A stretch of 34,833 nt of DNA from Alphaproteobacteria bacterium (GTDB lineage: Bacteria; Pseudomonadota; Alphaproteobacteria; Rs-D84). Below the pieces are notes generated by a model. It was not told the origin of the DNA. It did no database searches and saw only the letters and a list, made by a program, of their open reading frames with translations. The position numbers were made by a program, and so were the translations under genes. Below, in pieces: positions 1 to 34,833 of this stretch. The stretch's first letter is position 1, and each line of letters opens with the position of its first letter. Where the stretch lies: NCBI GenBank assembly GCA_009783145.1, contig WRHR01000002.1, positions 1 through 34,833 on the forward strand, written 5' to 3'.

Positions 1-653
1 GGTTTGATACCCAGCCAGCGCTTGCGTCCGGCCTTGCCCAAATTTACATTCCGCTGGTCCGGATTGGAAACCGCTCCGACCGTCGCGAGACAAGTTGAAT
101 GAACCTTGCGCAATTCGCCGCTGTTCATTTTAATCTGCGCATAGACACCGTCCTTACCCATCAGCTGAGCATAGCACCCCGCCGAACGGGCCAGTTGTCC
201 GCCCGCGCCCGGCTTTAATTCCACATTATGCACGATTGTACCAATCGGCATATTTTTCAAAGGCATCGCATTGCCCGGCTTAATATCTTCCTGAGTACCG
301 GAAATAACAATGTCGCCAACGTTTAAATTGCGCGGCGCCAGGATATAAGCCTTTTCACCATCCTTGTATTCAAGCAAAGCGATAAAGCCCGTACGGTTCG
401 GATCGTATTCCAAGCGTGTGACAGTTGCCGGAATGCCGGTCTTTTTGCGCTTGAAATCGATCAAGCGGTATTTTTGCTTATGCCCGCCGCCTTGGTGCGG
501 AACAACGACATGGCCGAAGTTATTGCGCCCGCCCTTGGATTTCTTTCCAACGGTCAAGGACTTTTCCGGCTTGCCGCGATGCAGCCCGGACTTGTCAACC
601 GCTACGCGTCCGCGCATTCCTGGTGTAACTGGTTTATACTGTTTCAGTGCCAT
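1..653 (-). CDS. rplB: 50S ribosomal protein L2 (partial, 3' end outside window)
   Basis: L2 binds 23S rRNA and is needed for subunit association and peptidyl transfer. The reading frame on the minus strand starts at the ATG complementary to 651-653 and stays open to base 1, giving about 217 residues of the usual ~275. The N-terminus reads [15 protein letters not shown] and is followed by the basic [10 protein letters not shown]-type stretch typical of bacterial L2. The C-terminal catalytic-region His lies outside the window. An AAAGG-type ribosome binding site precedes the start. It follows rplW with a 57-nt gap, the normal S10-operon order. Confidence 0.97.
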
Positions 654-710
654 TTCTTCTTACCTTTACTAAACTTTGACAATAACATCGCGAAGGATTA
701 TCTGCCAGAG

Positions 711-1082
711 TTATGCGCTTGCCATTTCTATTTTGTCGCCGGCTTTCAGCGTTACGTACGCTTTCTTCACGGTCTTGGTTTTGCCTGCGGCGCCGTGAAA
801 GCGTTTGCCTTTCACCTTGCCTTTTTGGTTTACGATATTCACTTTTTCGGGCGAGACATTATATATTGCCTTGATTGCTTTCGCAACTTCCCTTTTGCCT
901 GCACGCGCGTCAATCTCGAACGCCATTGCGCCGGCCTCCGCCATTTTGGCAGACTTTTCCGAAATTATCGGACGACGCAGGATGTCATAGGTACCCGCCG
1001 TCGCAGCGACTTTCTTCTTGTCCGCCGTAGCCTTGGCGGAGGAGGATTCGGTTTTGACTTCTTTTACTTTCTTTTCTGCCAT
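711..1082 (-). CDS. rplW: 50S ribosomal protein L23 with inserted N-terminal extension
   Basis: L23 lies at the exit tunnel and docks trigger factor and SRP. The 123-residue product has a normal L23 core from about residue 31 (TYDILRRPIISEKSAKM) to the end. Ahead of it is a Lys/Ala/Ser-rich extension of about 30 residues. Residues in this extension (ESSSAKATADK) are encoded by a palindromic repeat at 1017-1049 that closely matches one inside rplC (28 of 33 bases, same reading frame). Most bacterial L23 proteins are 95-100 residues, so the extension is extra. The gene lies between orf115 and rplB. The core assignment is secure; that the extension arose by repeat insertion is inference. Confidence 0.96.
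   Translation of the reverse strand: MAEKKVKEVKTESSSAKATADKKKVAATAGTYDILRRPIISEKSAKMAEAGAMAFEIDARAGKREVAKAIKAIYNVSPEKVNIVNQKGKVKGKRFHGAAGKTKTVKKAYVTLKAGDKIEMASA
1017..1049. repeat. short palindromic element inside rplW
   Basis: The arms TCCGCC (1021-1026) and GGCGGA (1035-1040) form a hairpin within a 33-nt segment. The segment matches rplC 2092-2124 at 28 of 33 positions without gaps. It is read in the same frame in both genes, giving the pattern E-S-x-S-A-x-A-x-A-D-K. A looser copy is in the virB10-like gene at 26997-27029. Confidence 0.75.
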
Positions 1083-1098
1083 ATCTTATGACCTTTCT

Positions 1099-1446
1099 TT
1101 ACTGTTTTGTCCGCTGGTTCGCAACAGCAACCTTGAAACTATTTCTTGCAGACGTCAATCCTTCTATTACAAATATAGGATCTTTTTCTGTCAGTGCCTG
1201 CTCTAATACCCGCCGTATTCCATAAACAATCTCTTGATTGTTATTAAAATTATAATTGTTTAACGATTTCCTATTAACTCCTAACACCAATTCCAATGCG
1301 TTTGAACAAAGATTTGCATACTCCACAATTCCTTCTACAGATATAGTGTATAAACGATGAGTTTCTTTGTTGCTGTCAAATTTTATATTTTTTGCAGCAA
1401 CAGAAAATCTTGTATCGCCATGCATACTTTTGTAAAAGGTTGCCAT
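1099..1446 (-). CDS. unknown 115-residue protein inserted in the S10 operon
   Basis: I do not recognise this protein. It begins MATFYKSMHGDTRFSV, is soluble-looking, has no signal peptide or membrane segment, and has an Asn-rich middle (NNYNFNNNQE, about residues 63-72). It lies between rplD and rplW, where bacteria normally have no gene. Its start codon overlaps the region of the rplD stop: GGAG, inside the last codons of rplD, is a well-placed ribosome binding site 8-9 nt before the ATG, so translation is probably coupled. Codons are visibly more AT-rich than those of the neighbouring ribosomal genes, which suggests recent acquisition. The open frame, binding site and tight packing support a real expressed gene; the function is unknown. 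Confidence 0.75.
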   Translation of the reverse strand: MATFYKSMHGDTRFSVAAKNIKFDSNKETHRLYTISVEGIVEYANLCSNALELVLGVNRKSLNNYNFNNNQEIVYGIRRVLEQALTEKDPIFVIEGLTSARNSFKVAVANQRTKQ

Positions 1447-1447
1447 G

Positions 1448-2071
1448 TTATTCTCCTAATCTTTTTTCAATCGCTTTCACGCTGTCCGCCGTCAAGACCA
1501 GATTCTTGTGCTTTATAATATCCAAGACATTCAAGCCCATCGTCGGCAGGACGTCAATGTGCGCGATATTCGCGACGGACTTCTTGAAATTCGTATCCAA
1601 CGCGTCCGCGCCCACGAACAAAGCCGATTCCAGCTTCAATTTTTTCAGCGCTTTCGCCGCGGTCGCGGTTTTGGACTCTTTCATTTTTTCGGAATCGATA
1701 ATGATCAATTCGCCGTTTTTCGCCCTCAAAGACAAGGCCATTTTCAAGCCCAGCGCGCGAATCTTTTTCGGCAGGTCAATATTGTGGTCGCGCAGAACCG
1801 GCCCGTGAACGACTCCGCCGCCGCGCATATGAACGTTAGTCTTTTCACCCTGGCGCGCGTGTCCGGTCTTTTTCTGCTTGAACGCTTTCTTGGAAGAACC
1901 CGCGACATCGGATACGGTTTTAACCAAGTGAGTGCCTTGGCGCGCGTTCGCACGTTGCCACACCACTACGCGATGCAGGATATCCGCCCGCGGCTCCACA
2001 CCGAAAATGCCGTCCGCCAAATCAATCTTGCCGACCGCTTTCCCGTCAAAATTTATAATGTCAATCTGCAT
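1448..2071 (-). CDS. rplD: 50S ribosomal protein L4
   Basis: L4 (207 residues) binds 23S rRNA near the tunnel constriction; in enterobacteria it also autoregulates the S10 operon. The extended loop is recognisable as ARQGTHLVKTVSDV, then KKAFKQKKTGHARQGEKTNVHMRGGGVVHGP. The C-terminal half contains the NVLDIIKHKNLVLT region typical of the family. Only 2 nt separate it from rplC upstream, and its last codons provide the ribosome binding site of orf115. Length and motifs are normal. Confidence 0.97.
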   Translation of the reverse strand: MQIDIINFDGKAVGKIDLADGIFGVEPRADILHRVVVWQRANARQGTHLVKTVSDVAGSSKKAFKQKKTGHARQGEKTNVHMRGGGVVHGPVLRDHNIDLPKKIRALGLKMALSLRAKNGELIIIDSEKMKESKTATAAKALKKLKLESALFVGADALDTNFKKSVANIAHIDVLPTMGLNVLDIIKHKNLVLTADSVKAIEKRLGE

Positions 2072-2073
2072 GA

Positions 2074-2871
2074 TTATTCACCCTGCCCTTCCTTGTCCGC
2101 CGGAGCTTCAGCGGAGGCGGATTCCGCCGCCGGTGTTTCTTCAACAACTTTTTCTGCAACAACAGTCTCTGCGGGCGAATGATTATTCGCCCCTACGGGT
2201 TCGGCGTTCTTCGTCGGAACCGGCAAATCTTTATGTTCTTTCTTCGCCGCATCCGTTACCAAGACGAACGTTCCGTTCGCGCCCGGCACCGCGCCTTCGA
2301 TGAAAATCAGATTATCTTCCAAATCAACGCCGAAAACTTTCAAGTTCTGAACGGACACAATTTCATTCCCCATTTGCCCGGCCATCTTTTTGCCTTTCAG
2401 CACGCGGCCCGGCCATTCGCGCATACCCGTGCCGCCCAAAGAACGATGCGCCTTCAGAACGCCGTGAGTCGCTTCCTTTCCGCCGAAGTTATGGCGTTTC
2501 ATTGCGCCTTGAAATCCTTTGCCCTTGGACGTTCCCTGAACATCGACGAACTGTCCCGCAATAAAATGCCCCGCTGACAACGCTGTGCCAACAGGGATAA
2601 TGCAATCTGGTGAAACGCGGAACTCGCAAACTTTGCGGAATGGCTTTATGCCCGCCTTTTGCGCGGCAACCAGCTGAGGTTTTGCAACGTGCTTTTCTTT
2701 CGCTTCGCGCAAGCCCAAGACATTGGCCTCGTAGCCGTTCTTGTCCATGGTGCGGTTGCCGACGACCTGGCAGTCGCCGACTGACAGAACGGTGACGGCG
2801 TGCGCCGTACCCGCGTCGTCGTACAAGCGCGTCATGCCTATTTTAGTTGTTATCAATCCCGAACGCTTCAT
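2074..2871 (-). CDS. rplC: 50S ribosomal protein L3 with repeat-bearing C-terminal tail
   Basis: L3 is an early-assembly 23S rRNA-binding protein. Residues 1 to about 210 are a standard L3: MKRSGLITTKIGMTRLYDD at the start, the FAGAMKRHNFGG-like segment (here FQGAMKRHNFGGKEATHG), and the HRSLGGTGMREWPGRVLKGKKMAGQMG loop. The protein is 265 residues against about 210 for many bacterial L3s. The excess is an acidic Ala/Glu/Pro-rich tail. Two stretches of that tail are encoded by dispersed palindromic repeats: 2173-2208 (matches 31943-31978 at 31 of 36 bases) and 2092-2124 (matches rplW). The tail is predicted to be disordered and probably tolerated because it is solvent-exposed. Confidence 0.96.
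   Translation of the reverse strand: MKRSGLITTKIGMTRLYDDAGTAHAVTVLSVGDCQVVGNRTMDKNGYEANVLGLREAKEKHVAKPQLVAAQKAGIKPFRKVCEFRVSPDCIIPVGTALSAGHFIAGQFVDVQGTSKGKGFQGAMKRHNFGGKEATHGVLKAHRSLGGTGMREWPGRVLKGKKMAGQMGNEIVSVQNLKVFGVDLEDNLIFIEGAVPGANGTFVLVTDAAKKEHKDLPVPTKNAEPVGANNHSPAETVVAEKVVEETPAAESASAEAPADKEGQGE
2092..2124. repeat. short palindromic element inside rplC (copy of the rplW element)
   Basis: The arms TCCGCC (2096-2101) and GGCGGA (2116-2121) frame a short loop. The 33-nt segment shares 28 positions with rplW 1017-1049 and is read in the same frame (ESASAEAPADK). It encodes part of the non-conserved L3 tail. Confidence 0.75.
2173..2208. repeat. dispersed palindrome inside rplC, second copy intergenic at 31943-31978
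   Basis: GGGCGAAT, a GATT loop and ATTCGCCC form an 8-bp hairpin, followed by CTACGGGTTCGGCGTT. The whole 36-nt block matches 31943-31978 at 31 positions in the same orientation. In rplC it encodes NAEPVGANNHSP within the acidic tail. The other copy lies in a non-coding region, so this is a mobile or duplicated element rather than conserved protein sequence. Confidence 0.8.
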
Positions 2872-2883
2872 TTTAAATGCCTT

Positions 2884-3195
2884 TTATAATTTAATCTTCA
2901 CGTCAACTCCGGACGCCAAATCCAACTTCATCAAGGCATCGACTGTCTGAGGGGTTGGATCAACAATATCTACGACCGCTTTATGATTGCGGATTTCGAA
3001 TTGTTCGCGGGATTTCTTATCCACATGAGGCGAACGGTTGACCGTAAACTTCTGAATCAAGGTCGGCAAACGAACCGGACCCACGACATCCGCGCCCGTG
3101 CGCTTTGCCGTTTTTACGATTTCATCAACCGCTTCGACCAGAATTCTGTGATCGAATGCCGTTAATTTAATACGAATCTTTGACGCTGGTACCAT
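2884..3195 (-). CDS. rpsJ: 30S ribosomal protein S10
   Basis: S10 is a 30S head protein and, with NusB, an antitermination factor. The product is 103 residues. The start is taken at the ATG complementary to 3193-3195 ([18 protein letters not shown]) because AAGGAA lies about 5 nt upstream and the family begins just before the IRIKL-AFDH motif. A frame extending further upstream, to 3249, would translate the heptad repeat arm and is not credible. The conserved GPVRLPT and [15 protein letters not shown] motifs are present. It heads the S10 gene set and is separated from tuf by a 23-bp inverted heptad repeat. Confidence 0.96.
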
Positions 3196-3213
3196 TTTCG
3201 TTTCCTTTTTGAG

Positions 3214-3274
3214 GTAGGAGGTTGAAGGTAGGAGGTTGGAGGTAATCAACTACCTCCTACCTTCAACCTCCTAC
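3214..3274. repeat. inverted heptamer array between tuf and rpsJ
   Basis: Arm 3214-3236 (units TAGGAGG and TTGAAGG alternating every 7 nt) is perfectly complementary to arm 3252-3274, a 23-bp stem around a 15-nt loop. Additional degenerate units continue to about 3282, next to the tuf stop codon. There is no T-run, so it is not an ordinary intrinsic terminator. The hairpin would form in the tuf-rpsJ transcript immediately before the rpsJ binding site. A related array is at 33347-33443. Confidence 0.9.
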
Positions 3275-3282
3275 TTCCAACC

Positions 3283-4470
3283 TTATTTGAGTATTTTCGA
3301 CACAACTCCCGCGCCGACAGTGCGTCCGCCTTCGCGGATAGCAAAGCGACGGCCCTCGTCCATAGCAATTGGAGCAATCAGCTTCACGGTGATGCGGACG
3401 TTGTCGCCCGGCAGAACCATTTCTTTGTCTTTCGGCAATTCGATAGTTCCGGTAACGTCGGTCGTGCTGAAGTAGAACTGCGGACGATAGTTGCTGAAGA
3501 ACGCCGTGTGGCGGCCGCCTTCGTCTTTCGTCAGAATATAGACTTCGGCTTCAAAGTCCGTATGCGGAGTAATGGAACCCGGCTTGCAGATAATCTGTCC
3601 GCGCTCCACATCTTCTTTCTTGGTGCCGCGCAGCAACAGGCCCACGTTGTCGCCAGCCTGGCCTTCGTCCAGCAATTTGCGGAACATTTCAACGCCGGTG
3701 ACGGTCGTTTTGGTCGTCGGACGCAGCCCCACGATTTCAACTTCCTCGCCGACTTTGACGATGCCCGATTCGATACGGCCGGTAACCACGGTACCGCGGC
3801 CGGTAATGGAGAACACGTCTTCAATCGGCATCAGGAACGGCTTGTCAACCGGGCGTTCCGGCATCGGGATAAAGGTATCGCATGCGTTCAGCAGGTTGTC
3901 GATGGATTCCTTGCCCAGCCCGTCGCTCTTGCCTTCGACGGCGGAAACGGCGGAGCCGCGGATAATCGGAGTCTTTTCGCCGTCAAAATTGTTGGCGGAC
4001 AGCAACTCGCGCAGTTCCATTTCGACCAGCTCCAGCAATTCCGAGTCATTCGCCAAGTCGCACTTGTTGAGATACACGACGATCTTCGGAATACCGACCT
4101 GACGCGCCAGCAGGATGTGCTCGCGAGTCTGAGGCATCGGGCCGTCGGTGGCCGCGCAGACCAATATCGCGCCGTCCATCTGGGCCGCGCCGGTAATCAT
4201 GTTTTTGACATAGTCCGCGTGTCCCGGGCAGTCGACGTGCGCATAGTGGCGGGTTTCGGTTTCATATTCCACGTGAGCGGTGTTGATTGTTATGCCGCGC
4301 GCTTTTTCTTCCGGCGCGTTGTCGATTTCCGCAACGCCTTTCTTCGCGTCGGCGCCGATGCCATAGTAATGCACTATGGCCGCGGTCAGCGTGGTTTTGC
4401 CGTGGTCAACGTGGCCGATTGTGCCGATGTTGACGTGCGGCTTGCTTCTTACGAACTTTTCTTTTGCCAT
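3283..4470 (-). CDS. tuf: Elongation factor Tu
   Basis: EF-Tu delivers aminoacyl-tRNA to the ribosome as a GTP complex. The 395-residue product shows G1 GHVDHGKTT (about residues 19-27), the switch I region [16 protein letters not shown]3 DCPGH, and G4 NKCD. It ends with the beta-barrel [15 protein letters not shown]. The catalytic His follows DCPG as usual. It lies between fusA and rpsJ, the canonical str-operon place; a good GGAG site precedes the start. Whether a second tuf copy exists cannot be seen here. Confidence 0.99.
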
Positions 4471-4512
4471 TGTTTTCTCCTTTGGCTAGTTTTTTTGTTT
4501 ACTCAAATTTGT

Positions 4513-6597
4513 TTATTTCGTCATTTTCTTGATAACTTCATCCGCGACGCTCTGCGGGACGTCGTCATAGTGCGATAATTCCATATAAGGACTCGCGCGG
4601 CCCTGCGACAGAGAACGAAGCGTTTTCACATACCCGAACAACTGGGCCAAAGGCACATAAGCCGACACCAACTGATTACCAAACTGAGTGTCTATGCCGT
4701 TAATCTGCCCGCGGCGGCTGTTAAGGTCTCCAATGATGTCGCCGACGTATTCTTCCGGAGTAGTGACCGCAAGTTTCATAATCGGTTCCAGCAACTTTGG
4801 CGACGCCTTTTTCATCGCTTCGCGAAAAGCTGCGCGCGCCGCTATTTCAAAGCATAACACATTGGAGTCCACTTCGTGATACTTTCCGTCTATCAATGTA
4901 GCCTTGAAATCCACCGTAGGATAGCCGATCAGAACGCCCGTCTGCTGCGCTATCTTCAATCCCTTTTCGACGCCGGGGATGTATTCTTTCGGAATCGCGC
5001 CGCCGACGATTTTGTTCTCGAACTCATAGCCCTGGCCCGGTTCGCGCGGCTCGAACAAGATTTTAACCTGCGCGTATTGGCCCGATCCGCCGGACTGCTT
5101 TTTATGAGTGTATTCTTCTTCGATTGCGCGGCGGAAAGTTTCGCGATACGCGATGCGCGGTTCGCCAACGCTGACATCGACCTTGAACTCGCGCAACAAG
5201 CGGTCGACCAAGATTTCCAAGTGCAATTCGCCCACCCCAGACAGAATAGTTTGGCCGGATTCCTGGTCTACGGACACGCGGAAGGAAGGGTCTTCTTTCG
5301 CCAGCGCCTGCAAGCCCAATGACATCTTTTCAATGTCGGCCTTGGTTTTCGGTTCCACTGCGATGCTCATAACAGGTTCCGGCACGTGAATGGATTCTAG
5401 GATGATCGGCTTCGACTCGTCGCACAAGGTGTCGCCGGTAATCGTTTCTTTCATTCCGACCAGCGTTATGATGTCGCCGGCTTCGGCTTCTTTGATTTCT
5501 TCGCGAGTGTTCGCATGCATCAGCAGCATGCGCCCGACGCGCTCGCGCTTGTCGCGCGTCGCGTTATATATATAAGATCCAGCATTCAGCTTGCCCGAAT
5601 AAATACGGATAAACATCAGGTTTCCGACAAACGGATCGTTCGCAACTTTGAACGCCAGCGCGGAAAACGGCTCGGTCACATCAGGCCGGCGTGAATCTTC
5701 AGTCTCGCCGTCCATCTTTGTTCCCTTGATCGCCGGAATATCCAGCGGAGACGGCAAATAATCAACAATCGCGTCTATAAGCGGTTGAATACCTTTGTTC
5801 TTGAACGAAGAACCGTTCATTATCGGATTAAAGGCTTGGGTAATCGTGCCCTTGCGTATCAGCTTTTTGATAGTCGCGACATCCGGCTTGGTGCCTTCCA
5901 TATACGCTTCCATTGCCGCGTCGTCCAAAGTGACGATTTCTTCAATCAATTTTTCATGCAGCTCTTCGGCTTTTGCTTTCAAGTCTTCCGGAATCGAGCC
6001 GATAACCGGCTCTTTGCTTATATCGTTGTCATCCCATGTGATGGCGCGCATTTCCACGATGTCGACGACGCCTTGATAAGCGCTTTCCGCGCCAATCGGG
6101 AAATTGATGACCAGCGGGTTCGCTCCCAAACGCTCGCGTATCATATCCACGCAGCGGAAGAAGTCTCCGCCGACGCGGTCCATCTTATTGATAAAGCAAA
6201 TACGGGGAACGCCATATCTGTCGGCTTGGCGCCACACGGTCTCGGTTTGGGGCTGCACGCCCGACACGGATTCGAATACCGCGACCGCGCCGTCCAGAAC
6301 GCGCAAGCTGCGCTCCACTTCCATGGTGAAATCCACGTGCCCGGGAGTGTCGATCAGGTTGATGCGATGCTCGCGCCAGAAACAAGTCGTCGCAGCGCTG
6401 GTAATGGTGATTCCGCGCTCCTGCTCTTGCGCCATCCAGTCCATAGTCGCGGCGCCGTCGTGCACTTCGCCGATTTTATGAGTTTTTCCGGTAAGATACA
6501 ATATGCGCTCGGACGTAGTGGTTTTACCCGCATCAATATGCGCCATAATTCCAATATTGCGATACATATCCAAAGTTACATATTTTCCAACTGCCAT
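4513..6597 (-). CDS. fusA: Elongation factor G
   Basis: EF-G is the translocation GTPase. The 694-residue length is normal. Motifs: [16 protein letters not shown] (P-loop), [12 protein letters not shown] (switch I), DTPGHVDFT (G3), NKMDR (G4). Domain II, III and IV signatures follow, including the domain IV tip region and the [21 protein letters not shown] segment. The C-terminus [15 protein letters not shown] is typical. The start [18 protein letters not shown] is well supported. The gene is 19 nt downstream of rpsG. Confidence 0.99.
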
Positions 6598-6616
6598 TTG
6601 TTATCCCTTAATGCCT

Positions 6617-7090
6617 TTACCAACGGAAATGCGCGAATGCCTTGTTCGCATCCGCCATCTTATGAGTGTCTATCTTTTTCTTGAACGCGGCGCCCTGCCC
6701 GTTCAAGGCATCGCGCATTTCCGCGAACAAGCGGTCTTCCATGGAACGCTCGCCTCGTTTGCGCGAGAACTGTACCAGCCAGCGCAAGGCCAAAGTCTGC
6801 TGTCTGTCTTTGCGAACTTCGACCGGAACCTGATAGGTCGCGCCGCCGACGCGGCGGCCTTTTACTTCGACCGAAGGCTTCAGCGCGTCAACTACATCCA
6901 GGAACGCCGTCAGCTCGTTTTGGTCTTTCGCAATTTTCTTCAGCTTTTCCAACGCGCCATAAACGATGTTTTCCGCAACTTCTTTCTTGCCGTCCCACAT
7001 GATGACATTGATGAGTTTCGCGATGACCAGGTTTCCATATTTGGAATCCGGCAGAATTTCACGTTTAGTTGCTCTATTGCGTCTGGACAT
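6617..7090 (-). CDS. rpsG: 30S ribosomal protein S7
   Basis: S7 nucleates assembly of the 30S head and contacts the E and P sites. The product is 157 residues, starting MSRRNRATKREILPDSKYGN. The conserved LINVIMWDGKKEVAE, VGGATYQVPVEVR and RWLVQFSRKRGERSM motifs are present and the C-terminus AHFRW is typical. Between rpsL and rpsG is a small hairpin (CAACCGC/GCGGTTG near 7131-7149) in the position where S7 regulates the enterobacterial operon; that role here is untested. Confidence 0.98.
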   Translation of the reverse strand: MSRRNRATKREILPDSKYGNLVIAKLINVIMWDGKKEVAENIVYGALEKLKKIAKDQNELTAFLDVVDALKPSVEVKGRRVGGATYQVPVEVRKDRQQTLALRWLVQFSRKRGERSMEDRLFAEMRDALNGQGAAFKKKIDTHKMADANKAFAHFRW

Positions 7091-7157
7091 TATTTGTTTC
7101 CTTTTTCTTCACTCGGTTTTCCGAATTACTCAACCGCAGGTCGCGGTTGCTGGTTAA

Positions 7158-7532
7158 TTATGCTTTTTTGGTTTTTGCTCCGTACAGCGAGCGGCTTTGT
7201 TTTCTTGCATTAACGCCCTGGGTATCCAGCACGCCGCGTATGATGTGGTATTTGACACCCGGCAAGTCCTTGACCCTGCCGCCGCGAATCATGACAACGG
7301 AGTGCTCTTGCAAGTTATGACCTTCGCCCGGGATGTAAGCGGTGACTTCGCGCCCGTTCGCCAGCTTTACGCGAGCGACTTTACGCTGAGCCGAATTCGG
7401 CTTTTTCGGGGTAGTCGTATAAACGCGGGTGCAGACGCCGCGCTTTTGCGGGCATTCCTTCATATCCGGCGATTTGGAACGATTCGCGATTTTTTTGCGC
7501 GGTTTCCGAATCAGTTGCTGTATCGTTGGCAT
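7158..7532 (-). CDS. rpsL: 30S ribosomal protein S12
   Basis: S12 monitors codon-anticodon pairing. The start is placed at the ATG complementary to 7530-7532 ([14 protein letters not shown]), giving 124 residues, the standard length. An upstream extension in the same frame has no family similarity. The decoding loops are wild-type, [12 protein letters not shown] and [12 protein letters not shown], with Lys at both classical streptomycin-resistance positions (E. coli K43 and K88), so no ribosomal streptomycin resistance is predicted. It is first in the str operon, with a leader of about 150 nt. Confidence 0.98.
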
Positions 7533-7693
7533 CAATAAATCTCTTTGTTTTTCGCGGCTTTCCCGACGAATTTTTTTGCATAAAACCTGCCCTCCCAACT
7601 TATCTCAACGGGGTAATCCGTGATTATAAATTGGTCAAAAGTCGCAGATTTCTGTGCTTTTTGCTGTTCCTTGATTACACGGAAAGCGCATAT

Positions 7694-7722
7694 ACTATAA
7701 AGCCAAACCATTGGCTTGTCAA
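7694..7722 (-). promoter_or_regulatory. sigma-70-type promoter of the str operon with dyad spacer
   Basis: On the minus strand: TTGACA (7717-7722), a 17-bp spacer, then TATAGT (7694-7699), close to consensus. Transcription would start near 7687 and run about 155 nt to rpsL. The spacer contains AGCCAA and TTGGCT separated by 4 nt, a perfect dyad filling 7701-7716, placed where a repressor could compete with RNA polymerase. The promoter is strongly supported; the operator idea is inference. Confidence 0.8.
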
Positions 7723-7803
7723 GGAAAAGTTCAAGATTTTCCCATTTGTTCCCCCTGCAAAAAAACTTTGACAGACAAAACAAGTATGCAAGGTCAGGAC
7801 TCA

Positions 7804-8781
7804 TTAAATTATTCGTATCTTATGAAAGTTTTTACCCGTCAATCCCGGGATATCAATGGGTTGCCATTCAAAGTCAGAATCCGAAATCTGGTGCGCAGAT
7901 AATATGCGCATTCGATACCCATCATTTTTCTTCATCAAAACACCCGCCCCAACCCAATGTTTTGCAACAGAGCTGGGCGTGGTTCCTATTTCAACATAAA
8001 TCCCAGAAGGCACGGGATCCGCCGATAACAGGACCTTGTCTTTGCGTCCGTGATGATATTTAGGCTCCTTTTTTGTGGCCGAAAATGCGTTATGCAGCTG
8101 CATAACCTTTTCACGCCACAGCGGATCTTGGCCCTGATCCGGCAATAACCTGACGTTCAATTCAATTTTTTCTATTTGCTTTTCCGATAATTCCGGCAAA
8201 GGGGTAAGCTCTAAATTCTTTTGCAAAGATTTCCAAAATGCCTCTGGGGTTTCAAATAGCTGACTTACCTTGGTCATTTTGAGATCAAAATTATCGGGCA
8301 AAAACTTTTTTACAAAGTTCATAACTTCTTGGAAAGAATCGCCGTATGCGACCAATTCGTCCGCGGTTAAATTATTCAGCTTTTCATCAATCAGGTCGTC
8401 CACAAACAAGTCCAGTTCCACCCCCGGCGCATATATCGCGCAAATTTCAGACAATGATTTTGCACAATACATCAAAAAGAACAATTCCGCCCAATCAGCA
8501 TACGGCGCCTCGCTCAGGCGCCATAATTTATATAAACCCTGCGGAAAAAGAAACTTAAGTCTAGTTTGCGTCCGAACCGCCATACCAATCGTGTCGCGAA
8601 CAGAATCCGTTAGTTGCTGGGATATAGGAAACTGTCTAAATTTTTTTGATATAATAATTTGTAAAATTTTGTCAGTCAAAACATCATCAGCTTGACAAAT
8701 CGCCGGGGGGGGTAAATTGCACGGCATTGGGTTACGTTTCAAAGACTCAAGGTTTTGCATAATAAAGTCAGATGCAGTCAT
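7804..8781 (-). CDS. unknown soluble protein, 325 residues
   Basis: I do not recognise the family. The start MTASDFIMQNLESLK has GGAGG 8 nt upstream. No signal peptide or clear membrane segment is visible. The most conserved-looking part is WAELFFLMYCAKSLSEICAIYAPGVELDLFVDDLI (about residues 97-131), followed by a helical region rich in Leu/Glu and a C-terminal beta-rich part (GIYVEIGTTPSS). The IYAPG-ELDLF-DD pattern faintly recalls isonitrile synthase (PvcA/Dit1) proteins, but this is an impression only. A run of eight G on the plus strand (8705-8712; eight C in the coding strand) near codon 24 is slippage-prone. It stands alone between the str promoter and tRNA-His. Confidence 0.8.
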   Translation of the reverse strand: MTASDFIMQNLESLKRNPMPCNLPPPAICQADDVLTDKILQIIISKKFRQFPISQQLTDSVRDTIGMAVRTQTRLKFLFPQGLYKLWRLSEAPYADWAELFFLMYCAKSLSEICAIYAPGVELDLFVDDLIDEKLNNLTADELVAYGDSFQEVMNFVKKFLPDNFDLKMTKVSQLFETPEAFWKSLQKNLELTPLPELSEKQIEKIELNVRLLPDQGQDPLWREKVMQLHNAFSATKKEPKYHHGRKDKVLLSADPVPSGIYVEIGTTPSSVAKHWVGAGVLMKKNDGYRMRILSAHQISDSDFEWQPIDIPGLTGKNFHKIRII

Positions 8782-8812
8782 GATATTTAACCTCCAAAAT
8801 AAAGTTTAAAGA

Positions 8813-8890
8813 TGGGGCGAATGACGGGATTCGAACCCGCGACATCCAGTACCACAAACTGGCGCTCTAACCAACTGAGCTACATCCGCC
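8813..8890 (-). tRNA. tRNA-His (GTG)
   Basis: A full cloverleaf is visible: acceptor GCGGATG/CATTCGC, D-stem GCTC, anticodon loop with GTG, T-loop TTCGAAT, and encoded CCA at the 3' end (8813-8815). The extra 5' G (position -1, complement of 8890) is encoded and pairs with C73. This is the canonical bacterial form rather than the A73, G-1-less form described for several alphaproteobacterial orders. Confidence 0.96.
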
Positions 8891-8950
8891 ATAAAAACAA
8901 ATTTTGATCGGCCCGACCTTCGCCCGTTGGGCTACGATTGAGCGTTTGCG

Positions 8951-8978
8951 ATTATAAATTATTTTTACCCCTATGCAA
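8951..8978 (-). promoter_or_regulatory. promoter of tRNA-His
   Basis: On the minus strand TTGCAT (8973-8978) and TATAAT (8951-8956) are separated by 16 bp, about 55 nt upstream of the tRNA. The same TTGCA-N16-TATAAT layout is found before tRNA-Gln, and a weaker version before tRNA-Trp. Confidence 0.7.
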
Positions 8979-8997
8979 GATAAAAAACGCCGAAACA

Positions 8998-9027
8998 AAT
9001 TCCCCTTCACTTGAGCGAAGGGGAATT
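8998..9027. repeat. 11-bp inverted repeat between tRNA-His promoter and antiporter
   Basis: AATTCCCCTTC (8998-9008) and GAAGGGGAATT (9017-9027) are perfectly complementary around an 8-nt loop. It lies between two divergent transcription units. No T-run follows in either direction, so a terminator is unlikely; it resembles the other small palindromes scattered through the window. Confidence 0.6.
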
Positions 9028-9070
9028 CGCTCCTATAAACACAATTCCTCTCATCCGTTATAATCGTATT

Positions 9071-10162
9071 ATGACTTGGGTTCATTTATTATTTGGTGCG
9101 GTGATGATGCTGATAGGGGGCGACTGGCTGGTGCGCGGAACTGTCGGGATCTCGCGCCGTCTTGGTTTATCCGAATTCATAATCGCAGTCGTTATTATTG
9201 GTATTGGGACCAGCACTCCGGAGCTCTTCGTATCCATAATATCCGACAACCGAGATTTGGGAACCCTGGTCATCAGCAACAACATATCCTCCAACATCGT
9301 AGATATCTGGGGCGTCATAGGTATAGGCGCTTTTCTATCTCCGATAATCCTTAACGGGCGGCGGCATATGGCGGATTTTATTTTCGTTTGGGTTGCGACT
9401 TTGGTTATGACCGTGATGTGTATGTTCAGCGTCATAGGCTGGATTGACGCGATTATCCTATATGGCATCTTCGCGGCGTATCTGTGGTACGCGATAAAGA
9501 ACGTAAAGGAAAAGCCCGCGCAGCTTGACGGCGGGACTTCGGACGCGGCGGCGGTTTACGAATCAGGTTCCAGAATCAATTACCGCCCTATTTTTGGAGA
9601 ACGCATGGTTCCATACAAGGGCATACCTGCCCCGATTGGCGGGCAAGCTTCCGTTATCCGGCGGCACTATGACTTTCTTTATGACAACGCGCTATTCCGT
9701 TTTTTCCAGCATAGCGTTCCTGGGCTTATATTTTTAACCCTGCTGGGCATAGGGCTGGTGTACCAAGGGTCCGAGGTTTTTATGGACGCGTTACAAATCA
9801 TAGCGCGTATGGACCATCTGGACCAGACTTTGGCCGGGATATTGATAGTAGGCCCCGGAACGTCTATGCCTGAACTGATAGTCACGATTCTGGCCGCCAT
9901 ACGCCGGCGGCCTCAAATAGCGATCGGAAACATTCTGGGGTCTAATCTGATGAATATAGCGCTTGTAGTGCCGACAGGGGCAATCTTGATGGATCTGCCT
10001 CTGACAAAACACCTTTCGCATTTTGATGTCTGGGCGATGGTTTTGGCGTTGGCGATGCTGACGCTGAACTTGTTCGTATGGAAGCGCATATCGCGCTGGA
10101 CCAGCGTGCTGTACATGAGCCTGCTGGTAATCTATATGTACTGGGCGGTGGTGTGGCGTTAA
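9071..10162 (+). CDS. Calcium/sodium antiporter family protein (YrbG/NCX-like)
   Basis: An inner-membrane cation/Ca2+ exchanger of the CaCA superfamily, 363 residues with about ten hydrophobic segments. The two inverted alpha-repeats are visible: GIGTSTPELFVSI, and GPGTSMPELIVTI followed by AIGNILGSNLMNIALV. The second repeat is canonical. In the first repeat the usual GN-GSN motif is replaced by VISNNISSN, so ion coordination may differ. The start MTWVHLLFG is chosen over an upstream TTG. No Shine-Dalgarno sequence precedes it, but TATAAT lies at 9059-9064, only 6 nt before the ATG, so the mRNA may be leaderless. It converges with the CYTH-like gene with a 4-nt overlap. Confidence 0.9.
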   Translation: MTWVHLLFGAVMMLIGGDWLVRGTVGISRRLGLSEFIIAVVIIGIGTSTPELFVSIISDNRDLGTLVISNNISSNIVDIWGVIGIGAFLSPIILNGRRHMADFIFVWVATLVMTVMCMFSVIGWIDAIILYGIFAAYLWYAIKNVKEKPAQLDGGTSDAAAVYESGSRINYRPIFGERMVPYKGIPAPIGGQASVIRRHYDFLYDNALFRFFQHSVPGLIFLTLLGIGLVYQGSEVFMDALQIIARMDHLDQTLAGILIVGPGTSMPELIVTILAAIRRRPQIAIGNILGSNLMNIALVVPTGAILMDLPLTKHLSHFDVWAMVLALAMLTLNLFVWKRISRWTSVLYMSLLVIYMYWAVVWR

Positions 10163-10752
10163 CTTTTAAGTCTCATCTTAAGCAATTCATACGCTTTCTT
10201 TATTTCGCGGATTTCATTAATTTCAATACCTTGTGCTTTGGCTTCTTCAATCAGCCTTGCTTTTTCCTGCAGAATTTCTTCATTGGATTTGTCTGCAAAG
10301 TCCTGTGTACTTTCGCATTCCAGCATTAATCCCAATCCCTCGACAGTTTGAAACGCCAGCTCGATTTGACCGTTGGACATGACAACCATATCGTAATTAA
10401 CATTGACCAGATTCTGGAATCCGATATTTTCAAACAGTTTTTTTGCCGCCGCCAAGTCGCCACACGGAACGTTTGTCTCTTCCAACCCCAGAACATCGCC
10501 GTTTTCGGCATAAGTCTTCTTTTTGTGCGTAATCAGCTTGATTATACGACCGTTCACATTCAAGTGCCGCAGCAATATAGCATCAGACAAGATTGGCAAG
10601 ATGTTATCCGGGGATAATTCATTCAATTTTTGCGACAGATATTCGTCTTCAATCCTGGTTGTCCGGATAATGCTGAACCCTTTATCGAACAATATTTTCA
10701 TTATCCCGTTCAGATCGCCGTTAATAGCAACCGTAATTTCCACTTGTTTCAT
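10159..10752 (-). CDS. CYTH-like domain protein (class IV adenylate cyclase/thiamine triphosphatase type)
   Basis: The 197-residue protein has the layout of a CYTH tunnel protein: an N-terminal VEITVAI strand, then a basic IIKLITHKKKTY strand, LGLEET, an LAAAKKLFENIGF helix, and a late LMLECES strand. The diagnostic ExExK start is degenerate (E-I-T-V-A), so catalytic activity on ATP or thiamine triphosphate cannot be assumed. The C-terminal 60 residues form a charged helix. It follows the PagL-like gene by 21 nt and probably belongs to the same transcript. Assignment is by pattern only. Confidence 0.6.
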   Translation of the reverse strand: MKQVEITVAINGDLNGIMKILFDKGFSIIRTTRIEDEYLSQKLNELSPDNILPILSDAILLRHLNVNGRIIKLITHKKKTYAENGDVLGLEETNVPCGDLAAAKKLFENIGFQNLVNVNYDMVVMSNGQIELAFQTVEGLGLMLECESTQDFADKSNEEILQEKARLIEEAKAQGIEINEIREIKKAYELLKMRLKS

Positions 10753-10773
10753 GGTGTTCCTGCTTTTTATCTT

Positions 10774-11388
10774 TCAGAAATTATACGCAATCCCAATTGC
10801 GTAAAAGTCATAGACGTTGTTATTCGTGCCAGTATCGGCGTTGGAAAAATGCTGCATTATCAATTCCGCATTCCACGAATCGCTTATCCTATATCCGGCC
10901 ATCATTCTAAACCCCAGCAGAAACTTGGTATTCAAGCGCTCGTTGTATTTGCCTTGGATGGCCGGCCCTATTCCCGTCCCGAAATAAAATCTTCCGCCCC
11001 ATGGGGCCCAGGCGATATCTTGGGATATCATAAATATTTCCGCGCCATAATTTCCCCAATCGCATACGTTATATCTGCAGTTCCCGAAATAGTCGCCTCT
11101 TCCGACTCCGATGGTTTTTATCGCGCTCAGCGTTTGCCGTCCCGGTATTCTGAAGAAAGTATTGGGCTGAGAATATTCCAACGCCAGCATATAATACGGC
11201 ACCGGACGATCCGAGTGCTTGAACAAAATCAGCTCGCCGGAATCAAAGCCCTGGCCCAGCATCAAATGAATCTGGTTCTGCTTGTCGCCGAAAAATGGAT
11301 TGTTCGAAGCCTGCTCTTCCGCGCTTGCCGCGGCAAAGGGGGCAATAACCGCTAAAAATACAAGAAGTTTTCTCAAGATTGTTTCCAT
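10774..11388 (-). CDS. PagL-like lipid A 3-O-deacylase (acyloxyacyl hydrolase family)
   Basis: Outer-membrane beta-barrel enzymes of this family remove an acyl chain from lipid A. The 204-residue precursor has a signal peptide (METILRKLLVFLAVIAPFAAASA) and ends in a beta-strand with terminal Phe (GIAYNF). The catalytic motif appears as QHFSNA, with His near residue 180 and Ser near 182. The third catalytic residue, a Glu about 14 residues after the His in PagL, is Asp here (about residue 194). The start lies inside the last codons of the GIY-YIG gene (16-nt overlap) and lacks a clear binding site, suggesting coupled translation. Confidence 0.78.
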   Translation of the reverse strand: METILRKLLVFLAVIAPFAAASAEEQASNNPFFGDKQNQIHLMLGQGFDSGELILFKHSDRPVPYYMLALEYSQPNTFFRIPGRQTLSAIKTIGVGRGDYFGNCRYNVCDWGNYGAEIFMISQDIAWAPWGGRFYFGTGIGPAIQGKYNERLNTKFLLGFRMMAGYRISDSWNAELIMQHFSNADTGTNNNVYDFYAIGIAYNF

Positions 11389-11624
11389 AACCGTTTGTTT
11401 GCAAACGCTTGTCCCGAACCAGTTTTTAGATATTTTTCAAATTCTATTGCTGGCTGTTCACCCGAAAACCCCAGATAAGTTACTAGTTTCCATGGTTTAT
11501 ATTTATTTGTATGAAATGAAAATCCAGAATTATGATCGTTTAAACGTTTCTTTAAATCAGATATATGGCCAACATACCTTTGTTCTGGAAAAGTTTCACT
11601 TTGAATCAGGTATACATAGAACAT
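11373..11624 (-). CDS. GIY-YIG nuclease superfamily protein (UPF0213-like)
   Basis: An 83-residue single-domain protein with the GIY-YIG fold signature: YVYLIQS, then RYVGHISDLKKRLNDHNSG, a KYKPWKLVTY strand, and the catalytic-metal Glu in AIEFEKYLKTGSGQAF. Small stand-alone members such as YhbQ have DNA-nuclease or repair roles; the substrate here is unknown. The start MFYVYLIQS is the only one compatible with the fold. It begins just beyond a repeat-rich stretch next to tRNA-Gln and overlaps the PagL-like gene at its 3' end. Confidence 0.9.
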   Translation of the reverse strand: MFYVYLIQSETFPEQRYVGHISDLKKRLNDHNSGFSFHTNKYKPWKLVTYLGFSGEQPAIEFEKYLKTGSGQAFANKRLWKQS

Positions 11625-11633
11625 ACCAAAGCC

Positions 11634-11724
11634 CCCCTACGCTAAAGCTTCGGGCGACACTACTTCGCTGATACTGCTCGCTATTCGTGTGGCCTGCCAC
11701 ACGAAGCTGCGCAGCAGCGAAGTG
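11634..11724. repeat. nested palindromic repeats at the 3' end of tRNA-Gln
   Basis: Three nested hairpins lie directly against the tRNA: TTCGTGTGG/CCACACGAA (11684-11705), GCTGC-GCA-GCAGC (11706-11718), and an outer CTTCGCTG/CAGCGAAG pair. The left end (CCTACGCTAAAGCTTCGGGCG) is of the same type as the palindrome in the rplJ leader. A comparable structured insert follows tRNA-Trp. Confidence 0.6.
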
Positions 11725-11798
11725 TGGTTGGGGCGCACGGACTCGAACCGCGATATACAGAGTCAGAGTCTGCTGTTCTACCATTAAACTACGCCCCA
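11725..11798 (-). tRNA. tRNA-Gln (CTG)
   Basis: Acceptor TGGGGCG/CGCCCCA with the U1-A72 pair typical of tRNA-Gln. The anticodon loop is CTCTGAC (anticodon CTG), the T-loop TTCGAGT, the discriminator A, and CCA is encoded (11725-11727). Confidence 0.95.
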
Positions 11799-11810
11799 AT
11801 TGCGACGGCG

Positions 11811-11838
11811 ATTATAACCTCTGAATTTTTTTTTGCAA
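11811..11838 (-). promoter_or_regulatory. promoter of tRNA-Gln
   Basis: Minus strand TTGCAA (11833-11838), a 16-bp A-rich spacer, and TATAAT (11811-11816), 12 nt before the tRNA 5' end. Its layout is identical to that of the tRNA-His promoter. Confidence 0.72.
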
Positions 11839-11964
11839 TAAAAAATATGGGAAAAGCAATTTAAGAATACCCTCCTAGTGCATTTATTCCACAGTCGTGC
11901 AAAAATAATCTCAAACCCGAAAACAAGGGAATATGGAATAATCTTCAAACAAAGGAGAATGAAG

Positions 11965-12834
11965 ATGTGTAAAAAAATGCTCTTAACAACCTTAATCGGC
12001 GTAGCCGCTATCGGCGCAACCGCAACCGCCGCGAATGCGGATTACAGCACTCCGGACCAGTACGGCGTCGTATCAAGCGTCTTTAATCCCGCATATCGTC
12101 CGATGCAGAACGACTGGGCCTTGCAGGCCGGAGTCAATTTTCAGACCGGTATGACCAAGAACGGCGAAAATATGACTAACTTTTCATCCGGCGACTTCCA
12201 GGTCGGCGACGTAAAGATCGCTTACGGCGTCTTGGATGAGCTGTACGTGTCGTTTGACGTATATCAGAATACCTTTGGAATCAATCCATATACCGGTACC
12301 TTTATGATTGGAGCGTTTGCAAATCCGGAACTGGGAATCAACTGGCAGGTATTTCGCCCGGCGAAATCATTCGCATTGGATTTGATTGGTAAATATGGCA
12401 TAGCCTGGACTATTGATGAAGTAACCAGAGACCGCATAGGTATGAACAATGTTCAGGCCGGAGCTAGAATATATGGCGACGAAGGTAAATTCCAATGGGC
12501 CGTTCAGGGCTTGGCTCAGCTGGCATTCACACCCGAAGGCATGGACGACTGGTGGAATATATTGGGCAAGGCAGAGCTTGAATTCGAGATTGTTGATAAA
12601 GTCGGCCTGAAGGCGGAATATAACCTTAACTCTTACAACATAAGCAAAAGCGACAATATTCCGATTATATACGACCAATCGCTGCTGTTCGGCGTAATCG
12701 TCGATGTTCAGCCGGGCGTTGCCGCCGTGCAGCCGTATGTGGAGTATCACTTCCCGACAACCAGCGACAGCAGCGCTTCTGCCCTGACGAATAACTTCTG
12801 GCAGATAGGTGCGAAGTTCGGTGTTCAGTTCTAA
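11965..12834 (+). CDS. Exported outer-membrane beta-barrel protein
   Basis: The 289-residue precursor begins MCKKMLLTTLIGVAAIGATATAANA, a typical signal peptide. GGAG 7 nt upstream favours the ATG at 11965 over one at 11959. The mature part alternates polar and hydrophobic residues in strands (ALQAGVNFQTG, ELYVSFDVYQNTFG, LKAEYNLNSYN) and ends GAKFGVQF, the C-terminal Phe signature recognised by BamA. The family and substrate are not identifiable. It is single-gene, followed by a strong terminator. Confidence 0.85.
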   Translation: MCKKMLLTTLIGVAAIGATATAANADYSTPDQYGVVSSVFNPAYRPMQNDWALQAGVNFQTGMTKNGENMTNFSSGDFQVGDVKIAYGVLDELYVSFDVYQNTFGINPYTGTFMIGAFANPELGINWQVFRPAKSFALDLIGKYGIAWTIDEVTRDRIGMNNVQAGARIYGDEGKFQWAVQGLAQLAFTPEGMDDWWNILGKAELEFEIVDKVGLKAEYNLNSYNISKSDNIPIIYDQSLLFGVIVDVQPGVAAVQPYVEYHFPTTSDSSASALTNNFWQIGAKFGVQF

Positions 12835-12851
12835 AATTGCATAGCAATTTT
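12833..12851 (+). repeat. mini-hairpin at the stop codon of the beta-barrel gene
   Basis: AAAATTGC, ATA, GCAATTTT: an 8-bp stem with a 3-nt loop overlapping the TAA stop. It belongs to the set of hairpins with a GC-NNN-GC apex found across the window. Confidence 0.65.
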
Positions 12852-12857
12852 GGAACG

Positions 12858-12885
12858 AAAAACGCGGGGCAATCCCCGCGTTTTT
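12858..12885 (+). terminator. intrinsic terminator of the beta-barrel gene
   Basis: AAAAACGCGGGG, CAAT, CCCCGCGTTTTT: a perfect 12-bp stem with a terminal T-run, 24 nt after the stop codon. Confidence 0.9.
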
Positions 12886-12920
12886 ATTGCGCCGCACAGC
12901 GAAGCGCGGCGGTGCAATTT

Positions 12921-13040
12921 GTCATCCCCGCGAAGGCGGGGATAGGGTTTAATGACCGTCGTGCGCAGCACGACTACAAAATAATTTGGCTCGCTTTGCT
13001 CGCGGTTCATAGGCCCTATTCCCGCCTACGCGGGAATGAC
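12921..13040. repeat. 120-bp element with 27-bp terminal inverted repeats
   Basis: The 27-nt ends (12921-12947 and 13014-13040) match as inverted repeats at 24 positions. Each end is itself a hairpin of the widespread proteobacterial type (CCCCGCGAAGGCGGGG and CCCGCCTACGCGGG, flanked by GTCAT/ATGAC). The interior holds the mini-hairpin GTCGTGC-GCA-GCACGAC (12958-12974). There is no coding capacity; it resembles a MITE or paired REP-like element. Confidence 0.8.
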
Positions 13041-13070
13041 AAAATTTTTTACAAAAATTTTGTTAAAAAT

Positions 13071-13100
13071 AAAAAACCGCCGCGATTGCGGCGGTTTTTT
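13071..13100. terminator. bidirectional intrinsic terminator between convergent beta-barrel genes
   Basis: AAAAAACCGCCGC, GATT, GCGGCGGTTTTTT: a 13-bp stem with A- and T-runs, 13 nt after the stop of the minus-strand gene. An 11-bp A/T hairpin (13039-13063) lies just beside it. Confidence 0.9.
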
Positions 13101-13113
13101 ATTTGTTTCAGAA

Positions 13114-13890
13114 TTAAAAATCAATTCCGAATTTCAAGCCCCAGGCCATGCCTTTGACTTCTTTCCAACCGTCGTCGCTGTTCGCCAATTCCTTGCCGAT
13201 ATACGCGCCTACGAACTTCGTCGCGTCAATGTTATAGTTGACGCCCAAAGTGCCGGCCCATCTGCCCGCGTTTTCTGCATCGGCATTCAGAATGCCAGCA
13301 TATTCAACGCCCGCAACCAAGTTCCAGTCGCTGTCGATCACGTACTGACCATCAACGCCCAAACGCAGCGTTTTCAGGCCTTCGTCGCCCCAGTTGAACG
13401 ATTCGAAGTTCATATAGTCATATGCGATATGACCCGCAACGGTCCAGTCGCCGGCAACGTAGCCGCCGCGAACGCCCAGCGTCCATGTGTATTCGGTTTC
13501 AGCTTCTTTCAAGAATCCTTCGCCATCCCAAACCGGGCTGAACTGATAGTTGCCGAACACGTCAGCTTTCCAGTTGCCTTCGTCCAGAACGCGATAGTTC
13601 ACGCCGATGCCAAAGGTGTTCCAGCCGAAAGTGGTATCGCCGCCCTTGGGGAAAGCGAGATCAACGCCGGTGTTCAGAACAACTGCCAATTTGTCGGTGA
13701 TACCATAGCCGAACTCTTCTCCCAGGCCCCAGCCGCGGAAGTGATCGTTCGTATCGGTATTCAACGAGGTGATGCTGTAAAAGCGGCCTTCATCAGGACG
13801 ATACAGCGGGTTGCCGTCGATGACATTAGCAGCATTGGCGGCGCCAACGGTGCACAGTGCCAACAAAGAAGTTAATGCAAGTTTCTTCAT
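13114..13890 (-). CDS. Outer-membrane beta-barrel protein
   Basis: The 258-residue precursor has signal peptide MKKLALTSLLALCTVGAANA. Beta-barrel strands separated by charged turns follow (YGITDKLAVVLNTGVDLAF, WKADVFGNYQFSP, WTLGVRGGYVAGDWTV), ending GLKFGIDF with terminal Phe. The signal peptide closely resembles that of the next secreted gene upstream (ALTSLxALxxVG-A). A good AGGAA-type binding site lies before the ATG. Porin-like or small-barrel function is possible; I cannot assign a substrate. Confidence 0.85.
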   Translation of the reverse strand: MKKLALTSLLALCTVGAANAANVIDGNPLYRPDEGRFYSITSLNTDTNDHFRGWGLGEEFGYGITDKLAVVLNTGVDLAFPKGGDTTFGWNTFGIGVNYRVLDEGNWKADVFGNYQFSPVWDGEGFLKEAETEYTWTLGVRGGYVAGDWTVAGHIAYDYMNFESFNWGDEGLKTLRLGVDGQYVIDSDWNLVAGVEYAGILNADAENAGRWAGTLGVNYNIDATKFVGAYIGKELANSDDGWKEVKGMAWGLKFGIDF

Positions 13891-14027
13891 ATTCCTTTCC
13901 TTTTGGTTTATGAAACTAAATAAGGCTATTACCTTATGAGACGATTTTCCTATGTATTGAAATAAAAGTCAAGAGGAAATGAGCAAAATCGCAATAGAAA
14001 ATTTATAACGAAATATAACAAATGCGC

Positions 14028-14205
14028 GTCCCCCTTGTTAAAGGGGGAAAATTTTTTAGTGAGCAACGCGAGCTTAAAAATTTAGGGGGATTATCGGTTA
14101 ATTCCAGAGATAACGAATTATCTGGAATTACACAATAATCCCCCTGTTTTTGTAAATTCGCGCGAGGCGCTCATTAACAAAAATTCCCCCTCTAACGAGG
14201 GGGAC
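14028..14205. repeat. 178-bp multi-hairpin element with terminal inverted repeats (copy 1)
   Basis: The ends GTCCCCCTTGTTAAAGGGGG and CCCCCTCTAACGAGGGGGAC are near-perfect inverted repeats, each internally palindromic. Inner pairs include AGGGGGATTAT/ATAATCCCCCT, GTGAGC/GCTCAT, a central AATTCCAGA/TCTGGAATT hairpin and GCGC-GAG-GCGC (14160-14170). A second copy, with a different central hairpin, lies at 33088-33251. This element fills most of the 323-nt gap between the two secreted-protein genes; the rest, 13891-14027, should hold the promoter and leader of the beta-barrel gene, but no clear boxes are seen. Confidence 0.85.
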
Positions 14206-14213
14206 TGATTTTT

Positions 14214-15569
14214 TTAATGAATGATAAGTTCGTTTTTAAACTGTCCCGTCGTCGCGTCTATCGACACCGTACAATGGTAAGTTCCCGCGGTAAGGCTGGC
14301 TGCGGTACCCAATGTCAGGCACGAGTCGCCATTAACTATCGCTTTTACCTCGCCGTCAGTTATATTGATATTGGTTCCTGCGGTAACAGTTTCGCCTATT
14401 ATATTCTCAATATAAGTATCAACGCTGCTGTTAAAGTGTTGTTCCGTGATTCCGCCCGCTTTGACTTCCAAACCGCTGGAGCCCACATTGACCGAGCTGC
14501 CATCAACCACAACCGTAACCTTATCAGTCTCCAAATCCGTACTGCTGATCGCGGCGTTGCCTGCGGTCAACGAACCGCTGTCAAGCTTGTCGCCTATAAG
14601 CTCATCTACAATCCCAGGAACAACTTCGTTAACCAGATTCTCTCCATACTGGTATACGGCATGACCCGTGGTCAGACCCGTGGCATCCTCCACAATCCCG
14701 GTGCCTGCGTTAATGATGTCCCTTGTGCCGGACGTAGAACCTGTCGCGCCCCAAATCGCAACTTTGTTTTCGGCGGCGGCCTGTTGCCCTGAGGGCAGCT
14801 TGTCCTGCTTGTTCTTGACCGTGGTATTGTTGTCTATGATATTGTTGATGGCCGTCGAATAGTCGCCCATATCAATGTTTTCGACTATATTGGTTACAAA
14901 GTTATAAATATCGCCGTCGGTCTGAATGCTGTCGCCTATGATATTTTCAACAAAAGTCGTAACATTGGAGGTGTTGAAGTGCGTGCTGGTGATACCGCCC
15001 GCTTTGACTTCCAAACCGCTGGAGCCCACATTGACCGAGCTGCCGTCAACCACAACCGTAACCTTGTCGGTCGCCAAGTCCGTACTGCTGATCGCGGCGT
15101 TGCCTGCGGTCAGGTCACCCGTGCCGATAGTATTATTCGTGATGTAAGTATAAACATCGCCGCCGGTAACCAGTCCGTCTTCTCCGGTGCCGACAGAGCC
15201 GGTTCTGGCTTTGACGTTCCATACGCCGCCCGTCATATCGGTTACCTCAATCGTATCGCCGTCATCGGTAAGCGTGTTAATACCACCAGCGACTGCTGAA
15301 GCAAGACCAGCCTCTATAAGGTTGATAGCCGCAGTAATATTGGTTGCCGAAGCCGCAGCTCCAGTAAATTGCAAGTCGCCGTCCGCAGATTTGCGCGCGG
15401 TTTCTTCGGACGCTACCTGGGCGTCAATTCTGCCATGCACATAGTTCTGCGAAGTGACAATGGATGTATTGCCCGCGCCAAGAGGGGTCACGCTTTGCAC
15501 TGTGCCAACAGCATGCGCGGTTCCGACCGCGAACAATGCCACCAATGAAGTTAATGCTATCTTTCTCAT
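14214..15569 (-). CDS. Secreted repetitive protein, adhesin- or fibre-like
   Basis: The 451-residue precursor has signal peptide MRKIALTSLVALFAVGTAHA. The mature part is rich in Thr, Ser, Gly, Asn and Val. A duplicated module of about 65 residues (LTAGNAAISSTDL to NIIGDSI or NIIGETV) occurs twice and is nearly identical at the DNA level (about 14424-14590 and 14951-15120). GLVTGGDVYTYI-type segments recall the head and stalk repeats of trimeric autotransporters and phage fibres, but no YadA-type C-terminal anchor is present. The C-terminus (SLTAGTYHCTVSIDATTGQF) looks like a small beta-sandwich. How it is retained at the surface is unknown. It lies directly downstream of rpoB, in the position of rpoC. 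Confidence 0.8.
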   Translation of the reverse strand: MRKIALTSLVALFAVGTAHAVGTVQSVTPLGAGNTSIVTSQNYVHGRIDAQVASEETARKSADGDLQFTGAAASATNITAAINLIEAGLASAVAGGINTLTDDGDTIEVTDMTGGVWNVKARTGSVGTGEDGLVTGGDVYTYITNNTIGTGDLTAGNAAISSTDLATDKVTVVVDGSSVNVGSSGLEVKAGGITSTHFNTSNVTTFVENIIGDSIQTDGDIYNFVTNIVENIDMGDYSTAINNIIDNNTTVKNKQDKLPSGQQAAAENKVAIWGATGSTSGTRDIINAGTGIVEDATGLTTGHAVYQYGENLVNEVVPGIVDELIGDKLDSGSLTAGNAAISSTDLETDKVTVVVDGSSVNVGSSGLEVKAGGITEQHFNSSVDTYIENIIGETVTAGTNINITDGEVKAIVNGDSCLTLGTAASLTAGTYHCTVSIDATTGQFKNELIIH

Positions 15570-15695
15570 ATTATATTCCCTCCTTTCGGGATTAGTATTC
15601 GCAAGCGGAACAATTGTTTTTTATTTTTTCTGGACAGAATTTTTTCTTATATATTTTATCAAAAAACGTATCTGTCTCAAAGCGGTTTTTTTATT

Positions 15696-15820
15696 ATTCC
15701 CCTCCCTTGGAGGGGTGCCGAGCGTATGCGAGGCGGGGAGGGTTTTCTATTTTTTACTTCAGGGGACCCTCCCCGTCAAATTTGCTCCGCAAATTTGCCA
15801 CCCCTCCAAAGGAGGGGAAT
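15696..15820. repeat. 125-bp element with terminal inverted repeats, 2 nt from the rpoB stop
   Basis: The 22-nt ends (15696-15717 and 15799-15820) are inverted repeats with one mismatch; each is itself palindromic (CCCCTCC...GGAGGGG). Inner arms GGGGAGGGT/ACCCTCCCC pair, and CAAATTTGC-TCC-GCAAATTTG (15777-15797) is a perfect mini-hairpin. The element sits exactly between rpoB and the accessory block, that is, at the point where rpoC is missing. Confidence 0.85.
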
Positions 15821-15822
15821 TA

Positions 15823-18800
15823 TCAATCAATTTTCTTCGGCGTCATTGCCAGACCCAGCCCGCGCAGTTCGCGCGTCAGGACATTGAACGCTTCGGGCGT
15901 GCCGGTTTGTATGTCATAGCTTCCGCTGATTATCGTTTCGTACATTTTGTTGCGGCCCGTGATATCGTCGGATTTCACCGTCAGCATTTCCTTGATAAGG
16001 TGCGACGCGCCATGCGCTTCCAGCGCCCAGACTTCCATTTCGCCCAAACGCTGACCGCCATTGTGCGCTTTACCGCTCAAAGGCTGCTGCGTCACCAACG
16101 AATAGCTGCCGACCGAACGCGCGTGTATCTTCTCATCCACCAAGTGATGCAGTTTCAGCATATGCATCACGCCGACCGTTACCTGGCGCGCGAATTTTTC
16201 GCCCGTCATTCCGTCGTACAAAATGAATTGTCCGGATTCCGGCAATTTTGCCAATTTAAGCATCTTCTTGATGTCTTCTGGCATCGCGCCGTCGAATGTC
16301 GGCGTGGACATAGACACCCCCGACCGCAGCAACGCCGCCTGCGCGCGCACATCCGTATCCGTCATTTTCTCCAGCAGGCCCGCCGTATCCTTGTCATAGA
16401 TTTTGCCGATGAGATTGCGCAAGTCGTCCGTCACGGCGCGCCTTGCCTTTACTTCATCCAGCACCTCGCCGATTTGTTTCCCCAGCTCGCGCGCGGCCAT
16501 GCCAAGATGCACCTCAAGAATCTGGCCGATGTTCATACGGCTTGGCACGCCCAGCGGGTTCAATATAATATCAACCGGCGTCCCGTCTTCCATATACGGC
16601 ATGTCTTCGATCGGTATGACCTTGGACACTATGCCCTTGTTTCCATGACGGCCGGCCATCTTGTCGCCCGGCTGCAGCTTCATCTTGTGCGCTATATAAA
16701 CTTTGACTTCTTTCAGAACCCCGGCGTTCAAGGAATTGCTTTCCGTCACGCGCGCGATTTCTCCGTCCGCCTTTTCGTTCAATGCTTTCAGCACTATCGA
16801 ATGCTGTTCGCGCAACTCGTCGATTCTTGCTTGCGCTTCCTTGCCGCGAACGCTGATTTTCTTCATATCGCCGGCGCGTATGCCTTCGAACACCTCGGCC
16901 GACAGCTTTTTGCCGATGAACGGCTTTATGCTGCCCGTGCCGTTCTCGATCACCAGACCTTCGGCAATCTGGAACGTTTGCGCCGCAAAGCCGCGCTCCA
17001 AGATCGCGATTTCCTCTTCGCGGTCTTTGTTTATCTGCTCTATCTTCTGCAGCTCTATCATCTGGGTGCGCTCGTCCTTTTTCACGCCATGACGGGTAAG
17101 CACGTTAACGCCGATAACGACGCCTTCCTCGTTCGCGCCGACGCGAAGCGACGTGTCTTTCACGCTCAGCGCTTTTTCGCCGAAGATGCTGCGCAGCAAG
17201 GACTCTTCCGGCGTCAGCAGGCTTTCCGATTTAGGCGAAACGCGCCCGACCAGAATATCGCCCTGCTTCACGTGAGAGCCGATATAAATAATTCCGCTTT
17301 CGTCCAAGTTCTTCAGCGCTTCCTCGCCGACGTTCGGAATATCGCGGGTAAAGCTTTCCGGACCAAGCTGAGTATCGCGCGCCTTGAATTCTTTTTCTAC
17401 AATTTTTATGGAAGTGAAAACGTCTTCGCGCGAAATGCGCTCGGAAATAACTATCGAATCTTCAAAGTTATATCCGCGCCACGGCACGAACGCCACCAGG
17501 ACGTTTTTGCCCAGCGCAAGCTCGCCATAATTCATACTCGACCCGTCCGCGATGATATCGCCCTGCGTAATACGGTCGCCGACTTTTACCAGCGGCTTTT
17601 GATGCACCATCGTTTCCGAGTTCGATTTCTGGAATTTTTCCAAGTTATAAATATCAACGCCCGTCACTACATTGCGGCTGTTCATGCACTTCACCACGAT
17701 GCGGTTCGCGTCCACCGATTCCACGACGCCGCTGTGTTTGGCGACTTTTCCGGTGCGGGAATCGCGCGCGACTTCGCGTTCTATGCCCGTGCCGATCGTC
17801 GGCGCGTCCACGCGCATCAGCGGAATCGCCTGGCGCTGCATGTTGGAACCCATAAGCGCGCGGTTCGCGTCGTCGTTTTCAATAAACGGTATCAATCCCG
17901 GAGCAATCGACACAACCTGGCGCGGCGCGACGTCCATCAAATCCACTTCTTCGCGCCCGATTTTTACAAATTCGCCGTCAACGCGCGCGGTCACGACTTC
18001 TTCCGAAATAACGCCGTTCGCATTCGTCAGAGTATTTCCCTGCGCGATTTTGTGACCGGCTTCCTCGTCCGCGGTCAGATATACGATGTCTTCCGTGATT
18101 TTGTTATTCTTAACGACATAATAAGGAGTTTCGATAAATCCGTACGGATTCACGCGCGCATACGACGCAAGGTGGTTGATAAGTCCGATGTTCGCGCCTT
18201 CGGGCGTGTGTATCGGGCACAGGCGGCCGTAATGAGTCGGATGAACGTCGCGCACGTCGATGCCCGCGCGCTCGCGATTTAATCCGCCCGGTCCCATTGC
18301 GGATATCAGACGCTTATGTTCCAATTCCGCCAGAGGATTATAAGCATCCATAAACTGCGACAGCTGCGATGTTCCAAAGAACTCCGCAATCAGCGCCGTC
18401 AAAGGCTTTACATTTATAACATCCTGTGGTTTTAAATTCGCAATATTCGGGCTGGCCAAATGTTCGCGCACTAATCTTTCTATACGCGCCATTCCGATGC
18501 GGAACTGTTGCTCCAGCAATTCTCCGACAGTGCGCACGCGGCGGTTGCTCAGATTGTCTATATCGTCGATCACATCCTTGCGATCGATGATATCCGCCAA
18601 AGTTTTCAATACCGCGATAAAATCTTTTTTACTAAGCAAGCGATCGTCTTCCGGCTTTTTCCCGGAATCCAGGCGCAGGCGCTTGTTCATCTTGAACCGG
18701 CCGACCGCCGACAGGTCGTAATACGAAGCGTCGAATCCCTGATGCGCGAATAATGCCGCCGCCGCTTCCACCGTGGGCCGCTCGCCCGGGCGGATAACAT

Positions 18801-19962
18801 TGTAGATTTCAATCAAGGCTTCGTCGCGCGACGTCGTTTTATCCGCCGCCAAAGTATTCCTCATATGCGCGCCATAGAACATGTTGTCTATGGATATCAA
18901 CGAAATATTCTTAATATTCAGCTTTTCAAAATCGGCAAGGACTTCTTCGGTAATTTCCGCGCCCGACGGGAACAATACCTCGCCACTTTGCTGCACTGAA
19001 TCAAATAAGTATTCGCCGATGACGGCATCTTTCGCAATCGCGAATTCTTTGTTGGACTGGACCAGCTTTTCCCATTTCTTGGCGCTGTAACGCTCGCCCT
19101 TTTCGGCGATCGGCTTATGCGATTTCACATCCAGAAGGTCATAGTTCAGGCGGTAATTGCCAAGTCCCGCAAAGTCCGCCGTTTTTCCAACCCAGAATTT
19201 TCCCTCAATCGCCAGCGATATTTTCTTATAGAATTCCGACAGGATTTCGGAATCCGTCATGCCAGAAACCGCGGCGCGGCGCGGGTCGGCTTCAAATTTT
19301 TTCTCGTCATTCTTGGTCGGCAAGGCGCGCAGCAGGACCGTCGCCGGAACCTTGCGCTTGCGGTCTATGCGCACATAGACGACGCCCTTGGCCTCTTCGA
19401 AATCAATCCACGAACCGCGTTCCGGAATTATGCGCGCGGTATAAGTCGCATTCGTCGCGTCCGCAGTTTTTGCTTCTTTGGTCAGTCCAAACACAACACC
19501 CTGCGCGCGATGCATTTGCGAAACGATAACGCGCTCAACGCCAGACGACACAAAGGTTCCGCGTTCGGTCATCATTGGAACTTCGCCCATAAAGATTTCC
19601 TGGTCTTTGATATCGCGCAAAGTTTTCTTACCGTTTTCCGCAATGTCCCAGATGATTAATTTCAGCTTTAATTTAAGGCGCGAAGAATAAGTCATATTGC
19701 GCAGCATGCATTCCTTTACATTATACTGCGGCTTGTCCAGAGTGTATTCCACAAACTCCAAATCGGCGACGCCGGCGTAATCCTTGATCGGGAACGCAGA
19801 CTTGAACACGTTCTGCAGGCCGATGTTGCGCCGGTTTGCTCCAGGCACATCTTCCTGCAAAAAATCCCGATAAGAATTGTATTGGATTTCAACCAAATCG
19901 CGCAATGGCGTGCGCAAAAAACTTTTTCCGAAAGACTTTCTGAATTTGTGAATTACTGCCAT
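15823..19962 (-). CDS. rpoB: DNA-directed RNA polymerase subunit beta
   Basis: The beta subunit forms half of the polymerase active-site cleft. The start at the ATG complementary to 19960-19962 (MAVIHKFRKSFGKSFLRTP) has CGGAG about 9 nt upstream, giving 1379 residues, normal for alphaproteobacteria. Hallmarks include the rifampicin region FFGTSQLSQFMDAYNPL, DVHPTHYGRLCPIHTPEG, the GDKMAGRHGNKG motif, and the C-terminal MEVWALEAHGA. In the rifampicin cluster the Arg equivalent to E. coli R529 is Leu (HKRLISAMGPGG; codon at 18307-18309). Downstream, instead of rpoC, come a repeat element and a secreted-protein gene. Confidence 0.99.
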   Translation of the reverse strand: MAVIHKFRKSFGKSFLRTPLRDLVEIQYNSYRDFLQEDVPGANRRNIGLQNVFKSAFPIKDYAGVADLEFVEYTLDKPQYNVKECMLRNMTYSSRLKLKLKLIIWDIAENGKKTLRDIKDQEIFMGEVPMMTERGTFVSSGVERVIVSQMHRAQGVVFGLTKEAKTADATNATYTARIIPERGSWIDFEEAKGVVYVRIDRKRKVPATVLLRALPTKNDEKKFEADPRRAAVSGMTDSEILSEFYKKISLAIEGKFWVGKTADFAGLGNYRLNYDLLDVKSHKPIAEKGERYSAKKWEKLVQSNKEFAIAKDAVIGEYLFDSVQQSGEVLFPSGAEITEEVLADFEKLNIKNISLISIDNMFYGAHMRNTLAADKTTSRDEALIEIYNVIRPGERPTVEAAAALFAHQGFDASYYDLSAVGRFKMNKRLRLDSGKKPEDDRLLSKKDFIAVLKTLADIIDRKDVIDDIDNLSNRRVRTVGELLEQQFRIGMARIERLVREHLASPNIANLKPQDVINVKPLTALIAEFFGTSQLSQFMDAYNPLAELEHKRLISAMGPGGLNRERAGIDVRDVHPTHYGRLCPIHTPEGANIGLINHLASYARVNPYGFIETPYYVVKNNKITEDIVYLTADEEAGHKIAQGNTLTNANGVISEEVVTARVDGEFVKIGREEVDLMDVAPRQVVSIAPGLIPFIENDDANRALMGSNMQRQAIPLMRVDAPTIGTGIEREVARDSRTGKVAKHSGVVESVDANRIVVKCMNSRNVVTGVDIYNLEKFQKSNSETMVHQKPLVKVGDRITQGDIIADGSSMNYGELALGKNVLVAFVPWRGYNFEDSIVISERISREDVFTSIKIVEKEFKARDTQLGPESFTRDIPNVGEEALKNLDESGIIYIGSHVKQGDILVGRVSPKSESLLTPEESLLRSIFGEKALSVKDTSLRVGANEEGVVIGVNVLTRHGVKKDERTQMIELQKIEQINKDREEEIAILERGFAAQTFQIAEGLVIENGTGSIKPFIGKKLSAEVFEGIRAGDMKKISVRGKEAQARIDELREQHSIVLKALNEKADGEIARVTESNSLNAGVLKEVKVYIAHKMKLQPGDKMAGRHGNKGIVSKVIPIEDMPYMEDGTPVDIILNPLGVPSRMNIGQILEVHLGMAARELGKQIGEVLDEVKARRAVTDDLRNLIGKIYDKDTAGLLEKMTDTDVRAQAALLRSGVSMSTPTFDGAMPEDIKKMLKLAKLPESGQFILYDGMTGEKFARQVTVGVMHMLKLHHLVDEKIHARSVGSYSLVTQQPLSGKAHNGGQRLGEMEVWALEAHGASHLIKEMLTVKSDDITGRNKMYETIISGSYDIQTGTPEAFNVLTRELRGLGLAMTPKKID

Positions 19963-19981
19963 TTTCAACACTCCGTGTTTC

Positions 19982-20148
19982 AATTAGCAATTAGCAGTTA
20001 GCAGTTTATCATCTTGCTAAAACGCCATCGCGTAAAAGTTAAATTTAACGAAGAAATCTAAGGGTTTCTTAGTTAAATCCGATAAAAAATCGCAATAGCA
20101 AAAAGCAATCAGCAAAAAATTGCTAATTGCTAATTGCTAATTGCTAAT
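19982..20148. repeat. inverted heptamer array (AATTAGC) between rplL and rpoB
   Basis: Arm 19982-20004 has three AATTAGC-type units. The opposite arm, about 20119-20148, has four ATTGCTA units ending at the rplL stop codon. They pair over about 22 bp with one mismatch. The ~115-nt loop holds a second hairpin (TAAC-AAGAAA against TTTCTT-GTTA near 20046-20075). This is the position of the enterobacterial rplL-rpoB attenuator/RNase III site, so an effect on rpoB expression is possible. The same heptamer is used at 28885-29016. Confidence 0.85.
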
Positions 20149-20514
20149 TTACTTCAGCTCCACCTTTGCGCCGGCGGCTTCCAAAGTCGCCTTCAGCTTG
20201 TCGGCTTCGTCCTTGGACAGGCCTTCTTTGACCACTTTCGGCGCGGATTCCACGAACGCTTTCGCATCCCCAAGACCCAAACCGGTCGCGTCTTTCACGG
20301 CCTTGATAACGCCCAGCTTGTTCGCGCCGGCGTCAGCCAAGACCACATCAAATTCGGTCTTTTCTTCTGCCGCAGGACCAGCAGCCGGTCCAGCAACCGC
20401 AACCGCAGCAGCAGCGGATACGCCCCAGGTTTCTTCCAAAGCCTTGGACAATTCAACAGCTTCCAAAACGCTCAGTTTTGACAATTCTTCAACGATTTTT
20501 TTGATGTCAGCCAT
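20149..20514 (-). CDS. rplL: 50S ribosomal protein L7/L12
   Basis: The stalk protein that recruits translation GTPases; 121 residues. The N-terminal dimerisation helix ([28 protein letters not shown]), the Ala/Pro/Gly hinge (about 34-50) and the globular C-terminal domain ([40 protein letters not shown]) are all present. GGAG precedes the ATG by about 7 nt. It is flanked on both sides by heptamer arrays. Confidence 0.98.
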
Positions 20515-20537
20515 AATTTGCTCCTTTGTCGCAAAAA

Positions 20538-20674
20538 AGTGAATAGTGAATAGTGAATAGTGAATAGTGATTCTTTAATTATCAGCTATTTACCAACACA
20601 ACGAACTATGCACCTCTAATTTTTTGTTACGAATAGCGCAGTTTTCATGAATTTTTAACTATTCACTATTCACT
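20538..20674. repeat. inverted heptamer array (AGTGAAT) between rplJ and rplL
   Basis: Arm 20538-20570 is four tandem AGTGAAT units plus a partial fifth, starting 24 nt beyond the rplL start. Arm 20657-20674 (ATTCACT units) is complementary over about 17 bp. The 86-nt intervening sequence has no obvious feature. Confidence 0.88.
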
Positions 20675-20707
20675 AAAAAATAATTTTGCTTCGCAAAATT
20701 ATTTTTT
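20675..20707 (-). terminator. 15-bp hairpin over the rplJ stop codon, terminator or attenuator
   Basis: AAAAAATAATTTTGC, TTC, GCAAAATTATTTTTT form a perfect stem with a 3-nt loop. On the minus strand it ends in a T-run and contains the last rplJ codons and its TAA stop. The stem is A/T-rich, so termination is probably partial, which could help set the L10:L12 ratio. The apex is GC-TTC-GC like other mini-hairpins here. Confidence 0.6.
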
Positions 20708-21172
20708 TCCGTACTCCGCCGAAACGCGAGCAATGCGCGACGCAGGCTCTATGAGTATGCGCGCGATCGTGCCGCGAATTTCGTTCAGGGACGGAAGTTT
20801 GGATAATTGCTCTATTGCCTTTGCATCCAGCAAGTCCGCGTCCATCTTTCCACCGACGATTGTCACGGATGGATGGGTTTCGGCGAACTTCGCCAAGACT
20901 TTGGTCACGGCCAAGGGATCGTTTGCAATCGCAACCGCTGTTGGTCGTTTCATCAGCCCAGACACGCCTTCGAACGAAGTGCCGGCGACCGCAAGCTTGA
21001 ACAAGCGGTTTTTCACGACCTTGAACACCGAAGTAATCGGCGCCAGTTCGCGGCGCAGCGCTTCAAAGTCCTTTACGGTCGTACCATGGTTTTCAATGAC
21101 GAAAATCCCGTTCGCGGCTTTGATGTGCCCTTGCAAAGACGATATCAGCGATGATTTATCTTCACGCTTCAT
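20699..21172 (-). CDS. rplJ: 50S ribosomal protein L10
   Basis: L10 anchors the L7/L12 dimers to the stalk base and autoregulates its operon. It is 157 residues: MKREDKSSLISSLQGHIKAANGIFVIEN at the start, the conserved LRRELAPITSVFKVVKNRLFKLA segment, and a C-terminal helix for L12 binding (ARILIEPASRIARVSAEYGKK). It is shorter than the ~165-175 of many relatives because of a short C-terminal helix. The leader upstream carries regulatory-looking structure and a repeat. Confidence 0.97.
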   Translation of the reverse strand: MKREDKSSLISSLQGHIKAANGIFVIENHGTTVKDFEALRRELAPITSVFKVVKNRLFKLAVAGTSFEGVSGLMKRPTAVAIANDPLAVTKVLAKFAETHPSVTIVGGKMDADLLDAKAIEQLSKLPSLNEIRGTIARILIEPASRIARVSAEYGKK

Positions 21173-21214
21173 CTTCTTTTATCCTTTACATAGTTTTGTT
21201 TAACTTTCCGATAT

Positions 21215-21331
21215 TTCTACCGGGGCTTTCATTCTTGCCCCAAAAGAGATTATCTCTTTTGTCTATGATGGAAATTAAGTCGCATCACCCTACGCCAAGG
21301 CTACGGGTGACTGACGCCATCAGTCTCGGAC
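21215..21331 (-). promoter_or_regulatory. probable L10 autoregulatory leader interrupted by a palindromic repeat
   Basis: The rplA-rplJ gap holds, in transcript order, GTCCGAGACTGATGGCG (complement of 21315-21331), which resembles the conserved AGAC-GG core of L10 leaders; a palindromic repeat (TCACCC...GGGTGA, 21285-21310); a 9-bp hairpin (21241-21261); and GGGGC/GCCCC (21222-21241). L10 leaders bind L10-L12 to repress translation. The core match and position support it; the overall fold was not computed. Confidence 0.45.
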
Positions 21332-21344
21332 AGAATTCCAATTT

Positions 21345-21424
21345 AGTTATAAGTTATAAGGGATAAGTTATAATAGACCAGACAACGCCGAACTATTATA
21401 ACTTATAACTTATCCTTTATAACT
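21345..21424. repeat. inverted heptamer array (TTATAAG) between rplA and rplJ
   Basis: Segment 21352-21373 is complementary to 21403-21424 over 22 nt with one mismatch; additional TTATAAG-type units extend both arms. The right arm overlaps the rplA stop codon (21423-21425). Confidence 0.87.
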
Positions 21425-22094
21425 ATATATTTATGCGCAATCCCGGTCCCTGAGTCGTAGAAACAGAGATTCCCATGATATATTGGCCTTTGCTGGATGA
21501 CGGTTTGATCTTCTTCAATTGGTCGATAAGCGCCATCGCGTTTTCAACCAACTGTTCGTTCTTGAACGACATCTTGCCCACGCCGGCATGTATAATGCCT
21601 TTCTTTTCCGCGCGATATTCGATCTGGCCCGCTTTTGCAGTCGCAACTGCATCAGCTATATTATTAGTAACCGTGCCAAGCTTCGGGTTCGGCATCAGGC
21701 CTTTCGGGCCCAAGACGCGCGCAACCTTCGACATCTTCGGCATCATATCCGGCGTCGCAATCACCCGGTCAAAATCCATGAATCCGCCCGCGATTTTCTC
21801 GATCAGCTCATCGGCGCCGATTACATCCGCGCCGGCCTTCTTCGCCTCGTCCGCTTTATCCACGGTAATAACAGCAACGCGGACTTTCTTGCCCGTGCCA
21901 TGAGGAAGCGAAAGCATTCCGCGAATATTTTGGTCCGCCTTGGTCACGTCAATTCCCAGCTTTACCGCAATTTCAAGGCTTTCATCGAACCTCGAACTGG
22001 CAAAACCGCGCAATAGCCCAACCGCTTCGGCAAGCGTATATGTTTTTTTCGCGTCCAATGATTCCCAAGTTTTAATTCTTTTCGTGATCTTCAT
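21423..22094 (-). CDS. rplA: 50S ribosomal protein L1
   Basis: L1 forms the mobile stalk at the E site. The 223-residue product starts MKITKRIKTWESLDAKKTYTL and shows the conserved LPHGTGKKVRVAV, the VIATPDMMPKMSKVARVLGPKGLMPNPKLGTVT signature, and GKMSFKNEQLVENAMALI. It is separated from rplK by 4 nt. Length is slightly below the usual ~230; no domain is missing. Confidence 0.98.
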   Translation of the reverse strand: MKITKRIKTWESLDAKKTYTLAEAVGLLRGFASSRFDESLEIAVKLGIDVTKADQNIRGMLSLPHGTGKKVRVAVITVDKADEAKKAGADVIGADELIEKIAGGFMDFDRVIATPDMMPKMSKVARVLGPKGLMPNPKLGTVTNNIADAVATAKAGQIEYRAEKKGIIHAGVGKMSFKNEQLVENAMALIDQLKKIKPSSSKGQYIMGISVSTTQGPGLRINI

Positions 22095-22098
22095 GTCT

Positions 22099-22530
22099 TT
22101 AACCCTCCACCTTTACGCCCATGGAACGGCATTGACCGGCGACAATCTTCGCAGCCGCATCAACGGTAGAGCAATTCAAGTCAGGCATCTTTTCTTCCGC
22201 AATCTTGCGAACTTCCGCCATCGACAGAGTTCCGACAAATTCGCGGCCCGGTTTTTTGGATCCGGACTTCAGTTTCGTCGCCTTTTTAATAAAGTATGAA
22301 ACCGGCGGCAGCTTCATGATAAATTCAAAGCTGCGGTCCGTATAGACCGTTATAATAACAGGAATCGGCATGCCGGCTTCCATGTCTTTGGTCGCGTCAT
22401 TGAATTGTTTGCAGAATTCAGCGATATTGACGCCGTTCGCGCCCAAAATCGGGCCGATTGGCGGCGACGGATTCGCCTGTTTTGCTGGGGCAACCAGTTT
22501 TACTGTCCCCTTGTACTCTTTCTTTGCCAT
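22099..22530 (-). CDS. rplK: 50S ribosomal protein L11
   Basis: L11 forms the GTPase-associated centre with 23S rRNA. The 143-residue product has VKLVAPAKQANPSPPIGPILGANGVNIAEFCKQFN with the Pro-rich hinge, the KLPPVSYFIKKA segment and the C-terminal GQCRSMGVKVEG. GGAG lies before the ATG. The 83-nt gap to nusG shows no clear feature. Confidence 0.98.
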   Translation of the reverse strand: MAKKEYKGTVKLVAPAKQANPSPPIGPILGANGVNIAEFCKQFNDATKDMEAGMPIPVIITVYTDRSFEFIMKLPPVSYFIKKATKLKSGSKKPGREFVGTLSMAEVRKIAEEKMPDLNCSTVDAAAKIVAGQCRSMGVKVEG

Positions 22531-22613
22531 TTTTTGCTCCTATTTAAGAGTTCGTGGTGCGAAGTGGCTGCTTCTACCACATATTTTGATGCATGGACTG
22601 GAAAACCCTGTCC

Positions 22614-23135
22614 CTACACCTTTTCGACTTGCGAGAAATCCAGACTTACGCTGGTTTCGCGCCCGAATACCAAGACCGTGACGGTCATCTTTTGCTTCAG
22701 GTTATCAACTTCCGCAACCATGCCGTTAAAGTTCATAAACGGCCCGTCTATAACGCGAACTTCCTGGCCAACTTCGTATTCCGTTTCGTCCGTGACCGTC
22801 GTGCCCTCTTCCATCTGCTTCATCAAGCGGCGGGCCTCGTCTTCCGTAATCGCGACTGGTTTCTGCTTTTGCCCCAGGAACATCACGACTTGCGGGTGCA
22901 GCTTTACCAGAGAAAACGTCTCGTTCGTCATCGTCATCTGGACGACGATATATCCCGGAAAGAATTTCCTTTCGGATTTGACGCGCTTGCCGCCTTTGAT
23001 TTCGGTCACTTCGCGGGTCGGCACCAGTATTTCGCCGAAAAACGGGTTCAGTTTGCGCGTATTGATCTGCTCGCGCAATTCGCGCGCCACTTTATCCTCG
23101 CATCCCGTATGAACATTCACTACATACCATTGCAT
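22614..23135 (-). CDS. nusG: Transcription termination/antitermination factor NusG
   Basis: NusG binds the polymerase clamp and couples transcription to Rho or ribosomes. The 173-residue protein has the NGN domain (QWYVVNVHTGCEDKVARELREQI), the FPGYIVVQM and LGQKQKPVAITEDEARRLMKQ region, and a C-terminal KOW domain (VGQEVRVIDGPFMNFNGMVAEVD). It follows secE by 18 nt, the normal order. Confidence 0.98.
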   Translation of the reverse strand: MQWYVVNVHTGCEDKVARELREQINTRKLNPFFGEILVPTREVTEIKGGKRVKSERKFFPGYIVVQMTMTNETFSLVKLHPQVVMFLGQKQKPVAITEDEARRLMKQMEEGTTVTDETEYEVGQEVRVIDGPFMNFNGMVAEVDNLKQKMTVTVLVFGRETSVSLDFSQVEKV

Positions 23136-23153
23136 CAGTCCGCTCCGCTCGTT

Positions 23154-23333
23154 TTAGAAAATCCATCCCACCACGCTATTCAGAATGCTGTCGATTACAA
23201 AAAAGAACAATGCCGCGATTCCCGCAAACACCAAGATCATTATGGTTGCGCGGACGACCGCCTCGCGCGAAGGCCACACGATCTTGAACCATTCGGCGCG
23301 TACTGCTTTGATATAATCGATTAGTTTTTTCAA
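23154..23333 (-). CDS. secE: Protein translocase subunit SecE
   Basis: SecE clamps SecY in the inner-membrane translocon. The single-helix form is 59 residues: an amphipathic LKKLIDYIKAVRAEWFKIVWPSREAVVRATIMILVF segment with the conserved WPSREAV, then one transmembrane helix. A TTG start (complement of 23331-23333), with AGAGA about 8 nt upstream, gives the expected family length. The longer frame to 23384 would translate the adjacent repeat (SQGVGWPAK) and is rejected. It is probably cotranscribed with tRNA-Trp. Confidence 0.9.
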   Translation of the reverse strand: MKKLIDYIKAVRAEWFKIVWPSREAVVRATIMILVFAGIAALFFFVIDSILNSVVGWIF

Positions 23334-23357
23334 ATTATTATCTCTTTGTTTGGCCGG

Positions 23358-23474
23358 CCACCCTACGCCTTGGCTCGCACCCACTGCCTGCGCTTACGCT
23401 CGGCTGCGGGACCCTCGCGGCTACGGGTGGCACTCAAATTTTCAACGCTCGGCTGCGCCTTGCTTGAAAATTTG
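23358..23474. repeat. structured repeat between tRNA-Trp and secE
   Basis: CCACCC (23358) pairs with GGGTGG (23425), enclosing CGCTTACGCTCGGCTGCGGG-type sequence. CAAATTTTCA (23435-23444) pairs with TGAAAATTTG (23465-23474), immediately after the tRNA 3' end. The CCCTACGCC / CTACGGGTGG ends are of the same type as the element in the rplJ leader. Confidence 0.6.
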
Positions 23475-23475
23475 G

Positions 23476-23549
23476 TGGCAGGGGCAGTAGGAATCGAACC
23501 CACACCAAAGGTTTTGGAGACCTCTATTCTACCGTTGAACTATGCCCCT
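23476..23549 (-). tRNA. tRNA-Trp (CCA)
   Basis: Acceptor AGGGGCA/TGCCCCT, anticodon stem GAGGT/ACCTT around loop CTCCAAA (anticodon CCA), T-loop TTCGATT, discriminator G, and encoded CCA (23476-23478). Location just upstream of secE-nusG is the classical bacterial arrangement. Confidence 0.95.
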
Positions 23550-23603
23550 AAAACTTTGCTTTTGCGCGGATTTCACCCCATCTTACCTTATTTTCGCCCG
23601 CGC

Positions 23604-23631
23604 ACGATACCATACTAAATCTAAAATGCAA
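23604..23631 (-). promoter_or_regulatory. probable promoter of tRNA-Trp-secE-nusG
   Basis: Minus strand TTGCAT (23626-23631), 16 bp, TATCGT (23604-23609), about 55 nt before the tRNA. The spacing equals that of the other two tRNA promoters; the -10 box is weaker. Confidence 0.5.
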
Positions 23632-23671
23632 GCGGAAAGTATTATAAAGACTTATTTTAACGGGCGCAAGG

Positions 23672-23829
23672 GAAAAATAGAGTAGTGATTTTTTGGCAAA
23701 GCCGAAAAATCAGGGTACCGCTCGCTTCGCTTGCAGAGTAGGAGAGTAAATAGAGTATCTATAACTCTCTTAATCTTCTACTCTGCCGACGAAGTCGGCG
23801 TTACTCTATTTTTTGCTTGCAGGGCAAGC
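23672..23829. repeat. mosaic element: AGAGTA heptads with embedded hairpins (copy 1)
   Basis: Outer arms AAAAATAGAGTA (about 23672) and TACTCTATTTTT pair. Inside are hairpin GATTTTTTGGC-AAA-GCCGAAAAATC (23687-23711), an imperfect heptad stem (GCAGAGTAGGAGAG against CTTCTACTCTGC, 23733-23786), and hairpin GCCGAC-GAA-GTCGGC (23785-23799). GCTTGC-AGG-GCAAGC follows (23815-23829). The same architecture recurs at 32611-32794. It fills the gap between the tRNA-Trp promoter and the virB8-like gene. Confidence 0.85.
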
Positions 23830-23875
23830 GGAAAATTTACTACAATCGCGCAAAGAAGGGAGATTTTCGCATAAA

Positions 23876-24520
23876 ATGTCAGTTTTAGAGCCACCGGTTT
23901 TAATGTCGCGACTGATGTCTTTCGTTTTGGCGGCCGCCGCAGCTACTGCTTTGGCGCTGGTCTTTGCCGTCTCGAACATGTTCCCGCTGTCCAAGACCCA
24001 GGTCTTTCTGCTGAACACGAAACGCGTCGAAAACCAAGTCATCGAAATCCAACCCTTGTCATTAAGCGACAAGACCCTGGGGATTTATAAAGAAAGCTTC
24101 ATCAAGGAATACATTCGCGCGCGTAACGAAATAATCCCGGATGTCAGGGTAATGCGGCTGAAATGGCGCACCGGAGGGCCCGTTTATACCTGGTCCTCGC
24201 GCGAGGTTTTCGCCGCGTTCGCAAGAACATCCATGGTGCATGCTTTTATGCAGGATTCGCCCGATGTTCCGTTCTCGTGCTCGGTGGAGTTTCAGTCTCC
24301 AGGAATAGAGCCGCGCGGCCCGGATAAGTACGCGGTAAAATTCAGATGGTTCTGCACAGATAGTACTGGACAGACCCCGGCAAAAGATTTTACTATTGTC
24401 ATAGGATTAACCTCCGCGGGTGGCGTAAAATGGGGAACGCGGCTGGAAAACCCGCTGGGGCTGTCGGTATCGGAATACCAAATAGAATACGGCGGCAACG
24501 ACCCGCTGGATTCGTTTTGA
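23876..24520 (+). CDS. Type IV secretion VirB8-like protein
   Basis: VirB8 proteins are inner-membrane bitopic assembly factors of type IV secretion systems. The 214-residue product has a short cytoplasmic N-terminus, one transmembrane helix (about residues 16-37: AAAAATALALVFAVSNMFPL) and a periplasmic NTF2-like domain (YKESFIKEYIRARNEIIPDV, then VPFSCSVEFQSPG, ending SVSEYQIEYGGNDP). The start at 23876 has GGGAG somewhat far upstream (13 nt); MSRLMSF at 23903 is an alternative. It is first in a cluster with virB9- and virB10-like genes. Homology to VirB8 is by topology and context; the sequence is divergent. Confidence 0.75.
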   Translation: MSVLEPPVLMSRLMSFVLAAAAATALALVFAVSNMFPLSKTQVFLLNTKRVENQVIEIQPLSLSDKTLGIYKESFIKEYIRARNEIIPDVRVMRLKWRTGGPVYTWSSREVFAAFARTSMVHAFMQDSPDVPFSCSVEFQSPGIEPRGPDKYAVKFRWFCTDSTGQTPAKDFTIVIGLTSAGGVKWGTRLENPLGLSVSEYQIEYGGNDPLDSF

Positions 24521-24545
24521 TTTTCGCGCATGCGCGAAAATCAAA
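24516..24545. repeat. perfect 30-bp palindrome over the virB8-like stop codon
   Basis: TTTGATTTTCGCGCA is followed directly by its reverse complement, with no spacer, and includes the TGA stop (24518-24520). It touches the first unit of the next heptamer array. In RNA it would fold as a very stable hairpin without a T-run, suggesting mRNA processing or stability rather than termination. Confidence 0.85.
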
Positions 24546-24676
24546 GAGCACAGAGCACAGAGCATAGAGCATAGTTGATGCCGAATGTTTTGAAGATTTG
24601 TGCCTTACGCAAAATTGAGGTAAAAGATGATGAAAATTAAAATATCTATGCTCTGTGCTCTGTGCTCTGTGCTCTG
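24545..24676. repeat. inverted heptamer array (AGAGCAC) whose right arm is coding
   Basis: Arm 24545-24567 (AGAGCAC twice, then AGAGCAT) is perfectly complementary to 24646-24668 (23 bp); the right arm continues to about 24676. The loop contains the binding site and start of the virB9-like gene, and the right arm is codons 7-17 of its signal peptide. Confidence 0.92.
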
Positions 24677-26135
24677 CATTTTCGGCTTTGCCGGAAATGC
24701 GCTTGCGGATATTCAAGATGCTTGGGATAATCCCGAGGCCAATATGATAACCGGATCGTCAAAGCCGGGATATGCGCGGCTTACCTGGTCGCCGGGCACG
24801 GTTCTGCCAATTCGTCTTCGCAACGGAATGGTGACTATGGTTAATCTGCCGGCGGGCGAAGTAATCGGCGAAGGCATTGTTGGTGATGATGGGCTGTTTG
24901 ACCTTCAACAAAAGGCTGGCGGAACCTCGTTTACTATAACGCCGGAATCAAGCAACCAAGGCAGCGACACCAACTTGATCGTTACCGGGCAATCCGGAAA
25001 CAAATATATTTTCTATCTTCGGTCCGAGCCAAGCAACGCATCGGAAATAACTTATTCGCTGGTGGATGTGGTGGTCGACGGAAACCGCGGGCTGCCCGTG
25101 GTTGCGGGAGCAAGCAACGGCAGCGGAAGCAGCGCCAACGTATTCGTTCAGCAAAAACAATCCGCCGGGGTGATCGGCGTTGACGGCGAAGATTACGGAT
25201 GGATAAAGACCATGAAGATAGATCCGTCCGAATTCCGTTTCGACCTGGATATTTTCGTGCCGAATCCGGACGACTTCGTAATCGCGCCGGAGCGCGTGTG
25301 GCGCGACAGAATCTTTACTTACATTGACTTTGGCGACAAGGTTATCGCGATGACTCAGCGTCCTGTCGTGTCCTTGTTGGTCGAAGGCGGCGAAAGCCCG
25401 GTCGGATTCCGCACCGACGGCGAGCACGGAAGACTGCTGATCGTCGAGGCCGTCGGCGATATGGTGCTGCGCAGCGGGCAGCGAATCGTCTGCATAAAGC
25501 GGCGCGCAAAGCCGTTCCTGATCGCGGACACCGCGTCGGTTATGGCGCTGGCCGAAGCAAACGTGATGCAAAGCATGCGTTCCGCGCAGTCGCTGAACAA
25601 CGTAGGATACGGCGGGATGCCGATGATGCAGACTGGCGTCCCGGCCTTCGCCGGGATGACAAACGACTATGGTGTTGGCGGATACGGGCAGCCGATGATG
25701 ATAATGCAGCCTGCGGCGAGCTTTGGCGGCGCATCGGGCACTGGCGCGGTTGGAATCAATATGCTTCCCTCCGAGCGTAACACGGCCGGCGCTTTTCTGC
25801 CTCAGACGGATATCCCGATTATAAGCTCCAATCAGGTCGGCGTCGCGGTGGAGTTGAAGTCCGATACAAGCGTCAAGGCTCTGAACGACTATTGGAACAA
25901 GCTGCTGATAAAATTCAGCGGCGACGAAGGCCAGGGATTGCTTAACCCTTATCGGGACAGAGTATTCTTCGCGGTCGATGAAAGCGGCGTCGGCCCGCTC
26001 GGCGCGACCAACTCTACCGCGCGCCTGTACAGGTTGCGCATAGGCCCGTTCGCGGATATAGACGACGCCCAGAAACTGTGCGACAGAATGACCAAGTTCC
26101 AAGGAACAAGCTGTCACGTGGTAAGAATCCAGTAG
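24627..26135 (+). CDS. Type IV secretion VirB9-like protein with C-terminal SPOR-like domain
   Basis: VirB9/TrbG/CagX proteins form the outer-membrane ring of the secretion core. The 502-residue precursor has a signal peptide (about 1-27) encoded largely by the heptamer array. The N-terminal VirB9 domain (YARLTWSPGTVLPIRLRNG) and a C-terminal VirB9 domain follow (VWRDRIFTYIDFGDK, RLLIVEAVGDMVLRSGQRIVCIK, about 222-295). A Gly/Met-rich linker (about 325-395) includes VPAFAGMTN, which is the translation of a common palindromic repeat (25639-25656). The last ~80 residues (LYRLRIGPFADIDDAQKLCDRM to HVVRIQ) match the SPOR pattern, a septal peptidoglycan-binding fold not usual in VirB9. GAGG is 6 nt before the first ATG. 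Confidence 0.85.
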   Translation: MMKIKISMLCALCSVLCIFGFAGNALADIQDAWDNPEANMITGSSKPGYARLTWSPGTVLPIRLRNGMVTMVNLPAGEVIGEGIVGDDGLFDLQQKAGGTSFTITPESSNQGSDTNLIVTGQSGNKYIFYLRSEPSNASEITYSLVDVVVDGNRGLPVVAGASNGSGSSANVFVQQKQSAGVIGVDGEDYGWIKTMKIDPSEFRFDLDIFVPNPDDFVIAPERVWRDRIFTYIDFGDKVIAMTQRPVVSLLVEGGESPVGFRTDGEHGRLLIVEAVGDMVLRSGQRIVCIKRRAKPFLIADTASVMALAEANVMQSMRSAQSLNNVGYGGMPMMQTGVPAFAGMTNDYGVGGYGQPMMIMQPAASFGGASGTGAVGINMLPSERNTAGAFLPQTDIPIISSNQVGVAVELKSDTSVKALNDYWNKLLIKFSGDEGQGLLNPYRDRVFFAVDESGVGPLGATNSTARLYRLRIGPFADIDDAQKLCDRMTKFQGTSCHVVRIQ

Positions 26136-26141
26136 CCGTAA

Positions 26142-28859
26142 ATGAACACAATAACTACCACCATCTCCGAAGTAAAAAAGTCCATGCCGCGGCATGTGTT
26201 GTGGCTGGTGATGTTTGCCGCGTTTTTGGTGGTGGTTATTCTTTTCGTCCTGCTTATTACTAAAAAGTCTCCCGAAGCGCCGGCAGCGCCGGCGGCCGGG
26301 TTGGCCATAACAATAAATCCCGCAGATATTATGTGGACCGGGATTCCCGTCGGGGAAAAGCGGGTACAGACTATTAAAATCACCACAAGCGACTTTGCGA
26401 TTATCCCAAGCGTGAAATTGTCTGAAAAAGTCGCGGGGCTGGGCATTACGACCACCTGCGTCAATATGGGCGAAATCGCGCCGGAAATTCCTTGCTCGGC
26501 GGACTTGACTTGGAAACCGGAAACCGCCCTTGCGCGGACCAACGTCAAGATTCTGATAGAATACTACTCGGCGGACGCGCCAGAAGGAATGGCAAAAACT
26601 GTGGAAATCCCGGTTGCTCTTTCTGCGAGGAAAGCAATTGAAAAGACGGAAACCGCGCCGCAGAAAAAAGAAGACGCATCAGCGCCGGTTAAAGAAGAGC
26701 CTTTCTTCGCCAATCCGCCTGTGCCGAGCTCCGACGACATATGGGCTCCCGCTTTCGCTGAAGCCGGGGTGGGCAAGATGGGCGCCGAGCCGGAATTCGT
26801 TTTCGGGCAAGCGTATGAATTCGAGCCGCAGAAGAAAGAAGAAGCGCCAGCGCCGATTAAAGAAGAGTTTGAATTTGATTTTTGGCCGACATTCGAGCCC
26901 AGGCCTGCTTTCGCCGAGACGGTGGCGGCGCTGCCGGAACCTGCCTTTGCCGAGACTTCCTTTTTCGACGAATATACGGGGGACGAGTTCGCGGACGAGT
27001 CATCCTTCGCTGAAGCTACGGGCGACAGGCCGGAATTCGACTTTGATTACGATTTTGATTTCGAACAAGATTTCGAGCCTGAGCCGGAATTCAATCCGGT
27101 AATCGATGCGGTGAAAACCCTCAGCCCGCCCATCGCCTCTGCGCCCGCCGCAATGCCTTTGCCAAATCCCGCGGCATCTGCGCCCGCACCAGCGGCAGCG
27201 CCAAAGTCGGAAGACTGCTATGAGTTCGCGTTCGGGGGCTATGACGCATACGGCAAGCAAATCGGTTGGATCCGCCCTGCGGGCGGACGCTATCTCTTTC
27301 ATCCTTTCTCGGACAAAGACTGCAGCAAACCCACGGGAGAATATGACCCGGATACGGGATTCATTACCGACTTGAAAAATCCGGGGCGAAAAATCGGCTC
27401 GGATTCCGAGCGTATCAGGCTTATCGCCAGCGTCACGACCGTGCCGGCATTGTCCAATCCCTCTCAGCCGCGCCAAGACAACCGCGCGCGGCAATCCGCC
27501 GTGCCCGTGGATGCCGCAGGCGGCTCGAGGCAAGTCTTTTCCACGCCGCCGCCCGACCGTATTATGACGTCTTCGGGCGATTCGGTAGTGTCAAGCAAAC
27601 CATACGACCGGTCATTCATTCTTCGCCAGTACAAGCCGATTCCGGCGACCATAGTAAACGAAGTCCGCGCGGATCCAAAGACATTGCACGACCGCGGCTT
27701 GCCCGTGACGGCAACCGTCGACCGTCATGTTTATTCCGACAACGGGCGGACGATAATAATCCCGACGGGCACGATGATGCTGGGCTATGTTACCGGCGAA
27801 GTGCCGGGGCCGTATAAAGCCATCGGCAGAATGCAAATAGAATGGTACCAATTCATTCGCCCGGACGGGGTCGAGTTTAACTTTGCGGGCAGCAATCCGT
27901 TCTCGGGCGACTCTCAGGGCCGCGTCGGCGTTCCCGGCCACGGAAGCACGGACTATATGGAGCAATTCATAATGCCGATGATAACGGCGGCGGTGCCGGC
28001 GGCGGTGAACCTTATCGCGCCTATTTCGGACAGGTTCGTAAACCAGATCGATTTGGACCGCAACGTCGTCACGCAAAGCGGCCAGGTGCGCTCGTCGGAA
28101 CTCGCGAAAAACGAGATAATATCAACCTGGAACAAGGTCGCGCAAAAACTGATGGTCGATATGCTGGACAACACCGTGCCGCCGTTTACCATTGCCGCGG
28201 GCACGCGCATCAACGTATTTTCGCCGGTTGACTTGCAGGTTACCTGCGGTCTGGATAATTCGGATAAAAAATGCGCCATCAGCGAATTCGGCACCAACCC
28301 GCGCGCCAACTGGGGGCACAAGCCGACATTCGATATGACGGACGCTTCTTGGGTGGGGCAAGTCCGCTCGTTCGATATCCAGCAATACTGCGGACCGAAC
28401 GGCACCGTAACCGCTTCGGCGCAGCAAATAGCCGATGCCGGATTCGATTACCGCACGGTTGTATTCTGGTGCCAGGCAAGCCAGTATCAGGCCATCAATA
28501 ACGCACGGCAGCAGGCGATGTTCGATAACCAGCAGCAAATGGGATACGCCGCGCAGAACATGGGCCAGGTCGCGGCCACCACGGCAACCGGCAACGCGAA
28601 CGCGCAGCAGTATTTCCAAGGCACTCAAGCATATAACGAACAAGTCCTGGGGCTGAAATACGAGGATGGCGCAATCAAAAACCCGTTCGTGAAAGAAGTA
28701 CCGCCCCCGCAGGCGGCATTGCCCGGATTGATGTGCGAGGACGGGACTCCGCCGGACTTTAACGGCTGCTGCACCGGCGAAATCTATACCGATATGGGAG
28801 CGCAAGGGTTCAATTGCTGCCCGTCGATCGGGGGCGATTGTTTCCCGCCTCTGCTATAA
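26142..28859 (+). CDS. Type IV secretion VirB10/TrbI-like protein with Ig-like domain and acidic linker
   Basis: VirB10 spans the envelope and signals energy status to the outer-membrane pore. The 905-residue protein has one transmembrane helix (about 20-41), a periplasmic beta-sandwich of Ig/ASPM type (about 46-165; two Cys) and a long Pro/Ala/Glu linker. The linker contains runs such as FDFDYDFDFEQDFEPEPEF and several FAE-type segments that look repeat-derived. The TrbI domain follows (ATVDRHVYSDNGRTIIIPTG, GRMQIEWYQFIRPDG, ending PPFTIAAGTRINVFSPVDLQV, about 520-705). A Gln-rich segment and a Cys-rich C-terminus (CCTGEIYTDMGAQGFNCCPS) complete it. It starts 6 nt after the virB9-like stop. 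It is about twice the length of a typical VirB10. Confidence 0.88.
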   Translation: MNTITTTISEVKKSMPRHVLWLVMFAAFLVVVILFVLLITKKSPEAPAAPAAGLAITINPADIMWTGIPVGEKRVQTIKITTSDFAIIPSVKLSEKVAGLGITTTCVNMGEIAPEIPCSADLTWKPETALARTNVKILIEYYSADAPEGMAKTVEIPVALSARKAIEKTETAPQKKEDASAPVKEEPFFANPPVPSSDDIWAPAFAEAGVGKMGAEPEFVFGQAYEFEPQKKEEAPAPIKEEFEFDFWPTFEPRPAFAETVAALPEPAFAETSFFDEYTGDEFADESSFAEATGDRPEFDFDYDFDFEQDFEPEPEFNPVIDAVKTLSPPIASAPAAMPLPNPAASAPAPAAAPKSEDCYEFAFGGYDAYGKQIGWIRPAGGRYLFHPFSDKDCSKPTGEYDPDTGFITDLKNPGRKIGSDSERIRLIASVTTVPALSNPSQPRQDNRARQSAVPVDAAGGSRQVFSTPPPDRIMTSSGDSVVSSKPYDRSFILRQYKPIPATIVNEVRADPKTLHDRGLPVTATVDRHVYSDNGRTIIIPTGTMMLGYVTGEVPGPYKAIGRMQIEWYQFIRPDGVEFNFAGSNPFSGDSQGRVGVPGHGSTDYMEQFIMPMITAAVPAAVNLIAPISDRFVNQIDLDRNVVTQSGQVRSSELAKNEIISTWNKVAQKLMVDMLDNTVPPFTIAAGTRINVFSPVDLQVTCGLDNSDKKCAISEFGTNPRANWGHKPTFDMTDASWVGQVRSFDIQQYCGPNGTVTASAQQIADAGFDYRTVVFWCQASQYQAINNARQQAMFDNQQQMGYAAQNMGQVAATTATGNANAQQYFQGTQAYNEQVLGLKYEDGAIKNPFVKEVPPPQAALPGLMCEDGTPPDFNGCCTGEIYTDMGAQGFNCCPSIGGDCFPPLL
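26997..27029. repeat. rplC/rplW-type element inside the virB10-like gene
   Basis: Encodes ESSFAEATGDR in the acidic linker. It matches the coding strand of the rplC element at about 25 of 33 positions, in the same frame. Similar FAE segments occur near 26751, 26905 and 26940. Confidence 0.5.
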
Positions 28860-28860
28860 A

Positions 28861-28884
28861 AACGCAGCGAAAGCCGCGTTTTTT
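28861..28884 (+). terminator. intrinsic terminator after the virB10-like gene
   Basis: AACGC-A-GC, GAAA, GC-C-GCGTT followed by TTTT, one mismatch in the stem, starting 2 nt after the TAA. It implies that the next two genes may have their own promoter or depend on read-through. Confidence 0.7.
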
Positions 28885-29016
28885 AATTAGCAATGAGCAA
28901 TTAGCGATTAGCAATTATAAATTGATTTTTTCGCGATTTTATGATACTCTTCTCCAAAGAGAGAAATGAACAAATTTATCAAATCATTGCTAATCGCTAA
29001 TTGCTCATTGCTAATT
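28885..29016. repeat. perfect 31-bp inverted heptamer array (AATTAGC) whose right arm is coding
   Basis: 28885-28915 is an exact reverse complement of 28986-29016, with units AATTAGC, AATGAGC, AATTAGC, GATTAGC. The 70-nt loop holds the binding site and start codon of the next gene; the right arm is codons 7-17 of its signal peptide. Single-base variants of the units (for example the G in AATGAGC) are mirrored in both arms. The mini-hairpin GCAACGGC-TTC-GCCGTTGC (29017-29035) follows directly. Confidence 0.95.
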
Positions 29017-31128
29017 GCAACGGCTTCGCCGTTGCGTGCGGACAGTCCCATCGGCGGGCCGGGGCCGGCATTCCAGAACAGCGGAGGACTTCAGGGAAAT
29101 CGTACCGTATTTACCGGCAACATGGGCGCGATGAATAATAATCAGTGGAATAACACGATGAACCCGAACCCAAAGGGCCAGGGGGGGGCGACCGCCGACT
29201 TTGGAAATTGCAATTCCCTTATCTTGCGCTGCGCCCAGCCTAAATGCGCCGGGTGCACAAGCATGGAGTTGGCTATTCCGATCGTAAACGGCTGCGTGCA
29301 GAGCAACCCTGCGTGCAAGCAATACGGCGACGACTTGGTGCAAAGCATGGCGGCGCAACTGGTCAGCAGCGCGAATTCCAAGGCGAATGACGCGCAGGCG
29401 GCCGCAGCACAAGCGGCGGCGGCTCAAAGCGCGGCGCAATCATCGGCGGTGATGGAGCAGATGCAAATGCAGATGCAGCAGATGCAGATGGAAATGCAGC
29501 AGCAATCGGCGCAGAGCGCAATGGCGGTGCAGCAGGCGCTGGAAGAACAAAAGCAGTTGGCGGCCGAGCAAGCGGCGCAAGCGGCAGCGGCACAAGCGGC
29601 GGCGGCGGCGGCGACGCAGGCCGCAGCACCGGCGCAAGTGATACAAACCGCGGCGGCGGCGGGAGTGTCTGCGGATGTCTTGGCACGCGAGCAGATCGGC
29701 GGGAAAATATTGACTCAGATAGAAAATGCCGAGGTCGCGCTGAAAGAGATGAAGAACACCATGCAGAATGTTTTTGCATACGCGCGGTGCGACGCGAACG
29801 GAAACAATTGCCAGGGACCGCGGCGAGTAAAGGCTTTCAAGGCAAAGGCGAACAATTTTTTTGACCCGTATGAAAGGGTGCTGGACGAGATTTACGATGC
29901 GCTGATTCTGGCGCAAAGCCTGGGCGTGGATATCAGCGATATTTATATGATGCTGAACGGTTCGTGCAATGTCTGGGGAAAATATATGTGCCAGCCTTGT
30001 GATGGACCCACATATGATAAAGATAACAAATTAATTAATAGCGGTGCTTATGTAAGCGGCAATGTTATACATGAATGCACCAGCAATACTCGTAGTGACT
30101 CTACTAATGTATCCGGCTATTTTTACGACGTGGCGAAAGTTTGTGAGGAAGGAAAAAACTGCAAGGTATCGCCCGTGCAACATAGATGCACTCTTCTGCA
30201 AATGCTGACCAATAACGAAGAGATTCAACAGAACTGGCTGGATATGGATGCGGGGTCTTCGGGCGGAATTCGCGTTGCGTGCGCTTCGGACGCTTTGGAG
30301 AACTCCACTCTGTTCCGCAATCGCAAAAAGCAGGCCAGCATTGATATAGAAACCTTGCAGCAGATAATAAATCAAGACACGCCAAATATCTTCCGCAGCC
30401 TGGAGGATGCGCAGGCAGCCTTGAAATATTGCAGCATAGCCGACGAAGATATCGCGACTTTGCAAGTTCTTACGCAAAAGAAAACTCTTACTGCAACCGG
30501 CGGAGATTGGCGCAAAGTATGCGTAGCGGACAAAGACCTCAAACCGCGTGGCATTGTCGGCGCGATAACCATAACGCCTTCAAGCTGCGAGGCTGGTGTC
30601 ATTGCAACATTTGAAGAGCGAATAATCGGCTGCACCGGCGAAGCGAAAGACCTTTGCATACAGCAATATCAACACCAAAAAGATTCCAAAATCGCGCAAT
30701 GCAAAGCGGACCAAGCGGCAGCCGACGCGAAATGCATTGGGACCAGCGGACGCCTGGAAAATGGCAAATGCATATGCCCAGACACTCCGCCATTATATAT
30801 GCGATTTGTTTATGGCCGTGGATGCGTAGGTGGTGCGGAGTATAATGATATATTCCAAAACACATATACGCCGCCAGCCCAATTTGTGCCACAACCATGG
30901 TTGCCAACCACCGATGTTGACAAACCAAGCGGGGGGGTTAGTAATACTGCAAATACGAATACTGCAAATAAGAATACAAATGTTAAACCACCAGCTACTT
31001 TAACATTTGAGCAAATGCAGCAAAAGTCAAAATGCCCGGGCGCAGGCGGTCAATGGAATGAAACCGGTAAAATGTGTGATTGTTCAAAAGCTGCAAACTT
31101 TATGACATGCTTGCAAAAGTTGAAATAA
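28966..31128 (+). CDS. Unknown exported Cys-rich protein with Ala/Gln coiled coil, linked to the T4SS genes
   Basis: I do not recognise the family. The 720-residue precursor has signal peptide MNKFIKSLLIANCSLLIATA with cleavage near residue 25. An Asn/Gly-rich start and a Cys cluster (CNSLILRCAQPKCAGC, about 83-98) follow. Next are a long Ala/Gln/Met coiled coil (about 140-235), a mixed domain with many paired Cys (to about 620), a CICPD segment, and a low-complexity Asn/Thr linker before a final Cys-rich motif. Periplasmic or surface location with disulfides is inferred. A G8 tract (29181-29188, codon ~72) and a G7 tract (30931-30937) are slippage-prone. It lies directly after the virB10-like gene, so a secretion-accessory or substrate role is plausible. 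Confidence 0.8.
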   Translation: MNKFIKSLLIANCSLLIATASPLRADSPIGGPGPAFQNSGGLQGNRTVFTGNMGAMNNNQWNNTMNPNPKGQGGATADFGNCNSLILRCAQPKCAGCTSMELAIPIVNGCVQSNPACKQYGDDLVQSMAAQLVSSANSKANDAQAAAAQAAAAQSAAQSSAVMEQMQMQMQQMQMEMQQQSAQSAMAVQQALEEQKQLAAEQAAQAAAAQAAAAAATQAAAPAQVIQTAAAAGVSADVLAREQIGGKILTQIENAEVALKEMKNTMQNVFAYARCDANGNNCQGPRRVKAFKAKANNFFDPYERVLDEIYDALILAQSLGVDISDIYMMLNGSCNVWGKYMCQPCDGPTYDKDNKLINSGAYVSGNVIHECTSNTRSDSTNVSGYFYDVAKVCEEGKNCKVSPVQHRCTLLQMLTNNEEIQQNWLDMDAGSSGGIRVACASDALENSTLFRNRKKQASIDIETLQQIINQDTPNIFRSLEDAQAALKYCSIADEDIATLQVLTQKKTLTATGGDWRKVCVADKDLKPRGIVGAITITPSSCEAGVIATFEERIIGCTGEAKDLCIQQYQHQKDSKIAQCKADQAAADAKCIGTSGRLENGKCICPDTPPLYMRFVYGRGCVGGAEYNDIFQNTYTPPAQFVPQPWLPTTDVDKPSGGVSNTANTNTANKNTNVKPPATLTFEQMQQKSKCPGAGGQWNETGKMCDCSKAANFMTCLQKLK

Positions 31129-31131
31129 GAA

Positions 31132-31815
31132 ATGAGAAAATTTATTGTTGGATCTTTACTATTTATTCTCTGTTCGCCATTCGCGGTAAGGGCGGACGAC
31201 GACTGCGAATATATTAACCAACGGCTGGCGCTATGCAGCACTCATGCTTATAACATCGGAAAGCTGGAGAACCCGACGGACGCGGTGACGCGCCAGACTA
31301 TGGATGACGTGGTCGCGCTGAAATCCACCATAATAACTCAGCAGATGAAAAAGCAGTATGATTTCCTCGACACAACTGTGAAACGTTTCAAAACACAATT
31401 AGAAAAAGCGATCCTGACCGCGCAAATGCAAGCCGCCGGCGCGCCGGCAACCGAAAGCAGCAGCTCCAGCACTTCGTCGGGCAATAAACAAATCCCGTTC
31501 AGTGGTGCGGAAGATTGCTCTCAAATATTTTCCAATAAGGATAAAGTTGCATGTTTGCAAAGAAACTATATGAAAATTTATTACGCTTCTAATAATAAAA
31601 CCAGGCTGGATACTGCCGCTAAAAGACAAATGGAGGTAGATATCCGGGCTATGAAAAATATGACGGTTGGGGGTGTTTCAGCGAACATTTCCGAAGATTG
31701 CAAGAAATCATATAGCTCTCTTACTGTGAGCTGTCTAGATGAAATGCAAAGTGCAATGGCCAATCTCAACCAAGCCTTGGAAGAACAAGAAGCTAAGGCA
31801 CGATATGGCAAGTAG
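31132..31815 (+). CDS. Unknown exported protein with Cys pairs, downstream of the T4SS cluster
   Basis: The 227-residue precursor starts 3 nt after the preceding stop, so the two genes are almost certainly co-translated. Signal peptide MRKFIVGSLLFILCSPFAVRA; then helical segments with regularly placed Cys (DDDCEYINQRLALCS, EDCSQIFSNKDKVACLQ, EDCKKSYSSLTVSCLDEM), separated by a Ser-rich linker (about 105-120). The pattern suggests a small helical, disulfide-bonded periplasmic protein. No family recognised. A terminator follows at 31846. Confidence 0.8.
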   Translation: MRKFIVGSLLFILCSPFAVRADDDCEYINQRLALCSTHAYNIGKLENPTDAVTRQTMDDVVALKSTIITQQMKKQYDFLDTTVKRFKTQLEKAILTAQMQAAGAPATESSSSSTSSGNKQIPFSGAEDCSQIFSNKDKVACLQRNYMKIYYASNNKTRLDTAAKRQMEVDIRAMKNMTVGGVSANISEDCKKSYSSLTVSCLDEMQSAMANLNQALEEQEAKARYGK

Positions 31816-31845
31816 TTTTCTAATTTCCCGCGGTTGCGGGACTTG

Positions 31846-31877
31846 TCCCCCAGAGCTTTAGCGAAGGGGGATTTTTT
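31846..31877 (+). terminator. intrinsic terminator ending the T4SS-linked genes
   Basis: TCCCCC, a 14-nt loop, GGGGGA, then six T. A further hairpin TCCCGC-GGTT-GCGGGA (31826-31841) lies just upstream. The terminator loop contains AGCTTTAGCGAA, of the repeat type seen elsewhere. Confidence 0.75.
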
Positions 31878-31892
31878 ATTGTTGCACGGACT

Positions 31893-31978
31893 TGTAGGGG
31901 CGAAAAATTTTTCGCCCTGTCGCGCCATTGGCGCGATTATTAGGGCGGATAATAATCCGCCCCTACAGGTTCGGCGTT
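31893..31978. repeat. composite palindromic repeat, source-type copy of the rplC insert
   Basis: TGTAGGGGCG (31893-31902) and CGCCCCTACA (31958-31967) are terminal inverted repeats. Inside are GGGCGAAAAATTTTTCGCCC (perfect palindrome, 31898-31917), CGCGCC-ATT-GGCGCG, and GGGCGGAT-AATA-ATCCGCCC (31943-31962). The last 36 nt (31943-31978) match rplC 2173-2208. The remaining gap to 32220 contains the terminator below and no gene. Confidence 0.8.
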
Positions 31979-32056
31979 GCTGCACAGGGTTTTTATTATA
32001 TAGTCTAATAAAATTCCCACAACCCAATAGGAAAAACAGCACAATAAAAACAACCG

Positions 32057-32080
32057 ATTCGCGTCTGACGCGAATTTTTT
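32057..32080. terminator. bidirectional intrinsic terminator
   Basis: ATTCGCGT, CTG, ACGCGAAT with a T-run after and an A-rich stretch before (outer CAATAAAA / TTTTATTG also pair). It lies in the gap before the next plus-strand gene. Confidence 0.75.
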
Positions 32081-32220
32081 ATTGTTGCGGACACCTAATA
32101 AACCCCGTAAATGCCGCTTGATAATCTATCTATGATTGAACTGATTGATTATGTTCAATCACTTTTAGTATAGGAATACATACCCAGCAATCATGTTGGG
32201 AAAATGGAGAGAGAAAAAAA

Positions 32221-32610
32221 ATGACTAACAATACAAAAATACTGCCCCCATCGGGCATATCACCTGGCGACCATGTAAAGAAATTCCGCGACGCCGAGCA
32301 CTTGTGGTTTTGGTTTATGTCTTGCCGACAGAAAGACACTATGGCGGCTTTATCGTTCAAGCAGATGCGAATGCGCACATTGACCCATAATCCTTACTCG
32401 TGCGAAGCTTTGGATGTCGAGACATTAATCACCAGATTATTTCTGGCCGGAAAACTTAACGACGGACATCTGCAGGTCCTGAAAGAATTCGGAGACCGCC
32501 GCCGCGCGCCAAATCAGCACGTTTGGGCGGAAAATGCGCGCGCCGCCCTTTGGTCGTCCGCTATGCGAGTAATCGCATCCGCCGCAAGCGAAAAAGGATG
32601 GATGGAATAG
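32221..32610 (+). CDS. Unknown small soluble protein
   Basis: 129 residues, MTNNTKILPPSGISPGD, no signal peptide. A compact conserved-looking core is visible: FRDAEHLWFWFMSC, CEALDVETLITRLFLAGKLNDGHLQVLKEFGDRRRAPNQ, ALWSSAMRVIASAASEKGW. GGAGAG precedes the start by about 9 nt. The pattern of a Cys, a helix pair and a RRAPNQ loop gives the impression of a small conserved alphaproteobacterial family, but I cannot name it. It directly precedes the mosaic repeat and the possible peptidase gene. Confidence 0.75.
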   Translation: MTNNTKILPPSGISPGDHVKKFRDAEHLWFWFMSCRQKDTMAALSFKQMRMRTLTHNPYSCEALDVETLITRLFLAGKLNDGHLQVLKEFGDRRRAPNQHVWAENARAALWSSAMRVIASAASEKGWME

Positions 32611-32794
32611 CGCGCTATGCGCGCAGAGTAAAGATTTTTCGGCAAAGCCGAAAAATCAGAGTAACGCCGGCTTTGCCGGCAGAGTGTTCGCTCGCTTCGC
32701 TCGCAGAGTAGAAGAGTAAGAGAGTAAAGAGTATCTATAACTCTACTACTCTCCTACTCTGCAAACGCGAAGCGTTTGCGTTACTCTCCTACTC
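32611..32794. repeat. mosaic element: AGAGTA heptads with embedded hairpins (copy 2)
   Basis: In order: CGCGC-TAT-GCGCG touching the preceding stop; AGAGTA; GATTTTTCGGC-AAA-GCCGAAAAATC (32633-32657); AGAGTA; GCCGGC-TTT-GCCGGC (32666-32680); AGAGT. Then comes the main heptad stem (GCAGAGTAGAAGAGTA against TACTCTCCTACTCTGC, 20 of 22 paired, 32703-32762), GCAAACGC-GAA-GCGTTTGC (32761-32779), and TTACTCTCCTACTCT. The same order of parts is seen at 23672-23829. Confidence 0.88.
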
Positions 32795-32795
32795 T

Positions 32796-32814
32796 AAAAA
32801 ACCGGAGGTTTTTT
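32796..32814 (+). promoter_or_regulatory. hairpin enclosing the ribosome binding site of the next gene
   Basis: AAAAAACC-GGA-GGTTTTTT is a perfect 8-bp hairpin ending at the ATG (32815). The Shine-Dalgarno GGAGG (32804-32808) lies in its loop and stem, so folding would mask it. The stem is weak, compatible with temperature- or ribosome-dependent opening. Confidence 0.6.
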
Positions 32815-33354
32815 ATGAAAATAATTATCGGCTTCACACATAAAACCAGCAAAATTCTACCAAAGATTTTCTGCCGCAACTTTCGCCACTGCGCGGTGAT
32901 AACAGAGAATCCCAGTAGGCAACTTGTTGCCTTTACGAGGATACGCACAGACGCGAAGCGGCGAGCGAATAAAGAAAAAAGAACAAAGAATAAATATATT
33001 ATGATTCAGGTAGGATTTGGCGCAATAAAATTCATACCATTGCAAAAACGCGATTTGAAAATTCTGGAGCAGCACGGCTGGATGTTCGTCCCCCTTGTTA
33101 AAGGGGGAAAATTTCTTGGTGAGCAACGCGAGCCTAGAAATTTAGGGGGATTATTTTGTAATACGCGAACATTACACGACAATCCCCCTATTTTGCTAAA
33201 TTCGCCGCATAGCGGCTCATTAAGCAAAATTCCCCCTTTAACAAGGGGGACGACCTGCGTTGGTTTTGCAAAACGCGCGTTGGGAATTCGGCGGCCTCTT
33301 ATCTGGACGCCGGACCAGCTATACAGGCATATTCAGGTAGAAAGTAGGAAGTAG
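32815..33354 (+). CDS. Possible NlpC/P60-like cysteine peptidase, interrupted by inserted repeats
   Basis: The 179-residue frame reads as conserved pieces separated by repeat-derived sequence. Pieces: MKIIIGFTHKTSK, NFRHCAVI (His 25), YIMIQVGFGAIKFIPLQKRDLKILEQHGWMFV, then CVGFAKRALGIR (Cys 148) and PLIWTPDQLYRHI. His-before-Cys order suggests a permuted NlpC/P60 (YaeF/LRAT-like) fold; this is inference. Residues ~92-146 are encoded by the 164-bp element at 33088-33251. Residues ~33-60 come from a hairpin (AGGCAAC-TT-GTTGCCT, 32918-32933) plus heptads GAATAAA/GAAAAAA/GAACAAA (32964-32996). The frame stays open throughout. It may be a functional gene with tolerated inserts or a decaying one. 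Confidence 0.6.
   Translation: MKIIIGFTHKTSKILPKIFCRNFRHCAVITENPSRQLVAFTRIRTDAKRRANKEKRTKNKYIMIQVGFGAIKFIPLQKRDLKILEQHGWMFVPLVKGGKFLGEQREPRNLGGLFCNTRTLHDNPPILLNSPHSGSLSKIPPLTRGTTCVGFAKRALGIRRPLIWTPDQLYRHIQVESRK
33088..33251. repeat. 164-bp multi-hairpin element with terminal inverted repeats (copy 2), inside a CDS
   Basis: The outer 22 nt at each end are perfect inverted repeats (GTCCCCCTTGTTAAAGGGGG plus AA). Inner pairs correspond to those of copy 1 at 14028-14205. The central hairpin is TGTAAT/ATTACA instead of the 9-bp one in copy 1, and GCCGC-ATA-GCGGC (33204-33216) replaces GCGC-GAG-GCGC. It interrupts the possible peptidase between its His and Cys parts without introducing a stop. Confidence 0.9.
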
Positions 33355-33449
33355 GAGGTAAGAGGTGGGCGATTATGAATTAATTCTATAAATTAAAAGA
33401 GAGGCTTTACTCTCTTATTTTATACCTCCTACCTCCTACTTCCAACCTC
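33337..33449. repeat. inverted heptamer array (GTAGGAG) between the peptidase-like gene and fabZ
   Basis: 33347-33366 pairs with 33424-33443 over 20 nt with one mismatch. The left arm encodes the last residues of the upstream frame; the right arm runs to the fabZ stop. The loop holds AAGAGAG-GCTTTA-CTCTCTT (33397-33416), a small bidirectional terminator for these convergent genes. The heptamer is close to that at 3214-3274. Confidence 0.87.
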
Positions 33450-33884
33450 CTACTTATTAACGTCCATTATTGCCGAGAATGTCGCCTCGCTGACTTTCTT
33501 TCCGCCGACCATCGCTATGCCGTGGAATTTATAAAGGCTCATTTTTTTCATCAGCAGTTCCACATGCAATTCCAGCACGTCGCCCGGCAGCACCATATGA
33601 TAAAACTTTATCTTTTCCATGGTGGTGAAGTATCCCAGGTTCTTGGTGCCCTTGGTGCCCAGCGCAGAAAACGCAATAAAGCACGCCGTTTGCGCCAAAG
33701 CCTCTACCTGCAATACCCCCGGCATAATCGGCCGACCCGGAAAGTGCCCGGCGCACCAGAACTCGTCATCGCGAACATACTTTATTCCGACGCCGCTGGC
33801 TTCGTCCGCCTCTCGGATTTCATCCACCATTCGCATGTCAAAGCGATGCGGGATTATTTCTTCTATGCCTTTCGTATCGATCAT
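33450..33884 (-). CDS. fabZ: 3-hydroxyacyl-[acyl-carrier-protein] dehydratase FabZ
   Basis: FabZ dehydrates beta-hydroxyacyl-ACP in fatty acid synthesis and shares substrates with the lipid A pathway. The start at the ATG complementary to 33882-33884 (MIDTKGIEEIIPHRFDM) overlaps the lpxD stop as ATGA and has AGGTGAAG upstream, giving 144 residues. The catalytic His lies in AGHFPGRPIMPGVLQVEALAQ, with the partner Glu in VEAL. The family PHRYPFLL motif is altered to PHRFDMRM. Order lpxD-fabZ is standard. Confidence 0.96.
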   Translation of the reverse strand: MIDTKGIEEIIPHRFDMRMVDEIREADEASGVGIKYVRDDEFWCAGHFPGRPIMPGVLQVEALAQTACFIAFSALGTKGTKNLGYFTTMEKIKFYHMVLPGDVLELHVELLMKKMSLYKFHGIAMVGGKKVSEATFSAIMDVNK

Positions 33885-34833
33885 TTCTTCACCTGCTTTC
33901 TCAACCATGCATGAGCGCGCATGAATTCCATCCCCGGCACGGCCGGATATCCCATATGACGCTCGCCATCCGGAATATTGCGGAATACGCCGCTGTTTGC
34001 GCCTATCTCCGCATCAGTTCCGACTTTTACCCCGTTTGCAATTCCTACATGCCCGCCCAGCATCGCGCGGTCCCCGATTACCACCCCGCCGGCCAAGCCC
34101 GCTCCCGCCGCCAGAAAACACTCTTTCCCAATAATCACGCCATGCGCTATGTGGCACAGGTTGTCTATCTTCGTCCCTGTCCCGACCTGCGTGTCCGTCA
34201 TCGCGCCGCGGTCTATGCAACTGTTCGCGCCGACGCTCACACGATCGCCCAGGACCACGCGCCCAACATGCGGGATAAATATATTTTTGCCTTCCGCGCG
34301 AGTGAATCCAAAGCCGTCTTTCCCGATTACCGCGTTGGCATGCACCACGCAGTCCGCGCCAATTGTGGTATTCTCGATATGCGCGCCGGAATACACAACT
34401 GTATTAGCGCCAAGCGTCACGCCGCGCCCGATGAACGCGCCGGGATAGATTTTCACGCCGGGCTCTATCGCCGCGCCGCGCTCTATGGTTACGAACTGGC
34501 CGACATAAACGCTGCGCTTTTTGCGGAAGTAAACGCCGCGCTCTATATGAGCCGACCAATGTATTCCGCGCCGCGGCTTTTCCCGATATATCTCGCCGAT
34601 GACCTTGATTATATTTCCGCGAGGGCTGTCCGTAATCAGCAATGCCGCACCCTTCGGCGCGAATTTCGCATTCTCTTCCTGTACCAGAATAACCGACGCT
34701 TTTGTTTTCTGCAAAGTCTCGATGGGAAGAATTTTGAATGCTTCGTTGACGCGCTCGGTAGTATAAAACGCCAAGTCGCCGGGCTTCGCATCGGCAATGG
34801 GGGCCACGCCGCTGACGCCAGTCTTTGGATCGC
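33881..34833 (-). CDS. lpxD: UDP-3-O-acylglucosamine N-acyltransferase LpxD (partial, 5' end outside window)
   Basis: LpxD adds the second 3-hydroxyacyl chain to UDP-GlcN in lipid A synthesis (cytoplasm). About 317 residues are visible. The frame runs through the window edge (DPKTGVSGVAPIADAKPGDLAFYT), so an internal GTG is not the true start. The N-terminal uridine-binding region is followed by many left-handed beta-helix hexapeptides (VTLGANTVVYSGAHIENTTIG) and the active-site region IDNLCHIAHGVIIG with the catalytic His. The C-terminal helix is RAHAWLRKQVKK. Confidence 0.96.
   Translation of the reverse strand, partial: DPKTGVSGVAPIADAKPGDLAFYTTERVNEAFKILPIETLQKTKASVILVQEENAKFAPKGAALLITDSPRGNIIKVIGEIYREKPRRGIHWSAHIERGVYFRKKRSVYVGQFVTIERGAAIEPGVKIYPGAFIGRGVTLGANTVVYSGAHIENTTIGADCVVHANAVIGKDGFGFTRAEGKNIFIPHVGRVVLGDRVSVGANSCIDRGAMTDTQVGTGTKIDNLCHIAHGVIIGKECFLAAGAGLAGGVVIGDRAMLGGHVGIANGVKVGTDAEIGANSGVFRNIPDGERHMGYPAVPGMEFMRAHAWLRKQVKK

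Follow-up and report, generated by a model that had tools for sequence, protein, structure and literature searches.

Tandem heptamer arrays encode the export tags of many putative secreted proteins in a family of gut Alphaproteobacteria

Judged from predicted signal peptides, many putative secreted proteins of one family of gut Alphaproteobacteria have export tags that are encoded by tandem heptamer arrays. The analysed DNA was a stretch of 34,833 nt, here called the window, from the genome of an Alphaproteobacteria bacterium coded G000. This genome comprised 947 kb on 24 contigs, and 435 kb (46%) were sampled as the window and 20 further stretches, with 44 kb masked. Smaller parts of four other genomes were sampled as well; the genomes were MAGs. 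Genes were called with a home-made program, and signal peptides were predicted by a heuristic rule. The T4SS genes VirB8, VirB9/CagX and VirB10/TrbI were tested with Pfam, and all other gene names were read from the sequence.

Heptamer hairpins in the window

The window held two heptamer hairpins at predicted signal peptides, one at the gene of the predicted exported protein P0001 (28885-29016) and one at the gene for VirB9. Five further heptamer hairpins were located elsewhere in the window. The features were as follows.

28885..28918, plus strand: left, non-coding arm of the P0001 hairpin, an AATTAGC array, exact complement over 28885-28915
28916..28985, plus strand: 70-nt loop with native promoter-like and Shine-Dalgarno region and start codon, from alignment to relatives
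28986..29016, plus strand: right arm, forming the signal-peptide h-region, codons 8-17 (LLIANCSLLI)
29017..29035, plus strand: perfect 8-bp mini-hairpin GCAACGGC-TTC-GCCGTTGC, codons 18-24
28966..31128, plus strand: P0001, predicted exported protein of 720 aa
24545..24574, plus strand: left arm of the VirB9 hairpin, an AGAGCAC array
24645..24676, plus strand: right arm of the VirB9 hairpin (paired arm 24646-24675), h-region SMLCALCSVLC, a TCTGTGC array
24627..26135, plus strand: VirB9/CagX protein of 502 aa with a C-terminal SPOR domain
3208..3280, unstranded: heptamer hairpin of the GGTAGGA type, near the start of a minus-strand ORF
19981..20149, unstranded: heptamer hairpin of the AATTAGC type, between the rpoB-like ORF and the next ORF
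20538..20675, unstranded: heptamer hairpin of the AGTGAAT type
21341..21428, unstranded: heptamer hairpin of the AGTTATA type
33337..33453, unstranded: heptamer hairpin of the GTAGGAA type

The original prediction of exact 31-bp inverted arms with the start codon in a 70-nt loop was confirmed by complementarity and coordinates. The arms at 28885-28915 and 28986-29016 were perfect complements across all 31 nt (97% over 34 nt), and the ATG of P0001 at 28966 was located inside the loop (28916-28985). Shuffling the entire window 40 times with a Markov-1 model gave no exact inverted repeat longer than 14 nt. Low complexity or chance as the source of the hairpin was ruled out by these shuffles and the excess of period 7 described below. 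Folded as single-stranded RNA, 28880-29025 reached -54 kcal/mol (z = -10). The right arm had been assigned to codons 7-17 (LLIANCSLLIA). It is indeed an in-frame h-region, but its true span runs from the last base of codon 7 to codon 17. The mini-hairpin had been placed at the cleavage-site region, which was borne out, with codons 18-24 directly preceding the predicted cleavage site after Ala25.

In the right arm, the GCTCATT variant places TCA in frame at a position where GCTAATT would have put a TAA stop codon. Off-consensus letters were common to both arms and in register in 2/2 cases. The presence of the GCTCATT variant in the non-coding arm as well suggests that one arm was copied from the other, or that both descend from a pair with this variant. 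The loop resembled the corresponding region of 4 relatives from four genera without the arm (TATGATA...AAGAGAGA..ATGA in the alignment). Since the loop aligned in genera lacking the arm, the arms flank native DNA and do not form an element around foreign sequence. Scans found neither a consensus sigma-70 site nor a terminator near the hairpin; from its conservation, the loop may contain a promoter. The Rfam search of the window returned only tRNAs and no other RNA family. P0001 matched no family in the Pfam search, and matches to it were found in 30 of the 60 relatives searched.

Another case with a different heptamer and the same design had also been proposed and was found at VirB9. Its arms (24545-24574 and 24646-24675) were complementary at 29 of 30 positions, and the start codon at 24627 was located in the loop. 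Like the P0001 gene, the VirB9 gene has a mini-hairpin (GCATTTTCGGC...GCCGGAAATGC, 24670-24700) between its array and the cleavage region.

Period-7 arrays and their enrichment in signal peptides

In the 435 kb of G000, 104 period-7 arrays were detected, and other unit periods from 4 to 13 gave 0-6. The heptamer pattern ATTAGCAATTAGC, with one mismatch allowed, occurred 61 + 68 times in G000 (2 + 2 for the reversed control). Arrays of the G000 sample were mostly arranged in inverted pairs. For neighbouring arrays within 200 bp, the ratio of inverted to direct pairs was 47:0 in G000, 13:0 in G003 and 4:0 in G011. Array lengths peaked at 30-34 nt, near 31-32, corresponding to about 4-5 units (~4.4) that were often interrupted. 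Lengths also peaked at 31 nt in loci of other phyla; as a 21-nt heptamer pattern had served to select these loci, only the additional arrays in them are unbiased. Many hairpins contained a core palindrome (ATTGTCCATTATAATGGACAAT and variants) within heptamer arms of many flavours, among others at L036 10404-10523, L044 15805-15933 and L045 12995-13110, giving the look of a composite element with exchangeable arms.

Intergenic arrays accounted for 87 of 152. The array density in G000 was 1.64/kb in signal-peptide N-termini, 1.05/kb in intergenic DNA and 0.17/kb in the rest of the coding sequence. Signal-peptide N-termini thus had about ten times the density of the remaining coding sequence, a value similar to that of intergenic DNA. 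Arrays were present in 11 of 69 signal-peptide N-termini of G000 (about 16%), compared with 5 of 241 other N-termini and 32 of 2308 internal coding blocks (1.4%). The corresponding numbers for signal-peptide N-termini were 4/58 in G001, 3/33 in G003, 4/44 in G011 and 0/25 in G035, which held no array at the strict threshold. Repeats at the control lags 5, 6, 8, 9 and 10 were not found in signal peptides. In each sampled genome with arrays, no other part of the coding sequence was as dense in arrays as the signal-peptide N-termini. All five arrays (5/5) in 219 kb of G001 were signal peptides, including that of an initially missed 46-aa lipoprotein.

Pattern searches gave the same picture. Across the whole of G000, 19 genes combined an ATGAAR start with a subsequent TTTATTC or TCTNTGC array; most of them read as signal peptides, and the reversed control gave 0. 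An example of a heptamer-built signal peptide in G000 is MKKFILYSLFFILC. The scan of 84,980 species with the TCTNTGC signal-peptide pattern yielded 48 stretches, 23 of them classed as gut Proteobacteria of the G000 kind, mostly termite MAGs. With ORFs of at least 90 aa required, 18/24 matches in the gut-Proteobacteria stretches and 11/25 matches elsewhere (Nitrospirae, Omnitrophota, Treponema and others) read as signal peptides. Carriers included DacA-, TolC- and LptD-like proteins, lipoproteins and an LspA-like protein with the array at its N-terminal membrane helix, so the proposed T4SS linkage proved incidental. Inside some heptamer signal peptides (L303; L032 1751-3124), a peptide resembling a palindromic element, ARRFASxRILVKA, combined two repeat kinds in one export tag.

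In-frame arrays and pairs also occurred internally in coding sequence. Internal arrays encoded mostly hydrophilic heptads (QSTEHRA, RETRNAK) and signal-peptide arrays hydrophobic ones, as selection would sort them. Hairpins of CGAAACG/CGAGACG inside ORFs encoded charged heptads (RETRNAK) in frame at L032 14523-15775, L043 15328-15412 and L042 12766-12840. Some hairpins of this kind were clear insertions relative to orthologs. The idea that arrays in internal loops overwrite rather than insert was dropped, as the cases were mixed and several were plain insertions.

Turnover of heptamers and upstream arms

The heptamer at a given site changed between orthologs. DacA-like signal peptides from nine species carried TTTATTC, TTTTGCC, TCATTGT, TGTCGCT, CTTATCA, TGCCTTA, TATCTGT, TTTTCAC and TTTATTT, and the PilQ-like, VirB9 and P0001 families likewise carried varied heptamers. 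A lipoprotein of 45/46 aa showed TTTGCTC in one species and the TCTGTGC type in another species of the same genus, while the mature part differed at one place. Turnover was also found outside signal peptides. The same two loops of a KsgA-like protein were occupied by different inverted pairs, of AGAGTGA in G000 and of the ATGGATA type in G003; in G014, AAAATTG was present in one of these loops. The flavour was the same in 12/87 ortholog pairs versus 29/127 within-genome pairs. The latter value exceeded the shuffled one (p = 0.03), a weak clustering of flavours by genome. The length from Met to the conserved part was not raised by an array in signal peptides, which points to net replacement. 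Residual 7-periodicity in array-free signal peptides was absent in G000 and at most slight in G003, so the arrays look young.

An inverted upstream partner was present at 10 of 57 non-redundant signal-peptide arrays (about one in five). With 47 of 57 lacking it, the hairpin is not a general design of these signal peptides. Every upstream partner was located before the ATG. Direct copies were not found near the 57 arrays, and the sole downstream partner belonged to a hydrophilic CGAAACG array. When further signal peptides were screened, as proposed, for a 7-residue period and an arm upstream, a third hairpin of the same design was found in G000, at the DacA-like gene. G003 had such hairpins at VirB9 and at the PilQ-like lipoprotein, G013 had one at VirB9, and four genes of gut relatives also carried one. 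Together with signal peptides that were 7-periodic far beyond chance, these hairpins support the recurrence that had been proposed. The VirB9 hairpin carried another heptamer in each of G000, G003 and G013, so both arms differ together. The loops of signal-peptide hairpins contained the gene's own upstream region and start. Across all hairpins, 17 variants were shared between arms versus 9 expected. General concerted variation between arms is thus weakly supported, and arm-to-arm copying is not general.

Origin of the arrays and comparison with known systems

The explanation that we consider probable is a recurrent deposition of heptamer tracts at tolerant sites, the T-rich ones serving as signal-peptide cores, around a native loop and with arms plausibly kept alike by template switching. 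A recurrent mutational process would lay tracts of ~31-32 nt, with 4-5 heptamer copies, usually as inverted pairs and from a modest set of heptamers per genome. We infer that tolerance acts as the filter: tracts would persist downstream of stop codons and, within genes, in hydrophilic loops and signal-peptide h-regions. As 7 mod 3 = 1, every reading frame of a heptamer array encodes the same heptapeptide. With a T-rich heptamer that lacks stops, the array would always yield a hydrophobic stretch that can act as a signal-peptide core, and any such heptamer should work as an h-region because of this frame independence. Over time, one heptamer array would replace another at a given site, with the mature protein remaining conserved. 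At 28885-29016, an AATTGCT-type array with a stop-avoiding variant has its inverted counterpart ahead of the gene's own promoter-like region, and quasipalindrome template switching between the arms during replication is the likeliest source of the exact 31-bp match. Such switching between arms of inverted repeats is documented in the available text of PMC8604942, PMC8794818 and PMC7202029, where it homogenises arms, also in coding sequence. Template switching explains matching arms and not tandem heptamers. The array period, length and inversion bias, the signal-peptide enrichment, the turnover and the similarity of the loop to relatives were direct observations on which the proposed export function, template switching and filter would build. 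The arrays of G001, all in signal peptides, are not predicted by pure tolerance and count against tolerance alone.

The last observation, together with the top coding density of arrays in signal-peptide N-termini of every array-bearing genome sampled, would fit a process directed at signal peptides, in which secreted-protein genes are actively diversified by heptamer rewriting of the h-region. The original prediction of a process that builds or diversifies signal peptides gains from the different heptamers of orthologs. It loses from arrays of the same kind, length and turnover in intergenic DNA and in internal loops such as those of KsgA, and conserved housekeeping genes without an obvious benefit of diversification are among the carriers. 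A directed process is therefore considered unlikely, and the heptamer process is probably not specific to signal peptides. The common core palindrome (GTCCATTATAATGGAC type) in the heptamer arms of many intergenic hairpins, some of which look composite, would instead suit insertion, at the gene start, of a MITE-like mobile element whose terminal inverted repeats consist of heptamers. This is quite improbable given the alignment of loop 28916-28985 with relatives lacking arms, the native upstream region and start in signal-peptide loops, and the many different heptamers around one core type; moreover, the loops of both signal-peptide cases in the window were unlike the intergenic core types.

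Two further explanations concern single genes. In Neisseria, the CTCTT repeats of opa, a pentamer confined to one gene family, encode the leader-peptide core and are phase-variable. The arrays of G000 share with this precedent a short unit that is not a multiple of three within the leader, so gain or loss of one heptamer could shift the frame and turn the protein off. They differ in unit length and in not being confined to one gene family. With only ~4.4, often interrupted units, slippage should be slow; array length was sharply peaked, and DacA- and LspA-like carriers are expected to be always on, making phase variation very unlikely. Least likely is a regulatory RNA hairpin, in which the 31-bp stem controls translation of P0001. 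The very stable fold (z = -10) would allow it, but the conserved promoter-like region in the loop would exclude the left arm from the gene's own transcript, and most signal-peptide arrays lack the upstream arm.

No candidate heptamer-writing enzyme was identified among transposase, reverse-transcriptase and SbcC searches. The Y1 transposase PF01797 (REPIN/RAYT) had no match in G000 and any match in only 3 of 36 genomes, and a RAYT transposase was rejected as the cause in view of its absence from G000. A reverse transcriptase was likewise rejected, since that of G000 is a DGR reverse transcriptase and the array-rich G011 had no RVT_1 match. The DGR was located in L293 (G000:C1:36001-44000), with RT at 3297-4313, TR at 2546-2665 and VR at 1604-1723, the latter in the end of a 244-aa ORF. 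All ten TR-to-VR differences (10/10) fell on template adenines. Full-length SbcC was not detected in the order (G000 and 36 relatives); the Walker B domain gave weak matches in frames of ~350-490 aa. Palindromes would be permitted in this situation, but array-free genomes share the absence, which is therefore permissive at best. It is doubtful, though conceivable, that an undescribed DNA-writing activity spread across several phyla lays down tracts of a fixed ~31 nt and period 7 as inverted pairs around native DNA, with few heptamers per genome, and in this way rewrites hydrophobic signal-peptide cores again and again.

Heptamer arrays, inverted pairs and 4-5 units are already known from Xanthomonas and Geobacter, as is a repeat-derived predicted signal peptide from Yersinia. 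The GGGAATC heptameric repeats of Xanthomonas and Nostoc, with 70-75 inverted close pairs per Xanthomonas genome, share with G000 the period of 7, mostly four units, inverted close pairs and a location mostly shortly behind the preceding ORF; prominent repeats are found at different genes in sister species, as in the G000 family (PMC4692102). Unlike G000, they comprise one heptamer type per genome, are mostly intergenic and have no reported signal-peptide role (PMC4692102). According to the available text on Geobacter metallireducens, its elements also consist of 4-5 tandem heptamers in and between genes, one class being a folded-back pair, whereas they have two consensus heptamers and no signal-peptide use is reported there (PMC2700814). 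Direct repeats of TAACTGA also form heptamer arrays, sometimes inside ORFs near their ends, but are almost never inverted and were read as upstream translation signals (PMC4679880). In Yersinia YPO1552, the small mobile repeat RU-2 gave rise to a predicted signal peptide, as a single case with a 168-bp element, without heptamers or turnover (PMC2759123). Rickettsia palindromic elements are, in the available text of the same source, palindromic repeats inserted in alphaproteobacterial protein genes as well; they have a conserved sequence, whereas the P0001 loop is native and the arm heptamer varies (PMC2759123). As far as the literature covered here shows, what is new is how widely heptamer arrays are used in signal peptides and that orthologous sites switch heptamers.

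These findings raise the question of why array length is ~31 nt in unrelated bacteria, and why pairs are here inverted and never direct. If the proposed explanation is true, the arrays would represent a mutational route to new signal peptides, in which a repeat readable in all frames can replace an export tag, and can do so again in each species.
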